A DNA stretch of 59,085 nucleotides from Candidatus Oscillibacter pullicola (GTDB lineage Bacteria > Bacillota > Clostridia > Oscillospirales > Oscillospiraceae), in the NCBI GenBank assembly GCA_019118935.1, contig DWXY01000042.1, positions 1-59,085 on the forward strand, in the 5' to 3' direction. Positions 1 through 59,085 of this stretch are shown in pieces (position 1 is the stretch's first letter; every line of letters starts with the position of its first letter). The translations under genes and the position numbers were made by a program. Under the pieces are notes generated by a model that worked only from the letters and a program-made list of their open reading frames with translations, searched no databases and was not told the origin of the DNA.

Positions 1-188
1 TATTATTGGAGGCTGACATCCATCCGAAGTTTGATCTCCTGGCCGACGGCCTCGCCGCCGCCAATGAAAAACTCAAGGCCCTCCCCGATCCGGACCTGAT
101 GGACAAAATTCAGGAGGAGCTTGATCTCCACCACGAACTCCTCAAGCTCCACACCAAGGAGATCAAAGCTCTGAAGAAGGCGCAGTAA
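1..188 (+). CDS. C-terminal part of a small helical protein, 5' end outside window
   Basis: The frame is open to the left edge and ends at a stop at 186-188. A TTG at position 6 could be read as a start, but no ribosome binding site is visible before it, so I treat the gene as 5'-truncated by the window. The visible 60 residues are hydrophilic and predicted helical, ending in a Lys-rich KEIKALKKAQ tail. This resembles C-terminal tails of short phage or mobile-element proteins of Firmicutes that often carry an N-terminal helix-turn-helix, but that domain would lie outside the window. It is followed by a hairpin terminator and then the integrase, so it probably belongs to the integrated element. 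Function unknown. Confidence 0.6.
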   Translation, partial: LLEADIHPKFDLLADGLAAANEKLKALPDPDLMDKIQEELDLHHELLKLHTKEIKALKKAQ

Positions 189-189
189 A

Positions 190-216
190 AAAAGCCGCCC
201 TTGGCGGGCGGCTTTT
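190..216 (+). terminator. Rho-independent terminator after the truncated ORF
   Basis: A perfect 9-bp stem (192-200 with 206-214) with loop TTGGC is followed by a short T run. It lies directly after the stop of the preceding gene and before the integrase ribosome binding site. Confidence 0.8.
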
Positions 217-264
217 CCACAATCGTGAAATCGAACAAATGTTTTATTTTCTGGAGGCACCATC

Positions 265-1299
265 ATGAAACTACCGGAGCCACGCAAGCTCCCGTCAGGA
301 AATTATTTCATTCAGCTGCGGCTGGGTGGCGAGAGCATACCTGTCACGGAACCGAACCGGGCGGCCTGCATCCGGGAGGCCCGGGCCATCAAAGCCGAAT
401 ACCTGGCGGGCAAACGGGCCAAAGCCGCTCCGGAGGCTCCCACCCTGACGGAGGCCATCGACACCTATATCGAGGAGCGAAGCAACACCCTTTCTCCTGT
501 GACGATCCGGGGCTACCGGACTATCCAGAAGCATCGCTTCCAGGCCACCATGCCCCGGCGTTTGGATCAGATTGATGATGAGGAGTGGCAGGGCATCGTC
601 AACATGGAGGCCGCCCTATGCGCCCCCAAGACCCTCAAGACGGCCTTTGCCTTTGTTCGTGGTGTCGTAGAGCACACCACAGGCCGGAAGCTGCCTAAGG
701 TCTCTCTGGCGGCTCCTGTGCCCAAAGAGAGGCCCTTTCTCACACCGGATGAGATCCGGGTATTTGTCTCCGCTGTCAAGGATACCCGCTATGCCGTTCC
801 GGCGCTGTTGGCTCTCTCCTCCTTGCGGATCTCCGAGATCCAGGCCCTCCGGTGGGAGAACATTCCGGCAAATCCTAAGTTTATCCGGGTACAGGGCGCC
901 GTGGTGCTCAATGAGGACAACAAATACCAGCGCAAGGTGCAAAACAAAAATGCCACCTCCACCCGCAACGTGCCGGTGATAATCCCGGAGCTGACGGCGG
1001 CCATCCAACGGGACCGGAAGTCAGTCGGACCTGTCTTGGACATCTCACAGAACAGTCTCCGCGGCGCCGTGAAGAAGATCTGCCGGGAAAACAATTTACC
1101 GGACGTGGGCGTCCATGGCCTGCGGCACAGCTTTGCCTCCCTGGCCTATCATCTGCAAGTACCGGAACGCATTGCAATGGAGATTGGCGGCTGGGCCGAT
1201 GCCACTACCATGCACAAAATCTACACCCATATCGCCCAGGCGGATATCCAGCGATATCAGACCGCGATGACAGATTTTTACCAGGGCAAAAAGGATTAG
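265..1299 (+). CDS. Tyrosine recombinase / phage-type integrase
   Basis: 344 residues, typical for a tyrosine site-specific recombinase that integrates and excises a phage or conjugative element. The N-terminal part (about 1-160) is an arm-binding and SAM-like core-binding region; the C-terminal part is catalytic. The conserved residues are visible: Arg in the SSLRISEIQALRW segment, a Lys in the beta-hairpin near RKVQNKNATS, the HGLRHSF box (His and Arg), and the nucleophile Tyr in HKIYTHI. The start is supported by a GGAGG ribosome binding site about 7 nt upstream of the ATG. The gene points towards the 3' end of the tRNA-Gln gene about 150 bp downstream, the usual arrangement of an integrase beside its attachment site. 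The rest of the element lies to the left of the window. Confidence 0.93.
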   Translation: MKLPEPRKLPSGNYFIQLRLGGESIPVTEPNRAACIREARAIKAEYLAGKRAKAAPEAPTLTEAIDTYIEERSNTLSPVTIRGYRTIQKHRFQATMPRRLDQIDDEEWQGIVNMEAALCAPKTLKTAFAFVRGVVEHTTGRKLPKVSLAAPVPKERPFLTPDEIRVFVSAVKDTRYAVPALLALSSLRISEIQALRWENIPANPKFIRVQGAVVLNEDNKYQRKVQNKNATSTRNVPVIIPELTAAIQRDRKSVGPVLDISQNSLRGAVKKICRENNLPDVGVHGLRHSFASLAYHLQVPERIAMEIGGWADATTMHKIYTHIAQADIQRYQTAMTDFYQGKKD

Positions 1300-1410
1300 C
1301 AAACACGTTAGCATTTAGCAGCTCTTTATCCACTCACATTGCGCCAAACCAGAACATTTGTTTTAGTTGGTGAAATGCATCTGGACATTGGCAAACCGTT
1401 GAAAATAAAG

Positions 1411-1444
1411 AAAAACCTCGGAACCATTGCAGTTCCGAGGTTTT
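1411..1444 (-). terminator. Terminator of tRNA-Gln (bidirectional hairpin)
   Basis: A 13-bp inverted repeat (1412-1424 with 1432-1444) is flanked by A and T runs, so it can terminate transcription of the tRNA on the minus strand and of the integrase on the plus strand. It lies between the integrase stop and the tRNA 3' end. Confidence 0.8.
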
Positions 1445-1450
1445 CTCATC

Positions 1451-1524
1451 TGGCAGCGGGTGAAGGATTCGAACCCTCACATACAGAGTCAGAGTCTGCT
1501 GTGCTACCCTTACACAAACCCGCT
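1451..1524 (-). tRNA. tRNA-Gln (anticodon CUG)
   Basis: On the minus strand the 74-nt sequence folds as a cloverleaf. The 7-bp acceptor stem AGCGGGT/ACCCGCT is followed by discriminator G and encoded CCA. The T arm is GAGGG-TTCGAAT-CCTTC. The anticodon stem GCAGA/TCTGT closes the loop CTCTGAC, giving anticodon CTG. The D stem has one weak pair. CUG decodes glutamine CAG codons. The 3' end faces the integrase, and this end is the probable attachment site. Confidence 0.93.
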
Positions 1525-1558
1525 ATGAGTTGTGTTCACTCCGCAGCGAACAGATATT

Positions 1559-1586
1559 ATTATACAGAAAAGCGTGATTTTGTCAA
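1559..1586 (-). promoter_or_regulatory. Promoter of tRNA-Gln
   Basis: Minus strand: TTGACA (1581-1586), 16-nt spacer, TATAAT (1559-1564), about 35 nt before the mature tRNA 5' end. Both boxes match the sigma-A consensus. Confidence 0.85.
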
Positions 1587-1620
1587 CCCCTTTTTTCATT
1601 TTTCTCCAGAGGTTTTTTCA

Positions 1621-1646
1621 GGCGGGCGCGGAATCCCGCGCCCGCC
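1621..1646 (-). terminator. Strong hairpin after the Sel1-repeat gene
   Basis: An 11-bp GC-rich stem (1621-1631 with 1636-1646) lies just after the stop codon of the Sel1 gene on the minus strand. There is no good T run in that direction, so termination is likely but not certain. Confidence 0.5.
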
Positions 1647-1661
1647 ACTATGTAAGACCGT

Positions 1662-4025
1662 TCACTGGCCCCGCAGGCCGTCCAGAAAGCCCCGGAGGAA
1701 TCCGCCGCCCCGCCTGCTCCCGTCTTTCTCCAGACGGTCCGCCGCCTCCCGGGCGCCCGCATACCCCTGCTCCGCGGCGGCCTGATAGAGTTCTCTCGCC
1801 TGCCTCAGATCCCGGGGCACACCTTTGCCGTGCTCATAGCACCAGGCCAGATTATACTGGGCACGGGGCTCGGACTCCTCCACCGCCTGGCGGTACCACT
1901 TCACCGCGTCCGCCCAGCTCTGCGCCACGCCGACGCCGGTCTCGTACAGATACCCCAAATTGCAGGCGGCCACCCGGTCGCCGCCCTCTGCGGCCTGCCG
2001 GTACAGGTCGGCTGCCTTGACCGGGTCCTTCGCCACGCCGTGGCCGAACTCCCAGCAGACGCCCAGGTTGCACTGGGCACGGGGGTAGCCCTGCTCCGCC
2101 GCCGCCTGATACCAGCGGACAGCCTCCTGCCAGTTCTGTTCTACGCCCTCTCCGGTCTCATACAGATATCCCAGGTTGCACTGGGCGGCCGCGTCCTCCC
2201 GCTCCGCCGCCTGTCGGTACAGCCGGGCTGCCTCCGCTGCGTCCCGCTCCACGCCTTCGCCCCGTTCGTAGCACACGCCCAGGTTGCACATGGCCGCGGC
2301 GGAACCGGCATCCACCGCCCGGCGGTACCACTGGACCGCCTCTTCCCAGTTCTGTTCCACGCCGCGGCCGTATTTGCAGCAGACGCCCATGCAGAACAGC
2401 CCCCGGGGGTCCTCCTGGTCCGCCGCCTGACGGTACCAGTGGACAGCCCGCTTCCAGTTCTGCTCCACGCCCTTGCCGTACTCATAGCACCAGGCCAGGT
2501 TGCACTGGGCACGGGGCATTCCCTGCTCTGCGGCAGCGCGGTACCACCGCACCGCCTCCTCCCAGCTTTGCTCCACACCCTCGCCGCTCTCGTACAGGAA
2601 TCCCAGATTGCACTGCCCGGCGGCATTGCCGGCCTCGGCTGCCCGCCGGTACAGGTTCACGGCCCTGTTCAGGTCCCGCTCCACGCCCTCGCCGCGTTCA
2701 TAGCACACGCCCAGGTCGCACATGGCCGCCGCGGAGCCGGCGTCCGCCGCTTTTTGATACCAGGCCACCGCCTCTGTGCTGTTCTGCGCCACGCCGCGGC
2801 CGTAGTCGAAGCAGCGGGCCACGCAGAAAAGTCCTCTGGCATCCCCCTGCTCCGCCGCCTTCCGGTACAGGCAGTAGCTCTCCTCCAGATCCTGAGGGAC
2901 GCCCTTGCCGTACTCATAGCACCAAGCCAGATTGCACTGGGCACGAGGCAGGCCCTGTTCCGCGGCGGCACGGTACCACCGCACCGCCTCCTCCCAGCTC
3001 TGTTCCACGCCCTGGCCGCTCTCGTACAGAAATCCCAGGCAGCACTGGGCGTCCTCGTCCTCCTGCTCGGCCGCCTTCCGGTACCAGTCCGCGGCAGCGG
3101 CCAGATCCAGCGGGACGCCCCGGCCCCGCTCACAGCAGAAGCCCATGCACAGCTGTCCCCGGGGATAGCCCTGCTCCGCCGCGCGGAGATACAGCCGGGC
3201 CGCCTCCGGGTAGTCCTGCTCCACGCCCTTGCCGTACTCATAGCACCAGGCCAGGTTGCACAGGGCCCGGGGATAGTCCTGCTCCGCGGCGGCGCGGTAC
3301 CACCGCACCGCCTCCTCCCAGCTCTGCTCCACCCCCTGGCCGCTCTCATACAGGAACCCCAGGCAGCACTGGCCCGGCGCGTTGCCATTGTCCGCCGCAG
3401 CGCGGTACCATTTCACCGCCTGCTCGATGCTCCGGGGCAGGCCGGTGCCGAACTCCAGGCAGCGCCCCAGTTCCGTCTGCGCCGCGGGATAGCCCAGCCA
3501 TGCGGCGGACTGATACCAGCGGGCGGCCTCCTCGTCGCTCTGCTCCACTCCCAGGCCGCGGGAATAGGCCTCCCCCAGCAGGAACTGGGCCCTGGGAAAG
3601 CCGTTTTCCGCCCCCTTGCGGAAGCACTCCACCGCTTTGGCGTCATCCCGCGCCACACCGATGCCGTGGGCGTAGCAGTACCCCAGGTTCGTCAGGGCGG
3701 GCATATAGTCCCGGGCGGCGGCCTGGGCGTACAGCACCACCGCCTGCCGGGGGTCGGCAGGCACGCCGATCCCAGCCTCCAGACACCAGCCCAGGTTCGT
3801 CACGCCCAGCATATCATCCAGGGCCGCCGCCTGCTGGTAGCAGGCCAGCGCGTCCGTGGGCCGCTCCTCATCCACAGCCCGGTTGCCCAGCTGCACCCAG
3901 TCGGGCCCCGTCAGCTCCTCTTCGTCCACAGAGAGGAAAAAGGTGCCCCCGCACTGGGGGCAGACATCCGGTTCCTCCTCTGCCAGAAACCCGCAGTCCG
4001 GGTTCTCACAGCGATAGTAATTCAT
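1662..4025 (-). CDS. Zinc-ribbon protein with about 19 Sel1-like repeats
   Basis: 787 residues. The N terminus carries a zinc ribbon (Cys pairs in YRCENPDCG and DVCPQCGG). The rest is an uninterrupted solenoid of about 36-residue Sel1-type TPR-like repeats; I count 19 copies of the GxGV turn motif, each preceded by LGxxYExG-like and followed by AVxWYRxAAEQG-like segments. Sel1 repeats act as protein-interaction scaffolds. No signal peptide or membrane segment is seen, so a cytoplasmic adaptor is likely. The repeats show a higher-order pattern: blocks with the segment SWEEAVRWYRAAAEQ recur three times almost identically, pointing to recent internal duplication. A good GAGGAGGTG site precedes the ATG. 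It is the last gene of a probable cls-ttcA-sel1 transcription unit, 18 bp after ttcA. Partner proteins unknown. Confidence 0.9.
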   Translation of the reverse strand: MNYYRCENPDCGFLAEEEPDVCPQCGGTFFLSVDEEELTGPDWVQLGNRAVDEERPTDALACYQQAAALDDMLGVTNLGWCLEAGIGVPADPRQAVVLYAQAAARDYMPALTNLGYCYAHGIGVARDDAKAVECFRKGAENGFPRAQFLLGEAYSRGLGVEQSDEEAARWYQSAAWLGYPAAQTELGRCLEFGTGLPRSIEQAVKWYRAAADNGNAPGQCCLGFLYESGQGVEQSWEEAVRWYRAAAEQDYPRALCNLAWCYEYGKGVEQDYPEAARLYLRAAEQGYPRGQLCMGFCCERGRGVPLDLAAAADWYRKAAEQEDEDAQCCLGFLYESGQGVEQSWEEAVRWYRAAAEQGLPRAQCNLAWCYEYGKGVPQDLEESYCLYRKAAEQGDARGLFCVARCFDYGRGVAQNSTEAVAWYQKAADAGSAAAMCDLGVCYERGEGVERDLNRAVNLYRRAAEAGNAAGQCNLGFLYESGEGVEQSWEEAVRWYRAAAEQGMPRAQCNLAWCYEYGKGVEQNWKRAVHWYRQAADQEDPRGLFCMGVCCKYGRGVEQNWEEAVQWYRRAVDAGSAAAMCNLGVCYERGEGVERDAAEAARLYRQAAEREDAAAQCNLGYLYETGEGVEQNWQEAVRWYQAAAEQGYPRAQCNLGVCWEFGHGVAKDPVKAADLYRQAAEGGDRVAACNLGYLYETGVGVAQSWADAVKWYRQAVEESEPRAQYNLAWCYEHGKGVPRDLRQARELYQAAAEQGYAGAREAADRLEKDGSRRGGGFLRGFLDGLRGQ

Positions 4026-4043
4026 CTGCGCACCTCCTCTGTA

Positions 4044-4922
4044 TCAAAGCGCCGCATCCTCCTCCGCGGAGGAGGCGCCCCGCAGGTCGTAGGCCTCCGG
4101 AAACGTGAACGCTCTGCCTCGGAATTTGAAGCCCGGGAATGTGTCCAGCTGGACGCCATGGATGGCCCGGAACATGCTTTTCTCAATGTTGGGATTGGTC
4201 TTTTTCAGCTCCCGCAGCAGGAGCTTCATCTCCTGCCGCTTGCTCTCGCCCACGCCGTCGGCCGCGCCGTCCCGCTCCTCTGTGAAGCGGCAGGCGCACT
4301 GGAGAAACCGCAAACCGTTGTAGTTCTTCCAGGCGATGATGGCGTCCTCATGGACACAATACAGCGGACGGATCAATTCCATGCCTGGGAAATTTCTGCT
4401 GCGGAGCTTGGGGGGCATGGTCTGGAGCTGGGCGCCGTAAAACAGGCCCAGCAGCGTGGTCTCCAGCACGTCGGAGAGATGGTGTCCCAGGGCGATCTTG
4501 TTGCAGCCCAGCTCCTGAGCCTTGCTGTACAGAAAGCCCCGGCGCATCCGGGCGCATAAGTAGCAGGGGTTCTTCTCCACCTGATAGGCAACGTCGAAAA
4601 TATCGCTCCGGAACACGGTGATGGGGATGCCCAGGCGGGCGGCGTTCTCCTCGATCAGCGCCCGGTTGGCCGGGGCGTAGCCCGGATCCATCACCAGAAA
4701 AACCAGCTCAAAGGGCTGTTCCGTGTGGCGCTGGAGCTCCTGCATCAGCTTGGCCAGCACCATGGAGTCCTTTCCCCCGGAGATACAGATGGCGATCCGG
4801 TCTCCGGGGGTGATCAGCTCATACCGCTTGACGGCGGCGATGAAGGGGTTCCAGAGCTCCTTGCGGTATTTTTTGATGAGGCTGCGCTCCGCAGCCTCTT
4901 GTGGTGTCAATTCGCGGGACAT
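4044..4922 (-). CDS. ttcA: TtcA-like tRNA 2-thiocytidine synthetase (PP-loop ATPase)
   Basis: 292 residues with the adenylating PP-loop SGGKDS at residues 48-53. A CxxC pair follows in NPCYLCARMRRG, as in TtcA, where two CxxC pairs hold an iron-sulfur cluster; a further CxC occurs in LQCACRF. Family members use ATP to activate cytidine-32 of certain tRNAs for thiolation. An AGGAGG site precedes the ATG. It lies between cls and the Sel1 gene with gaps of 34 and 18 bp, consistent with cotranscription. The exact tRNA base modified cannot be told from sequence; clostridial paralogues of this family are less well characterised than the E. coli enzyme. Confidence 0.85.
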   Translation of the reverse strand: MSRELTPQEAAERSLIKKYRKELWNPFIAAVKRYELITPGDRIAICISGGKDSMVLAKLMQELQRHTEQPFELVFLVMDPGYAPANRALIEENAARLGIPITVFRSDIFDVAYQVEKNPCYLCARMRRGFLYSKAQELGCNKIALGHHLSDVLETTLLGLFYGAQLQTMPPKLRSRNFPGMELIRPLYCVHEDAIIAWKNYNGLRFLQCACRFTEERDGAADGVGESKRQEMKLLLRELKKTNPNIEKSMFRAIHGVQLDTFPGFKFRGRAFTFPEAYDLRGASSAEEDAAL

Positions 4923-4956
4923 GGGGACCTCCTAAAGCAAAATGAGAGCGGCCGCG

Positions 4957-6519
4957 TCAGAACCAGATGGCCACCAGCCGCAGCAGAGAGGCGCACATTT
5001 TGCGCAGCCAGGACCGCCGATTCCACTCCGCCAGCGTATAGGGCTCGCTCTGGGCCACCATATGGTCCAGATCCTCCAGCAGGTCTTCCACCGCTGGCAT
5101 GTGATAGAGGAGCACAGCGCATTCGTAGTGCAGCTGGAACGTCCGGTAGTCCATGTTGGTGCTGCCCACCAGGGCCACCTCCCGGTCCACCATGACGCTC
5201 TTGGCGTGGACGAAGCCGGGGGTGTAGCGGTAGATCTTGACGCCGTGGGCCAGCAGCTCGCCCCAGTAGGTCTCCGCCACCATGTAGACATATTTCTTGT
5301 CCGGAATGGCGGGCACCACCAGCCGCACGTCCACCCCCGCGTCGGCGGCGATGCACAGGGCCTTCTGCATGGACTCCTCCACCGCGTAATAGGGCGTGGT
5401 GATATACAGCATCTTCTGGGCGGAGGCGATCAGCTGGAGGTAGGTGTCCTCGATGGGATTGTCCGGGTTGTTCAGCGGACCGTCCGTGAAGGGCTGGCAC
5501 CAGCCGGTGCCCTCGATCTCCACCCGGGGACGGTAGTAGTCGTCCTCATTGGGTAGGGATCGGCCGATCATCTTCCACATCTGAATGAACTGGGAGGCAA
5601 AGCCCCAGGCCCCGGCGCCGTCAATCCGGACAGCGGTGTCCTTCCAGTGGCCGAACCGGACAAACAGGTTGGCGTACTCATCGGCGATGTTGATGCCCCC
5701 GGTGTAGGCGTGCACCCCGTCGATGACGGCGATCTTCCGGTGGTCCCGGTAGTTGAAGTAAATCCGGTTCACGTAGCGGTGGACGGGATTGAACACCTCC
5801 ACCTCCACGCCGGCGTCCTGCAGGGCCTGGAGCGAGGCGTCGGAAAAGCGGGTGAGGTTGCCGAAGTCGTCGAAGATGATCCGCACCTCCACACCGGCGG
5901 CGGCCCGCTCCCGCAGCACATGGAAGATCCGATCCCAAATCTGGCCCTCCGCCAGGATGTAATACTCCAGAAAGATGTAGATCTCCGCTCTCTGGAGGTG
6001 GAGCACCAGGTCGTCAAAGAAATCGGCTCCCTCCGCGAAATACCGGGCCTGTGAGCCGCCGTAGAGCAGGAAGTCCCGGGACTGCAGATAGGAGGCCAGC
6101 CGTCCCCAGGCCGGGGAGCGCCGGCTCAGGCGGGCCACATTGGCAGCGCTGGCCTGGCGGGCGCTCTCCCGCTCCGCCGGAGGGGCGACCTTCCGCAGGC
6201 TCAGGCTTTTGGCCTGGTGGGTCCCGCCCCACAGAAGGAAGAGGATCATGCCGGCCACCGGCAGAGCCAGCAGCAGGCACATCCACACCAGCTTATAGGA
6301 GGGGCTGCCGGGGCGCAGATACACCCAAATCGCCACCACGGCGCCGGCCAGCTCCAGAATGAGATAGACGTAGCTGATCTTTTCCGCCAGCAGCTGGGTC
6401 AGCGCCAGCGTCAGCACGATCTGGGCGATCACCGTCAGCGCGCAGATGGACAGGCTGGTAGCGGCGGAGATCCGCCGTTCCGTCCGTTCCTCCGGCTGGG
6501 GCAGCCTTCTTTTTCGCAT
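4957..6519 (-). CDS. cls: Cardiolipin synthase
   Basis: 520 residues. Two N-terminal transmembrane segments (about 18-45 and 50-100, with a short loop) are followed by two phospholipase D-type HKD motifs: HRKIAVID at about residue 260 and HAKSVMVD at about 438. These form the active site that condenses two phosphatidylglycerols into cardiolipin at the membrane. I chose the ATG at 6519 because a strong AAGGAGGT site sits about 10 nt upstream; the in-frame GTG at 6531 overlaps that site. Preceded by a good promoter, it starts the cls-ttcA-sel1 unit. Confidence 0.92.
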   Translation of the reverse strand: MRKRRLPQPEERTERRISAATSLSICALTVIAQIVLTLALTQLLAEKISYVYLILELAGAVVAIWVYLRPGSPSYKLVWMCLLLALPVAGMILFLLWGGTHQAKSLSLRKVAPPAERESARQASAANVARLSRRSPAWGRLASYLQSRDFLLYGGSQARYFAEGADFFDDLVLHLQRAEIYIFLEYYILAEGQIWDRIFHVLRERAAAGVEVRIIFDDFGNLTRFSDASLQALQDAGVEVEVFNPVHRYVNRIYFNYRDHRKIAVIDGVHAYTGGINIADEYANLFVRFGHWKDTAVRIDGAGAWGFASQFIQMWKMIGRSLPNEDDYYRPRVEIEGTGWCQPFTDGPLNNPDNPIEDTYLQLIASAQKMLYITTPYYAVEESMQKALCIAADAGVDVRLVVPAIPDKKYVYMVAETYWGELLAHGVKIYRYTPGFVHAKSVMVDREVALVGSTNMDYRTFQLHYECAVLLYHMPAVEDLLEDLDHMVAQSEPYTLAEWNRRSWLRKMCASLLRLVAIWF

Positions 6520-6566
6520 GGTGCGGCCCACCTCCTTCTCTCTCAGCTTCGACCGCTTATCTTATT

Positions 6567-6595
6567 ATTATACTGAAATACCCAGCGCTCCGCAA
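6567..6595 (-). promoter_or_regulatory. Promoter of the cls-ttcA-sel1 unit
   Basis: Minus strand: TTGCGG (6590-6595), 17-nt spacer, TATAAT (6567-6572), about 50 nt before the cls start. Confidence 0.7.
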
Positions 6596-6616
6596 CCAAT
6601 ATTCTGTGAACAAATC

Positions 6617-6638
6617 AGCCCCGCCGGAGGGCGGGGCT
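6617..6638 (-). terminator. Hairpin terminator after pncB
   Basis: A 9-bp GC-rich stem (6617-6625 with 6630-6638) lies just after the pncB stop on the minus strand, followed by a short T-containing stretch. It separates pncB from the cls promoter. Confidence 0.6.
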
Positions 6639-6643
6639 GGCGG

Positions 6644-8092
6644 TCATCTGCTCCGGCGGAGCAGATCCTGCTTGATGTCGAACAGCTTCTGGCTCAGATC
6701 CACATAGTAGGTATGGGGATTCTCGAACCGCTTCACCGCATCCCACAGCGTGTCCACCTGGGCGCGGCAGTAGGCCTGGATCTCCGGCAGCGCAGGCAGC
6801 TGATAGACCAGCTCTCCCCCCTGGAAGACCGGGACCTGCAGGGGCTTTGCGGTGAAGTTCGTATAGGTCTTGCGCTTCCAGGTGGCCCTGGGATCGAAGA
6901 GCTCCAGCGGGGCGCTCTCGTCCACCGTCTCGTCCCAGACGGTGATGTAGTCCGCCTCCGCCTTACCGGTGGCGTTGTCAAAGATCCGATAGGTCTTCTT
7001 GAAATGGGGAATGGTGATCTTGTCCAGGTTTTCGCTGACCTTGATCTTGGGGATGATCTTCCCGTCTCCGTCTTCCACCGCCGCCAGCTTGTACACACCG
7101 CCGAACACCGGCTCGCTGCGGGCGGTGATCATCCGCTCGCCCACGCCGAACACGTCGATCTTGGCGCCCTGCAGCAGCAGGTCCTGGATGATATACTCGT
7201 CCAGAGAGTTGGAGGCGGAGATCTGGCACTCGGTCCAGCCGGCGGCGTCCAGCATTTTCCGGGCCTCCTGGGTCAGATAGGCCATGTCGCCGGAGTCCAG
7301 GCGGATGCCGCACTTTTGGATGCCCAGGGGCCTCAGCACCTCGTTGAAGGCCCGGATGGCATCCGGCACGCCGGATTTGAGCACATTGTAGGTATCCACC
7401 AGCAGCGTGGCGTTGTTGGGGTAGATCTCGCAATAGGTCTTGAAGGCCTCATACTGGCTGTCGAACATCTGGACCCAGGAGTGGGCCATGGTGCCGCCGG
7501 CGGGCACGCCGTACAGCTGGTCGGAGATGGTGCAGGCCGTGCCGGCGCAGCCGCCGATGTAAGCCGCCCGGGCGCCGGAGATGGCGCCGTCCGTGCCCTG
7601 GGCCCGGCGGGAGCCGAACTCCAGCACCGTCCGCCCCTGGGCCGCCCGGACGATCCGGTTGGCCTTGGTGGCGATCAGGCTCTGGTGGTTGATGGTCAGC
7701 AGGGTGAAGGTCTCGATCAGCTGGGCCTGGATAGCCGGCGCCCGGACCGTCACCACCGGCTCCCGGGGGAAGATGGGCGTCCCCTCCGGCACCGCCCAGA
7801 TGTCGCCTGTGAAACGGAAGTCCCGCAGGTAGTTCAAGAAATCCTCGGAGAACAGGTGCTTGTCCCGCAGGAAGGCGATGTCCTCCTCGTCGAAGTGCAG
7901 GTTCTGAATATACTGGACCAGCTGCTCCAGACCCGCGCAGACCGCGAACCCGCCGTTGTCCGGCACGTTGCGGAAAAACACATCGAAATAGGTGATCCGA
8001 TCCTGGAGCCCTGCCCGGAAATAGCCGTTGCCCATGGTCAGCTCATAAAAATCGCAGAGCATGGTCAGATTGAGTTTCTCTTCCGTTTTCAT
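6644..8092 (-). CDS. pncB: Nicotinate phosphoribosyltransferase
   Basis: 482 residues, the usual length for the Firmicute enzyme. It joins nicotinate to PRPP to give nicotinate mononucleotide in the Preiss-Handler NAD salvage route. Family hallmarks include N-terminal LTMLCDFYELTMGNGYF, the catalytic-site segments LEFGSRRAQG and GGCAGTACT, and IRLDSGDMAYL. Its product is the substrate of the NadD domain encoded at 21547-22737. It has its own promoter and is divergent from the secreted-protein gene at 8342, with an inverted repeat between the two promoters. Confidence 0.95.
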   Translation of the reverse strand: MKTEEKLNLTMLCDFYELTMGNGYFRAGLQDRITYFDVFFRNVPDNGGFAVCAGLEQLVQYIQNLHFDEEDIAFLRDKHLFSEDFLNYLRDFRFTGDIWAVPEGTPIFPREPVVTVRAPAIQAQLIETFTLLTINHQSLIATKANRIVRAAQGRTVLEFGSRRAQGTDGAISGARAAYIGGCAGTACTISDQLYGVPAGGTMAHSWVQMFDSQYEAFKTYCEIYPNNATLLVDTYNVLKSGVPDAIRAFNEVLRPLGIQKCGIRLDSGDMAYLTQEARKMLDAAGWTECQISASNSLDEYIIQDLLLQGAKIDVFGVGERMITARSEPVFGGVYKLAAVEDGDGKIIPKIKVSENLDKITIPHFKKTYRIFDNATGKAEADYITVWDETVDESAPLELFDPRATWKRKTYTNFTAKPLQVPVFQGGELVYQLPALPEIQAYCRAQVDTLWDAVKRFENPHTYYVDLSQKLFDIKQDLLRRSR

Positions 8093-8188
8093 AACCGTTT
8101 CCCCTGTGCCGCCGGCACAGATCCTTCCGTGAAGTTTCGGGCCCCGGCGCCGCCGGAAGCGGCCTGTCCGGGGTTGTTATTCTCTTGA

Positions 8189-8217
8189 ATTATAAGCGGT
8201 TCTTCCGGGAAAAGCAA
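8189..8217 (-). promoter_or_regulatory. Promoter of pncB
   Basis: Minus strand: TTGCTT (8212-8217), 17-nt spacer, perfect TATAAT (8189-8194). Confidence 0.8.
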
Positions 8218-8231
8218 CGCTTTTTCCGAAT

Positions 8232-8267
8232 TTGTTGTCAATTTTTTATCAATCATCTTGACAACAA
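8232..8267. promoter_or_regulatory. Perfect 10-bp inverted repeat, candidate operator between divergent promoters
   Basis: TTGTTGTCAA (8232-8241) and its exact reverse complement TTGACAACAA (8258-8267) are separated by 16 nt of AT-rich sequence. The right arm overlaps the -35 box of the plus-strand promoter; the left arm lies 15 bp upstream of the pncB -35 box. The position suits a regulator acting on both genes. The binding protein is unknown; a NAD or niacin regulator is only a guess based on pncB. Confidence 0.5.
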
Positions 8268-8286
8268 CTCCGCCCTCCCCTATGAT
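8258..8286 (+). promoter_or_regulatory. Promoter of the secreted-protein gene at 8342
   Basis: Consensus TTGACA (8258-8263), exactly 17-nt spacer, TATGAT (8281-8286). It would drive the plus-strand genes from 8342 onward. Confidence 0.85.
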
Positions 8287-8341
8287 GGGGAAAGATTGAA
8301 CCGCACATTTTCCGGCGCACATGGGACTGGAGGGTTTTCTC

Positions 8342-8923
8342 GTGAAAAAGCGTGTTCTCCTCTTCTCTGCGGCGGCCATTCTGTGCATCCTGGCCGGCCT
8401 CACTGCATACCACTGCTCGTTTCCTCTGGACGCGGACCTCAATGGGCTGGAACCGGCCGCGCTCCAATGGTTCAACCGGGGCAGGTCCGTTCCCTACGAG
8501 GCGGACCGGCTCCAGCTGTATCAGCCGGTGACCGTCGGAAGCCGCACCTATGTTCCTCTGGAGCTGGACGGACGGTTGGGATACCTGTGTCTTTCGAGAG
8601 GATTCACCGGGCGGTATAAATTCGACCACTCCGGTCGCGGCACCGGCTCCTTCCGCAACGGGGTGGTGGAATCCGGCGGAGAGCGGATGCTGCTCTTCCT
8701 GGGGCGGAACGGTGACGGCCGCATTGCCCGGGCGGTCTTTTCACCGGAGGGCGGCGGGCCTTATGCGCTGGACATTCCGGCCTCTCCCGTCTTTCTGGTG
8801 AGCGCCCCAGCGGATGACACCGTCTCCACAGGGCCCATCAGTATAGAGAAGATTGCTTTTTATGACAGCCAGGGGCGGGATATCACCGAGTCGCTCGACC
8901 TCAGCGGAGGCACCATCCAGTAA
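8342..8923 (+). CDS. Secreted or membrane-anchored protein of unknown function
   Basis: About 193 residues from a GTG start at 8342, chosen because GGAGGG lies 7 nt upstream; an in-frame ATG at 8321 has no site. The N terminus is MKKRVLLFSAAAILCILAGL-like, a positively charged start and one hydrophobic helix, so the protein is exported or anchored. The Cys in AYHCSFP might suggest a lipoprotein but the lipobox is poor. The remainder looks like a beta-rich extracytoplasmic domain. No family recognised. It is transcribed divergently from pncB and is 52 bp upstream of the pantothenate kinase gene. Confidence 0.75.
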   Translation: MKKRVLLFSAAAILCILAGLTAYHCSFPLDADLNGLEPAALQWFNRGRSVPYEADRLQLYQPVTVGSRTYVPLELDGRLGYLCLSRGFTGRYKFDHSGRGTGSFRNGVVESGGERMLLFLGRNGDGRIARAVFSPEGGGPYALDIPASPVFLVSAPADDTVSTGPISIEKIAFYDSQGRDITESLDLSGGTIQ

Positions 8924-8975
8924 GCGCCCCACCGAAAACCAAGCGGCCGTCTGCCGCTGAAAGGAAGTCATCACA

Positions 8976-9812
8976 ATGGATGTGATCTTAGGCATTGACA
9001 TCGGCGGCTCCACCACCAAGATCGTGGGTCTGCGGACCGACGGCAGCGTGATCTCCATGCTGCGAGTCCGGGCGGAGGATCAGGTGACCAGCCTGTATGG
9101 CGCCCTGGGCAACTATCTCACCAGCAACCGGCTCTCCCTGCGGGATGTGCGGCGGGTGGTGCTCACCGGCGTGGGCGCCTCCTATGTGGAGGGCGACATC
9201 TACGGTCTGCCCACCTGCAAGGTGGACGAGTTCTCTGCCAGCGGCACCGGGGCCCTGGCCCTGTCGGGCCAGTCCTCCGCCGTGGTGGTCAGCATGGGCA
9301 CCGGCACCGCCTTCCTCTGGGCGTCTCCCGACGGCATCCGCCACCTGTGCGGCAGCGGGATCGGCGGCGGCACCCTGGGCGGGCTCTGCCACAAGCTGGT
9401 GGGAATGGAGCGCTTCGGCCAGATCAAAAAGCTGGCGGAGAGCGGCAACCTGGACCACGTGGACCTGACCATGAAGGACATCACGGTCCACTCCGCTCCC
9501 ACTCTGGACCCGGATATGACTGCCGCCAACTTCGGCGATCTGGCGGAGGACGCCACTCCCGCGGACCTGGCGGCCGGCGTGGTGAACCTAGTACTCCAGG
9601 CCATCGGCACCATGACGGTGCTGGCCTGCCAGTGCTGTGACTCCAAGACCGTGGTGCTGACCGGGTCCATGACCACCCTGCCCCAGGCGGTCACGAATTT
9701 CCAGCTATTTGAAAAGCTGTACGGCATCCACTATATCATTCCCGAAAACGCCACGTTTGCCACCGCCATCGGCGCGGGACTGTGCAGCCTGCAGAAAAAG
9801 CCGGAGGCCTGA
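8976..9812 (+). CDS. coaW: Type II pantothenate kinase
   Basis: 278 residues of the actin-like ATPase fold. The phosphate-binding loop GIDIGGSTTK is at residues 6-15. Other family segments are VVLTGVGASY, VDEFSASGTGAL, VVVSMGTGTAF and a glycine-rich SGIGGGTLGGL. It phosphorylates pantothenate, the first step of coenzyme A synthesis. Type II kinases are not feedback inhibited by CoA in the bacterial forms studied. The HD hydrolase gene follows 7 bp later, so the two are likely cotranscribed. Confidence 0.9.
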   Translation: MDVILGIDIGGSTTKIVGLRTDGSVISMLRVRAEDQVTSLYGALGNYLTSNRLSLRDVRRVVLTGVGASYVEGDIYGLPTCKVDEFSASGTGALALSGQSSAVVVSMGTGTAFLWASPDGIRHLCGSGIGGGTLGGLCHKLVGMERFGQIKKLAESGNLDHVDLTMKDITVHSAPTLDPDMTAANFGDLAEDATPADLAAGVVNLVLQAIGTMTVLACQCCDSKTVVLTGSMTTLPQAVTNFQLFEKLYGIHYIIPENATFATAIGAGLCSLQKKPEA

Positions 9813-9819
9813 GGGCGCC

Positions 9820-10836
9820 ATGACGGAAAATTGGTCCCTGTATCATCCGGAGATTCCGGAATTCCTCTGCCGTCTGGCGGAGACGCCGCCCATGGCCCGG
9901 CTGCGGCAGGTGGGCATGAACTGCGGGTGCGAGTACACGTCCTTCCCCCGTTTTGCCGGGTGGGTGCCCTACTCCCGGTTTGACCACAGCATGGGCGTGG
10001 GGCTGATCGTGTGGCACTTCACCGGCGATCTCCGCCAGAGCGCGGCGGGGCTGCTCCACGATGCGGCCACCCCCGCCTTTGCCCATGTGGTGGATTTTCT
10101 CCACGGGGACCACCTGCATCAGGAGTCCACCGAGGCACGGACGGCGGAGCTCATCGAGACCTCGCCGGAGCTTCAGGTGCTGCTGGGAGAATACGGTCTC
10201 GCAACGGAGGACGTGGCGGATTACCACCGCTATCCCATCGCCGACAATGACTCCCCCCAGCTCTCCGCCGACCGTCTGGAGTACACGCTGGGGGACCTGC
10301 GGTGCTACGGCTTCGCCGGGGCGGACGCCCTCCGCGCATTCTATGAAGACCTCACCGTCTGGCGGGACGAGTCCGGCCGGCCGGAGCTGGCCTTTCGCAC
10401 GCTGGAGACCGCCTGCGCCTTCACAGAGGCTTCGCTCCAGACCGCCCGGGTCTATGTGGCGGACGAGGACCGCTTCGCCATGCAGGCCCTGGCGGACCTG
10501 CTGCGCGATGCCGTGAACCGGCAGGTCTTGACAGAGGACAACCTGTATCGGACGGAGCCTTTTGTCATCCAAAAGCTGGAGGCGGATCCGGCCAGCGCCC
10601 GCCGGTGGCGCCGGTTCCGGCGCTTCTGCCGGGTGGAGCGGAGCGCGGACCGGCCGGAGAACGGACTCTGGTTCCGGATTCCCGCCAAGCTGCGGTACAT
10701 CGATCCACTGGTGGCGGGCCTTGGCCGCGTCTCCCGGTTGGACGCCGGGGTGCAGCAGGCCCAGGAGGCTTTCCTGGCCACGGACTTCGCCTGCTGGATC
10801 GGCGTTCCGGAGGAAACCGCCGGAGAGAATGATTGA
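9820..10836 (+). CDS. HD-domain phosphohydrolase
   Basis: 338 residues from the ATG at 9820. A metal-dependent HD domain is visible: H in YSRFDHSMGVGLI, the HD pair in AGLLHDAATPAFAH, and a late Asp in SADRLEYTLGD. The layout resembles dGTPase-like HD proteins that cleave nucleotides, but the substrate cannot be inferred. It is packed between coaW (7 bp) and the small Cys-containing gene at 10856 (19 bp), forming one unit. Confidence 0.85.
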   Translation: MTENWSLYHPEIPEFLCRLAETPPMARLRQVGMNCGCEYTSFPRFAGWVPYSRFDHSMGVGLIVWHFTGDLRQSAAGLLHDAATPAFAHVVDFLHGDHLHQESTEARTAELIETSPELQVLLGEYGLATEDVADYHRYPIADNDSPQLSADRLEYTLGDLRCYGFAGADALRAFYEDLTVWRDESGRPELAFRTLETACAFTEASLQTARVYVADEDRFAMQALADLLRDAVNRQVLTEDNLYRTEPFVIQKLEADPASARRWRRFRRFCRVERSADRPENGLWFRIPAKLRYIDPLVAGLGRVSRLDAGVQQAQEAFLATDFACWIGVPEETAGEND

Positions 10837-10855
10837 AAGATTGGGAGAAAGAGAC

Positions 10856-11215
10856 ATGGATTACAGAGAAAAAGCTGTCCGGTGCGTGCGGGAGACCGTC
10901 CTGCCTGTCCAGGCGGCACAGTTCCGGGAGTGCGGCTGCGACCTGGACGCCCAGTACCGGAAATACGGGGACACGGAGGGCTTTTTTGCCAGGGTCCTCC
11001 AGCCCGGGCGCCTCTATGAGGTGGGCTATCCCAAATGCGTCTGCCCCGAGGTGCTGCGGGGAGAGACGGCCGACGCCGCCCACTGCGAATGTTCCCGGCA
11101 GAGCGTGCTGTATATTCTGGAACAGCTGCTGCCCGAAAAACGCATCACGGTGCAGACCGTGGAGACGGTGCTGGGCGGCGGGACCTGCTGCAGGTTCGCC
11201 GTCACAGTGGAGTAG
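10856..11215 (+). CDS. Conserved 119-residue protein with Cys-rich segment
   Basis: ATG at 10856 with a GGGAGAAAG site. The C-terminal half contains GYPKCVCPEV, AHCECSRQS and GGGTCCRF, six closely spaced Cys with His, suggesting metal binding. The overall pattern (small alpha/beta with glycine and Cys near the end) resembles V4R-like or aminothiazoline-carboxylate hydrolase-like small domains, but I cannot assign it. Last gene of the 8342-11215 unit; a long hairpin follows. Confidence 0.75.
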   Translation: MDYREKAVRCVRETVLPVQAAQFRECGCDLDAQYRKYGDTEGFFARVLQPGRLYEVGYPKCVCPEVLRGETADAAHCECSRQSVLYILEQLLPEKRITVQTVETVLGGGTCCRFAVTVE

Positions 11216-11231
11216 CAGTGGAAAATACAAA

Positions 11232-11262
11232 CAGGAGCCCGGTGCTGTGCACCGGGCTCCTG
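11232..11262 (+). terminator. Hairpin terminator after the coaW unit
   Basis: A perfect 14-bp stem (11232-11245 with 11249-11262) with a 3-nt loop lies between convergent genes. It lacks a clear T run, so efficiency is uncertain. Confidence 0.65.
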
Positions 11263-11278
11263 CGTTCACGTATGGGGA

Positions 11279-11713
11279 TTATTCCTCGTCCTGGGGCTTG
11301 TCCTCGTCCTCCAGGCCGTTCAGATCGAACTCCAGCTTCTCGCCGCAGTTGGGGCAGATGACCTCGCCGTCCTCCAGGACGGACTCGTCGAAGTAGATGG
11401 TCTCCTCACAGGTGGGGCAGGTGGTGGCGTAGCAGTCCTCGTCCTCCTCCGGCTCCTCATACTCGTATGCATCCTCTTCGTCCTCGTCATCCTCGCCGAA
11501 GACGGCGTCCTCCACGTCCTCCAGGTCGTCGCTGACAGCGTCCAGGCCGTCGTACAGCTCCTCCTGGCCCGCCTTCATATCCGCGATCTCCAGGGCGATG
11601 TCGTCCAGCACGTCGATGATGGCGGCAAGCAGCTTGCCCTCCTTCTTCTCGGTGTCCAGCTCCATGCCCTCGGCCAGGCCCTTCAGATACGCGACCTTCT
11701 CCGTGATCTCCAT
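11279..11713 (-). CDS. CD1247-like acidic zinc-ribbon protein
   Basis: 144 residues. An N-terminal helical domain (MEITEKVAYLKGLAEGM to about residue 60) matches the clostridial CD1247 N-terminal domain. A very acidic Asp/Glu linker follows (about 70-93), then a zinc ribbon with TCPTCEETIYF and VICPNCGEKL. The domain is widespread in Clostridia, often beside translation genes; its function is not established. It lies 84 bp after efp and a terminator separates them. Confidence 0.85.
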   Translation of the reverse strand: MEITEKVAYLKGLAEGMELDTEKKEGKLLAAIIDVLDDIALEIADMKAGQEELYDGLDAVSDDLEDVEDAVFGEDDEDEEDAYEYEEPEEDEDCYATTCPTCEETIYFDESVLEDGEVICPNCGEKLEFDLNGLEDEDKPQDEE

Positions 11714-11764
11714 AACAGCAGCTCCTTTCCTTCACAAACAGCGTTGCGGTTATTCTCAGGAACA

Positions 11765-11790
11765 AAAGGGGGGAAACGCTTCCCCCCTTT
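11765..11790 (-). terminator. Terminator after efp
   Basis: An 11-bp stem (11765-11775 with 11780-11790) with loop ACGC lies 8 nt beyond the efp stop on the minus strand, followed by TTGTTCC. Confidence 0.75.
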
Positions 11791-11797
11791 GCCTCGC

Positions 11798-12367
11798 TTA
11801 CTCCTTGCTGCGGCCGATATACTCGCCGGTGCGGGTGTCGATCTGGATCTTGTCGCCCGTGTTGATGAACAGGGGCACCTTGACCTCGGCGCCGGTCTCC
11901 AGGGTGGCGGGCTTGGTCACGTTGGTGGCGGTGTCGCCCCGCAGGCCGGGCTCGGTCTCCGTGACCTCCAGGTCCATGAAGTTGGGCACTTCCACGGTGA
12001 ACACGCTGCCCTTGTAGCTCACCAGCTTGCAGACGGTGTTCTCCTTCACGAAGCGGAAGGCGTCGCCCAGCACGTCCCGGTTCAGCGGGACCATGTCGTA
12101 GGTCTCCGGATCCATGAAGTAGTACAGGTCGCCGTCGTTGTAGCTGTACTCGGCGTCCTTGCGCTCCACGGTGGCCTGCTCGAACTTGGCGGTGGGGTTG
12201 AAGGACTCCTCGCGGATGGCGCCGGTCATCACGTTCTTGTACTTGGTGCGCACGAAAGCGGCGCCCTTGCCGGGCTTCACGTGCTGGAACTCCACCACGG
12301 TGCAAACGCTCCCGTCCTTTTCAAAAGTGACACCATTGCGGAAATCGCCGGCAGTAATCGTTGGCAT
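11798..12367 (-). CDS. efp: Elongation factor P
   Basis: 189 residues, the family length, with three OB-like domains. The conserved tip loop VKPGKGAAF carries Lys34, the position that is modified in many bacteria. EF-P relieves ribosome stalling at polyproline stretches. A good promoter lies upstream. No modifying enzyme is recognisable in this window. Confidence 0.97.
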
Positions 12368-12443
12368 AAATGATCCTCCTCTGAAATCTCAAGAAAAGCT
12401 GACCAGCCGGCCGCCTCTCTATCTCTATAAAAATTCCTCTGCT

Positions 12444-12472
12444 ATTTTATCCTATGTTGTCCGGTAATGCAA
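12444..12472 (-). promoter_or_regulatory. Promoter of efp
   Basis: Minus strand: TTGCAT (12467-12472), 17-nt spacer, TAAAAT (12444-12449), about 75 nt before the efp start. The -35 box lies just beyond the yqeG stop codon at 12480. Confidence 0.75.
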
Positions 12473-12479
12473 GTATTTT

Positions 12480-12992
12480 TCAGGACTTTTTTTCCATTTT
12501 GCGGCGGCAGACAGCCTTAAACGGGGCCTGGAGAGCGTGGAGCACCTTCTGCCATGGCGTCACGGCGCCGCCCACCGGCTCCACCATCAGGGGCAGGACT
12601 CCGGCCCGGTTGGCGGCCAGCATATCCGTCAGCAGCTTGTCCCCCAGCATGGCGGTGCAGGCCCGGTCTGCCCCGGCCCGTGCCATGGCGGCCTCCAGGC
12701 CCCTGGGGCTGGGCTTGCCCGCGCGGCCCTGATACGGCACCCCCAGGTCCGCGCAGAACTCCGTCACCCGGCTGCCGGAGCGGTTGTTGGAGACGATCAT
12801 GAAACCGATCCCCGCCTTGCGGAGGGCAGCGATCCAGTCCCGCAGGGGCTGGTCCGGCCGGCGGGTCTTCTTGGCGGCCAGGGTGAAGTCCAGGTCGCTG
12901 AGCAGCAGGGTGATCCCCTGCTGCCGCAGCCAGTCCGGCGTGATCTCGCTGTAATGCTGGAACACCCAGCGGGGCGTCAGGGAAAACGGCAT
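12480..12992 (-). CDS. yqeG: YqeG-type HAD phosphatase
   Basis: 170 residues from the ATG at 12992 with an AAGGAG site 6 nt upstream. HAD motif I is present as LLSDLDFTLA (nucleophile Asp), motif II Ser in IVSNN, and the motif III/IV region in GKPSPRG and MLGDKLLTDMLAANRAG. YqeG belongs to the HAD IIIA group near phosphatidylglycerophosphate phosphatases; in Firmicutes it is usually listed as a conserved HAD hydrolase. Divergent from the gene at 13066. Confidence 0.9.
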   Translation of the reverse strand: MPFSLTPRWVFQHYSEITPDWLRQQGITLLLSDLDFTLAAKKTRRPDQPLRDWIAALRKAGIGFMIVSNNRSGSRVTEFCADLGVPYQGRAGKPSPRGLEAAMARAGADRACTAMLGDKLLTDMLAANRAGVLPLMVEPVGGAVTPWQKVLHALQAPFKAVCRRKMEKKS

Positions 12993-13065
12993 AAGCGGCT
13001 CCTTCTCTGCATAGTCTCCTTTTAGTATACCAGTCCCAACGGGATTCCACAAGGGGGAGTTCATT

Positions 13066-13833
13066 TTGCAGATCTATCTGGCCGTGACGCCGGCCGAGGC
13101 CCGGGAGGCCTCCCGCTTCCGCTGTTCCCTGGCCCATGTGGCCTACTGCATCGGGCCGGACTCCACGCTCCTGCGGCAGAACCTGCTGCTCCAGACCCGG
13201 GGCGGGCTCCTGTCCGTCACGGACCGGGGCGCGCCCTTTGTCGCCAGCCCGGAGCGGCTGTCGGCCGCCGCGCTGCGGGAGTGCGGGCGGCGGAGCTACG
13301 GCGGCGTGCTGCTGGATTTCGAGCAGCCTCCCGCACCGGACCGGCTGGCCTTTGCGGAGACGCTGGCCCGGCGCCTGTCTCCCCGCCCCGTCTATGTGCC
13401 GGAGTCCTACGCCGCGGCGTCGGGCGCCATTCCCCTGATCTGCACCGCCATCTCCGGCGGGAACTTTGTCCAGCGCCTGCAGGAGGCCGCCGCCGGACGA
13501 GGTGGGGCAGGCAGTCTGGCCCTGGATGTCCAGCGGCTGCGGATGGACTTCACCCTCCCGGCTCAAAGCGGCGAGGGCCACCCCCTCAGCGGCCGGGAGC
13601 TCCAGGACCTGCTGGACCGGGAGTCCCCCTCCGTCTTCTTCTCCCAGGACCTGTGCGCCCGGTATTTCACCTATGCCCGGGACGGGGAGACGCACTTCGT
13701 CCTCTTCGACGACGCGGACACCCTTTCGCAGAAGCTGCGAACCGGCGGGAACATGGGCTTCGCCGCCGCCTTCCTGATGTATCCGGAGGTGCAGGATCTG
13801 CTGCCCAGGCTGTTTCCAGGGCGGCGGACATAA
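13066..13833 (+). CDS. GH18-like TIM-barrel protein, function unknown
   Basis: 255 residues from a TTG start at 13066 with AAGGGGGA 7 nt upstream. No signal peptide. The segment YGGVLLDFEQ resembles the catalytic DxxDxE strand of glycoside hydrolase family 18 barrels, and the end (FVLFDDADTLSQKL, then GFAAAFLMYPEV) resembles the last two strands of spore-germination GH18 proteins such as YdhD. The full catalytic motif is not intact, so activity is doubtful. Assignment is tentative and rests on pattern only. Confidence 0.7.
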   Translation: MQIYLAVTPAEAREASRFRCSLAHVAYCIGPDSTLLRQNLLLQTRGGLLSVTDRGAPFVASPERLSAAALRECGRRSYGGVLLDFEQPPAPDRLAFAETLARRLSPRPVYVPESYAAASGAIPLICTAISGGNFVQRLQEAAAGRGGAGSLALDVQRLRMDFTLPAQSGEGHPLSGRELQDLLDRESPSVFFSQDLCARYFTYARDGETHFVLFDDADTLSQKLRTGGNMGFAAAFLMYPEVQDLLPRLFPGRRT

Positions 13834-13863
13834 AAAGTGCTGTACCTTCCGGCACAGCACTTT
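13834..13863. terminator. Bidirectional terminator between the GH18-like gene and rpsU
   Basis: A 10-bp stem AAAGTGCTGT (13834-13843) with ACAGCACTTT (13854-13863) starts at the stop codon of the upstream gene. It is symmetric, with A and T at the ends, and lies between convergent genes. Confidence 0.75.
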
Positions 13864-13874
13864 CCCTTGGCAGA

Positions 13875-14057
13875 TCAATAATAGCGCTTCTTGTTCTTGC
13901 GAGCGGCCTCAGACTTCTTGCGGCGCTTGACGCTGGGGCTCTCATAATGCTCTCTCTTCCGCACTTCCGCGATGACGCCGGCCTTGGCGCAGCTGCGCTT
14001 GAAACGCTTCAGCGCGCTGTCGATGGACTCGCCGTCCTTCACATGGATCTCAGACAT
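13875..14057 (-). CDS. rpsU: 30S ribosomal protein S21
   Basis: 60 residues, highly basic, with the family signature [15 protein letters not shown] and [21 protein letters not shown]21 binds the 30S platform near the anti-Shine-Dalgarno region and helps initiation. It has its own strong promoter about 80 nt upstream. Confidence 0.97.
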
Positions 14058-14135
14058 CTATATTTCCCTCCCTCCGAGGTATCCGGCTCAATCCAGGATA
14101 CTTTAAGGGCCATAATCTATGGCTTTAACATAAGC

Positions 14136-14164
14136 ATTATACAAACCTTCCGGGTCGTTGTCAA
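14136..14164 (-). promoter_or_regulatory. Promoter of rpsU
   Basis: Minus strand: TTGACA (14159-14164), 17-nt spacer, TATAAT (14136-14141). Both boxes are perfect consensus, as expected of a ribosomal gene. Confidence 0.9.
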
Positions 14165-14200
14165 GAGATTTTCCGGAAAATCAGCATTTCTACCGGGAGA

Positions 14201-14758
14201 TCAGTCCGCCGCCCTCCGGTACACGATGGGCACATCGTACCCGAACGTCCGCTTCCCGTTCACCTCCATGGTCTCCGCCACCTCCAGGGACTCCTGAGAG
14301 AAGCGCTCATGCAGGGTGAACTTCAGCACCGGGGAGAACATGCAGACGCTGCCGCCCTCCCACACGCCGTCCCGCAGGGTGTAGAGGGCAGGCGTGAACC
14401 GCTCGGACACCTGCAGCTCCTCCCAGCGCAGGGGTGGCAGTGTCTCATAGGTGGCCGCGCCGCCGTCCGCCGCCTTGGGCAGCTGATAGGAGGTCAGCTT
14501 CACCGCCTCCCCCTCCTCTGTGAAGAGGAACAGGTGGGGAGAGGCGTGGGTCTTTCCCTCTGTGGTGTAATAGCTCTCCTCCAGCACAAATGCTCCCGCA
14601 AAATCCGCGGGGAGGCCGTCAATCTTGTCGTTGCACACGGTGTTGACGTGCTCTGCCAGCGGCAGGGCAGGGCCGCCGCTCCGCCGCAGCTCCTCCAGCT
14701 GCCGGGTATTGTCAAACCTGCCGCACAGCAGGCGCAGGAATTCGTCCAGACGGCTCAT
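14201..14758 (-). CDS. Conserved protein of unknown function, weakly CpcT-like
   Basis: 185 residues from the ATG at 14758, supported by AAAGGAG 5 nt upstream. No signal or membrane segment. The start SRLDEFLRLLCGRFDNTRQLEE followed by a beta-strand-rich body (AFVLEESYYT, HLFLFTEEG, VKLTSYQLP) recalls the GxFDNxxQ pattern of CpcT/CpeT-type lipocalin-like proteins; this is only a pattern resemblance. It overlaps the rpsU promoter region at its 3' end side and is probably transcribed separately from leuS. Confidence 0.75.
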   Translation of the reverse strand: MSRLDEFLRLLCGRFDNTRQLEELRRSGGPALPLAEHVNTVCNDKIDGLPADFAGAFVLEESYYTTEGKTHASPHLFLFTEEGEAVKLTSYQLPKAADGGAATYETLPPLRWEELQVSERFTPALYTLRDGVWEGGSVCMFSPVLKFTLHERFSQESLEVAETMEVNGKRTFGYDVPIVYRRAAD

Positions 14759-14982
14759 GGGTTCTCCTTTCTCAGGCGGGGCCTGAAGCGCAGGCCGGAC
14801 GGGAAATCCCGTCCGGCCTTTTGGTGTGATTGGGATGAACTGGGATGCTCCCACCAGATGCATCGGCCGGTTCCCGGTCCAGCGGAACTCCCGCACCACG
14901 ATGCAGTCGGACAGGCACAGGCCGTCCGCCCCAAGGTTTTTGCCTCCGGCAAAAACGCTTGTACGCGCCACTGGGCGCGGTC
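14759..14982 (-). other. Intergenic region after leuS with two perfect hairpins
   Basis: No convincing gene. A 13-bp perfect hairpin lies at 14792-14819 followed by TTTT on the plus strand, and a 9-bp perfect hairpin GTTTTTGCC/GGCAAAAAC lies at 14936-14956. The frame of the downstream gene stays open back to 14971 and reads as unbiased protein (for instance DCIVVREFRWTGNRP), so a longer N terminus or a gene remnant is possible, but the ribosome binding site favours 14758. Confidence 0.45.
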
Positions 14983-17412
14983 TTATTTCGCGGGCTTGGC
15001 GATCAGGTTCACCAGCCGGTTCTTCACCAGGATGGTCTTGACGATCTGCATGCCCTCGGTGGCCTTCTGGACCTTCTCCACCGCCAGGGCGGCGTCCACC
15101 ACGGCCTTCTCCTCGCTGTCGGTGGGCATGGAGATGGTGCCCTTCAGCTTGCCGTTCACTTGGACGGCCATCTCCACCGTGGAGGCCACGGTCTTGCTCT
15201 CGTCAGCCACGGGCCACTCCGCCTGGCAGCACATCTTGCCCGTCTGGGCGGCGAAGCCCAGGTTCTCCCACAGCTCCTCGGTGATGTGGGGGGCGAAGGG
15301 GTTCAGCAGCAGGATCAGATATTTGAGATCGCCCCGGGTGCAGCCGTTGGCGCTCAGCTCGTTCACCATGGTCATCATGGCGGCGATGGCGGTGTTCATC
15401 TTCAGGCTGTCCACGTCCTCGGTGACCTTCTTGATGGTCTTGTGGATGATGGCCTCGTTGGCGGGGGTGACCTCATAGCTGTCGGAGGCGTTCTCCGCCA
15501 GGTTCCATACCCGGTCCAGGAACCGCTTGGAGCCCTTCACCGCGTCGTTGGACCAGGTGGCGGCCTTCTCGAAGTCGCCGATGAACATGATATAGAGGCG
15601 CATGGTATCGGCGCCGTACTGGTCCACGATGTCGTTGGGGTTCACCACGTTGCCCCGGGACTTGGACATCTTCTCGCCGCCCTCGCCCAGGATCATGCCG
15701 TGGCTGGTGCGCTTGGCATAGGGCTCCTTGGTGGGCACGGCGCCGATGTCATAGAGGAACTTGTGCCAGAACCGGGAGTACAGCAGGTGCAGGGTGGTGT
15801 GCTCCATGCCGCCGTTGTACCAGTCCACGGGAGACCAGTACTCCAGGGCCTCCTTGGAGGCGAACTCCTTGTCGTTGTGGGGGTCCATATACCGCAGGAA
15901 GTACCAGCTGGAGCCGGCCCACTGGGGCATGGTGTCGGTCTCCCGCTGGGCGGGGCCGCCGCACTTGGGGCAGGTGGTGTTCACCCAGTCGGTCATCTTG
16001 CTAAGGGGGCTCTCGCCGGTGTCCGTGACCTCGTAGGAGTCCACCTCCGGCAGCAGCAGGGGCAGCTGGTCCTCCGGCAGGGGCACCCAGCCGCACTTGG
16101 GGCAGTTCACCAGGGGGATAGGCTCGCCCCAGTACCGCTGGCGGCTGAACACCCAGTCCCGGAGCTTGAAGTTGGTCTTGGGACGGCCGATGCCCTGCTC
16201 CGTCACCCACTTCTTCATGGTGGGGATGGCCTCCTTGACGGTGAGGCCATTCAGGAAGCCGGAGTTCACCATGATGCCGGTGTCGTCCTTCAGGGTGAAG
16301 GCTTCCTTGGTGATGTCGCCGCCCTTGACCACCTCCACGATGGGCAGGCCGAACTTGGTGGCGAACTCCCAGTCGCGCTGGTCGTGGCCCGGCACGCCCA
16401 TGACGATGCCGGTGCCGTAGCCCATCAGTACGTAGTCGGAGACGAACAGGGGCACGTGCTTGCCGCTGGCGGGGTTGACAGCCTCGATGCCCTCCAGCCG
16501 GACGCCGGTCTTCTCCTTGTTCAGCTCGCCCCGCTCAAAGTCGGACTTGCGGGCGGCCTCCTCGATATAGGCGGCCACAGCGTCCCAGTTCCGGATCTGG
16601 TCCTTCCACTGCTGGAGATAGGGATGCTCCGGGGAGATGACCATATAGGTCACGCCGAACAGCGTGTCGCACCGGGTGGTGTATACCGTCAGCTTGTCGC
16701 CGTTGGTGGCGGTGAAGTCCACCTCCGTGCCCTCGGACCGGCCGATCCAGTTCTTCTGCTGGATCTTCACCCGCTCGATGAAGTCCAGGTCGTCCAGGTC
16801 GTCAATGAGCCGATCCGCGTACTTGGTGATGGCCAGCATCCACTGGCTCTTCTCCTTGCGGATGACCTGGCCGCCGCAGCGCTCGCACACACCGTCCACA
16901 ACCTCCTCATTGGCCAGGACGATCTTGCAGCTGGTGCACCAGTTGACGGGCATGGAGGCCTTGTAGGCCAGGCCCTTCTTGAACATCTGCAGGAAGATCC
17001 ACTGGGTCCACTTGTAGTAGCTGGGGTCGGTGGTGTTCACCTCCCGGTCCCAGTCGAAGGAGTAGCCCAGCATGTGCAGCTGCTTGCGGAAGTTCTCAAT
17101 GTTGTCGTGGGTCACATTGGCGGGGTGGATGTGGTGCTGGACGGCATAGTTCTCCGTGGGCAGGCCGAAGGCGTCATAGCCGATGGGGAACAGCACGTTG
17201 TAGCCCTGCATCCGCTTCTTCCGGCAGATGATGTCCATGGCGGTGAAGGGCCGGGCGTGGCCCACGTGGAGCCCCTGGCCGGAGGGATAGGGGAACTCGA
17301 TCAAGCCGAAGAACTTCTCCCGTGTCTTGTCCCCGGTGACGGCGGTGAAGGGCTTCTCCTCCAGCCACTTCTTCTGCCACTTCTTCTCAATGCTGGCAAA
17401 ATCGTACTTCAT
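14983..17412 (-). CDS. leuS: Leucyl-tRNA synthetase
   Basis: 809 residues, a class Ia synthetase of bacterial type. The HIGH-like motif HVGH is at residues 49-52; the KMSKS loop is intact as [10 protein letters not shown]. The CP1 editing domain has the Thr-rich and [18 protein letters not shown] segments, so post-transfer editing should work. A zinc-binding CTSC...CERC segment and a second CPKC pair are present. Expression is expected to respond to uncharged tRNA-Leu through the T-box leader upstream. Confidence 0.98.
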
Positions 17413-17472
17413 ATGCTTCTCCTCATTCCTGTGAATGGATTTCTCTGTTGGATCTGCGGCGGGATGAAAACG

Positions 17473-17725
17473 GCCCCTGACCGCTCTGCGGTCAGGGGCG
17501 TAAGAAACCTACGCGGTACCACCCTGTTCAGCCAGCCGTCGCCGGATGGCTCTCAGCGGCCCAAGGGGCCTCGGCCGGTAACGGGGCCTGCCGTCCCGCC
17601 CTACTACCCGTTCAGGCGGGAGACTCCGGGAACAGTCATCCGCGAAACTCCCCCACCGGCTCACAGCGGCCGCCGGCTCTCTGGAGGCAGGACGTTTCGC
17701 CTTTCTTCCCATCAATGTCGTTAAC
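17473..17725 (-). promoter_or_regulatory. T-box leader of leuS
   Basis: On the minus strand the leader carries the T-box core GGTGGTACCGCG (at 17512-17529 with flanking GAACAG), preceded by the usual stem-III-type segment and followed by a terminator: a 12-bp stem (17473-17484 with 17488-17499) and a short U run. A GGGAAG start and AGAGAG bulge-like element lie at the 5' end. T-boxes bind the cognate tRNA; uncharged tRNA-Leu would stabilise the antiterminator. A CUC triplet is present in the expected distal part of stem I, but I could not fold stem I confidently enough to prove the specifier. Confidence 0.93.
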
Positions 17726-17731
17726 GGGTTT

Positions 17732-17760
17732 ATTTTATGTGGCTTTGCGCGTTTTGTCAA
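17732..17760 (-). promoter_or_regulatory. Promoter of the leuS T-box transcript
   Basis: Minus strand: TTGACA (17755-17760), 17-nt spacer, TAAAAT (17732-17737). Transcription would begin about 7 nt before the leader. Confidence 0.85.
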
Positions 17761-17809
17761 GAGGGAGACACGGAAAAGTCCTCCACGGGGGAAATTCTGC
17801 TGTCTGCTG

Positions 17810-17844
17810 AAAAAGACCGCCCCGGCAGCCGAAGCCGCCGGGGC
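17810..17844 (-). terminator. Terminator after rsfS
   Basis: A GC-rich 11-bp stem with one mismatch (17819-17829 with 17834-17844), tetraloop CGAA read on the plus strand, then a U run on the minus strand (17810-17814). It ends the yhbY-to-rsfS operon just before the leuS promoter. Confidence 0.8.
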
Positions 17845-17851
17845 CGGCCCC

Positions 17852-18214
17852 TCAGTTTTCCGTCAGGACGCCGCTCAGGTCCACCGGCTTGCCGTCGTGC
17901 CAGAGCCGCTCCAGCGAATAGAACTCCCGGGCCTCGGCGGAGAACACGTGGACCACCACGCAGCCGTAGTCCAGCAGGACCCAGGTGCCGTCCCGGTAGC
18001 CCTCCCGGCGGAGAGGATCCTCCCCTGCCTGCTCCTTCATGGCCTTCTCCACCGCGCCGCACAGGGCGTTGATCTGGGTGTTGGAATTGCCGGTGGCGAT
18101 GACGAAGTAGTCCGCCAGGGTGGTCTGCTCCGTGATCTCGATGGCGGCGATGTCGCCGCCCTTTTTTTCGTCCAGGGCTTTGGCCGCGATCAGGGCCATC
18201 TCTTTCGGTGTCAT
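17852..18214 (-). CDS. rsfS: Ribosome silencing factor RsfS
   Basis: 120 residues from the ATG at 18214 (AAAGGATGA site 4 nt upstream). The DUF143 family features are clear: TPKEMALIAAKALDEKKGGDI, TLADYFVIATGNSNTQI and WVLLDYGCVVVHVFSAEAREFYSLERLW. RsfS binds ribosomal protein uL14 and blocks subunit joining when nutrients run low. Its place after nadD-yqeK and the LCP genes is the common Firmicute arrangement. Last gene of the operon. Confidence 0.95.
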   Translation of the reverse strand: MTPKEMALIAAKALDEKKGGDIAAIEITEQTTLADYFVIATGNSNTQINALCGAVEKAMKEQAGEDPLRREGYRDGTWVLLDYGCVVVHVFSAEAREFYSLERLWHDGKPVDLSGVLTEN

Positions 18215-18259
18215 GGACTCATCCTTTCTGGTCATTTGAATCTGCGGCATGTCTGCCGC

Positions 18260-19894
18260 TCAGCTTACAATGATAAACCCGTCGTCCGGGGCCGTGGTGC
18301 CGCCGTCGGACGTGCCGGGGTCCCCAGGCGCCGTCTCACCGTCAGACAGCTGGGAATCCGGCGTCTCCGGGGCGGTCCCGCCGCTCTCGCCTGCCGCCGG
18401 GTCTCCGCTGCCGCCCGGGATCTGGCCGATCACCTGTCCCGTGCCGGGATCCAGGATCTGCCCGGTGCCGGGGTCGATGATGCCGCCGGTCTCCGGGTCG
18501 ATCAGGTCTCCCGTGTCCGGATCGATGATCCCCGTGCCGGGATCCATGGCTCCGCCGGGATCCGTGATCTCCCCACCGCCGGGCGTCCCGGTCTCCCCGC
18601 CGGTCTCCGGCGCTCCGGCATCAGGGTCGGTCCCGGTGCCGGTCTCACCCTCCGGGGGCGTCTCCTCCTCCGGCTCCTGGGGCGTCCACTGGGCCTGCCA
18701 GTAGGACCGGGGATGGGTGGCGTTGCTGTCTTCCACATGGCCGGTGGAGGAACTGACGGAGCCGTCGCTGTTCACGGTCATCATATCCAGATCGCTGCGG
18801 GTAAATACCTCGGCATAGGGGCTCAATTTGGTGTTCACCAGCTCCAGCAGTTCATTGGGATAGGGGGTCACATAAGAGGCCTCCGAGTATTCGCCGTTCG
18901 CCCTGCTGATAGACGCGCTGTAAGCATAAGCACTGCTGTTACCCGGCATGGTGACGAATTCCACGTTCTCCGCCTTCAGGCCACCTAAAAATGCGGCCTG
19001 CGCAAACCAGAGGATGTTTTGAAACGTCAGGTTTGTCTCCACATTGTCCTGAAATACCTGAATGAACTGCCGGACTTTCAGCACATTTTCCACTTTCAGC
19101 AGTTGCTCGACCATCGCCTTCAAAAACGCCTGCTGGGTCTTGATGCGGCCCACGTCTCCCTCCGGGTATCCCAGCGTCACACCGTTCTTGCGGTTGTCAT
19201 GGCGGTAACGGAGGACTTCCATGGCGTCCTCGCCCGTGAGCAGGCGATAGCCTTTCTCCTGATGGATATGGAGGTTTTGAAGAGGATCATCATAGTTCAT
19301 ATTCCGGGGCACATCGAACCAGACGCCGCCCATGGCGTCCACGATTTCACCCACGGCCTCCCACTCGATGATCACCTGATAATCCGGCTCAAAGCCCACC
19401 AGCTGGGAGATCTCCTTATACAGGGCCTGGATACCCCGGTCTCCGCCGCCATAGGTATTATAGACAGAGTTGATTTTCTTGATGTCCCAGGAGACATTCA
19501 CCATAGTGTCCCGGGGGATGGACATCACCGTGGCCTTCTGGTTGGTCACGTCGTAGCTGGCCAGCAGCATCGTGTCCGTGTTGCCGCCGCCCCCCGTGTC
19601 CCGGCCCAGGATCAGGACCGTATAGTAGTCCTGGCTCTTCCGCTCCCCATCGCTGCGGGGTCGGGTCCCCTCGCCCCAGTCGATCTCCTCCACCGGATCG
19701 GTGGGTTCTTCCGTCTCCTGGGGCTCTGTCTTGCCGGCGTTGAGGTCCGGCCGGACAAACAGGCTCTGCCAGGCCAGGACCCCCGCCAGAGCCACGGCCA
19801 GGACTGCGGCCGCGGCGATCAGCCCCTTCTGCCCCCTGGTCAGTCTGGACCTTCTCTTTGGGGGACGTCCTTTTCCATCCATCTGGTCCGCCAT
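18260..19894 (-). CDS. LCP (LytR-CpsA-Psr) cell-wall ligase, paralogue 1
   Basis: 544 residues. A short basic cytoplasmic tail and one transmembrane helix (about 22-45) lead into an LCP catalytic domain (about 80-385) with LILGRDTGGGGNTDTMLLASYD and VMSIPRDTMV. LCP proteins transfer wall polymers such as teichoic acid or polysaccharide from lipid carrier to peptidoglycan. The C-terminal 140 residues are a Gly/Pro/Asp/Thr-rich tail with DPGTG-type repeats, ending in DDGFIIVS. The tail is probably disordered and wall-spanning. It follows the second LCP gene by 22 bp and precedes rsfS. Confidence 0.92.
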   Translation of the reverse strand: MADQMDGKGRPPKRRSRLTRGQKGLIAAAAVLAVALAGVLAWQSLFVRPDLNAGKTEPQETEEPTDPVEEIDWGEGTRPRSDGERKSQDYYTVLILGRDTGGGGNTDTMLLASYDVTNQKATVMSIPRDTMVNVSWDIKKINSVYNTYGGGDRGIQALYKEISQLVGFEPDYQVIIEWEAVGEIVDAMGGVWFDVPRNMNYDDPLQNLHIHQEKGYRLLTGEDAMEVLRYRHDNRKNGVTLGYPEGDVGRIKTQQAFLKAMVEQLLKVENVLKVRQFIQVFQDNVETNLTFQNILWFAQAAFLGGLKAENVEFVTMPGNSSAYAYSASISRANGEYSEASYVTPYPNELLELVNTKLSPYAEVFTRSDLDMMTVNSDGSVSSSTGHVEDSNATHPRSYWQAQWTPQEPEEETPPEGETGTGTDPDAGAPETGGETGTPGGGEITDPGGAMDPGTGIIDPDTGDLIDPETGGIIDPGTGQILDPGTGQVIGQIPGGSGDPAAGESGGTAPETPDSQLSDGETAPGDPGTSDGGTTAPDDGFIIVS

Positions 19895-19916
19895 GGTGCC
19901 ACCCCTTTTCCGTCGT

Positions 19917-21539
19917 TCAGCTCACGATGATAAAGCCGTCATCCGGAGCCTCTGCGGCAGCATCGCCGCCCGCATCTCCGGTGCCGGAGGTCTGGCTGTC
20001 TCCAGTGCCCGAATCGACCGTTCCTCCGCCTGCGTCGGGCGTGCCGCCGTCCGGAGTCCCGCTTGTGCTGGTGCCGGGATCGGTGATTCCGCCGGTGCCT
20101 GTGCCGGGGTCGGTGGTCCCTTCTCCGGTATCAGGTCCTGTGGTCCCGCCGCCGGTGCCGGGATCTGTCGTGCCGCCGTCGGGCGTTGTCCCCGTTCCGG
20201 GATCCGTCGTGCCGGTTCCCGGGTCTGTGGTCCCGCCCGTCCCCGGGTCCGTGGTTCCGCCGTCCGGCGTCACCGGCAGGCCGGTGTCCGGATCGATAGG
20301 ATTGCCGTTCTCATCCACCGTGGGCGTCTCCTCCTCCGGCTTGCTGGGCGTGGTGGGCTTCACCGGCGGCTGGGCCGCCCGGCTGTCCTCTACATGGCCG
20401 GTGGACGAGCTGATGCTGCCGTCAGAGTTGACGGACATGATGTCCAGGTCGCTGAGGGTGAAAACTTCCATATAGGGGCTCAGCTTGGTGTTCACCAGCT
20501 CCAGCAGCTCATCCGCATCAGGCACCACGTAGGATTGATAGTTGTGATAGGTGCGGCTCCAGCAGGAGGCGGTCCGGTTGGGCATGGTGACAAACTCCAC
20601 GTTCTCCATGCTCAGCCCGCCCAGGATCGCCTGCTGGGCGAACCACAGGATGTTCTGGAAGCTCAGGTCCGTCTCCACGTTGTTCTGGAACACCCGGATG
20701 AACTGATTGATCTTGGTGATGTTCCCGATCTTCAGCAGCTGGTCCACCATGGCAGTCAGAAACGCCTGCTGGGTCTTGATGCGCCCCAGGTCGCCGTCCG
20801 GATAGCCGTAGCGCATGTCGTTGTCGTGGCGGTAGCGGAGCACCTGCATGGCGTCGTCGCCGGAGAGCAGGCGGTAGCCCTTCTCCTGGTGGATGTGAAG
20901 ATCCTGATAGGGATCGTCGTAGTTCATGTTCCGGGGCACGTCGAACCAGACGCCGCCCATGGCGTCCACGATCTGGCCCACGGCCTCCCACTCCACGACC
21001 ACCTGATAGTCCGGCTCAAAGCCCACCAGCTGGGCGATCTCCTTATAGAGATACTGGATGCCCCGGTCTCCGCCGCCATAGTAGTTATACACGGAGTTGA
21101 TGCGCTTGATGTCCCAGGACACGTTCACCATGGTGTCCCGGGGGATGGACATCACCGTGGCCTTCTGGTTGGTCACATCGTAGCTGGCCAGCAGCATCGT
21201 GTCCGTGTTGCCGCCGCCCCCCGTGTCCCGGCCCAGAATCAGAACCGTGTAATAGTCCTCGCTCTTCCGCTCCCCGTCGCTGCGGGGACGGGTCCCTTCG
21301 CCCCAGTCGATCTCCTCTTCCTGGGTCCCGCTGTCCGCATCCGCGTTCTTGTCCGGCAGATCCGGCCGGATGAACAGGCTCTGGCAGGCCACCACCGCGA
21401 TCAGCACGATGGCCAGCACTACGGCCACCGCGATCAGCAGCTTCTGCTGCCGGGTCAGGCGGCTCGGTTTCTTCGGCTTCTTGGGTCTGCTCTTTTTCGG
21501 CGTCCCGCCCGCCAGATGCTTTCCGTTTTCTCTGTCCAC
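19917..21539 (-). CDS. LCP (LytR-CpsA-Psr) cell-wall ligase, paralogue 2
   Basis: 540 residues from a GTG start. Same plan as its neighbour: basic tail, one transmembrane helix (about 28-50), an LCP domain with the same RDTGGGGNTDTML and SIPRDTMVN motifs, then a long TDPGTGT-type repeat tail ending in DDGFIIVS. The catalytic domains of the two are very similar, so this is a tandem duplication, while the tails have diverged in repeat content. It starts 8 bp after the nadD-yqeK stop, so it is in the same operon. Confidence 0.92.
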   Translation of the reverse strand: MDRENGKHLAGGTPKKSRPKKPKKPSRLTRQQKLLIAVAVVLAIVLIAVVACQSLFIRPDLPDKNADADSGTQEEEIDWGEGTRPRSDGERKSEDYYTVLILGRDTGGGGNTDTMLLASYDVTNQKATVMSIPRDTMVNVSWDIKRINSVYNYYGGGDRGIQYLYKEIAQLVGFEPDYQVVVEWEAVGQIVDAMGGVWFDVPRNMNYDDPYQDLHIHQEKGYRLLSGDDAMQVLRYRHDNDMRYGYPDGDLGRIKTQQAFLTAMVDQLLKIGNITKINQFIRVFQNNVETDLSFQNILWFAQQAILGGLSMENVEFVTMPNRTASCWSRTYHNYQSYVVPDADELLELVNTKLSPYMEVFTLSDLDIMSVNSDGSISSSTGHVEDSRAAQPPVKPTTPSKPEEETPTVDENGNPIDPDTGLPVTPDGGTTDPGTGGTTDPGTGTTDPGTGTTPDGGTTDPGTGGGTTGPDTGEGTTDPGTGTGGITDPGTSTSGTPDGGTPDAGGGTVDSGTGDSQTSGTGDAGGDAAAEAPDDGFIIVS

Positions 21540-21546
21540 TGTCTCT

Positions 21547-22737
21547 CTATCCTTTCAATGCGTCCCGCGCCTCAATGGTGGCGTGGTGCACAGGGTTTCC
21601 CATTTCGGTCATCTCTTCGATGGTCATCTCCAGGCCCATCAGCAGGCCCTCGTCCAGGTCTTTATAACACACAGCGCGGAGTTTGTCTACCCCCGGAAAA
21701 TTCCGGGAGGGTTCGATATAATCCGCCAGATAGATCACTTTTTCCAGCAGGGTCATGTGGGCATGGCCCGTGGTGTGCCACCAGATGGCGTTGTAGATTT
21801 CATCGTCCACGCCGAACACGTCCCGGGCGATGGCGGCGCCGGTCTTGGCGTGGAGAAGCTTCAGAGCCTTCTGCTCCAGCTCGTCCAGCTGGATGCCGTA
21901 CCGGCCGCACAGTTCCAGCTGCTCCTCCATGTTCAGCTTTTTCGTGCAGTCGTGCAGCAGTGCCGCCACCCGGGCCTTCTCCACATCGGCGCCGTACCGC
22001 TCCGCCAGACGGATGGCCTCCTGCTCCGTGCCCAGCACGTGGGGGATGCGCTTGTTTTTCAAATAGCTCAGGGCCACCGGCCGCAGCTCTCGCAGGGGCA
22101 GGCGCTTCAAGTCTGCCCGAGTGCCGTACAGCCCCTCCCGCAGGATATAGCCGTACACCGCCGGCGGCAGGAGATTCGCGCCCTCCCCCTTCGCCAGCAT
22201 GGCCCGCAGGTCTGTGGAGGACACGTCCACCACGCCGGGGATGGTGAGGGTGAAGATCCGGGCCTGGGGATACGTCCGGTACAGATAGTCCCGCTGGACG
22301 GAGAACAGCTCCTCCGTGTCCGCCTCCGTTCGGCCGAAGGCGGCAATCCCCGCCAGGGACAGGATCTTCCCCGCCTCATGCCAGGTCTGGATGGTGAGGA
22401 ACATGTCCGTTCCCACCAGCAGCCACAGCTCGTCCTCCGGGTACCGCTCCTTCAGCTGGGTCAGGGTGTCGGAGGTATAGCTCCGTCCCGTCCGCTTCAG
22501 CTCCAGATCCAGCACCTGGACCCGGTCCCCCAGGCCCAGCTGCTCCCCCGCCAGGCGGGTCATCTCAAGCCGCTGTTCCGGAGTGGGGCTGCCCGCCGGC
22601 AGCGCCTTGTGGGGCGGCTCCCGGTCCGGGACCAGCAGCAGCAGGTCCAGCTTCAGCAGCTCGAATACCGCCCGGGCCGCGGTCACATGGCCCAGGTGGG
22701 GCGGGTTGAACGTCCCGCCGTAAACGCCGATCTTCAT
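21547..22737 (-). CDS. nadD: NadD-YqeK fusion: nicotinate-nucleotide adenylyltransferase with HD hydrolase domain
   Basis: 396 residues. Residues 1-200 are NadD: GGTFNPPHLGH (7-17), PPHK (41-44) and SSTDLR (173-178), which adenylates nicotinate mononucleotide to give deamido-NAD. Residues about 215-396 are a YqeK-type HD domain with LLHDCTKK (HD at 262-263), LLHAKTGA and WWHTTGH. YqeK enzymes hydrolyse diadenosine tetraphosphate. In most Firmicutes the two are adjacent separate genes; here they are one reading frame with no frameshift. The gene lies between GNAT (14 bp) and the LCP gene (8 bp). Confidence 0.94.
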   Translation of the reverse strand: MKIGVYGGTFNPPHLGHVTAARAVFELLKLDLLLLVPDREPPHKALPAGSPTPEQRLEMTRLAGEQLGLGDRVQVLDLELKRTGRSYTSDTLTQLKERYPEDELWLLVGTDMFLTIQTWHEAGKILSLAGIAAFGRTEADTEELFSVQRDYLYRTYPQARIFTLTIPGVVDVSSTDLRAMLAKGEGANLLPPAVYGYILREGLYGTRADLKRLPLRELRPVALSYLKNKRIPHVLGTEQEAIRLAERYGADVEKARVAALLHDCTKKLNMEEQLELCGRYGIQLDELEQKALKLLHAKTGAAIARDVFGVDDEIYNAIWWHTTGHAHMTLLEKVIYLADYIEPSRNFPGVDKLRAVCYKDLDEGLLMGLEMTIEEMTEMGNPVHHATIEARDALKG

Positions 22738-22750
22738 ACGCGATTCCTCT

Positions 22751-23239
22751 TCATGGTTCAGATTTTTCCGCCGGAAGCTCCAGCTCCATCTCGTCGTCCG
22801 TGGCGGTGAAGCCGTACCGCTGATACAGCGGGCGGCCCATGGCGGTGGCGTGGAGGGAAACTGTCAAACAGCCCCGCTCACGGGCCGCCGCCGTAAGGAG
22901 ATCCAGCATCCGCCATGCGATCCCCCGGCCCCGGAAGGCGGGATCCGTCCAGATGTTCATGATATGGCCGGACAGGCCAGCGGGGTTGTGATAGGAGGGC
23001 ATCTCCCGGCGGAGGTCCAGGCCGCCGGTGGCGGCCAGCCGCTCTCCCGCCAGCGCCAGAAATGCGATGTGGCCGCCGGACGCCAGGGCCTGGCAGTAGT
23101 AATCCCAGACCGCATCCGGCAGCTCCTGCGGCAGCGGCGCCGTCTCCGAAAGGTGCCGGTAGGTCCGGATGGCCCGGAGGCGGCTCTCCGTCAAAAGCTC
23201 CAGATCCCCGATCCCGGCGGTGCGGAACGTCAGTTCCAT
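22751..23239 (-). CDS. GNAT family N-acetyltransferase
   Basis: 162 residues with the acetyl-CoA loop in IMNIWTDPAFRGRGIAWRMLDLL, the classical RGxGI pattern, followed by SLHATAMGRPLYQRYGF, typical of GNAT motif B. The substrate is unknown. It is translated from a GGGGAGGTG site and lies in the yhbY-to-rsfS operon. Confidence 0.88.
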   Translation of the reverse strand: MELTFRTAGIGDLELLTESRLRAIRTYRHLSETAPLPQELPDAVWDYYCQALASGGHIAFLALAGERLAATGGLDLRREMPSYHNPAGLSGHIMNIWTDPAFRGRGIAWRMLDLLTAAARERGCLTVSLHATAMGRPLYQRYGFTATDDEMELELPAEKSEP

Positions 23240-23255
23240 CAGGCACCTCCCCGGG

Positions 23256-23585
23256 TCACTGGGGGCGCTTCTTTGCCGGCTTCACCAGCTGGATGCGCTT
23301 CTCCCTGGGCTTGGAGTGGCTCTCCCGGTACAGCACGAACTTCGTGCCGATGACCTGCACCACCTCGCTGCGGGTGGCCTTGGCCAGCTCCTCCGCGGCG
23401 GTGCGGGCGTCGTAGTCGATATTGTTGTCCAGCACCCGGCCCTTGATGAGCTCCCGGGCCTCCAGAGCGTCATCCACCTGCTTGATGAGGTTTTCCCCGA
23501 TGCCGTCCTTGCCCACCTGCAGGATCGTGTCGATGCTGTTGGCCAGGCCCCGCAGCTGGGCCCGCTGTTTGCTTGTCAGTTCCAT
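23256..23585 (-). CDS. yhbY: YhbY-type CRM-domain RNA-binding protein
   Basis: 109 residues. The CRM domain has LTSKQRAQLRGLANSI, ILQVGKDGIGENLIKQVDDALEARELIKGRVL and VVQVIGTKFVLYRES, with the GxxG-like loop. YhbY associates with pre-50S particles in ribosome assembly. It is the first gene of a six-gene operon ending with rsfS. Confidence 0.93.
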   Translation of the reverse strand: MELTSKQRAQLRGLANSIDTILQVGKDGIGENLIKQVDDALEARELIKGRVLDNNIDYDARTAAEELAKATRSEVVQVIGTKFVLYRESHSKPREKRIQLVKPAKKRPQ

Positions 23586-23681
23586 ATCGTTCCTTTCATG
23601 GGTCCTGTCGGGCCCTGTCGTTTTCCATTTTGTCTCCCGCCGGAAATCCTCCGCTCCAGGGGGACTTTTTCTTTATAGACG

Positions 23682-24272
23682 CTATTTTTTCAAATAAGTT
23701 GCCAGTTTCTCCGAAAATGTCCGCAGGGCTTTTCCTCTATGGGAGACGGCGCTCTTCTCTTCCGCTGTCAGTTGGCCGAAGGTCTTGCCCTTCTCCGGCA
23801 CCAAGAACACCGGGTCGTAGCCAAAGCCCTCCGTCCCCATGGGGGCAAAGGCGATGGCGCCGTCGCAGCGGCCCTCCGCCGTCAGCTCGTCCCCGTTGGG
23901 GAAGGCACAGGCGATGGCGCAGGCGAAGTGGGCCGCCCGGGTGGTCTGTCCCCGCATGTTCTGCAGCAGCAGGGTATACCGCCCCCGGTCATCCAGCCCC
24001 TCCCCGCCGTAGCGGGCGGAATACACGCCGGGTCCTCCGTTCAGGGCGTCCACACAGAGGCCGGAGTCATCCGCGATGGCGGGCAGCCCGCTGGCCGCGC
24101 AGATGGCCTTGGCCTTCAGCATGGCGTTTTCCGCAAAGGTGGTGCCGGTCTCTTCCACGTCCACGGAGATGCCCGCGTCTGCGGGACTCACCACTTCCAC
24201 CCCCAGGCCGGAGAGGATATCCGCCATCTCCTTCAGCTTGCCGGGGTTATGGGTCGCCAGCACAAATTTCAT
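23682..24272 (-). CDS. rdgB: XTP/dITP diphosphatase (RdgB/HAM1)
   Basis: 196 residues. Family motifs are complete: FVLATHNPGKLKEM, TTFAENAMLKAKAIC, ADDSGLCVDALNG, GYDPVFLVPEKGKTFGQL and SHRGKAL. It removes deaminated purine nucleotides from the pool. Its ATG overlaps the stop of the upstream membrane-protein gene (ATGA), so the two are translationally coupled. The rph neighbourhood is a common arrangement. Confidence 0.95.
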   Translation of the reverse strand: MKFVLATHNPGKLKEMADILSGLGVEVVSPADAGISVDVEETGTTFAENAMLKAKAICAASGLPAIADDSGLCVDALNGGPGVYSARYGGEGLDDRGRYTLLLQNMRGQTTRAAHFACAIACAFPNGDELTAEGRCDGAIAFAPMGTEGFGYDPVFLVPEKGKTFGQLTAEEKSAVSHRGKALRTFSEKLATYLKK

Positions 24273-24556
24273 ACTGTTTCCTCCTTTTCCGCCGCCCGAT
24301 CCAGGCGCTTGTTCCGGATCGTCAGCACCAGGTCAATGGTGACCATGGTGATGTCCAGGATGTAAAAAGCCGCCACATAGGTGACATTTCCACTGATGAA
24401 CTTCCCCGCCAGGCCGCAGAGATAGCCCACGATGATGCACACCTCGAACCACAGGCTCTTGCCCTTTGCGGTGCGGGAGCGCACGGACTTTGCGATGTTG
24501 AAGGGCCAGGACAGGCCGAAGCAGATCAGCATGATCATCTCGAATACCTGCGCCAT
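24269..24556 (-). CDS. Small PQ-loop-like membrane protein
   Basis: 95 residues from the ATG at 24556, which has AAGGAG about 11 nt upstream; the ATG at 24565 overlaps that site. Three hydrophobic helices are visible. The segment CFGLSWPFNIAKSVRSRTAKGKS resembles the PQ-loop motif of SemiSWEET-type half-transporters. No function can be assigned. It lies between rph (31 bp) and rdgB (4-bp overlap). Confidence 0.8.
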   Translation of the reverse strand: MAQVFEMIMLICFGLSWPFNIAKSVRSRTAKGKSLWFEVCIIVGYLCGLAGKFISGNVTYVAAFYILDITMVTIDLVLTIRNKRLDRAAEKEETV

Positions 24557-24587
24557 GGAGACCATCTCCTTCTTTCAATTTATGGTT

Positions 24588-25304
24588 TTATCGCTTCAAA
24601 ATCTCCCGCTGGAGCTTCAGCAGCTCCCGGTTGCCCTTGGCGCACAGGCGCACCAGCTCCTGCTGCTCCTGAGGCGTGAAGGCCCGGCCCTCGCCCGTGC
24701 CCTGGAGCTCGATGATCTCCCCCAGCTCATTCATCACGCAGTTCAGGTCCACCTGGGCACGGCTATCCTCGCTGTACTGCAAATCCAGCATAAGGGTCTC
24801 TTCCACGATTCCCGCGGACACGCCGGTGACGAAGTGCCGGATGGGATCGGAGGCCAACACGCCCTCCTCCACCAGCTTCCGGCAGGCCAGGGCCAGCGCC
24901 ACAAAGCCGCCGGTGACGGAGGCGGTGCGGGTTCCGCCGTCTCCCTGGAGCACGTCGCAGTCGATGGTGATGGTGTGCTCTCCCAGCTTGTTCATGTCCA
25001 CAGCGGCCCGGAGGGACCGGCCCACCAGCCGCTGGATCTCCGCGCTGCGGGGCGAGAGCTTCAGCTTGGCGATGTCCCGCTTGCTGCGCTCCCGGTTGGC
25101 CCGGGGCAGCATGGAGTACTCCGCCGTCACCCAGCCGGTGCCCTCCGGCACATGGGGCGGCACCCGGTCCTCCACGCTGGCGCAGCAGAGGACCATGGTG
25201 TCGCCGCACTGGATGAGGCAGCTGCCCTCCGCGAATTTTACGAAATCAGGGGTGATCTTGATCGGGCGCAGCTCGTCGAACGCCCGTCCGTCCTGTCTGA
25301 TCAT
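24588..25304 (-). CDS. rph: Ribonuclease PH
   Basis: 238 residues with LRPIKITPDFVKFAEGSCLI, NRERSKRDIAKLKLSPRSAEIQRLVGRSLRA and DCDVLQGDGGTRTASVTGG, all characteristic. It trims tRNA 3' ends phosphorolytically. The C terminus is short compared with some orthologues but the catalytic core is whole. First gene of the rph-membrane protein-rdgB unit. Confidence 0.96.
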   Translation of the reverse strand: MIRQDGRAFDELRPIKITPDFVKFAEGSCLIQCGDTMVLCCASVEDRVPPHVPEGTGWVTAEYSMLPRANRERSKRDIAKLKLSPRSAEIQRLVGRSLRAAVDMNKLGEHTITIDCDVLQGDGGTRTASVTGGFVALALACRKLVEEGVLASDPIRHFVTGVSAGIVEETLMLDLQYSEDSRAQVDLNCVMNELGEIIELQGTGEGRAFTPQEQQELVRLCAKGNRELLKLQREILKR

Positions 25305-25995
25305 GATCTACATCTTCTTTCCTGAAAAGTTCCACAGGCGTTGGGCCGCCCGGGATCGTTCCACCCGCTTGGATGGAGAAAACAGCCATGCTGATGGCTG
25401 GGCAATACACCCCCCATTTTCTTTTCGGTCTTGCCGAAAAGAAAACGGGCCGTGCACGGTCCAAAAGAAAAGAACGCTTTTTGTCGCGCTCCGGCACCTT
25501 CGTGCCTCCGCGCTGTACGGGGGGCGGCGTGAGATGGTGCCTGCAGGTTCGTGATGGCTCCCCGACGGGCGCGGCGGGATGCGGTACAGGCTTGATGGCG
25601 GATTCCCGCGGCGCGGATGCGGAGGTCATCGGGTTGCAAGAACGCATTTGACCAGCTCCTCTTTCCGCGCGTTCCGCTTCGCTACGCGCTACCCGGACGG
25701 TTGTGGGTGCCTGTACCGGCAGGCCGATGAGGGCATCGGCCCCTATGGATGGGTTGGGCCCCCTTCTTCTCTGTAGGGGCGGATGCCCTCATCCGCCCGT
25801 CGCACCAGCTCCCGCACGGGATAGCCAGCGGCAGCTACGGGGCCCCCGCCGCGGCCCGCGCGGTGGGGAAAGGAGAAGCAAGGGAGCGGGAGCAGTTTTC
25901 GCCGCAGGCGGAAACGAAGCTGAGCGGACTTTGCGACGACGCAATGGGGGCGCATCCCCTGTGGGAACAACCCCTGCGGGAGCAGGGATCTTCCC
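25305..25995 (-). other. Gene-free 690-bp region rich in hairpins
   Basis: I find no credible gene between the rph start and the ftsY stop: open frames have no ribosome binding site and no protein character. It contains a perfect 12-bp hairpin (25417-25428 with 25434-25445), a pair of imperfect 25-nt inverted arms built on GATGAGGGCATC (about 25722-25746 and 25775-25799), and a copy of the structured repeat at 25841-25942. Base composition is unlike coding DNA. Confidence 0.6.
25841..25942 (-). repeat. Structured intergenic repeat, copy C
   Basis: Read on the minus strand it starts GCGTCGTCGCA (25932-25942), then hairpin 1 (25895-25903 with 25907-25915, 9 bp with one GU pair), a pyrimidine-rich tail ending CTCCTTTCCCCAC, hairpin 2 (25849-25853 with 25859-25863), and ends GCGGGGGCCC. 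Copies at 27500-27611 and 54376-54480 share the flanks and differ in the stems. Copy C is downstream of ftsY in transcript orientation. Confidence 0.7.
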
Positions 25996-26868
25996 TCAGA
26001 TAATTGCCTCCACGTATTCCTTCGCGTCGAAGGGCTTCAGGTCGTCCAGGCCCTCGCCCACACCGGCCAGCTTCACCGGCACGCCCAGCTCCTTGGCGAT
26101 GGCGATGACGATGCCGCCCTTGGCCGTGCCGTCCAGCTTCGTCAGCACGATGCCGGTGAGGCCCGCGGCCTCCTTGAACTGGCGGGCCTGGATCAGGCCG
26201 TTCTGCCCGGTGGTGGCGTCCAGCACCAGCAGCGTCTCCCGTGCGGCGCCGGGGCATTCCCGGTCGATGATCTTGGAGAGCTTGGCAAGCTCCGCCATCA
26301 GGTTGGCCTTGTTGTGGAGGCGGCCGGCGGTGTCGCACAGCACCACATCCACTCCTCTTGCCTTGGCGGCCTGCAGGGCGTCGAACAGCACCGCGCCGGG
26401 GTCAGCCCCCTCGTGCTGGCGCACCAGCTCGCAGCCGGCCCGCTCCGCCCAGATCTGCAGCTGGTCCGCCGCTGCGGCCCGGAAGGTGTCCGCCGCGCAG
26501 AAGAGCACCCGCTTGCCCTCGCTTTTCAGCTGATAGCCCAGTTTGCCGATGGACGTGGTCTTGCCCACGCCGTTGACGCCGATGAACAGCACCACGGCAG
26601 GCCGGGTCGAGAGATCCAGCTCCGTGCCGCCCACGTCCATCTCCTCCGCCAGAATGTCCCGGAGGGCGGCCTTGACCGCCTCCTGGTCCTGGAGCTTCTC
26701 CTTCCGGACCCGGGTGCGGAGTTTTTCCACGGCGTCCAGCGCCGTGTCCATGCCTAGGTCCGCCAGGATCAGCGTCTCCTCCAGCTCCTCAAAAAAGGCC
26801 TCGTCGGCCTCGGAAAAGCCGGAGAACAGGTTGGTTGTGATTTTTTTCAGCTTGTCAAAAAAGCCCAT
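25996..26868 (-). CDS. ftsY: Signal recognition particle receptor FtsY
   Basis: 290 residues, the short Firmicute form without a long acidic A domain. The N domain is helical (1-85); the G domain has GVNGVGKTTS (97-106), VVLCDTAGRLHNK and TKLDGTAKGG, then GVGEGLDDLKPF. FtsY docks SRP-ribosome complexes at the membrane. Its neighbour smc, separated by two small genes, is the usual Firmicute order (smc then ftsY). Confidence 0.97.
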   Translation of the reverse strand: MGFFDKLKKITTNLFSGFSEADEAFFEELEETLILADLGMDTALDAVEKLRTRVRKEKLQDQEAVKAALRDILAEEMDVGGTELDLSTRPAVVLFIGVNGVGKTTSIGKLGYQLKSEGKRVLFCAADTFRAAAADQLQIWAERAGCELVRQHEGADPGAVLFDALQAAKARGVDVVLCDTAGRLHNKANLMAELAKLSKIIDRECPGAARETLLVLDATTGQNGLIQARQFKEAAGLTGIVLTKLDGTAKGGIVIAIAKELGVPVKLAGVGEGLDDLKPFDAKEYVEAII

Positions 26869-26889
26869 GGTATCCTCCCGAATCAGAAA

Positions 26890-27141
26890 TCAGCGCCAGA
26901 GGGGCTTATCCCAGTCCAGCCTGTTTCCGCAGTATTTGCAGTATTCGCCGGGAAAAATGGGTAGATGTGCCCCGCACTCCGGGCAGCGGATCGCGAACAG
27001 CTGGATCGCAAGGCCCGCCGCCAGCAGCAGTCCCCCGATCACGCCCGCTTCCGGCACAAATACGGTCCTGCTGAGGAACATCAGAACAAATCCCGGGACC
27101 AGCAGGATAACGCTCAGGGTCATCCATCTGCGCAGTGTCAT
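26890..27141 (-). CDS. Small membrane protein with C-terminal zinc ribbon
   Basis: 83 residues with AGGAGG before the ATG. Two hydrophobic helices (about 6-27 and 31-50) are followed by CPECGAHLPIFPGEYCKYCG, a four-Cys zinc ribbon on the cytoplasmic side. Function unknown. It shares its plan with the next gene at 27190, which suggests an old duplication. Confidence 0.8.
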   Translation of the reverse strand: MTLRRWMTLSVILLVPGFVLMFLSRTVFVPEAGVIGGLLLAAGLAIQLFAIRCPECGAHLPIFPGEYCKYCGNRLDWDKPLWR

Positions 27142-27189
27142 GAGATCGTCCTCCTAATCGCTTCCAATCCTTTTCCGCCGGGTCGCCGT

Positions 27190-27408
27190 TCACTCCACTT
27201 TCTTCCCGCAGTAGGGACAGGTCTTGTCCGGCCGGAGCTCCCGGACGGACTTCCCGCAGTGGGGGCAGCGCAGCAGCCGCCACACCAGCCCCAGATCCAA
27301 AAAGAAAATCAGCAGCCCTGCGTAGGTCATCCATCCGCCCCGGAAGATGAGGAGGCCTGCCAGCAGGCCCACCCAGATGATCAGTATCTGTTTATGCTTG
27401 CGCTTCAT
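27190..27408 (-). CDS. Small membrane protein with C-terminal zinc ribbon
   Basis: 72 residues: two hydrophobic helices (about 7-22 and 26-46) then CPHCGKSVRELRPDKTCPYCG. The ribosome binding site AAGGAGCG begins at the TAA that closes the duplicated smc tail upstream, so before the duplication this gene probably followed smc directly. Function unknown. Confidence 0.8.
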   Translation of the reverse strand: MKRKHKQILIIWVGLLAGLLIFRGGWMTYAGLLIFFLDLGLVWRLLRCPHCGKSVRELRPDKTCPYCGKKVE

Positions 27409-27424
27409 GGATTCCGCTCCTTAT

Positions 27425-27497
27425 TTGATCTTCAGTTCTTTCGCCATGTCGTTCAGGTTGATGGTCAGGATCTTGCTCACGCCCTGCTCCTGCATGG
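27425..27497 (-). repeat. Duplicate of the smc 3' end (outer copy)
   Basis: 73 bp identical at 71 positions to 27635-27707 inside smc (differences at 27451 and 27487). It still encodes the last residues MQEQGVSKILTINLNDMAKE and onward to a TAA at 27421-27423, but has no start of its own and is separated from smc by the smc stop and the structured repeat. Confidence 0.9.
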
Positions 27498-27499
27498 CG

Positions 27500-27611
27500 G
27501 CGTCGTCGCAGGCTCCGCATCCCTCGTTCCGGCCTCCCGGCCGGAACTCGCTCTCTCCGCTGCTCCTCCTTTTCCCACCGAAACCGCTTCGCTGGGTTTC
27601 GGCGGGAGCCC
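27500..27611 (+). repeat. Structured intergenic repeat, copy B
   Basis: On the plus strand: GCGTCGTCGCA (27500-27510), hairpin 1 (27526-27534 with 27539-27547, perfect 9 bp GTTCCGGCC), pyrimidine tail ending CCCAC, hairpin 2 (27578-27585 with 27595-27602, CCGAAACC/GGTTTCGG), then CGGGAGCCC. It lies exactly between the two copies of the smc 3' end. Confidence 0.75.
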
Positions 27612-27617
27612 TGGGGC

Positions 27618-27714
27618 GGCGTCACCATGCTCACTTGATCTTCAGTTCTTTCGCCATGTCATTCAGGTTGATGGTCAGGATCTTGCTCACGCCCTGTTCC
27701 TGCATGGTGACGCC
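27618..27714. repeat. 13-bp perfect inverted repeat flanking the end of smc
   Basis: GGCGTCACCATGC (27618-27630) just past the smc stop is the exact reverse complement of GCATGGTGACGCC (27702-27714) inside smc. The arms bracket the inner copy of the duplicated 73 bp. This looks like a trace of the event that made the duplication. Confidence 0.8.
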
Positions 27715-30700
27715 GTAGAGGACGTCGGCCTCCTCCATGGTGCCCCGGCGGTGGGTGATGACGATGAACTGGGTCCGGCCTGCCAGCGTCCGCATATAGC
27801 GGGCGTAGCGGGTGACGTTGGCGTCATCCAGGGCCGCCTCGATCTCGTCCATCACGCAGAAGGGCGTGGGATGGACTTTCAGAATGGAGAAATACAGGGC
27901 GATGGCCACAAAGGCCTTCTCGCCGCCGGACAGCAGGGAGATGGTCTTGAGGGTCTTTCCCGGCGGCTGGGCCTTGATCTCAATGCCGCAGCCCAGGATG
28001 TCCTCCTCGTCCTCCAGCTCCAGTCTGGCCGTGCCTCCGCCGAAGAGCTCCTGGAAGGTGGTCTGGAAGCTCTCGGACAGCAGCTTGAACTGCTCGGCGA
28101 AGATCTTGGTCATCTCCTCCGTGATCTCGCCGATGATGTTCTCCAGCTCGCCCTTGGCCTTCTCCACATCGTTGCGCTGGTCCGTCAGGTAGGTGTAGCG
28201 GGTGTTCACCCGCTGGAACTCGTCGATGGCGCCGATGTTGGGGGTCCCCAGGGCGGCGATGTCCCGCTTCAGCTCCCCGATCCGCCGGTTGGCCTTTGGC
28301 ACGCTCTCCAGCTCGATCCGCTGTGCCTGGGCGTCGGAGTGGGAGAGCTCGTAGTGTTCCCACAGCCGGTCCAGGATCTGCTTTTCCTCCATGGCGGAGG
28401 TGGCCCGCTTCTGGTCCAGCTTGGCCACCGCCCGCTCCAGGTTCAGCAGGTTCTCGTTCATCTCCTGGCCCGCCCGGTTCTTGGCGGTCCGCTCCGCCTC
28501 CAGGGCGTTCTTCTCCTCTGTGATGGCGGCCAGCCGCTGCCGGAAGGCCGCGCCCCGGCCCGCCAGCTCCTCCAGCGCCGTCTGCAATCCGGCGATCTCT
28601 TCCTCCGCGGCGGCGATGTTCCGGCGGTAGGTCTCCGCCATCTGCTCCTTCTGCTCCCGGTCACCGGAGAGATCCGCGCACAGCGCCCGCAGGTCCGCGG
28701 CGCTGCGGACCGTGGCCTCCCGCTCGGCGGCCAGGGCAGCCAGATCGCTCTTCCTGCCGCTGATCTCCTCCGCCAGGGCGCCGGATTTCTCCAGCAGCTC
28801 CGACTGGCCGGAGAGAGCCGCCTCCGCCTGGGCCCGCGCTTCCGCGGCGGCGGATTCCTGCCGGTCGATCTCCGCCTGGGCGGCGGCGGACCGGGTGTCG
28901 TTGTCCGTCAGCCGTCCGGCCAGGCTCTCCAGCTCGCCGGTGAGGTTCTCCACGCTCTCCTCCAGAGAGCGCAGCAGGAGGTCATATTGGCCCTTGATGC
29001 CCTCCAGCCGCAGGACCTCGTCCTCCGCCTGGCGGCGCTGGGCCTCCGCGGTCTCCAGCTCGTACTGGGCGGCGGCCAGCTCCCGGGCGGTGTCCTCCTC
29101 CGCCTGCTTTGCCTCCGCCAGCTTCGCCTGCATGGCGGCGGACCGGGCGGTGAGCTGCTCCAGCTCCGCGGACCGGCTCAGCACGCCGGCGGACCGGCTG
29201 GTGCTGCCGCCGGTCATGGAACCGCCCCGGTTGATGACCTGGCCGTCCAGCGTCACGATCCGGAAGGCGTTGCGGTACTTCCGGGCCATGGCGATGCCGC
29301 AGTCCAGGTCCTCCACCACCACAGTGCGGCCCAGCAGGTTGTAGACAATGTTCCGGTACGCGGGGTCGAAGGTCACCAACCGGGACCCCAGGCCCACGAA
29401 ACCGAATTCGTTCTCCACGCCCTTTTCCCGGAGCTCGTCGCCCCGGATGGCGGTGAGGGGCAGGAATGTGGCCCGGCCGGCGTCCCGCTGTTTCAGGTAG
29501 CTGATGGCGGCCTTGGCGTCCTCTTCCCGGTCCACCACGATGTTCTGCAATCCCGCCCCCAGGGCAATCTCGATGGCCAGGGAGTACTTGCCGTCGGTCT
29601 TCACCAGATTGGCCACCGGGCCATGGATGCCCCGCAGGCCGCTCTGGGCGCGACAGACGAACTTGACCGCCTTGGAGAAGCCCTCGTACTCCTTTTCCAT
29701 CTCCGCCAGCAGGCGGCGGCGGTTCTCCAGCGCCCCCGCGTCCATGGTCAGCTGGACCCGCCGCTCCGCGGCGGCGGCGGCCTTCTTCTTCCGCTCCTCC
29801 ATCCGCAGGCTGTGGCCCGCGATGATGTTGGCGGCGGCCTCCGCCTCGTCCCTGGCATCCTCCAGGGCGCGGCGGTTCTCCCGCGCCTCCTGCCGGGCGG
29901 ACTGGAGCTGCTCCTCCGCAGCGCCCCTGTCCCGCTCTGCGGCCTCCCGCCGCTCCTGGATCTGGTCCTTCTCCGCGGCGGCGGCGGCCAGTTCCGCCCG
30001 CGCGTCCGCGGCAGCGGCCACGGCGATGGCCTCCTGTGCCCGCAGGCGCGCCGCCTCGTTCTGGGCGCCGCCGGCCTGTTCCGCCATGGCCTGGGCGGTC
30101 TCCAGCAGGGCGGCCAGCGCACCGTTCAGCTCCCCGATCCGCCGGTCGATCTCCGCCACCCGGGCTTCCTGCTCCTCCGCCTGCTTCGCAAGGCCGCCGG
30201 AGCGGCTCTCCGCCTCTGCCAGCTCCGCCTCCGCCCGCTGGATGTTCTCCCGGTTGTGGGCGATGGTGCTCTCCAGCACGGCGGCAGCGGACTCCTTCTC
30301 CTTGATCCGGTCCTCCAGAGCGGCGGACTCTGTCCGGACCCGCTCAGCCTCCATGTCCTTCTCCCGCATCCGCTCACTGTACCGCTCCCCCTCGGCATAG
30401 AGGGCATCCAGAGCGGCGCGGGCCTCGTCCCGCTGGGCTTCTGCGGCGTGGAAGTCCGCCTCCAGCTTCCGGGCGCCCGCCTTCAGGGCGTCCAGATTCT
30501 CCAGCCAGACGGAGATCTCCAGAAGGCGCAGCTCATCCCGGAGCACCAGATACTTCCTGGCCTTCTCCGCCTGCTCCCGCAGGGGCTCCACCTGGAGCTC
30601 CAGCTCGGCGATCTTGTCGTTGATGCGGACCAGATTCTCCTCCGTCCGCTCCAGCTTCCGCTCCGCCTCCTCCTTCCGGTGGCGGAACTTGGAGATGCCG

Positions 30701-31197
30701 GCGGCCTCCTCGAAGATCTCCCGCCGCTCCCCGCTCTTGGCGGAGAGGATCTCATCGATCTTGCCCTGGCCGATGATGGAGTAGCCCTCCCGGCCCATGC
30801 CGGTGTCCAGGAACAGCTCCGTCAAGTCCTTCAGCCGGACGGACTGGCGGTTGATGTAGTATTCGCTTTCGCCGCTGCGGTAATAGCGGCGGGTGACGGA
30901 CACCTCGCTCTCCTCCATGGTGGGGAAGATGTGCTCCGTGTTGTCCAGCACCAGGGTCACCTGGGCAAACCCCACCTGGCTGCGCTTCTCCGTGCCGCCG
31001 AAAATCACGTCCTCCATCTTGGCGCCCCGGAGGCCCTTGACGCTCTGCTCCCCCATCACCCACCGGATGGCGTCGGAGATATTGGACTTGCCGGAGCCGT
31101 TGGGGCCCACGATGGCGGTGATATCCTCGCCGAAATTCAGGACCGTCTTGTCCGGAAAGGACTTGAACCCCTGAATCTCCAATGCCTTTAAATACAC
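27631..31197 (-). CDS. smc: Chromosome segregation protein SMC
   Basis: 1188 residues, family length. Walker A GPNGSGKSNI (31-40) in the N-terminal head, two long coiled coils rich in Ala/Glu/Arg, a hinge at about 510-660 containing GLRGIHGPVANLVKTD and a Gly-rich GGSMTGG segment, and the C-terminal head with signature LLSGGEKAFVAIAL and Walker B FCVMDEIEAALDD. It forms the condensin core with ScpA/ScpB. The final codons up to TGA at 27631 come from the inner copy of a 73-bp duplication, so the protein end is restored. Followed by two zinc-ribbon genes and ftsY. Confidence 0.98.
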   Translation of the reverse strand: MYLKALEIQGFKSFPDKTVLNFGEDITAIVGPNGSGKSNISDAIRWVMGEQSVKGLRGAKMEDVIFGGTEKRSQVGFAQVTLVLDNTEHIFPTMEESEVSVTRRYYRSGESEYYINRQSVRLKDLTELFLDTGMGREGYSIIGQGKIDEILSAKSGERREIFEEAAGISKFRHRKEEAERKLERTEENLVRINDKIAELELQVEPLREQAEKARKYLVLRDELRLLEISVWLENLDALKAGARKLEADFHAAEAQRDEARAALDALYAEGERYSERMREKDMEAERVRTESAALEDRIKEKESAAAVLESTIAHNRENIQRAEAELAEAESRSGGLAKQAEEQEARVAEIDRRIGELNGALAALLETAQAMAEQAGGAQNEAARLRAQEAIAVAAAADARAELAAAAAEKDQIQERREAAERDRGAAEEQLQSARQEARENRRALEDARDEAEAAANIIAGHSLRMEERKKKAAAAAERRVQLTMDAGALENRRRLLAEMEKEYEGFSKAVKFVCRAQSGLRGIHGPVANLVKTDGKYSLAIEIALGAGLQNIVVDREEDAKAAISYLKQRDAGRATFLPLTAIRGDELREKGVENEFGFVGLGSRLVTFDPAYRNIVYNLLGRTVVVEDLDCGIAMARKYRNAFRIVTLDGQVINRGGSMTGGSTSRSAGVLSRSAELEQLTARSAAMQAKLAEAKQAEEDTARELAAAQYELETAEAQRRQAEDEVLRLEGIKGQYDLLLRSLEESVENLTGELESLAGRLTDNDTRSAAAQAEIDRQESAAAEARAQAEAALSGQSELLEKSGALAEEISGRKSDLAALAAEREATVRSAADLRALCADLSGDREQKEQMAETYRRNIAAAEEEIAGLQTALEELAGRGAAFRQRLAAITEEKNALEAERTAKNRAGQEMNENLLNLERAVAKLDQKRATSAMEEKQILDRLWEHYELSHSDAQAQRIELESVPKANRRIGELKRDIAALGTPNIGAIDEFQRVNTRYTYLTDQRNDVEKAKGELENIIGEITEEMTKIFAEQFKLLSESFQTTFQELFGGGTARLELEDEEDILGCGIEIKAQPPGKTLKTISLLSGGEKAFVAIALYFSILKVHPTPFCVMDEIEAALDDANVTRYARYMRTLAGRTQFIVITHRRGTMEEADVLYGVTMQEQGVSKILTINLNDMAKELKIK

Positions 31198-31247
31198 GTT
31201 TTCACCTCGTTCGGCCCTGCGGCCGGATCACATACTATAACTAGTAT

Positions 31248-31276
31248 AGTATAGCAAAGCCATTCCCCTATTTCAA
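31248..31276 (-). promoter_or_regulatory. Promoter of the smc-ftsY unit
   Basis: Minus strand: TTGAAA (31271-31276), 17-nt spacer, TATACT (31248-31253), about 50 nt before the smc start. A further TATACT-like repeat follows immediately. Confidence 0.75.
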
Positions 31277-31399
31277 GGAAAAATCTCCGGGTTCGGCGGC
31301 TCCCGCCGGAGAGGGGGCCGTTATCCTCGAAACAGATCTCGCTTTTTCCTTTTTCTCGTGTTATTCTTTTAAAAAAACAACGAGTAGAGGAGGGAGTCC

Positions 31400-31636
31400 G
31401 TGCGAGAAAAAAGTCCCCGGCTGATCGTGACCTTTCACACCACTGCCGGGGCCATCGCCACAGAGCAGCTCTGCCGCCGCCTGGGGCTGGAGGGCAAACT
31501 GATCTCCGTCCCCCGGCGCATCACCTCCGACTGCGGCATGGCCTGGTCCGCGCCGCCGGAGCTGTGGGAGATCCTGGAGACCCGGCTGGAAGAGGCCGGG
31601 ATCGAGACGGCCGGTTTCTATGAGCTGCTACTGTGA
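31400..31636 (+). CDS. DUF3343 protein, selenium/sulfur-carrier type
   Basis: 78 residues from a GTG start with GGAGGGAG upstream. It is a single small alpha/beta domain (LIVTFHTTAGAIATEQLCRRLGLEGKLISVPRRITSDCGMAW) with a conserved Cys in SDCGMAW, matching DUF3343. Such genes are found beside YedE and TusA/YedF genes linked to selenium handling. Here it is the first of that trio, 41 bp before yedE. A role as a selenium or sulfur acceptor is inferred from context. Confidence 0.85.
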   Translation: MREKSPRLIVTFHTTAGAIATEQLCRRLGLEGKLISVPRRITSDCGMAWSAPPELWEILETRLEEAGIETAGFYELLL

Positions 31637-31677
31637 CGATTTTCATCCCAGCGTCGAAGAGAGTGAGGAGTGTATTT

Positions 31678-32793
31678 ATGAGAGAAAAGAGTTGGTTTCG
31701 GGAATACGGATTGATCCTGGCTACGGGCGTGGCCGTGGGCATTGCCGCCCTGGTCCTTACCGCCTCCGGCAACCCCAAGAACATGGGCTTCTGCATCGCC
31801 TGCTTTCTGCGGGACATCGCCGGCGCCCTGGGGCTCCACAGCGCCGCCAATGTGCAGTACATCCGGCCGGAGATCATCGGCATCGTGCTGGGTGCCACAG
31901 CGGCGGCCCTGGCCGCCAGGGAGTTCCGGGCAAAGGCCGGTTCCTCCCCCGCCTGCCGGTTTGTGCTGGGGATGTTCGTGATGATCGGCGCCCTGGTGTT
32001 TCTGGGCTGCCCCCTGCGGATGGTCATCCGGCTGGGCGGCGGCGACCTGACTGCCGTTGCCGGTCTGGTGGGCTTCATTGCCGGTATCCTGGTGGGCGTG
32101 GTGTGTTTGAAGAAGGGGTTCTCCCTGGGCCGGGCCTATCCCGTCCGCATGGGCGAGGGGTTCGTCCTGCCGGGGATCCTGGTGGTGCTGCTGGCCCTGC
32201 TGCTGGCGGTGCCCGCGCTGCTGAAGTTCTCCGAGGCGGGCCCCGGTTCCATGCGGGCCTTCTGGGGGATCTCCCTGGCGGCCGGTCTGGTGGTTGGCGT
32301 GCTGGCCCAGCGGAGCCGGCTGTGCATGGCCGGCGGCATGCGGGACGCCCTGATGCTGCGGGACTTCAGGCTCCTCTCCGGCTTCCTGGCTATCTGGGTC
32401 ACGGTCACCATCGGCAATCTGGTCCTGGGGGCCTACAACCTCTCCGCCCTGTCCCAGCCCATCGCCCACAGCCAGTACCTCTGGTCCGCCCTGGGCATGG
32501 CCCTGGTGGGCTGGGGCTCCATCCTGCTGGGAGGCTGCCCCCTGCGGCAGCTGATCCTGGCAGGTGAGGGCAACGGCGACTCCGCCGTGACCGTCCTGGG
32601 CATGACCGTGGGCGCCGCTGTCTCCCACAACTTCGGTCTGGCCGGCGCGGCGGATTCGGTGGCGGAGGACGGCACCTATGTGGTCGGCGGCATCGGCACC
32701 GCCGGCATGGCGGCGGTGGCCATCGGATTCGTGGTGCTGCTGGCCATCACGGTGACCCATTTGCCGAAAGAGGAGGATGCATCGCGCGGTTGA
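31678..32793 (+). CDS. yedE: YedE-type putative selenium transporter
   Basis: 371 residues from the ATG at 31678 (GAGGAG site). About nine or ten hydrophobic helices. It has the two conserved Cys-containing repeats of the YeeE/YedE family, LGCPLRMVIRLGGGD and LGGCPLRQLILAGEG, and further Cys in GFCIACFLRD and RSRLCMAGGMRD, the residues thought to pass sulfur or selenium through the pore. Flanked by DUF3343 and TusA genes, the standard genomic signature of the selenium-linked branch. Substrate is inferred. Confidence 0.92.
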   Translation: MREKSWFREYGLILATGVAVGIAALVLTASGNPKNMGFCIACFLRDIAGALGLHSAANVQYIRPEIIGIVLGATAAALAAREFRAKAGSSPACRFVLGMFVMIGALVFLGCPLRMVIRLGGGDLTAVAGLVGFIAGILVGVVCLKKGFSLGRAYPVRMGEGFVLPGILVVLLALLLAVPALLKFSEAGPGSMRAFWGISLAAGLVVGVLAQRSRLCMAGGMRDALMLRDFRLLSGFLAIWVTVTIGNLVLGAYNLSALSQPIAHSQYLWSALGMALVGWGSILLGGCPLRQLILAGEGNGDSAVTVLGMTVGAAVSHNFGLAGAADSVAEDGTYVVGGIGTAGMAAVAIGFVVLLAITVTHLPKEEDASRG

Positions 32794-32878
32794 GTACACG
32801 ATGCATGAAAATCGCCCATCGCCTTGCCCCGACGGGCAACCGGCGATGACGGCAAATTCCCCCATTTCGCAGGGGGAA
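32777..32878 (+). ncRNA. Candidate structured RNA between yedE and tusA
   Basis: Three successive hairpins: ATGCATCG/CGATGCAT (32777-32784 with 32799-32806, spanning the yedE stop), a 13-bp stem with a 2-nt bulge (32817-32829 with 32834-32848), and TTCCCCC/GGGGGAA (32857-32863 with 32872-32878) just before the tusA ribosome binding site. It may be an RNA processing or regulatory element in this operon; no known riboswitch class is recognised. Confidence 0.4.
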
Positions 32879-32923
32879 AATTTTGGATCAGTGCCGCATA
32901 TCGCGGTGAAAGGGGAATTTGAT

Positions 32924-33124
32924 ATGGTAGATACCCGCGGATACATCTGCCCCACCCCGGTGCTGATGGTGCAGAAGGCCCTGAAGGACCGGCCCGCCAC
33001 GGTGGAAGTCCTGGCGGAGGCCGGCGCGGCGGTGGAGAACATCACCCGCTTCGCCCACTCCCAGGGCTATCAGGTCAGCAAGACGGCGGACGGGCCGGAC
33101 TACAAACTGACTCTGACGAAATAA
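32924..33124 (+). CDS. TusA/SirA-like sulfurtransferase domain protein
   Basis: 66 residues from the ATG at 32924 (AAAGGGGA site). The TusA hallmark is present: GYICPTPVLMVQKAL, with the persulfide-forming Cys in CPxP. The C terminus FAHSQGYQVSKTADGPDYKLTLTK is typical. It corresponds to the N-terminal half of YedF, the DsrE-like half being absent. With YedE it should carry sulfur or selenium as Cys-persulfide or selenide. Confidence 0.9.
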   Translation: MVDTRGYICPTPVLMVQKALKDRPATVEVLAEAGAAVENITRFAHSQGYQVSKTADGPDYKLTLTK

Positions 33125-33128
33125 AGGA

Positions 33129-33158
33129 CAGGCGGGGAGCCCATAGGCTCCCCGCCTG
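33129..33158 (+). terminator. Terminator of the yedE-tusA unit
   Basis: A perfect 13-bp stem (33129-33141 with 33146-33158), loop CATA, then CCGCTTTTT. It lies between convergent genes and may serve both. Confidence 0.85.
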
Positions 33159-33185
33159 CCGCTTTTTCTGTCTCGAGGTTCGAGG

Positions 33186-33908
33186 TCAGGATGTCTCCCG
33201 CTTTCCTTTGGCCTCCTCGATCTGGCGGTAGAGGCACTGGAGTCCGTCGGAGAGACCGCCCACCTGATCGATGATGCCCAGGGACACCGCCTCCTCTCCG
33301 TAGACCACGCTGCCTACGTCGGCGGCCATATCGTCCTTTTTCAGCATCAGGGCCTGGAACTTCTGGGCCGTGATCTGGCTGTGGCTGGACACGAAGGCCA
33401 CGATCCGGTCCTGAAGACGCTGGAAGTAGTTGTAGGTCTGGGGGGCGGCGATGACCGTGCCGCTCATGCGGACCGGATGGATGGTCATGGCGGCGCTGGG
33501 GACGGCAAAGCTCCGCCGGGCAGCCACCGCCAGAGGCACGCCGATGGAATGGCTCCCCCCCAGGACGATGGAGACCGTGGGCTTCGTCATGCCGGCGATC
33601 AGCTCTGCGATGGCAAGGCCCGCCTCCACATCGCCGCCCACGGTGTTCAGCAAGAAGAGGACGCCGTCCACCTCGTCGCTCTCCTCCAGCTTGGCCAGCA
33701 GGGGCAGCACATGCTCGTACTTGGTGGTCTTGGCGCCGCTGGCGGCGGTGTTGTGGCCCTCGATCTGGCCGATGATGGTCATGCAGTACACGGAGCCGTG
33801 GGGCGTTTTGGTCAGGGCGGAGCCGAAGTCCACGATCTGCTGGGAGCCGTCCTTTCCGCTCTCGTCATTTTCCTCTGTGGTGTCCGCAGGTTTGGTGCGT
33901 TCTGTCAT
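33186..33908 (-). CDS. tepA: ClpP-family protease, TepA-like
   Basis: 240 residues. ClpP-fold features: FLLNTVGGDVEAGLAIAELI, the nucleophile Ser121 in GGSHSIG and His144 in TIHPVRMSG. The pattern and the hydrophilic N-terminal extension fit the translocation-enhancing protein TepA group of cytoplasmic ClpP-like proteases in Firmicutes rather than ClpP itself. No Clp ATPase gene is adjacent. Function inferred from family. Confidence 0.87.
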   Translation of the reverse strand: MTERTKPADTTEENDESGKDGSQQIVDFGSALTKTPHGSVYCMTIIGQIEGHNTAASGAKTTKYEHVLPLLAKLEESDEVDGVLFLLNTVGGDVEAGLAIAELIAGMTKPTVSIVLGGSHSIGVPLAVAARRSFAVPSAAMTIHPVRMSGTVIAAPQTYNYFQRLQDRIVAFVSSHSQITAQKFQALMLKKDDMAADVGSVVYGEEAVSLGIIDQVGGLSDGLQCLYRQIEEAKGKRETS

Positions 33909-34045
33909 GGTAAACCCTCCTTTTCCCCGGTATTCTCTGCAATTTTATGAAAAGTACACGCCGGACTTTCTTTTTGCCGGTTCCTGTGATATGATAGGGT
34001 ATCTGAATTTGGAAAATCTCCGGTTTTGAGACAGGAGGGGTTCTC

Positions 34046-34660
34046 GTGGGAAAGGTTCGGCAGAAGCTGACTGCGGTTCGGGAGCACTGGTTTCAGATTC
34101 TCATTGCCTGCGCGGCGCTGGCCCTGGCCTTTGGGCTGGGGATGAGCTTCCAGGCGGAATGGGAGGATGCGGAGGAAGAAACGCAAATTCGGACTGCTCT
34201 CTCGAACTTCAGTCGCCAGATGCTATTATTTTCCAACGATGTTTTGAGGATGAGTCGAGAAGCTGAACAGGCTCAGGCAACTGGGGAACCCATAGATGAC
34301 CCGACGGAGGACTATGTGATCTCCCTCAGCTTGTCCTTCCTGCGGGAAAGAGCCGTCACATTGTTTGGCATTATGCATCTGCGGCAGTTTAATGATTACA
34401 GGAATGCCAATTTCTACTTGTACTGGCTGAAACCGACGTTCCTAGGCGGCAACTATCAGGACCTGAAAAGTCTTTTAGAGGTCGTAACCATCTGTCAGCC
34501 CCTGTTAGACGCGCGCCCCGGCGGCCCGCTGGAGGAGACCATGGCACTTTTGGAGGAAAACGTGACCTCCGGGGGCTACCAAGAGGCATTGGACCTGCTG
34601 GGGCTGAAGCTCGACATCAACGGGGATTTGATTCTGACAACCACCCAAGGAGGAACATAA
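34046..34660 (+). CDS. Single-span membrane protein of unknown function
   Basis: 204 residues from a GTG at 34046 with AGGAGGGG upstream. One transmembrane helix (about 14-33) then a long hydrophilic helical domain outside. Its base composition is less GC-rich than its neighbours in the middle part (34180-34440). No family recognised. It ends 2 bp before the proB start, so it may be cotranscribed and coupled with proB. Confidence 0.75.
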   Translation: MGKVRQKLTAVREHWFQILIACAALALAFGLGMSFQAEWEDAEEETQIRTALSNFSRQMLLFSNDVLRMSREAEQAQATGEPIDDPTEDYVISLSLSFLRERAVTLFGIMHLRQFNDYRNANFYLYWLKPTFLGGNYQDLKSLLEVVTICQPLLDARPGGPLEETMALLEENVTSGGYQEALDLLGLKLDINGDLILTTTQGGT

Positions 34661-34662
34661 CT

Positions 34663-35487
34663 TTGGAACAGAAAAAACAGCGCATTGTGGTGAAGGTGGG
34701 CACCTCCACCCTCACCCATAACTCCGGCGCGTTGGACCTTTGGAGTATGGAACATCTGGTGCGGACCCTGGCGGATCTCCAGGGCATGGGGCATGAGGTG
34801 ATCCTGGTGTCCTCCGGCGCCATCGCCGTGGGCACCGCCAAGCTGGGGCTGCCCGAGCGGCCGAAGGAGCTGCGGATGAAGCAGGCCGCCGCCGCGGTGG
34901 GCCAGTGCCGGATGATGCACATTTACGACAAGTTCTTCTCCGAGTACAACCGCTCCATGGCCCAGATCCTGCTGACAGGGGACGACGTGGAGGACCCGGA
35001 GCGGGCGGAGCACCTGTCTAACACCTTCTCCGCCCTGCTGGAGATGGGGGTCATCCCCGTGGTGAACGAGAACGACTCCGTCTCCTCCGCTGAGATCGAG
35101 ACGGGACGCCACAAGGTCCTGGGCGACAACGACACCCTCTCCGCCATCGTGGCGGAGCTCTGCCGGGCGGATCTGCTGGTGCTGCTCAGCGACATCGACG
35201 GGCTGTACGACGCCGACCCCAAGACCCACCCGGAGGCAAAGCTCCTCCACCAGGTGACGGAGCTGACACCGGAGATCCTGGAGATGGCCGGCGGCGCCGG
35301 CAGCTGGCGGGGCACCGGCGGCATGGCCACCAAGCTCTCCGCCGCCCGGATCGCCATGGAGGCCGGGTGCGATATGGTCATCACCAACGGCAGCCGGATG
35401 GAGGACCTGTACGGCATTGCGGAGGGGAAGGACATCGGGACGAGGTTCCTCGCAAAGGAGAAAGAAAAACGGTCGGATAGGAGTTAA
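34663..35487 (+). CDS. proB: Glutamate 5-kinase
   Basis: 274 residues from a TTG start with AAGGAGGAA upstream. An amino-acid kinase fold with IVVKVGTSTLTH, VLVSSGAIAVG and GTGGMATKLSAARIA. It makes glutamyl 5-phosphate, the first step of proline synthesis. The C-terminal PUA domain of the E. coli enzyme is absent, as in other short bacterial forms. The proA gene follows after a 160-bp spacer carrying a large inverted repeat. Confidence 0.96.
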   Translation: MEQKKQRIVVKVGTSTLTHNSGALDLWSMEHLVRTLADLQGMGHEVILVSSGAIAVGTAKLGLPERPKELRMKQAAAAVGQCRMMHIYDKFFSEYNRSMAQILLTGDDVEDPERAEHLSNTFSALLEMGVIPVVNENDSVSSAEIETGRHKVLGDNDTLSAIVAELCRADLLVLLSDIDGLYDADPKTHPEAKLLHQVTELTPEILEMAGGAGSWRGTGGMATKLSAARIAMEAGCDMVITNGSRMEDLYGIAEGKDIGTRFLAKEKEKRSDRS

Positions 35488-35488
35488 A

Positions 35489-35629
35489 AGATAAGAGATA
35501 GGAGTTGTGGTATCCGCCGAAGGCGGATGATTTGAAATTTGTCCGGCCCCGCCGGACACCTCAGTTCCTAGCTTTTATCTCCTAACTCCGCTCTATATCT
35601 CATATCTCTTATCTTTGATCTCTTATCTC
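35489..35629 (+). repeat. Large inverted repeat with internal hairpins in the proB-proA spacer
   Basis: AGATAAGAGATA (35489-35500) pairs exactly with TATCTCTTATCT (35603-35614), with a further ATCTCTTATCTC (about 35618-35629). Inside lie two perfect hairpins: ATCCGCC/GGCGGAT (35512-35518 with 35522-35528) and GTCCGGC/GCCGGAC (35541-35547 with 35551-35557). The spacer has no gene. It could fold as one long structure in the proBA mRNA or be a repetitive insertion. Confidence 0.6.
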
Positions 35630-35646
35630 AAAAAGGGGTGTTATCT

Positions 35647-36894
35647 ATGACAGCATTGCAGCAGCAGGGACAGGCGGCAAAGGCCGCCACCTATGTTCTG
35701 GCCACCGCTGGGACGGCCAGGAAAAACGCGGCGCTGAATGCCATTGCGGACGTTCTGACGGAGCGGCAGGCAGAGTGGCTCTCCGCCAACGCAGAGGACG
35801 TGGCCGCCGCGAAGGAGGCGGGGATGCGCCCCGCCATGCTGGACCGGCTGACCCTGACACCGGAGCGGGTGGCCGGCATCGTGGACGGCGTGCGGCAGGT
35901 GGCCGCCCTGCCGGACCCCATCGGCAAGGTGGACAAGATGGAAACCCGGCCCAACGGCCTCATCATCGGCCGGAGGCGGGTGCCCCTGGGGGTCATCGCC
36001 ATCATCTTTGAGGCCCGGCCCAACGTCACCGTGGACGCCGCGGCCCTGTGCCTGAAGTCCGGCAATGTGTGCATCCTCCGGGGCGGCAAGGAGGCCATCC
36101 GCTCCAACCGCTGCGTGGCGGAGCTGATGCGCCAGGCTTTGGCCTCCGTGGGTCTGCCGGAGGACTGCATCTCCCTGGTGCAGGACACCAGCCACGAGAC
36201 GGCAAACGAGCTGATGCACCTGGACGGCTATGTGGACGTGCTGATCCCCCGGGGCGGCGCCGGGCTGATCCGGGCCGTGGCCAAGGAGGCCAGCGTGCCC
36301 GTCATCCGCACCGGAGAGGGCGTGTGCCATATCTATATCGATGACGAGGCGGACCTGGACATGGGTGCCAGCATCCTCTTCAATGCCAAGTGCTCCCGCC
36401 CCTCCGTGTGCAACGCCGTGGAGTGCGTGCTGGTCCACCGGGACGTTGCGGCGGACTTCTGGAAGAAGGCCCTGCCCCTTCTGGACGAGAAGGGCGTGGA
36501 GCTGCGGGCGGATCCGGAGGCTCTGGAGATCCTGGGCCCCCGGGCCATTCCGGCGGAGGAGGCCGACTGGGACGCCGAGTACGACGACTACATCCTGGCT
36601 GTCAAGACGGTGGGCGGCATGGACGAGGCCATCGACTTCATCAACGCCCACGGCACCCAGCACTCCGAGGCCATCATCACGAAGAACTACTTCAAGGCCC
36701 AGCACTTCCTGGACCATGTGGACGCGGCGGCGGTGTACGTCAACGCCTCCACCCGGTTCACCGACGGCGGCGAGTTCGGCCTGGGGGCGGAGATCGGCAT
36801 TTCCACCCAGAAGATGCACGCCCGGGGCCCCATGGGGCTGGAGGAGCTGACCTCCTGCAAGTACGTCATCTACGGCGAGGGACAGGTGCGGTAA
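35647..36894 (+). CDS. proA: Glutamate-5-semialdehyde dehydrogenase
   Basis: 415 residues. An aldehyde dehydrogenase-fold enzyme with LGVIAIIFEARPNVTVDA, the catalytic Cys region NAKCSRPSVCNAVE, and RFTDGGEFGLGAEIGIST near the end. It reduces glutamyl phosphate to glutamate semialdehyde. ATG at 35647 with AAAGGGG upstream. Between proB and proC in the pathway and in the genome. Confidence 0.97.
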   Translation: MTALQQQGQAAKAATYVLATAGTARKNAALNAIADVLTERQAEWLSANAEDVAAAKEAGMRPAMLDRLTLTPERVAGIVDGVRQVAALPDPIGKVDKMETRPNGLIIGRRRVPLGVIAIIFEARPNVTVDAAALCLKSGNVCILRGGKEAIRSNRCVAELMRQALASVGLPEDCISLVQDTSHETANELMHLDGYVDVLIPRGGAGLIRAVAKEASVPVIRTGEGVCHIYIDDEADLDMGASILFNAKCSRPSVCNAVECVLVHRDVAADFWKKALPLLDEKGVELRADPEALEILGPRAIPAEEADWDAEYDDYILAVKTVGGMDEAIDFINAHGTQHSEAIITKNYFKAQHFLDHVDAAAVYVNASTRFTDGGEFGLGAEIGISTQKMHARGPMGLEELTSCKYVIYGEGQVR

Positions 36895-36940
36895 GCGCCT
36901 GCCGGAATCCCAAAATATATTTTGAGAAGGGATGGTCTCT

Positions 36941-37219
36941 ATGGCGGCGATCATTCTCTCCCTGCTGGCCGCAGCGCTTCTGCCGACCGCGCTGCTCTTC
37001 CCCGCCGGACGCCCGAAGCGGGCGCTGGGCATCCTGTCGGCGGTCTGTTCCGCTGCGGCGATGGGGCTGTTCCTGCAGATGCTCTCCGGCTCCGGCGGGC
37101 CTGATACCGAAATGGCGCTGGTGCAGCTGTACCTTCCCTGCGCTGTTTACGGATTGGTGATCCTGGGCGGCGCGGCCCTGGGGCTGACAGGATGGCGCCC
37201 CGGAAAAAAGCGAAGCTGA
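36941..37219 (+). CDS. Small two- or three-helix membrane protein
   Basis: 92 residues from the ATG at 36941, with GAGAAGGGA upstream (the earlier ATG at 36932 overlaps it). Three hydrophobic stretches (about 1-19, 27-46 and 60-83). No family recognised. It sits between proA and proC with short gaps, so it is probably transcribed with them. Confidence 0.7.
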   Translation: MAAIILSLLAAALLPTALLFPAGRPKRALGILSAVCSAAAMGLFLQMLSGSGGPDTEMALVQLYLPCAVYGLVILGGAALGLTGWRPGKKRS

Positions 37220-37257
37220 ACATCTGATTCTGATTTCAAAAAAGAGGTTGATGCACA

Positions 37258-38055
37258 ATGGCAACATTCGGTTTCATCGGCACCGGCAACATGGGCGGCG
37301 CCCTGGCCCGGGCGGCGCGGAAGCGGCTGTCCGGAGGCGAAATCCTGCTGTCCAACCGGACGGCGGCCAAGGCGGAGACCCTGGCTCAGGAGCTGGACTG
37401 CCGGGCTGTGGACAACGCGGCGGTGGCCGCTGAGGCGGATTACATCTTTCTGGGCGTGAAGCCCTATATGGTGGCAGGGCTGATGGAGAAGATCGGCCCC
37501 GTGCTGGCGGCGCGGAAGGACCGGTTCGTGCTGGTGTCCATGGCGGCGGCCCTCACTATCCCTGACCTGCGGGAGCGGGGCTGCGGGGACTGGCCCCTGA
37601 TCCGCATCATGCCCAACACCCCCTCCGCCATCGGGGAGGGCGTGATCTTCTATACCTGCGACGGCGTCACGGCGGAGGAGGAAGCGGCGTTCCTGGAGAA
37701 CATGGCAGGTGCCGGGCGGCTGCTGCCCCTGGATGACCATCTGATGGACGCCGGCAGCGCCGTGGCCGGCTGCGGACCGGCCTTTGTGGACCTCTTCATC
37801 GAGGCCATGGCGGACGGCGGCGTGGCCTGCGGCCTCACCCGTCCCATGGCCCTGGAGTGCGCCGCCCAGACGCTGATCGGCGCCGCGCGGCTGATGCTGG
37901 AGACGGGCCGCCATCCCGGTGCGCTGAAGGATGCGGTCTGCTCCCCCGGCGGCGCCACCATCCAGGGCGTCCGGGCGCTGGAGGCCGGCGGGTTCCGCAG
38001 CGCGGTGATGGAGGCGGTCATCGCCGCCTATGAGAAGAGCGCGGAGATGAAGTGA
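37258..38055 (+). CDS. proC: Pyrroline-5-carboxylate reductase
   Basis: 265 residues. N-terminal NAD(P)-binding Rossmann motif FIGTGNMGGALA; later MPNTPSAIGEG, GSAVAGCGPAFVDLFIEAMADGGVACGL and SPGGATIQGVRALE, the ProC signature. It catalyses the last step of proline synthesis. All three pathway enzymes are thus encoded within 3.4 kb. A strong terminator follows. Confidence 0.97.
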   Translation: MATFGFIGTGNMGGALARAARKRLSGGEILLSNRTAAKAETLAQELDCRAVDNAAVAAEADYIFLGVKPYMVAGLMEKIGPVLAARKDRFVLVSMAAALTIPDLRERGCGDWPLIRIMPNTPSAIGEGVIFYTCDGVTAEEEAAFLENMAGAGRLLPLDDHLMDAGSAVAGCGPAFVDLFIEAMADGGVACGLTRPMALECAAQTLIGAARLMLETGRHPGALKDAVCSPGGATIQGVRALEAGGFRSAVMEAVIAAYEKSAEMK

Positions 38056-38062
38056 ACGATCC

Positions 38063-38098
38063 GTGGCCGGAGGCAGCTGCCTCCGGCCACGTTTTTTT
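38063..38098 (+). terminator. Terminator after proC
   Basis: A perfect 13-bp stem (38063-38075 with 38078-38090) is followed by a seven-T run. It ends the proline unit. Confidence 0.92.
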
Positions 38099-38175
38099 GT
38101 CCGCCTGCGGGACTTGCCAGCGGGCGGCGAGATGTGGTATCATCGTTCTCCCATCTCTTTGACAGGAGGACACGT

Positions 38176-38712
38176 ATGGCACGGGACATCATCTTGAATC
38201 TGGCAATCAGCCCGGACGGCTTCATCTGCGACGAGGACGGCGGCTTCGCCTGGATCGGCGGCCAGGGAGACAGCCGGGCCGACACGGCGGAGCAGTTCGA
38301 TTTCGATGCCTTCCTGGCGTCCTGCGACACCATCGTCATGGGCCGGAAGGCCTATGAGGACTGCTTCAGTTCTCTGCCCGAAGCGGCGGAAAAGCGATTC
38401 CTGGTGGCCTCCCGGACACCTCGGGCGCCGGAGGGCAATGTTGTCTTTCTCTCCGCGGATGTGGTTTCAGAAGTCCTGGCGCTGAAGGACCGGCCCGGCA
38501 AACACATCTGGCTGTTCGGCGGTGGGGAACTGGCCTCCGACTTTATCCGCGCCGACGCTGTGGACCGGTATATCGTCGGCATCCTGCCGGTGATCCGCGG
38601 CAGGGGCCGGCGGCTGTTTCAGGAGGGGCTTCCGCCGGTGGAACTCCACCTGGACCGCTGCACGGTCTCAGACGGCATCCCCATTCTGGAGTACAGCCGT
38701 CGGGGCCGGTAA
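38176..38712 (+). CDS. Dihydrofolate reductase-like (RibD C-terminal type) protein
   Basis: 178 residues from the ATG at 38176 with an AGGAGGA site. The fold motifs LNLAISPDGFICDEDGG, TIVMGRKAYED, and HIWLFGGGELASDFI match the RibD_C/DHFR family. These stand-alone members have unclear substrates and are not the folA product. It is monocistronic, framed by terminators on both sides. Confidence 0.88.
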   Translation: MARDIILNLAISPDGFICDEDGGFAWIGGQGDSRADTAEQFDFDAFLASCDTIVMGRKAYEDCFSSLPEAAEKRFLVASRTPRAPEGNVVFLSADVVSEVLALKDRPGKHIWLFGGGELASDFIRADAVDRYIVGILPVIRGRGRRLFQEGLPPVELHLDRCTVSDGIPILEYSRRGR

Positions 38713-38721
38713 GATAAACAG

Positions 38722-38760
38722 ACAACAGCCGCAGGGAGCATTCCCTGCGGCTGTTGTTTT
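38722..38760 (+). terminator. Terminator between the DHFR-like gene and the 5'-nucleotidase
   Basis: A perfect 16-bp stem (38722-38737 with 38742-38757), followed by TTTTG. It lies between convergent genes. Confidence 0.85.
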
Positions 38761-38790
38761 GTGGCTCGAGAAGATCTGACTCCTGTCCGC

Positions 38791-40929
38791 TCAGGCAGCG
38801 GCATTGGCGGCCCGGTACAGGAAGGTCACGATCTGGCCCCGCTGGCAGACGGTGTCGGGAGAGAACGTGCTGCCGTCGCCGGTGCCGAGGGTGACGCCCT
38901 GGGCCACGGCCCAGTTCACCGCGGCGGCGTAGTCCGCGTCAGCGGCCACATCGGTGAAGGAAGAGGCAGCGGCCTCGGGGCTGTCGGCGGCAACCCACAT
39001 GAAGTACACCGCCATGGCGCGGGTGCAGCCCGCATAGGGATCAAAGGTCTCGCCTTCCACCAGGCCCTGCTCGCTGGCCCACTGGACGGCCTTGAAGAAG
39101 TACAGGCTGGTGTCCGTCACATCGGTATAGGCAGGTTCCGTGCTGGCAGGCTCCGGAGAACCGGCGGCGCGCCACAGATAGGTGATGATCTGGGCACGGG
39201 TGCAGTTCTGATAGGGAGAGAAGGTGGTGGCGGTGGTGCCGTTGGTGATGCCCTCGTCCACGGCCCACTCAATGCCGGCATAGTAGGGAGAGGTCGCCGC
39301 CACGTCGGTGAAGGCCAGGCCCTGGTCGACAGTGATGCGGCCGGCGGGCTGGCCGTAGGCCTCTTCGGTGACGGTGCCCTTCAACTCGTCGGTGATGTAG
39401 TCCATGACCACCTCGTCCATGGAGAGGCCCAGGTCATAGTTGACGGAGGCAGCCGCGAACGCATAGTAGGTGTCGCCGCCGGCGGCCATGAAGTCGTTGG
39501 TGGCGATGGTGTAGGTGGCGTTTGCGTCAAAGGGCTCGCCGCCCACGGTCTCGATGGTGACGCGCTGAATGCTCTTGGGGCCGTAGTAGGTGGAGCCGGG
39601 ATACTGCTCGCCCTGGTCATAGGCCTTGGTGGTGTCCACGGTGAACTCGATGCCGCTCACCTGGGGGAAGCCGCCGATGGAGGTGGGCGTGCAGTAGGTG
39701 GAAGCCTCCAGGGCCTCCAGCAGCTCCGCGCCGGTGACCTGGACGATGCTCAGGGTGTTGCCGAAGGGCAGCACAGTGTTGATGTCCTTCTTGGTGATGT
39801 CGCCGGCGGCGATGGAGGCGCGGATGCCGCCGCCGTTGGTGACGGCCGCGTCCACCTCGGTGCCCTCGCGCTCAGCGCCCCAGACCAGAGCGTCGCAGAT
39901 CAGGTCGCCCAGGTTGGTCTCCTCGGTGCGGTTGCCGGGCTCCCGTTCGCCGTTCAGAGCCACTTCGGTCTTGGCGAACACGGTGCCGTACTCGTCGTCG
40001 ATCTCCTTCTGGATGGCGGCGGCGCGGGCAGCCACGTCGGCGTCCTCGGCGGTCAGGTCGGCAACGGGGGTGGTGGCGGTGGTGATGGTGCCGTCGGCGT
40101 CGATGGTGACCACGCCCACGCTCTCCAGCTTGGTGCCGGTGGAGGTCACCAGGGTGTCGCCCACCTTGCCGGTGCCGCCGGCGGCGGCCTTCACGTCCTC
40201 AAGGGTGGAGTGAGAGTGGCCGTCGATGAACACGTCGATGCCCTCAACCTCTTCCAGCAGGTCGATGGAGCGGTTGCCCACGGACTCCTCATCAATGCCC
40301 AGATGGCCCAGGCAGATGATGTACTCGCAGCCCTCGGCCTCCAGTGCGTCCACCTGATCCTGCGCGCAGTCATACAGGTCCTCGCCTGCCAGGAAGGTCA
40401 CGCCCTGAATCTTGGCGGGATGGGCCTTGGTGGCGGTCTCCGGGGTGTCCAGGCCGAACACGCCGATCTTGGTGCCGTCGGGCGCGGTGAAGACCACGTT
40501 GTCCTCAAAGGCCACCTGGCCGTTGTACAGGACATTGGCGTCCACGATGGTGAAGTCGGCGTCCGCCTCCAGATCCTTGAGGTTCTGATAGCCGTAGTCG
40601 AACTCGTGGTTGCCCATGCTGGCCACGTCGTAGCCGGCCAGGTTCATCAGCTCCACAGCAGTGGCGCCCTCAGACGTGCTGACGGTGGGGTCGCCCTGGA
40701 TGAAGTCGCCGGCGTCCATCAGCAGGACGTAGGCGCCGCGGGCCTCGTAGGCGTCCTTCAGTGCGGCCACTTTGGCATAGCCGCTGATGGCGCCATGCAC
40801 ATCATTGGTGTGCAGGATGACGATGTCGCCGTCCAGATCCTGTGCCGTCTCTTCCGCCGCGTTGGCGGTGACGGCCAGGGAGAACGTCATGACCACCGCC
40901 AGCAGCAGGGACAAGACTTTCTTTTTCAT
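38791..40929 (-). CDS. Secreted 5'-nucleotidase with three SLH domains
   Basis: 712 residues from the ATG at 40929 (GAGGAGG site). Signal peptide MKKKVLSLLLAVVMTFSLAV with an ANAAEE cleavage region. The metallophosphatase domain has VILHTNDVHG, MDAGDFIQGD, SMGNHEFDYG and DVFIDGHSHST, followed by the 5'-nucleotidase C-terminal domain (about 310-520). Residues about 535-712 are three S-layer homology domains (FTDV... TRAQIITYLWRAAG types), which hold the protein on pyruvylated secondary cell-wall polymer. It probably releases nucleosides from extracellular nucleotides at the cell surface. The CsaB domain encoded at 44304-46529 could make its wall ligand. Confidence 0.95.
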   Translation of the reverse strand: MKKKVLSLLLAVVMTFSLAVTANAAEETAQDLDGDIVILHTNDVHGAISGYAKVAALKDAYEARGAYVLLMDAGDFIQGDPTVSTSEGATAVELMNLAGYDVASMGNHEFDYGYQNLKDLEADADFTIVDANVLYNGQVAFEDNVVFTAPDGTKIGVFGLDTPETATKAHPAKIQGVTFLAGEDLYDCAQDQVDALEAEGCEYIICLGHLGIDEESVGNRSIDLLEEVEGIDVFIDGHSHSTLEDVKAAAGGTGKVGDTLVTSTGTKLESVGVVTIDADGTITTATTPVADLTAEDADVAARAAAIQKEIDDEYGTVFAKTEVALNGEREPGNRTEETNLGDLICDALVWGAEREGTEVDAAVTNGGGIRASIAAGDITKKDINTVLPFGNTLSIVQVTGAELLEALEASTYCTPTSIGGFPQVSGIEFTVDTTKAYDQGEQYPGSTYYGPKSIQRVTIETVGGEPFDANATYTIATNDFMAAGGDTYYAFAAASVNYDLGLSMDEVVMDYITDELKGTVTEEAYGQPAGRITVDQGLAFTDVAATSPYYAGIEWAVDEGITNGTTATTFSPYQNCTRAQIITYLWRAAGSPEPASTEPAYTDVTDTSLYFFKAVQWASEQGLVEGETFDPYAGCTRAMAVYFMWVAADSPEAAASSFTDVAADADYAAAVNWAVAQGVTLGTGDGSTFSPDTVCQRGQIVTFLYRAANAAA

Positions 40930-41210
40930 TCTGTTACCTCCTCTGAAAGCGCGGGAGAAGGCCTCCCGTGGTATGGATATAGTATAGCACATCTGGAAAA
41001 AATGGACAGAGGGGACCTTGCGGATTTTTCCAAAAAAACCACCAGAAATATTCCCCGTTTTTTGTAGAAGAAGCGCAAATTTTTTCCACCCGCACTTCTG
41101 GCATTCCCGTGCGCCGGGTGTTATACTGAAAAAAAGCATCTGCCGGAGCTTCCCGGCAGCCTGCCGCCGGGCGGCCGCATCGTGCCGCAGGCACACAAGG
41201 AGGTATGTTT

Positions 41211-42584
41211 ATGACCACATTGCTCAGGGGCGGGACCATCATCACCGGCGCCGGACAGCGGCGGGCCGACCTGCTGCTGGACGGGGAGAAGATCGCCTGG
41301 GTGGGCCGGGGACCTCAGGCGGCGGACCGGGAGGTGGACGTCTCCGGCTGCTTCCTCTTCCCCGGCTTCATCGACGCCCATACCCATTTTGACCTGGACG
41401 TGGCGAACACCACCACGGCGGACGACTTCTACACCGGCTCCCGGGCGGCCCTGCGGGGCGGCACCACCACGGTCATCGACTTCGCCTGCCCCAACAAGGG
41501 CGAATCCCTGCACCACGGCCTGGACCTGTGGCACAAGAAGGCGGACGGCAGGACCTTCTGCGACTACGGCTTCCACATGACCATCGACGACTGGAACGAG
41601 TCCATCCGGGCGGAGCTGCCGGACATGTTCGCCCAGGGCATCTCCTCTTTCAAGATGTATCTCACCTACCCCGCCATGATGATCGGCGACCGGGACATCT
41701 ACTGGGCGCTGAAGGAACTGAAGCGGCTGGGGGGCATCGCCGGATTCCACTGCGAGAACGCCGGCGTCATCGACGGCATGATCGCCGAGCGGAAGGCTGC
41801 CGGAGAGCTCTCCCCCGCCTCCCATCCCCGCACCCGGCCGCCTTATCTGGAGGCCGAGGCAGTGAGCCGCCTGCTGCGGATCGCCCAGGCGGCGGACGCG
41901 CCGGTGGTCATCGTCCATCTCACCAACCGGGAGGCACTGCTGGAGGTGGACCACGCCCGGAAGCGGGGCCAGACCGTGTATGTGGAGACCTGCCCCCAGT
42001 ACCTGCTGCTGGACGAGAGCGTGTATTTCAACGAGGACTATTCCGCCGCGGCCCGGTATGTGTGCGCGCCGCCCCTGCGGGACAAGGCGGAGCAGGAGCA
42101 CCTGTGGAAGGGGCTGCGGCGGGGTGCCATCCAGACCGTGTCCACGGACCACTGCTCCTTCACCCTGGCCCAGAAGGACATGGGCCGGGAGGACTTCACC
42201 AAAATCCCCGGCGGCCTGCCCGGCGTAGAGACCCGGGGCGAGCTGCTGTACTCCTACGGCGTGGCCAAGCGGAAGATCAGCGCCGCCCAGATGTGCCGGG
42301 TGCTCAGCGAGAATCCCGCCCGGCTGTACGGTCTCTATCCCCGGAAGGGCGTGCTGCGGCCCGGCAGCGACGCGGACATCGTGGTCTACGACCCCGGCGC
42401 CAGCCATGTGATCCGGACGGAGGACTGCGTGGCCAATGTGGACTACAACCCCTACGAGGGCTTCGTCACCGCCGGCGGCATCCGGCAGGTGTGGCTGCGG
42501 GGGCAGCTCTCCGTGGAAAACGGGAAGGTCCTGGCGGAGGCGCCGGCGGGCAAGTATATGGCCCGGGGCAAGAACTCCCTGTGA
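41211..42584 (+). CDS. hydA: Dihydropyrimidinase / D-hydantoinase
   Basis: 457 residues from the ATG at 41211 with AAGGAGG 8 nt upstream. Cyclic amidohydrolase family: metal-binding HTH in FIDAHTHFD, the carboxylated Lys in SSFKMYLTYP, His in GFHCENAG and VIVHLTN, and the Asp in STDHCSFT. It opens dihydropyrimidine or hydantoin rings. It could equally act on dihydropyrimidines in pyrimidine degradation. The next gene begins 10 bp later. Confidence 0.92.
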   Translation: MTTLLRGGTIITGAGQRRADLLLDGEKIAWVGRGPQAADREVDVSGCFLFPGFIDAHTHFDLDVANTTTADDFYTGSRAALRGGTTTVIDFACPNKGESLHHGLDLWHKKADGRTFCDYGFHMTIDDWNESIRAELPDMFAQGISSFKMYLTYPAMMIGDRDIYWALKELKRLGGIAGFHCENAGVIDGMIAERKAAGELSPASHPRTRPPYLEAEAVSRLLRIAQAADAPVVIVHLTNREALLEVDHARKRGQTVYVETCPQYLLLDESVYFNEDYSAAARYVCAPPLRDKAEQEHLWKGLRRGAIQTVSTDHCSFTLAQKDMGREDFTKIPGGLPGVETRGELLYSYGVAKRKISAAQMCRVLSENPARLYGLYPRKGVLRPGSDADIVVYDPGASHVIRTEDCVANVDYNPYEGFVTAGGIRQVWLRGQLSVENGKVLAEAPAGKYMARGKNSL

Positions 42585-42594
42585 GCGCTCGTCC

Positions 42595-43548
42595 ATGAAT
42601 CTCGTCATCATCGGGCGCTTCCCTGCGGTCACAGACACGCAGATCAGGGCATTCTTTCCCGCTGACTGGGAGGTGTCCATCACAGAATCGAACCTGGCCG
42701 GACCCTATTTGCAGAATGCGGATGCGCTCATCCCGGAACACATCCCGATCGGTCCCTCTTTTTTGGACAAGGCTCCGAAGCTGCGGATGATCCAAACCGG
42801 GGCCGGGTATGACAACGTGGACCTTGCCGAATGCACAAGGCGAAGCATTCTCGTGTGCAGTGCCGCCGGCGTCAATACGGCCGCAGTGGCGGAGCACACC
42901 ATGGCGCTGATCCTGGGATGGTTCAAAAACATCGTCTATCTGGACTCGTTTTTGAAAGCGCATCGTGACAGCCGGGAGCTGCGCTATTCCGGCGGGGAGC
43001 TTTGCGGAAAGACTGCGGGCATCATCGGCCTTGGGGCCATTGGGCAGCGGGTATCCTCCCTGTGCCGGGCATTCGGCATGAACGTCCTGGGATATACCCG
43101 CCATCCGAAGTCCGTCCAGGGCGTGGAGGCCGTCAGCCTGGATGAGCTGCTGGCGCGCAGCGATGTGGTGTCTATCCACGTGCCGGCCACCCCAGAGACC
43201 CGGCACATGATCGGCCGGCAGGCATTCCAGAAGATGAAGCCGTCTGCTGTGCTGGTCAACACGGCCAGGGGGTCGATCATTCGCGAAGAGGACCTGATCG
43301 AGGCTCTAAGCGATCATCAGATCGCCGGCGCGTGCCTGGATGTCTATGAGGAAGAGCCGCTTCCCCAAGCCAGCCGGCTGAGGGAGCTCCCCAACGTGAT
43401 CCTCACGCCGCACACAGCAGGATATCCCGACGGCGTGAAACTGCACGAAAAACGGTATTCCTTTTTTTCCAGCAACATCCGACAGGCATGGAGCGGTGAA
43501 ATGCCCGCCAACCTGCTGAACCGGGACGCCTGGAAAGCGTGGAGATAA
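42595..43548 (+). CDS. D-isomer-specific 2-hydroxyacid dehydrogenase family protein
   Basis: 317 residues. The NAD-binding domain has IIGLGAIGQRVSSLC, and the catalytic residues are seen as Arg in VNTARGS, Glu in DVYEEEPL and His in LTPHTAGYP. Substrate unknown. It starts 10 bp after hydA and is likely cotranscribed, suggesting it handles a product of that pathway. The codon choice and base composition look slightly less GC-rich than neighbours, so recent acquisition is possible. Confidence 0.88.
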   Translation: MNLVIIGRFPAVTDTQIRAFFPADWEVSITESNLAGPYLQNADALIPEHIPIGPSFLDKAPKLRMIQTGAGYDNVDLAECTRRSILVCSAAGVNTAAVAEHTMALILGWFKNIVYLDSFLKAHRDSRELRYSGGELCGKTAGIIGLGAIGQRVSSLCRAFGMNVLGYTRHPKSVQGVEAVSLDELLARSDVVSIHVPATPETRHMIGRQAFQKMKPSAVLVNTARGSIIREEDLIEALSDHQIAGACLDVYEEEPLPQASRLRELPNVILTPHTAGYPDGVKLHEKRYSFFSSNIRQAWSGEMPANLLNRDAWKAWR

Positions 43549-43607
43549 GCCCCCTCTGCAGGTGGACAGCCCATAGACGTAAACGGGCTATGCTTTCAAC
43601 TGAAAAA

Positions 43608-43644
43608 CAGGCGCCCGCCTCATTTGGAATGAGGCGGGCGCCTG
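43608..43644. terminator. Bidirectional terminator
   Basis: A perfect 17-bp stem (43608-43624 with 43628-43644), loop TGG, with an A run before and a TTTT-containing stretch after. It serves the convergent genes 42595 and 43667. Confidence 0.9.
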
Positions 43645-43666
43645 CTCTGCTTTTCATGCGTCTCTG

Positions 43667-44170
43667 TTACCCTTCTGCCGGTTCCTCCCACCGGACATCC
43701 ACGATGGTGCCGCCGGAGAACTCAATGTACTCACTCTTCAAAATGTAATCCGTCTTGCCGATCCGGACCTCCTGGTCTCCCACCTTGGTGGTCATGACCT
43801 CGCCGGCAGGCGTCTCCGTGGTGGCGGTGAAGAGCAGCGTCACATGCTCCGGGTCCTCGATCCACTGCCCGTCGGGGCCCAGCACGTAGTAGGGCTCCAT
43901 CTCCACGCTCTCGATCTGGCCGCCCACCAGGGCGCCGGAGGCCATCAGCGGAGAGGGCAGATGGGCCTGGCAGGTCTCATACAGCTCCGCGGGCACACCC
44001 TCGCACTTGACCACATAGGTCACCTTCACCATGCCGCCGTCCTCGGCAGCGGTGCCGCCGCTGCTGCCCAGCAGCTTCCAGGCGCCGAAGGCCACCACCG
44101 CCACGATCAAAATCACGGCAATGATGTCGATGATGTTGAACTTTCCAACGCGCTTTGCTTTCTGTTCCAT
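43667..44170 (-). CDS. DUF4330 membrane protein
   Basis: 167 residues from the ATG at 44170. One N-terminal transmembrane helix (FNIIDIIAVILIVAVVAFG) then an extracytoplasmic beta-rich domain with conserved GQIESVEMEPYY and GKTDYILKSEYIEFSGGTIVDV. The architecture matches DUF4330. This family is often found beside wall-polysaccharide and CsaB genes, as here, where it is divergent from the GT-CsaB gene. Role unknown; a surface-polymer function is inferred. Confidence 0.87.
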   Translation of the reverse strand: MEQKAKRVGKFNIIDIIAVILIVAVVAFGAWKLLGSSGGTAAEDGGMVKVTYVVKCEGVPAELYETCQAHLPSPLMASGALVGGQIESVEMEPYYVLGPDGQWIEDPEHVTLLFTATTETPAGEVMTTKVGDQEVRIGKTDYILKSEYIEFSGGTIVDVRWEEPAEG

Positions 44171-44220
44171 GGTCTCCTCCGTAAAAGGCGCGGACGCGCC
44201 TGTATTTGGCGTTTGTCGTC

Positions 44221-44249
44221 TGGACAATATCTGGTTGGTATTGTATAAT
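44221..44249 (+). promoter_or_regulatory. Promoter of the glycosyltransferase-CsaB gene
   Basis: TGGACA (44221-44226), 17-nt spacer, TATAAT (44244-44249), 54 nt before the ATG. Confidence 0.8.
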
Positions 44250-44303
44250 ATTTCTCGCGATTTCACAACCCCTATTTGCGGAAAGCGGAAAGAAAGGCAT
44301 TCC

Positions 44304-46529
44304 ATGAAGGTCATTCATCTCATCAGCGGCGGAGACTCCGGCGGCGCAAAAACCCATGTGCTGAGCCTGCTGCAGCATCTGAATCAAACCATCACCGCCC
44401 AGCTGGTGTGCTTCCGGGACGGCCCCTTTGCCGAGGAGGCCCGTCAGATGGGCATCCCCACCATGATCTGCGGGGGCAACAACGTCTTCCGCACCCGGCG
44501 GAAGCTGGCTGCCTATATCCGGGAGGGCGGCTATGAGATCATTCACTGCCACGGCTCCCGGGCCAACATGATCGGCGCCATGCTCCGCAAGGTCACGGGG
44601 CTGCCGGTGGTGACCACCGTCCACAGCGACTACCGCCTGGACTACATGGGCCGCCCCCTCAGCCACCTGACCTTCGGCACCATCAACGCCCTGGCCCTGC
44701 GGCGGCTGGACTACCGGATCGGCGTGTCCGACGCCATGGTGGACCTGCTGATCTCCCGGGGCTTCCCGGCGGACCGGTTCTACACCATCTACAACGGCAT
44801 CGACTTCACGCCCCCGCCCCCCCAGGGGGACCGGCTGGAGTACCTGCGGAGCCTGGGCGCAGATGTGGACGAGAACTCTGTGGTGGTGGGCATCGCCGCC
44901 CGGATGAATCCGGTGAAGGATATGGCCACCCTGGTGCGGGGCTTCGCCGCGGGCTACGCCAAGTGCCCCCGGCTGCGGCTGCTGATCGCCGGCGACGGTC
45001 CGGAGAAGGACAGGCTCACCGCCCTGGCGGCAGAGCTGGGCGTGGAGCGTCAGGTGTGCTTCGCCGGATGGATCTCCGGCGGCATGGACCGGTTTTACAG
45101 CGCCCTGGACATCAACGCCCTCACCAGCCTGTCCGAGACCTTCCCCTATGCCCTGACGGAGGGGGCCCGGTTCCATCTGGCCACCGTCTCCACCGCCGTG
45201 GGGGGCATCCCCTATCTCATCGACCAGGACGTGAACGGCTATCTCTTCCAGCCCGGCGACTGGCAGACCCTGGGGAACGATCTGGCCGCCCTGGGCAACG
45301 ACGACGAATTGCGCCGCCGCTTGGGGGAAAAGCTCTATGAAAAGGCGTCCACCCAGTTCTCCATCCAGAAGACCGTGTCCACCCAGCTGCAGATTTACGC
45401 CTCCATCCTCCGCCGCCACCAGCGGCGCTCCTCTGCCCGGGAAGGCGTGGTGATCTGCGGTGCCTACGGCCGTGGCAACGCAGGTGATGACGCCATTCTG
45501 GAGGCCATCCTCCAGGAGATGCGCTCCATCGACCCGGACATGCCCATGACCGTGCTCAGCAAGGACCCCAGGAGCACCCGGCTCACCTACCGGGTGCGGG
45601 CGGTACACCGTTCCAACTTCCTGGCCTGGCACACCGCCATGTGGAACAGCCGCCTGTATATCAACGGCGGCGGCAGCCTGATCCAGGACGTGACCTCCCG
45701 CCGCTCCCTGTGGTTCTATCTGGCCAATATCCGGGCGGCGAAACGGGCCGGCAACCGGGTGCAGATGTACGGCTGCGGCATCGGCCCCGTCACCCGGGAG
45801 AGTCACCGGAATCTGGCCGCGAAGATCATCAACGAAAATGTGGATGTCATCACCCTGCGGGAACCGGACTCCCTGGAGGAACTGCGGGCCATGGGGGTGA
45901 CGGAGCCGGAGGTCCTGCTGACTGCGGACCCGGCGCTGATCCTGCGGAAGGCCCCGAACGACGAGATCGACAGCGTGTTGCTGCGCGCCGGCATCCCGCC
46001 CCACGGCAATTACCTCTGCTTTGCCCTGCGGCGGTGGAAGGGATTTGAGGAGAAGGCCCCCCTCTTCGGCGCGGCGGCGGAATACGCCTACCGCACCTAT
46101 GGGCTGACGCCGGTGTTCGTGGCGGTGGAGAAGCATCTGGACCCCGGCGCCGGCCAGCTGGCCGCCCGCGGGCTGACGATCCCCCACTATTTCCTGGACG
46201 ACGCCGGCGGCGCCGGGACCATCATCGGCGCCCTCAGCCGGATGCAGGCGGTGGTGTCCATGCGGCTCCACGCGCTGATCTTCGCCGCCGGGCAGGGGAT
46301 CCCCCTGGCGGGCGTTGTCTACGACCCCAAGGTCTCCGCCTTCCTGCGGTATATCGGACAGGAGCAGTTCGTGGATCTGGCGGAGCTGACCGGACAGAAT
46401 CTCTGCGCCATGATCGACCAGTGCGTGGCCCAGGCAGCCCACCCGGAGGCCCAGGCGGCCGCCGTGCGGAGCCTGCAGGCCATGGAACAGAAAAATGTGG
46501 AGGTGGCCCGCCGCCTGCTGAAGGGCTGA
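44304..46529 (+). CDS. csaB: Fusion of a GT4 glycosyltransferase and CsaB polysaccharide pyruvyl transferase
   Basis: 741 residues from the ATG at 44304. Residues 1-370 are a GT-B glycosyltransferase of family 4: SGGDSGGAKTHVLSLL at the start, VTTVHSDYR, VVVGIAARMNPVKD and the C-terminal donor-site region SLSETFPYALTEGA. Residues 381-741 are CsaB: GAYGRGNAGDDAILEAIL, YINGGGSLIQDV, YGCGIGPV, VSMRLHALIFAAGQG. CsaB adds ketal-pyruvate to secondary wall polymer, the ligand of SLH domains. The fusion couples sugar transfer and pyruvylation in one chain. The VanH-like gene follows after 23 bp. Confidence 0.94.
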   Translation: MKVIHLISGGDSGGAKTHVLSLLQHLNQTITAQLVCFRDGPFAEEARQMGIPTMICGGNNVFRTRRKLAAYIREGGYEIIHCHGSRANMIGAMLRKVTGLPVVTTVHSDYRLDYMGRPLSHLTFGTINALALRRLDYRIGVSDAMVDLLISRGFPADRFYTIYNGIDFTPPPPQGDRLEYLRSLGADVDENSVVVGIAARMNPVKDMATLVRGFAAGYAKCPRLRLLIAGDGPEKDRLTALAAELGVERQVCFAGWISGGMDRFYSALDINALTSLSETFPYALTEGARFHLATVSTAVGGIPYLIDQDVNGYLFQPGDWQTLGNDLAALGNDDELRRRLGEKLYEKASTQFSIQKTVSTQLQIYASILRRHQRRSSAREGVVICGAYGRGNAGDDAILEAILQEMRSIDPDMPMTVLSKDPRSTRLTYRVRAVHRSNFLAWHTAMWNSRLYINGGGSLIQDVTSRRSLWFYLANIRAAKRAGNRVQMYGCGIGPVTRESHRNLAAKIINENVDVITLREPDSLEELRAMGVTEPEVLLTADPALILRKAPNDEIDSVLLRAGIPPHGNYLCFALRRWKGFEEKAPLFGAAAEYAYRTYGLTPVFVAVEKHLDPGAGQLAARGLTIPHYFLDDAGGAGTIIGALSRMQAVVSMRLHALIFAAGQGIPLAGVVYDPKVSAFLRYIGQEQFVDLAELTGQNLCAMIDQCVAQAAHPEAQAAAVRSLQAMEQKNVEVARRLLKG

Positions 46530-46552
46530 CGGGGCCGCCTATTGGAGGATCT

Positions 46553-47548
46553 ATGAAGATTATGGTCTATGAGGCCCGCCCGGACGAACAGGCGGACCTG
46601 GAAAAGCAGGCGGCGCTCCACGGGGTGGAGCTGTCTGTCACAGACGCGGTGCCCACACTGGAGAACGCCTCCCTGGCCGCCGGCTGCGCCGGCGTGTCCA
46701 TTCTGGGCCAGGGGCGCATCGATGCGGCCCTGCTGGATGCCTATCACGCCCTCGGCATCCGGTATCTCTCCACCCGCACCATCGGATATGACCACATCGA
46801 CCTGGACCACGCCCGGTCCATCGGCCTGCGGGTGTGCAGCGCCAGCTATGCCCCCAACGGCGTGGCCGACTTCACCGTCATGATGATCCTCATGTGCCTG
46901 CGGCATTACAAGCAGGCCCTGTGGCGTGGACAGGTGAATGACTTCTCTCTCACCGGCCTCCAGGGCCGCGAGATGAAGGACCTGACCATCGGCATCATCG
47001 GCACCGGCCGGATCGGCGCCCAGGTTGTCCGGAATCTCTCCGGCTTCGGCTGCCGGATCCTGGCCTATGACCTGCGGCGCAATCCGGCGGTGGAATCCCA
47101 GGTCACTTATGTGGACTTCGACACCCTGCTGGCCCAGTCGGACGTCATCACCCTCCACATGCCTCTGCTGGACTCCAACCGCCATATCATCAACCGGGAG
47201 GCCATTGCCAAAATGCGCGACAGCGTGGTGATCGTCAACTGCTCCCGGGGAGAGCTGGCAGATATCGAGGCCCTGATCGAGGGGATCGAGACGGGAAAGA
47301 TCGGCGCCCTGGGCATGGACACTGTGGAGGGGGACGAGGGCATCATCCACGCCGACCACCGGGTGGACATCCTGCCTAACCGGAACTGGTTCTACCTCCA
47401 CCAGTTCCGCAATGTCATCATGACCCAGCACATGGCCTTTTACACCGACGCCGCCGTGGCCAGCATGGTAGCCTGCGGCATCGGCGGCATCTGCCAGATG
47501 GCCGCAGGCGAGCCCTGTCCCACTGAGCTGACAGGCCCGGTACAGTAA
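46553..47548 (+). CDS. VanH-like D-lactate dehydrogenase
   Basis: 331 residues from the ATG at 46553 with TTGGAGGA upstream. It is a D-2-hydroxyacid dehydrogenase with the D-LDH features STRTIGYDHIDLDHARSIGL, PNGVADFTVMMILM, IGIIGTGRIGAQVV, NCSRGEL, DTVEGDEG and TQHMAFYTD. The first two blocks align by eye with VanH, the enzyme reducing pyruvate to D-lactate in glycopeptide-resistant strains, but also with fermentative LdhA. No VanA or VanX gene is nearby, so a fermentative role is as likely. Confidence 0.88.
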   Translation: MKIMVYEARPDEQADLEKQAALHGVELSVTDAVPTLENASLAAGCAGVSILGQGRIDAALLDAYHALGIRYLSTRTIGYDHIDLDHARSIGLRVCSASYAPNGVADFTVMMILMCLRHYKQALWRGQVNDFSLTGLQGREMKDLTIGIIGTGRIGAQVVRNLSGFGCRILAYDLRRNPAVESQVTYVDFDTLLAQSDVITLHMPLLDSNRHIINREAIAKMRDSVVIVNCSRGELADIEALIEGIETGKIGALGMDTVEGDEGIIHADHRVDILPNRNWFYLHQFRNVIMTQHMAFYTDAAVASMVACGIGGICQMAAGEPCPTELTGPVQ

Positions 47549-47552
47549 GCCG

Positions 47553-47774
47553 CTACCTCCCGCCTCGGGTCCGGCGGCGCTGGACGGAGATCGTCTCCAG
47601 CATCTCCCCCAGATGGACCAGCAGCGCCGCTGTCAGCTCCAGGTCCTCGTCGTTCAGCTGGGCGGCCAGAGAGACCGCCAGGGTGTTGACAGCGGTGGTC
47701 AGGGCCAGCGGATCACGGGAAAATTCCATCATCGCATCACCGCTCTCATTCTTTACCTGAGCGGAGCCGTTCAT
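47553..47774 (-). CDS. Small helical protein, DUF6774-like
   Basis: 73 residues if translation starts at the ATG at 47774, or 59 from the ATG pair at 47729-47732; neither has a good ribosome binding site. The body MMEFSRDPLALTTAVNTLAVSLAAQLNDEDLELTAALLVHLGEMLETISVQR is a two-helix pattern widespread in Oscillospiraceae as a short conserved hypothetical. Convergent with the dehydrogenase gene, 4 bp away. Start uncertain. Confidence 0.65.
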   Translation of the reverse strand: MNGSAQVKNESGDAMMEFSRDPLALTTAVNTLAVSLAAQLNDEDLELTAALLVHLGEMLETISVQRRRTRGGR

Positions 47775-47807
47775 CCTGCTCTGCCGGTGTGAAGATGTTT
47801 TAGAAAG

Positions 47808-47895
47808 TCCCAATTCTTTTGTGTGTTCCCACCCCGTCAAAAGTCTTGGCGTTGCAGGCCTTGTATAGCATAAGGAACACAAAATGAAATTGGGA
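47808..47895. repeat. Mini inverted-repeat element
   Basis: TCCCAATTCTTTTGTGTG (from 47808, arm to 47830) and the sequence at 47874-47895 are inverted copies of about 22 nt with two small differences, separated by 43 nt. Similarity continues a few bases outside. The whole resembles a small non-autonomous insertion or a remnant of a larger element. No gene inside. Confidence 0.55.
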
Positions 47896-47901
47896 GTTTA
47901 G

Positions 47902-47937
47902 AAAAAGAGGCGGCTGCCCACAGGGCGGCCGTCTCTT
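47902..47937 (-). terminator. Terminator after the chloride channel gene
   Basis: A 15-bp stem with two GU-type pairs (47905-47919 with 47923-47937), loop of 3 nt, and a U run on the minus strand (47902-47906). Confidence 0.75.
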
Positions 47938-47954
47938 TCTAAAATGTGCGCAGT

Positions 47955-49271
47955 TCAGTCCCTCTCCGTCTCTTCCCCGTCTCCCCGCTGGAAGGGGTCC
48001 ACCGGCTCGCCGGCGTGATAGGCGTTGGTGCGGACATTGATATACTGGGCCTTCAGCTTGGAGTAGACGATGGTCTGGCTGGAGTACAGCCCGTTGTAGC
48101 CGGAGAGCATGTAGCTGATGCCGCAGATCAGGGCAAAGTACAGCAGTCCACCGTCCCCGAATAGCTCCACGGACAGGAAGATGGAGGCCAGCGGGCAGTT
48201 GGTGGCCCCGCAGAACACGGCGGTCAGCCCCAGCGCCGCGGCGAAGCCCGCCGGAATGCCCAGCAGCGGCCCCGCCACACAGCCGAAGGTGGCCCCCACG
48301 AAGAAGGAGGGCACCACCTCTCCGCCCTTGAACCCCGCGGAGAGCGTCACCGCGGTGAACAGGATCTTCAGCAGAAACGCCTCCGGCCGGGCGGTACCCT
48401 GCTCCACGGCGGCGGTGATGAGCGCCATGCCCGCGCCGTTGTAATCCCGGGTCCCGCAGAGATATGTCAGGGCGATGACGGCACAGCCGCCGGCAATGAC
48501 GCGGAGCCAGGCGTTGGGCAGGCGCTTCTTCATCTGATGCTCCGCGAAGTGCAGGGTCCGGCACAGCAGAACGGACACCAGGGCGCAGCCCACGCCCAGC
48601 ACCGCCACCCGCAGCAGCATCAGCTTCTCCAGCTCCGGCGCCGCCACAGAAAAACGGGTGGGCGCCACTCCCAGCTCCACGGAAATCCAGTAGGCCACCA
48701 GGGAGGCGGTCAGGCAGGGAATGAACGCCACGTGGTACACCACGCCGATACTGATGACCACGATGGCGAACACCGTGGCGGTGAGGGGCGTGCCGAACAG
48801 GGCGGAGAAAAACGCCGCCATGCCCGCCATGGTGGCGGTGCGCAGGTCCCGGTCGTCCAGGTTGAAAAGGCTCCCCGCATGGCGGCCGATGGTGCCGCCC
48901 ATCTGGAGGGCCGCTCCCTCCCGCCCGGCGCTGCCGCCGCACAGATGGGTGAGAATCGTCCCCAGAAAGATGGCGGGCAGCAGCCAGATGGACAGTGGCT
49001 TGCCGTAGTGTACCGCGTCGATGATGTCGTTGGTGCCCTGGCCCTCCGTCTTCGTCAGCTTGTAGAAGGCCACGATCACCAGCCCCGCCGCCGGCAGGCA
49101 CCACAACAGCCAGGGATGCTGCTCCCGCAGCTCCGTGGCCCGCTCCACACCGATGTGGAACAGGGAGCCCACCACGCCGCAGCAGACGCCGGTGACCAGC
49201 GCCACCGCCAGCCACTTGGCCATGGCCTGGACGTATAGGCCCACGTGGGTGTGGCCATGCTCCTTTTCCAA
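47955..49271 (-). CDS. ClC family chloride channel or Cl-/H+ exchanger
   Basis: 438 residues if started at the TTG at 49271; a GTG at 49280 is the alternative, both near AAGGGA. It has about ten membrane helices. ClC signatures: GGSAGREGAALQMGG (with the gating Glu), GFKGGEVVPSFFVGATFG and GLTAVFCGATNCPLASI. The usual Pro after the gating Glu is Ala here. These proteins conduct or exchange chloride (or fluoride) with protons. Monocistronic, with its own terminator. Confidence 0.92.
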   Translation of the reverse strand: MEKEHGHTHVGLYVQAMAKWLAVALVTGVCCGVVGSLFHIGVERATELREQHPWLLWCLPAAGLVIVAFYKLTKTEGQGTNDIIDAVHYGKPLSIWLLPAIFLGTILTHLCGGSAGREGAALQMGGTIGRHAGSLFNLDDRDLRTATMAGMAAFFSALFGTPLTATVFAIVVISIGVVYHVAFIPCLTASLVAYWISVELGVAPTRFSVAAPELEKLMLLRVAVLGVGCALVSVLLCRTLHFAEHQMKKRLPNAWLRVIAGGCAVIALTYLCGTRDYNGAGMALITAAVEQGTARPEAFLLKILFTAVTLSAGFKGGEVVPSFFVGATFGCVAGPLLGIPAGFAAALGLTAVFCGATNCPLASIFLSVELFGDGGLLYFALICGISYMLSGYNGLYSSQTIVYSKLKAQYINVRTNAYHAGEPVDPFQRGDGEETERD

Positions 49272-49380
49272 TCCGCTCACTTCCCTTCCCCGCCGCCCAA
49301 GGGCGGGCCGTGCTTGCAACGGCAATATTATACGGCAGGCGGCCGCTCTTTGCAACAAGCATGGAGCGCCGCACAAAAAA

Positions 49381-49407
49381 GGGCCGGCCCGAAAAACGGG
49401 CCGGCCC
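49381..49407 (-). terminator. Terminator after nhaC
   Basis: A perfect 11-bp stem (49381-49391 with 49397-49407), loop of five, and a U run on the minus strand just beyond 49381. It ends the nhaC transcript. Confidence 0.88.
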
Positions 49408-49427
49408 ACATTGTCAGGCAGACTGGA

Positions 49428-50861
49428 TCACTTTGCAGCAGCCTTTTTCTTGCCCCACATCTTGTTGCCGTCCTTGTCCCACATACCGAAGCCGGAGAAG
49501 GCGCAGAAGATGGAGAAAATGGGCACGATGAAGATGAACCAGCAGTACGGGATGTACTCCGTGCCGCAGCCCAGCACCTCCATCACGTACAGCGTGGCGA
49601 CGCCCCAGGGGACGATGGGCGCGCTCAGGGTGCCCGCGTCCTCCAGCGTCCGGGAGAGGACCCTGCGGTGGATGCCCATGCGGTCGAAGGCGTCCTCGAA
49701 GGTCTGCTCGGTGACGATGATGGCCACAGTCTGGCCGCCGGCCGTGAGGAAGTTGACGATGTAGCAGTAGATCAGGGTGACGGTCACCAGGACGCCGCGG
49801 CTCTTGATGAACTTCAGCAGCACGTCCTTGGCCAGCACGTCCAGGATGCCGGTGGCGGTGATGATGCCGCCCATGACGCTGGCCACCATGAAGGTGATCA
49901 GCAGGCCGGTCATGCTGGTGATGCCGCCGCGGTTGAGCATGGGGTCCACAATATCCACGCCGGTGGACAGGGAGAAGCCGTTTGCCGCGTAGTTCATCAG
50001 CTCCACAAAGTTCACCCCCTGGAACACCAGGGCGAACACGATGCTGACCACCACGGTGAGGCCCATGCCCAGCAGGGCAGGCAGCTTGAACACCGACACC
50101 AGCAGCACCAGGATGGCGGGCAGGATCAGGATGGGATTGAGGTTGAAGTTGGCGGCCAGGGTGTCGCAGATCAGGTTGGCCCGGCTGGCGTCCATCTCGC
50201 CGCCGCTGTACATCAGGCCGGCGATGGTGAACAGCACCAGCGCCACCAGCGTGGCAGGGATGGTGGTATACATCATGGAGTTGATGTGGTCATACAGGGG
50301 CACCTTGCTGACGCCGGAGGCCAGATTCGTGGTATCGGACAGGGGAGACATCTTGTCGCCGAACCAGGCGCCGCAGACCACCGCGCCGATGACCAGCGGT
50401 ACCGGGATGGAGGTGGTGGAGGCCACGCCCACCAGGGCGATGCCCATGGTGGCCACGCTGCCGAAGGAGGTCCCGGTGAACTCCGCCGTCAATCCGCTGA
50501 GGACGAAGGCCAGGGGCACCAGGATTTTCGGGGAGATCAGCTCCATTCCGTAGTACATCAGGGCGGGTACCGTGCCGCCGGCCATCCAGATGCCCACCAG
50601 CATGCCCACCATGATGACGATCAAAAACGTGGGAATGCAGTCGGCCACTACCCGCAGCAAGGTTTTCTCCACATCCGCCCAGGGAATGTTCAGAATCAGC
50701 GCGATCACCACGGACACCAGAGCTGCGATGAACACGGACATGGTGGTGTCCACGCCCAGGTTGATGAGCACCACCAGCACGGCCACGATCACCAGGAAGG
50801 AGATCACGGCGAAAGCCGGAGTCGGGGTCTTCCGCGTTTTGACTGTCTTTGTCTTATCCAT
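49428..50861 (-). CDS. nhaC: NhaC-type Na+/H+ antiporter
   Basis: 477 residues from the ATG at 50861 with AAGGGAG upstream. About 11-12 membrane helices. NhaC-family features include MAGGTVPALMYYG, GTSFGSVATMGIALVGV, GAVVCGAWFGDKMSPLSDTTNLA, with the conserved acidic Asp in the last. It expels sodium in exchange for protons, or acts on another cation. It lies 69 bp after the hydrolase gene. Confidence 0.92.
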   Translation of the reverse strand: MDKTKTVKTRKTPTPAFAVISFLVIVAVLVVLINLGVDTTMSVFIAALVSVVIALILNIPWADVEKTLLRVVADCIPTFLIVIMVGMLVGIWMAGGTVPALMYYGMELISPKILVPLAFVLSGLTAEFTGTSFGSVATMGIALVGVASTTSIPVPLVIGAVVCGAWFGDKMSPLSDTTNLASGVSKVPLYDHINSMMYTTIPATLVALVLFTIAGLMYSGGEMDASRANLICDTLAANFNLNPILILPAILVLLVSVFKLPALLGMGLTVVVSIVFALVFQGVNFVELMNYAANGFSLSTGVDIVDPMLNRGGITSMTGLLITFMVASVMGGIITATGILDVLAKDVLLKFIKSRGVLVTVTLIYCYIVNFLTAGGQTVAIIVTEQTFEDAFDRMGIHRRVLSRTLEDAGTLSAPIVPWGVATLYVMEVLGCGTEYIPYCWFIFIVPIFSIFCAFSGFGMWDKDGNKMWGKKKAAAK

Positions 50862-50930
50862 TCTCGTTTCTCCCTTCAAGATTGTCCGGCGGCGCGGGAC
50901 CGCGCCCGCGGCGCCGCAGGAGTCCTTTGT

Positions 50931-51707
50931 TCAGCCCAGCAGCTCCCGGGTCAGGAATGCCAGGGCCGAGTCCATCCGGGCCGCCCGGAACGCACAGGAT
51001 TTGAATCGGTGTTCCGCGCCATGGACCACCAGGAATTCCGCCCGGTCCCCATAGATCTCCTTGTACCGCTCCGAACAGTGGATGGAGGCCGTCACGTCCT
51101 CATCCCCGTGTACCAGATTCACGCGCTTGGTGAATTTGGCCGCCACGGCGTAGGGATCCAGAGCCAGGGCATCCTGATAGAAGCCCAGGCCCACCCGCAG
51201 GCCCTCGTAGTCCGCATAGCCCTTCTCCTCGATGTCGGACACATCCACGCCGCAGAGCATCTTGTGCTTCATGTTGTAGACCACGTCCGGCGCCGGGCAC
51301 CACAGGCTCAGGGCGCACACGTCCGCGTCCCGCAGGCCCGCCACCATGGAGGCCACACATCCCCCCATGCTCAGGCCGTGGATCGCGATCCGGCTCTGGT
51401 CCACGAAGTCCAGACTCTTGACGTAGTCCAGAATGGCAAGGCCGTCTTCCACCTCGCCGGAGACGGTCATGTCCTCGAACCGCCCGTCGCTGTCTCCGCT
51501 GCCGGCAAAGTCGAACCGGACGCTGGCGATCCCCCGCTCACACAGTCTGCGGGAGAGTTCCGTGTGCACGAAGTTGATCTCGTTCCGGTCATCGCAGAAG
51601 CCGTGGAACAGGATCACAAAAGGCACTTTCCCCGTCCGCTGATCCGGCACATGCAGCATCCCCCGAAGGGTCAGGCCGCGGCTCTCGCACTCCACATACC
51701 GTTCCAT
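50931..51707 (-). CDS. Alpha/beta hydrolase (serine esterase type)
   Basis: 258 residues from the ATG at 51707 with AGGAGG 5 nt upstream. The nucleophile elbow is GLSMGGC (Ser), the oxyanion loop is LFHGFCDDRN, the acid is probably Asp in VHGDEDVTAS, and the His is in VVHGAEHRF. Substrate unknown; the pattern fits acyl-ester or aminoacyl hydrolases. Between alr (100 bp) and nhaC. Confidence 0.88.
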   Translation of the reverse strand: MERYVECESRGLTLRGMLHVPDQRTGKVPFVILFHGFCDDRNEINFVHTELSRRLCERGIASVRFDFAGSGDSDGRFEDMTVSGEVEDGLAILDYVKSLDFVDQSRIAIHGLSMGGCVASMVAGLRDADVCALSLWCPAPDVVYNMKHKMLCGVDVSDIEEKGYADYEGLRVGLGFYQDALALDPYAVAAKFTKRVNLVHGDEDVTASIHCSERYKEIYGDRAEFLVVHGAEHRFKSCAFRAARMDSALAFLTRELLG

Positions 51708-51807
51708 CTCTCTTCCTCCTTTCTCCGCAGGCACCGTTCCGCTGGCCGGCCCGGTCCCCGCTTGGTTTCTGATCTATGCAAAGCCGCTCCGCGGCCTCAC
51801 ATCTCAC

Positions 51808-52944
51808 TCAGGCCTCCTGCCGGAAGCAGCGCCCCTCCACCCGGGCGCCCAGGCGGCTGAACAGCTCGTTGGTGATGGTGCCGGCGTTTTCCGCCAGCTC
51901 CTCCGCGTAGATGACGCAGTCTCCCTGGCGGCCGATGAACACCGCCTCGTCCCCCACCCGGACATCTTCAATGCCGGTGACGTCCAGCATCAGCTGGTCC
52001 ATGCAGACCCGGCCGATGCCCTGGGCGTACTGTCCCCGGACGATGGCCCGCAGCTTTCCGCCGCTGAGGCAGCGGGGGATGCCGTCGGCGTAGCCGATGG
52101 AGACGGAGGCCACCTTGGTGGGCCGCTCCGCCCGGAAGATCCGGCCGTAGCTCACCGTCTCCCCGGGTCCGATCTCCCGCACAGAGGTGATCCGGGCCTT
52201 CAGGGTCATGACCGGCATGGGCTGCAGGTCCTCCCGCAGGTAGTCCGCCGGGCTGCTCTTGACGCCGAACATCAAAATGCCCAGGCGGGCGTAGTCATAG
52301 GCGTACTCCGGGTAGTTCACCGCCGCATAGCTGCTCAGGAGGTGAACCGTCCCCAGCTCCACGCCCCGGGCCCGGAGGGCCTCCACCACGCTTTTGAAGG
52401 TCTCCGCCTGCCGGCGGGAAAAGGCCACATGCTCCTCCTCGTCCGTGTCCGCCACGCAGAGGTGGGAGTAGATGCCGGTGACCTGCAGGACGCCGTTCTC
52501 ATACACCCGCTGGATGGCGTCCAGGTCCTCCGGCAGGAATCCGATGCGGTGCATGCCTGTGTCCACCGCGATATGTACCTTGAGGCGCACGCCGTTCTCC
52601 CGGCAGTAAGCCTCCAGCTGGGCTGCGTGGTCCGGGCAGGTGGCGGTCTGGGTCAGGCCGTGCTCCGCCAGCAGGTGGAAATACGCCGGGGCGCTGTATC
52701 CCAGGATCAGGATCTCCCCCTGAATGCCGGCCTCCCGCAGCTGGACCGCCTCGTCCAGCGTGGCGGTGGCAAAATGGCGGATGCCCAGCTCCCACAGCTG
52801 GGCGGCCACCGCCCGCGCCCCGTGTCCGTAAGCGTCCGCCTTCACCACGCCCATGATCCGGCAGCCCGCCGGCAGAAGGCTCTGGTAGCGCCGGATGTTG
52901 TGGGCAAGCGCCTCCCTGTCCAATTCGATCCAAGTCCGATTCAT
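51808..52944 (-). CDS. alr: Alanine racemase
   Basis: 378 residues. The PLP lysine is Lys35 in VVKADAYGHGA; the second catalytic base is the Tyr in SIGYADGIPR; other motifs are HIAVDTGMHRIGF and GRVCMDQLMLDV. It interconverts L- and D-alanine for peptidoglycan. It is the first gene of the alr-hydrolase-nhaC run. Confidence 0.96.
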   Translation of the reverse strand: MNRTWIELDREALAHNIRRYQSLLPAGCRIMGVVKADAYGHGARAVAAQLWELGIRHFATATLDEAVQLREAGIQGEILILGYSAPAYFHLLAEHGLTQTATCPDHAAQLEAYCRENGVRLKVHIAVDTGMHRIGFLPEDLDAIQRVYENGVLQVTGIYSHLCVADTDEEEHVAFSRRQAETFKSVVEALRARGVELGTVHLLSSYAAVNYPEYAYDYARLGILMFGVKSSPADYLREDLQPMPVMTLKARITSVREIGPGETVSYGRIFRAERPTKVASVSIGYADGIPRCLSGGKLRAIVRGQYAQGIGRVCMDQLMLDVTGIEDVRVGDEAVFIGRQGDCVIYAEELAENAGTITNELFSRLGARVEGRCFRQEA

Positions 52945-53148
52945 CTATCTCCCTGCCGCCGCGGTGCGGCGGCGCTCCCTTCCTCAAGTTCTTGGCCTCT
53001 CCAAGAGGTCGTACCAATGGCAATTTTTTTCAGGATACCCGAAGTCTGCCAAAAAAGCAAGTTTTCTGCAAGTTTTTTTTCGTCCCTAAAACTTTTTGGA
53101 GGCCGTCCGCCGCTCTCTCCCACAGGCGGACTCGTCCCGCTTTTCCGG

Positions 53149-53176
53149 TTGATTCTTTCCAATTCTGTGCTATACT
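53149..53176 (+). promoter_or_regulatory. Promoter of serC
   Basis: TTGATT (53149-53154), 16-nt spacer, TATACT (53171-53176), about 72 nt before the start codon. Confidence 0.75.
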
Positions 53177-53248
53177 GGAAGAGGAAACAGACAGATGTCT
53201 GCGCGCCGATGCGAAACCCCAAAACAAAAAAGTTTGGAGGAAATGAGT

Positions 53249-54337
53249 ATGAAATACGGACGTACCTATAATTTCTCCGCCGGACCCGCCATGATGCCGG
53301 AGGAGGTCCTGGAGGAGATCGCCGCCGAGATGATGAACTACCGGGGCAGCGGCATGTGCGTCATGGAGATGAGCCACCGCTCCAAGGTCTTCCAGCAGAT
53401 CCGGGACGAGGCCGAGGCGGACCTGCGTCAGTTGATGGGCATTCCCGACAACTACAAGGTCCTGTTCGTCCAGGGCGGCGGCACCGTGCAGTTCGCCATG
53501 GTGCCCATGAACCTGATGAAGAACGGCGTGGCCTGCTATGTGGAGACCGGCAACTGGTCCAAGAAGGCCATCAAAGAGGCCCAGAAGTACGGCGAGGTGA
53601 AGATCGTCGCCTCTTCTGCGGACAAGAACTTCTCCTACATCCCCGACTGCTCCGATCTGGACATCCCCGACAACGCGGATTACGTCTATATCTGCGAGAA
53701 CGAGACCATCAACGGCGCCACCTATTTCCACCTGCCCAACACCAAGGGCAAGATCCTGGTGTCCGACCAGTCCTCCATGTTCCTCTCCCGTCCCTGCGAC
53801 GTCACCAAGTACGGCCTGATCTGGGCGGGCGTGCAGAAGAACGTGGGCCCCGCCGGCATGGCGGTGGTCATCGTCCGGGAGGACCTGCTGCGGGATGACC
53901 TGCCCCAGTTCGTGCCCACCTACATGAGCTACAAGACCCATGCGGACAACGACTCCCTGTACAACACTCCCAACTGCTGGGCCATCTACTGCTGCGGCAA
54001 GGTCTTCAAGTACCTGCTGGCAAACGGCGGCCTGGAGGCCATGAACAAGCGCAATGAGGAAAAGGCCGCGGTGCTGTACGACTTCCTGGACCAGAGCAAG
54101 TTCTTCACCGGCGCCGTCCGCAAGGAGGACCGGTCTCTCATGAACGTGCCCTTCGTCACCCCCAGCAAGGAGCAGGATGCCGACGTGGTGGCCGCCTCCA
54201 AGGCCGCCGGCTTCGACAACCTGAAGGGCCACAAGAGCGTGGGCGGCCTGCGGGCGTCCATCTACAACGCCATGCCCAAGGAGGGCGTGGAGGCCCTGGT
54301 GGAGTTTTTGAAGAAGTACGAGGCGGAGCACGCTTAA
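53249..54337 (+). CDS. serC: Phosphoserine aminotransferase
   Basis: 362 residues from the ATG at 53249 (TTGGAGG site). Family segments: YNFSAGPAMMPEEVLEE at the N terminus, VLFVQGGGTVQFAMVPMNL, SSMFLSRPCDVTKYGLIWAGVQKNVGPAG (PLP Lys in QKN), and GHKSVGGLRASIYNAMP. It makes phosphoserine from phosphohydroxypyruvate. The pathway's first enzyme, serA, follows after a 560-bp gene-free spacer. Confidence 0.97.
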   Translation: MKYGRTYNFSAGPAMMPEEVLEEIAAEMMNYRGSGMCVMEMSHRSKVFQQIRDEAEADLRQLMGIPDNYKVLFVQGGGTVQFAMVPMNLMKNGVACYVETGNWSKKAIKEAQKYGEVKIVASSADKNFSYIPDCSDLDIPDNADYVYICENETINGATYFHLPNTKGKILVSDQSSMFLSRPCDVTKYGLIWAGVQKNVGPAGMAVVIVREDLLRDDLPQFVPTYMSYKTHADNDSLYNTPNCWAIYCCGKVFKYLLANGGLEAMNKRNEEKAAVLYDFLDQSKFFTGAVRKEDRSLMNVPFVTPSKEQDADVVAASKAAGFDNLKGHKSVGGLRASIYNAMPKEGVEALVEFLKKYEAEHA

Positions 54338-54897
54338 AGAGGGGACTGCGTCCCCCTGTTGGATTCCCCCTCACCGCGTCGAAACGAACTGTGCTTTATT
54401 CGGTCCCGCCTTTGGCGAAACCGAACGCCGCTCCGTTTGTTTCTCCTTCCCCCACAAAAGCTGCGCTTTTGCGGGGCCCCCGATGGGGGCACTGGTGTGT
54501 GCGCCCCAAGGGCGCACGGGTCGGGGAATTTTCGGCAGGTACACGCCCTGCCGAAAATGATTAGAATTTATTCTTTCGCCGGAGGCGAAAGAACTGGGGA
54601 AACCGGATGGTTTCCCCTAGCCCTCTTTCTTGTGTGGGGCGGGAGTGGAGTGGAGCACGACAGGTCGTCTCTCCACTCTTCACTCTCAACTCTCCACTCT
54701 GGCGGAGCCAGATGCTCCGCCTCCTCCCTTCCTGCGGTGGAGTCCATGAAGTCCGGCAGACTGCGGCGAACGCATCTCCTTTCTCCTAGCTTCTAACTCC
54801 ACCCTCATGGAGGCGCCTGTCCCCCAATGGGCGTTTGGGTTTTCCGACATTGGCACCCCTGGGGTGTGCCGGAAATGTATGAAAAGGGGTATTACAT
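54338..54897 (+). other. Gene-free 560-bp serC-serA spacer with several hairpins
   Basis: No credible gene. Besides copy A of the structured repeat, it has perfect hairpins at 54499-54517 (GTGCGCCC/GGGCGCAC), 54528-54558 (12 bp, ATTTTCGGCAGG) and 54571-54593 (TTCTTTCGCC/GGCGAAAGAA). A CT-rich stretch with repeated CTCCACTCT-like words follows at about 54665-54705. This looks like an accumulation of repetitive elements. The serA promoter was not found with confidence. Confidence 0.6.
54376..54480 (+). repeat. Structured intergenic repeat, copy A
   Basis: Starts GCGTCG (54376-54381); hairpin 1 (54399-54410 with 54414-54425, internal CC/AA mismatch); tail ending CTCCTTCCCCCAC; hairpin 2 CAAAAGC/GCTTTTG (54455-54461 with 54465-54471); ends CGGGGCCCC. 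The flanks match copies B and C, while both stems are different sequences. It begins 38 bp after the serC stop. Confidence 0.7.
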
Positions 54898-55809
54898 ATG
54901 GCATTGAGAGTTTTGGTTACCGACGGCATGGACGCCGGCGCGATGGAACAGCTGCGCAAGGATGGATACGAAGTCGTCGAGCAGTTCTATGAGCCCGATC
55001 AGCTGGGCGCGGCCCTGCGGGACTTCGACGTGGTCATCATCCGCAGCGCCACCAAGATCAAGGAGCCGCAGATCGACGCCGCTGCAGGCAGCCGCCTGAA
55101 GCTCATCATCCGGGCCGGTGTCGGCGTGGACAACATCGCGGTCAAATACGCAGAGGAACACGGCATCCAGGTGAAGAACACGCCCCGCGCCTCCTCCAAC
55201 GCGGTGGCGGAGCTGGCCCTGGCCCTGCTGTTCTCCTGCGCCCGGAACATCTCCATCGCGGGCCACACCATGCGGGAGAACAAGTGGGAGAAGAAAGCCT
55301 ACTCCAAGGGCTTTGAGCTCTCCGGCAAGACCATGGGCGTCATCGGCTACGGCCGGATCGGCCAGCTGGTGGGCGCCAAGGGCCAGGCCCTGGGCATGAA
55401 CGTGCTGTCCGTGGTCCACCGCAACAAGCCGGAGGGCTGCGAGTGCGAGACCATGCACTTCGTCACCATGGACGAGCTGCTCTCCCAGTCCGACATCATC
55501 GTCCTCTGCGCCCCCAGCGGCGACAAGCCCCTGGTGGATGCGGAGTCCCTGGCCAAGATGAAGGACGGCGTGGTGATCGTCAACGTCTCCCGGGGCGCCA
55601 ACGTGGACGAGGCCGCCCTGCTGGACGCTCTGAACTCCGGCAAGGTCAAGGCCGCCGGCCTGGACGTGTGGCTGAGCGAGAAGGACCCCAACTGGGCCCT
55701 GGCCTCCCACCCGGCCGTCTCCTGCACGCCTCACATCGGCGCGGGCACCAAGGAAGCCCAGAAACGCATCGGCGCGGAATTGGTGGACATTGTAGAGAAC
55801 TTCGGCTGA
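54898..55809 (+). CDS. serA: D-3-phosphoglycerate dehydrogenase, short form
   Basis: 303 residues, without the C-terminal ACT regulatory domain of long forms. NAD motif VIGYGRIGQLVGAK; catalytic Arg in VNVSRGAN, Glu in WLSEKDPN and His in CTPHIGAGT; the FSCARNISIAG region is typical. It oxidises 3-phosphoglycerate to phosphohydroxypyruvate, the substrate of serC. AAAGGGG lies before the ATG. Without ACT it should not show classical serine feedback. Confidence 0.93.
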   Translation: MALRVLVTDGMDAGAMEQLRKDGYEVVEQFYEPDQLGAALRDFDVVIIRSATKIKEPQIDAAAGSRLKLIIRAGVGVDNIAVKYAEEHGIQVKNTPRASSNAVAELALALLFSCARNISIAGHTMRENKWEKKAYSKGFELSGKTMGVIGYGRIGQLVGAKGQALGMNVLSVVHRNKPEGCECETMHFVTMDELLSQSDIIVLCAPSGDKPLVDAESLAKMKDGVVIVNVSRGANVDEAALLDALNSGKVKAAGLDVWLSEKDPNWALASHPAVSCTPHIGAGTKEAQKRIGAELVDIVENFG

Positions 55810-55828
55810 TCAGCATTCCCGCTCAAAT

Positions 55829-55861
55829 GCCCCTCCCGTGAAAACGGGAGGGGCGTTTTTC
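55829..55861 (+). terminator. Terminator after serA
   Basis: A 10-bp stem GCCCCTCCCG/CGGGAGGGGC (55829-55838 with 55845-55854) followed by a six-T run. Confidence 0.92.
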
Positions 55862-55923
55862 TGTGCTGTCTTCCCCGTTTTTTCTTTTTCCGCAAATTTT
55901 TCCTATATTTTTATAGTTTTTTA

Positions 55924-55958
55924 ACTGCCATCTCTATTTACTTTTCAAGGTTGGCAGT
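55924..55958. promoter_or_regulatory. Inverted repeat ACTGCCA/TGGCAGT around the osmolyte operon promoter
   Basis: ACTGCCA (55924-55930) and TGGCAGT (55952-55958) are exact inverted copies 21 nt apart, one upstream of the -35 box and one in the spacer. This position fits an operator for the GntR-type regulator encoded downstream. Binding is inferred. Confidence 0.5.
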
Positions 55959-55965
55959 GTATAAT
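55937..55965 (+). promoter_or_regulatory. Promoter of the regulator-opuC operon
   Basis: TTTACT (55937-55942), 17-nt spacer, TATAAT (55960-55965), 36 nt before the TTG start. Confidence 0.8.
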
Positions 55966-56000
55966 AGGGACCATACAATCGCGGAACAGAAGGTGATGGC

Positions 56001-56630
56001 TTGAGGCAGGCAGTTGTCCCGGCCCAGTATCTGCAGATCGCTTTGGATCTGGCCACCCGCATCGCCCAGGGCGAGCTGGCGGAGGGCAGCCGGATTTACG
56101 GCCGGTCGGTGCTGGCGTCGGAGTACGGGGTATCCCCGGAGACGATCCGCAAGGCCCTGCGGCTGCTGGCGGACATGAAGGTGGTGGACGTGAAGCCCCA
56201 GAGCGGGGCCGTGGTCCTCTCCGCCGACAGTGCCCGCCGGTACATCGAAAACTTCTCCGAGGATGCGGACATCCACTCCCTGCGCCTTCAGCTGAAGGCG
56301 CTGCTGGCGGAGTCCGCCGAGGTGAACCGGCGCATGGCGGACACCGTGTCGGCCCTGGTAAAAGGACAGGACACATTTGCTGCGGCCGGTCAGCCCCTCC
56401 CCAACTACGAGGTCCCTGTCCCCAAGGACTCCCCCCTCATCGGCAAAAGCATCGGGGAGCTGAAATTCTGGCAGTCCACCGGCGGCACCATCGTGGCCAT
56501 CCGGCGGGGCCAGACGGTGATCCTCTCCCCCGGCCCCTATGCCGAGCTGTACAGCGGTGACGTCATCATCCTGGTGGGAAGCCCCAGCGCCGCAGAGGCC
56601 GCCCACCGGCTAGTAACGACAAAGGAGTGA
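56001..56630 (+). CDS. BusR-like GntR regulator with RCK_C domain
   Basis: 209 residues from a TTG at 56001 with AAGGTGA upstream. Residues 1-75 are a GntR winged helix (EGSRIYGRSVLASEYGVSPETIRKALRLLADMKVV), about 85-115 a coiled coil, and 130-207 an RCK_C (TrkA-C) domain (SPLIGKSIGELKFWQSTGGTIVAIRRG...GDVIILVGS). This order is that of BusR, which in streptococci and lactococci represses a glycine betaine transporter when c-di-AMP binds RCK_C. The transporter genes follow 10 bp later, in agreement. Ligand inferred from homology. Confidence 0.9.
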   Translation: MRQAVVPAQYLQIALDLATRIAQGELAEGSRIYGRSVLASEYGVSPETIRKALRLLADMKVVDVKPQSGAVVLSADSARRYIENFSEDADIHSLRLQLKALLAESAEVNRRMADTVSALVKGQDTFAAAGQPLPNYEVPVPKDSPLIGKSIGELKFWQSTGGTIVAIRRGQTVILSPGPYAELYSGDVIILVGSPSAAEAAHRLVTTKE

Positions 56631-56640
56631 AGGCAGCGAT

Positions 56641-57750
56641 ATGATCCAGTTTGAACACGTCTCCAAGAGCTATGGCAAGACCCCGGTCCTCAAGGACCTG
56701 AACTTCACCATTCCCGACGGACAGTTCGTGGTCCTGATCGGCCCCTCCGGCTGCGGCAAGACCACCACCATGAAGATGATCAACCGCCTGCTGGAGCCCG
56801 ATTCCGGCACCATCCGCATCGACGGGCAGGACATCCACTCCCAGGACAAGGTGGAGCTGCGGCGGCACATCGGCTATGTGATCCAGCAGATCGGCCTGTT
56901 CCCCAACATGACCGTGGCCCAGAACATCTGCGTGGTCCCCAAGCTGCTGAAGTACGACAAGGCCCGGTGCGATGAGATCGTCCAGGAGATGCTGCAGCTG
57001 GTCCACATGGAACAGTCCGCCAACAAATATCCTTCCGAACTCTCTGGCGGCCAGCAGCAGCGCATCGGCGTGCTGCGGGCCCTGGCAGCCTCTCCCCCCA
57101 TCGTGCTGATGGATGAGCCCTTCTCCGCTCTGGACCCCTTGACCCGGGAGTCCCTGCAGGATGAAGTGAAGAATCTGCAGCAGAAGCTGAACAAGACCAT
57201 CGTCTTCGTCAGCCATGACATGAGCGAGGCGCTGAAGCTGGCGGACATCATCATCTTCATGGCCGCCGGCGAGATCGTCCAGATGGCCTCCCCCGAGGAG
57301 ATGCTGGAGCATCCCGCCAACGACCTGGTCCGCACCTTCATGGGCAAGCACACGCCGGACACCGCCCCCTCCAAAGTGGAGAGCTTCATGCGCACCAATG
57401 TGTTCAGCGTCCGGAAGGACCGCGGCGTGCTGGAGTGCGCCGAGCGCATGGCCCGGGGCAGCGTGGACACCCTGCTGGTCACAGACGAGCAGAACCGGTA
57501 CTTAGGCACCATCTCCATCGGTGACATCCGCCACTGGGGCCGGGAGCTCACCAGCATCGAGCCTCTGATCCGACAGACCGCCCGGACCGTCCGGGTGGGG
57601 GACGAGGCCAAGGAGAGCTTCGACTACCTGCTGGACTCCGGCGCCAACTATGTGGTGGTGCTGAACGCGGACGACACCATCGCCGGCATCGTCACCAAAA
57701 CCAGCGTGGCCCGCAGCGTGGCGGAGAATCTGTGGGGTGAGGCCAAATGA
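56641..57750 (+). CDS. opuCA: Osmolyte ABC transporter ATP-binding protein with CBS pair
   Basis: 369 residues. Walker A GPSGCGKTT (34-42), Q loop, signature LSGGQQQR (about 134), Walker B IVLMDEPF, then a CBS pair (about 250-365: MRTNVFSVRKDRGVLECAERMARG... and ARTVRVGDEAKESFDYLLDSG). It powers uptake of glycine betaine, carnitine or choline. CBS domains of OpuCA bind c-di-AMP in some Firmicutes. It overlaps the next gene by 4 bp. Confidence 0.94.
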   Translation: MIQFEHVSKSYGKTPVLKDLNFTIPDGQFVVLIGPSGCGKTTTMKMINRLLEPDSGTIRIDGQDIHSQDKVELRRHIGYVIQQIGLFPNMTVAQNICVVPKLLKYDKARCDEIVQEMLQLVHMEQSANKYPSELSGGQQQRIGVLRALAASPPIVLMDEPFSALDPLTRESLQDEVKNLQQKLNKTIVFVSHDMSEALKLADIIIFMAAGEIVQMASPEEMLEHPANDLVRTFMGKHTPDTAPSKVESFMRTNVFSVRKDRGVLECAERMARGSVDTLLVTDEQNRYLGTISIGDIRHWGRELTSIEPLIRQTARTVRVGDEAKESFDYLLDSGANYVVVLNADDTIAGIVTKTSVARSVAENLWGEAK

Positions 57751-58412
57751 GCGGATTTCTGAACACCATTCAGACACTCTTTGCGGACTACGGTGCGGAG
57801 CTGCTGAAGGCGATCGGTGTGCACACGGCGTTCGTGGCAGTCTCGGTGCTCATCGGCTTTGCGGTTGGCCTGGTGCTGGGAGTCCTCCTCTCCCGGGTTC
57901 CCCGGTGGCTCTCCGGCATCATTATCCCGGTGCTCTCCATCTTTCAGACCATTCCCGGTCTAGTGTTCATTGGTGTGCTGTTCATCTGGTGGGGCGGCAT
58001 CTATCCGACGGTGATCGTGGCTCTCAGCGTATACGCCATGTTCCCGGTTTTGAAGAATACCTACACCGGCATTCTGGAAGTAGACAGTCAATACATCGAA
58101 GCCGCCCGGGGCTGTGGGATGTCCCCTTTCCAAACCCTGGTGCGGGTGGAGTTGCCCCTGGCCATGCCGGTGATCATTGCCGGACTGCGGATGGCCACCA
58201 TCTACACGGTCTCCTGGGCGGTGCTGGCTTCCATGATCGGTCTGGGTGGCCTGGGCAACTTTGTCTATCGGGGCACCAGCTCCAACAACAACACCCTGAT
58301 CCTGCTGGGCGCCATTCCGGCCGCCCTGCTGGCTATCCTCTTCGGGGCGGTCATTGATTTGCTTCAGAAGAAGGTCACCCCCCGTGGCCTGCGGAAGGAG
58401 GCGGGCAAATGA
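57747..58412 (+). CDS. opuCB: Osmolyte ABC transporter permease
   Basis: 221 residues with five or six membrane helices and the EAA-type loop EAARGCGMSPFQTLVRVELPLAMPVI. It starts inside the opuCA stop (ATGA) and its own stop overlaps the next start, so the operon is translationally coupled. Confidence 0.93.
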   Translation: MSGFLNTIQTLFADYGAELLKAIGVHTAFVAVSVLIGFAVGLVLGVLLSRVPRWLSGIIIPVLSIFQTIPGLVFIGVLFIWWGGIYPTVIVALSVYAMFPVLKNTYTGILEVDSQYIEAARGCGMSPFQTLVRVELPLAMPVIIAGLRMATIYTVSWAVLASMIGLGGLGNFVYRGTSSNNNTLILLGAIPAALLAILFGAVIDLLQKKVTPRGLRKEAGK

Positions 58413-59085
58413 GCTGGGACCTGATCTTCCAACACCTGTTTATCGTGCTGGCAGCCAGCCTGCTGTCCATTGCAGTCGGCCTTCCTCTGGGCATCTGGGC
58501 CTATGTATCCAAAGTGGCCCGGCCGGTGATCCTGCGGATTGTGGACCTGCTGCAAACCATCCCCTCCCTGGCGCTCCTGGGAATCATCATGGTAGTCCTG
58601 GACCCGGGCAAGCTGACGGTCATCACCGGCATCACCCTGTACTCCCTGCTGCCCATCGTGCGGAACACCTGCCTGGGTCTTCAGGAGGTGGACCCCGGCG
58701 TGAAGGAGGCCGCCCGGGGCATGGGCATGAGCAAGCCCTACCGGGTCCTGATGGTGGAGTTTCCCCTGGCCTTCCCCACCGTGTTCACCGGTATCCGCAT
58801 TGCAGTTGTCAACGCCATCGGCACCGCCGTGTTCGCAGCCTTCGTGGGCGGCGGCGGCCTGGGCGGCGTCATCACCCAGGCCATCCGGATCTCGGACATG
58901 GGGCAGCTGCTGGCCGCCACCGGTGTTCTGATGGTCATTGCTGTGGTCCTGGACCTAGTGATGAGCTGGTTTGAGGGGCAGATGCGCAAAAGCCGGGGCG
59001 GTTCAAAGAAAATGTGGATCCCGGTTGCCCTGATCGTGGCTGCCTTCATCGCTCTGCTGCCCTATGGCCAGAGCGGCACCGGTGA
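58409..59085 (+). CDS. Second osmolyte permease, probably fused to a substrate-binding domain, cut by the window end
   Basis: 225 residues visible from the ATG at 58409, no stop before the edge. The permease domain (about 1-200) has EAARGMGMSKPYRVLMVEFPLAFPTVFTG and five membrane helices. After a Lys/Arg/Gly linker it enters another hydrophobic helix WIPVALIVAAFIALLPYG, as in permease-binding-protein fusions where a signal-anchor helix leads to the extracellular osmolyte-binding domain. That domain would be outside the window, so the fusion is inferred. Confidence 0.9.
   Translation, partial: MSWDLIFQHLFIVLAASLLSIAVGLPLGIWAYVSKVARPVILRIVDLLQTIPSLALLGIIMVVLDPGKLTVITGITLYSLLPIVRNTCLGLQEVDPGVKEAARGMGMSKPYRVLMVEFPLAFPTVFTGIRIAVVNAIGTAVFAAFVGGGGLGGVITQAIRISDMGQLLAATGVLMVIAVVLDLVMSWFEGQMRKSRGGSKKMWIPVALIVAAFIALLPYGQSGTG

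Follow-up and report, generated by a model that had tools for sequence, protein, structure and literature searches.

The 59,085-nt stretch of Candidatus Oscillibacter pullicola DNA analysed here (hereafter the window) carries three copies of a folded repeat, element E, very probably a structured mobile element that can duplicate a long piece of its target on insertion. At one end (G/T/A-CGTCG) the joint between E and the target is precise and mostly follows CC. At the other end hairpin 2 is followed by a few variable nucleotides, often by a tag of 8–15 nt that is the reverse complement of the insertion junction, and then by the second copy of the target.

Fold and distribution of element E

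Element E measures about 105–115 nt. An outer stem, P1, encloses hairpin 1 and is followed by the linker CTCCTYTCCCCAC and by hairpin 2, whose base is a C run set against GGGG. In the order GCGTCG...CCCCAC–hairpin 2–GGGGCCCC, E reads on the minus strand in copy 1 and on the plus strand in copies 2 and 3; the reverse-complement strand is referred to as E-. A preliminary description of the window had reported three such stretches, each just past a stop codon (of ftsY, smc, and serC) and each with two hairpins, and this observation is both real and understated. The stretches lie where they were placed, align with one another, and are exactly the three that cmsearch recovers in the window with the family model, at E-value ≤0.05 and at ≤0.001. 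NCBIfam identifies the adjoining genes as those for FtsY, SMC, and SerC. The outer stem around hairpin 1 had been left out.

Copy 1 (25839–25942, minus strand; model match 25863–25942, 100.1 bits) lies 54 nt downstream of the ftsY stop codon, and its left side, in element orientation, abuts a TGCGCCCCCATT module. Copy 2 (27500–27612, plus strand; model match 27500–27578, 68.6 bits) is flanked by two copies of the smc 3' end. Copy 3 (54376–54481, plus strand; model match 54376–54455, 68.6 bits) begins 38 nt downstream of the serC stop codon and is preceded by CC. Target duplications were looked for around copies 1 and 3 and were found at neither.

Several other features of the window were recorded. 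A TGCRCCCCCCATT module (25943–25957) stands directly before E; 25 of the 191 flanked copies have it in this position, and it is found without E too (e.g., at loci L065 and L075). The palindrome around CCGATGAGGGCATCGGCCCCTA (25717–25802) recurs inside larger elements of genome G018, with similar text in L146 and L148. Copy 3 is followed by a string of four more hairpins (54482–54612), and L139 has a similar tail after E. Farther away are a coding tandem repeat with a 108-base period (1711–3522) and a T-box leader on the minus strand (17491–17724; Rfam RF00230, 97.2 bits).

The earlier proposal that the fold is kept by compensatory changes agrees with the alignment of 111 model-aligned copies (105 distinct rows), in which each of the 13 modelled pairs has one or more double changes and 95.0% of stem cells form a standard pair, vs. 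79.9% in shuffles. Double-change cells number 176, compared with 32.9 ± 4.7 in shuffles (0 of 500 reach 176) and at most 49 in slid controls; these counts take related copies separately, and they lean towards the fold because the alignment was fitted to a model of similar structure, a bias that the two kinds of control ease but do not remove. The folding of single copies is only partly special. On the strand first described and on its opposite, respectively, the z-scores are +0.85 and -1.76 for copy 1, -4.91 and -2.33 for copy 2, and -4.03 and -5.85 for copy 3, thus favouring E- for copies 1 and 3 and E for copy 2. G.U and A.C cells are about even across the aligned copies, and the C.A mismatches in hairpin 1 of copies 1 and 3, as read in the sequence, are G.U on E-. 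The fold may serve mobility, as RNA or as single-stranded DNA, and template switching that corrects imperfect palindromes could account for some of the covariation. The original interpretation, a selected RNA or DNA fold, is supported in part: the compensatory changes speak for it, but the target duplication, the inverted junction copy, and the duplicated smc end had been overlooked.

Three copies also turned out to be a large undercount. A degenerate sequence pattern was dropped as a means of finding copies in the genome itself, as it gave 155 matches (87 forward, 68 reverse) vs. 61 in a backward control, and most of the matches listed look like coding sequence; blastn and a covariance model were used in its place. 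With copy 1 as the query, blastn found further copies, four of them at contig ends, where near-identical repeats that collapse in assembly would be expected to lie. The covariance model (R1), built from 11 copies, has 14 matches in the genome at E-value ≤0.001. The wider search that the preliminary description had called for also found copies in other Oscillospiraceae: E is present in 33 of 41 genomes sampled from the genus (E-value ≤0.01), the richest with 42 and 40 copies, and, under stricter filters by which weak matches are lost, in 90 of 150 genomes from the family and 6 of 299 from a phylum-wide draw (both at E-value ≤1e-4). A pattern scan of named genomes returned 114 stretches, in records labelled Oscillibacter, Pseudoflavonifractor, Intestinimonas, Flavonifractor, Anaerotruncus, Acutalibacter, and Lawsonibacter, with some labelled Lachnospiraceae, Butyricicoccus, or Anaerostipes.

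No family had been recognised from the sequence, and an Rfam search at gathering scores likewise gave no match to E; at E-value ≤1 the only hits were weak ones to miRNA models, over the neighbouring palindrome (25690–25822). We recognised no description of the family in the literature covered, a scope that excluded preprints and most subscription papers. An origin from phages or plasmids was rejected: 2 of 50,697 phage records matched, each in part, and no plasmid did; the exact pattern of E occurs in two viral contigs.

Target duplications and inverted junction copies

Around copy 2 the 3' end of smc is present twice, 210 bases apart. The gene (27631–31197, minus strand) has been interrupted and restored: one end, D1 (27635–27707), belongs to the intact gene, and the other, D2 (27425–27497), lies on the native downstream side, is identical to D1 at 71 of 73 positions, and is followed in the gene sense by the start of the next gene. 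The tag (27617–27630, plus strand) is a 14-nt reverse complement of the target junction 27702–27715 (plus strand), which spans the point where E joins D2 and is intact in the D1 copy. None of 200 shuffled tails matches at equal length. E occupies smc in four genomes (this one, G018, G004, and G024), and the majority of relatives are without it: the 16 other smc loci from the genus (L065–L079 and L081) have the end of the gene once only and lack E over the 330 nt shown, while locus L080 starts inside the gene and is uninformative. When 27500–27578 is compared with L062 and L063, the smc copy shares hairpin 2 with those of G018 and G004 but differs in the hairpin 1 block, a pattern that looks as if the block had been exchanged.

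The same signature was sought among 225 listed copies, 211 of them distinct and 191 with enough flanking sequence; these are mostly high-scoring matches, and they are not independent since they come partly from related genomes. Direct repeats scoring at least 40 join the two flanks in 41 of the 191; for 36 of them, the end of the left copy lies no more than 3 nt from the first base of E. As a control, 12 of 948 cross-paired flanks score as high, four of which end near E, and some of the high-scoring cross-pairs probably share a target gene. The 36 duplications measure 31–139 nt; the signature is absent from the other 155 flanked copies. The longest repeats (L128, L234, L248, and one copy in L300) begin inside hairpin 2 and therefore include part of an older E.

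To identify tags, the tail of each copy, from hairpin 2 to the second duplicate, was compared with the junction. In 21 of the 36 duplicated copies a stretch of 8–15 nt beside E is its exact reverse complement, against 68 of 1260 cross-pairs, which often have a target gene in common. In the stretch tested, the remaining 15 have no exact tag of at least 8 nt. Some of these are tandem arrays (L154 and L300; L138 looks like the remnant of one), the tag of L166 is mutated, and L155 lies inside another E; the rest fit none of these cases. The arrays at L154 and L300 have the form D-E-D-E, and the insertion site therefore stays usable. Between D1, which is continuous with the gene, and the tag there is a further short stretch. 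At nadE, where the G004 allele is empty, the terminator behind D2 in G018 closely resembles the one behind the gene in G004. The tails of non-duplicated copies were compared with their own left flanks and showed no excess of inverted matches. We also dropped the idea that duplications keep the reading frame, as the periods of the 36 fall into the three classes as 12, 9, and 15.

The preferred target is CC|A, with C at -1 in 23 of 25 distinct targets, C at -2 in 21, and A at +1 in 18. CC precedes E in 30 of the 36 duplicated copies and in 48 of 138 others, against a background of 10%, so that many of the non-duplicated copies are probably insertions too. Targets are mostly the ends of conserved genes, and the target gene remains whole. 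Those hit at the 3' end, identified by NCBIfam or Pfam at one locus per gene and assigned elsewhere by similar ends, encode NAD synthase, phosphoglycerate kinase, SMC, alanyl-tRNA synthetase, enolase, UvrA, flagellin, SpoVAC, TelA, pyruvate:ferredoxin oxidoreductase, and ribonuclease HI; TypA and LepA are hit at the gene start. Two target genes that we take to encode phage portal proteins, and a small zinc-ribbon-like protein, had no family match in NCBIfam or Pfam. With junction frames anchored on stop codons (choosing the longest frame was misleading in this GC-rich DNA), the end of the repeat in several well-preserved cases lies about 6 nt or less from the stop codon, and in TypA it falls on the start codon. 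Exceptions are L224, 47 nt past the stop, and L104, L132, L293, and L307, 23–49 nt short of it.

Related arrangements were seen at other loci. On contig C71 of the same genome (around 4572; L045, approximately 1380–1650) two copies of a gene start (about 55 nt) flank a different series of hairpins, with an 11-nt inverted copy of the junction; this locus suggests that the insertion signature may apply to other structured elements too. In G018 two inverted copies of E, approximately 700–900 bases apart, form a larger repeated element (L146 716–1602, L148 805–1635, L147, and L149) with further palindromic modules between them and TGCRCCCCCCATTG outside. A 12-kb locus of G048 (L170) has seven clustered matches to E in an apparent integrative element, several of them within open reading frames whose translation would take in E-.

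Proposed insertion mechanism and rival explanations

With a little under even confidence, we read E as a small non-autonomous element that would spread by target-primed copying with snap-back. The end products of insertion can be read directly from the sequences, and from them we infer the nicks, the template, and the enzyme. The element would be moved in trans by a putative enzyme, in Oscillospiraceae and some neighbouring gut Clostridia as hosts. Its template would be E-, as RNA or single-stranded DNA ending in ..CGACGM. A nick at CC|A would free a 3' end in ..CC to prime synthesis of E; at the far end the new strand would copy 8–15 nt of the neighbouring target strand, by snap-back or template switch; and a second nick, on the other strand and tens of bases away, would prime the second strand and so duplicate the stretch between the nicks. 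Insertions in genes would survive where the duplication restores the gene end or start. The precise CC junction, the ragged far end, the long variable duplication, and the inverted copy of the junction all fit target-primed copying of E-, and the near-identical copies at contig ends and the subtypes common to unlinked sites with different tails (L136 and L150) fit ongoing movement.

Several findings count against this explanation: the 155 copies without the signature, the 15 duplicated copies without an exact tag, the non-duplicated copies without inverted matches in excess, and tags with one mismatch to the local gene at nadE in G015, G047, and G052. Duplications often end near a stop codon, a tendency that the copying model does not predict. 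No mobilising enzyme was found either, in that four candidate families do not track E across the 41 genus genomes, whose assemblies are incomplete. Reverse transcriptase (PF00078; 16 of 41 genomes) is absent from the E-rich genomes G001, G014, and G018 and from G000; G014 is listed as 100% complete, though a divergent or lost reverse transcriptase could escape detection. The Y1 transposase (PF01797; 15 of 41) is absent from E-rich G001 and G014, the TnpB-type nuclease (PF07282; 15 of 41) from G000, G014, and G018, and the IS1634 transposase (NF033559) matches in 7 of 41 genomes at E-value ≤0.001. Incomplete assemblies, divergent enzymes, or loss of the mover may hide the mobiliser. The more specific reading of E as a bacterial counterpart of SINEs, in which a structured RNA of about 110 nt would be target-primed into chromosomal nicks and snap-back of the new strand onto the target, ahead of second-strand synthesis, would leave the duplicated end and the tag, seems somewhat unlikely.

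The nadE loci bear on whether E has inserted repeatedly. A nadE match is present in 35 of the 41 genus genomes; E occupies 10 of 30 nadE loci examined, and also those of G014 (L178) and L315. An unlikely alternative to copying is that a few ancient insertions have evolved in concert, with D1 and D2 kept alike by gene conversion, tags and stems by template-switch correction, and hairpins exchanged by ectopic conversion. In all 10 occupied loci the tag starts 13–17 nt past the stop codon, a constancy that speaks for common descent of at least some copies; G000, G018, and G052 share an E subtype at nadE, and the smc copy of the window shares one hairpin and not the other with G018 and G004. Against this, occupancy is patchy, the nadE subtypes fall into several unrelated groups, the copy at L136 is closest to one in G048 that lies outside nadE and carries a different tail, and the tags in G002 and G014 follow the local allele. 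Concerted evolution would moreover account for the maintenance of the structure and not for its first origin. At nadE, both repeated insertion and an ancient insertion with gene conversion are possible.

An equally improbable reading makes E a MITE whose mover is a DDE transposase of the rare type that generates long direct repeats of variable length, as reported for IS1549 and IS1634, and takes the tag as a side effect of repair at the ends. E is MITE-like in its small size and many copies, and the available text of a 2008 review records variable duplications of 8–514 bp in the IS1634 family (PMC2266710). That text describes no junction tag for the family, however, the IS1634 model scores above cut-off in only one of the 41 genomes, and the alignments of E reveal no clear pair of terminal inverted repeats, its two ends being KCGTCG.. 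and hairpin 2 with ..GGGGCCCC, some tails loosely resembling the start. A cis-acting RNA, terminator-like or regulatory, that spread by duplication without being mobile would agree with covarying stems and with the position of all three window copies downstream of stop codons, but it is very unlikely, since copies stand in either orientation to genes, some lie inside reading frames (L170 and L329), the boundaries are precise and accompanied by target duplication, and Rfam gives no match. Guide-RNA homing, in which the tag would be a 5' guide on E- that steers a nuclease to the matching gene of other genomes, has in its favour 10–15 nt of complementarity to a conserved target and the targeting of the same genes in several species. 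We largely reject it as highly improbable: the target is intact at D1|J after insertion, and a guided nuclease would therefore cleave the very locus that carries it; the tail does not travel with E (L136 and L150); and the distribution of PF07282 does not follow that of E.

Comparison with known mobile elements

Ordinary bacterial transposons are not known to duplicate a gene end and to place a short reversed copy of the junction beside it, and we found no bacterial insertion class with both features in the body of literature defined above. Natural insertions of E number in the dozens and bring the inverted tag as an added diagnostic, so that comparing sequences and strains can distinguish target-primed copying from double-strand transposition and from fold-back repair. 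As E is common in Oscillospiraceae and marks the ends of core genes, it also bears on annotation and on contig breaks in assemblies of gut bacteria.

Like ERIC/RU, BOX, REPIN, and MITE-like repeats, E is small, multi-copy, imperfectly palindromic, and mostly intergenic. Those repeats typically have a short target duplication or none; E differs in its long duplications and in having two separate hairpin domains. E resembles MITEs in being non-coding and multi-copy in many genomes, but its duplications of 31–139 nt (36 copies) are unlike the short fixed ones of 2–10 bp that characterise MITEs. Elements of the IS200/IS605 group and TnpB omega-RNAs resemble E in their hairpin ends and in possibly acting as single strands, but they insert without target duplication, in contrast to the 36 of 191 E copies that have a long one; the distribution of the Y1 transposase differs as well. 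Target-primed retroelements (LINE/SINE, R2) produce variable target duplications with one precise and one ragged junction; E is like them in both respects, although reverse transcriptase does not track it.

Rickettsia palindromic elements are similar to E in size (about 100–150 bp), in dispersal, and in the presence of some copies inside reading frames, but they occur in unrelated hosts and have no long target duplication or junction tag in the available part of their description (PMC10969869). IS1549 and IS1634 encode a transposase, while E is non-coding, about 110 nt long, and not tracked by the IS1634 transposase; the inverted junction tag of E is likewise absent from the available text on these elements (PMC2266710). 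In that text long variable duplications are attributed to two insertion sequences (references of 1998 and 1999) and are given no mechanistic model. With direct repeats that are similarly long and variable in length, these two insertion sequences are the closest precedent for the duplications made with E.
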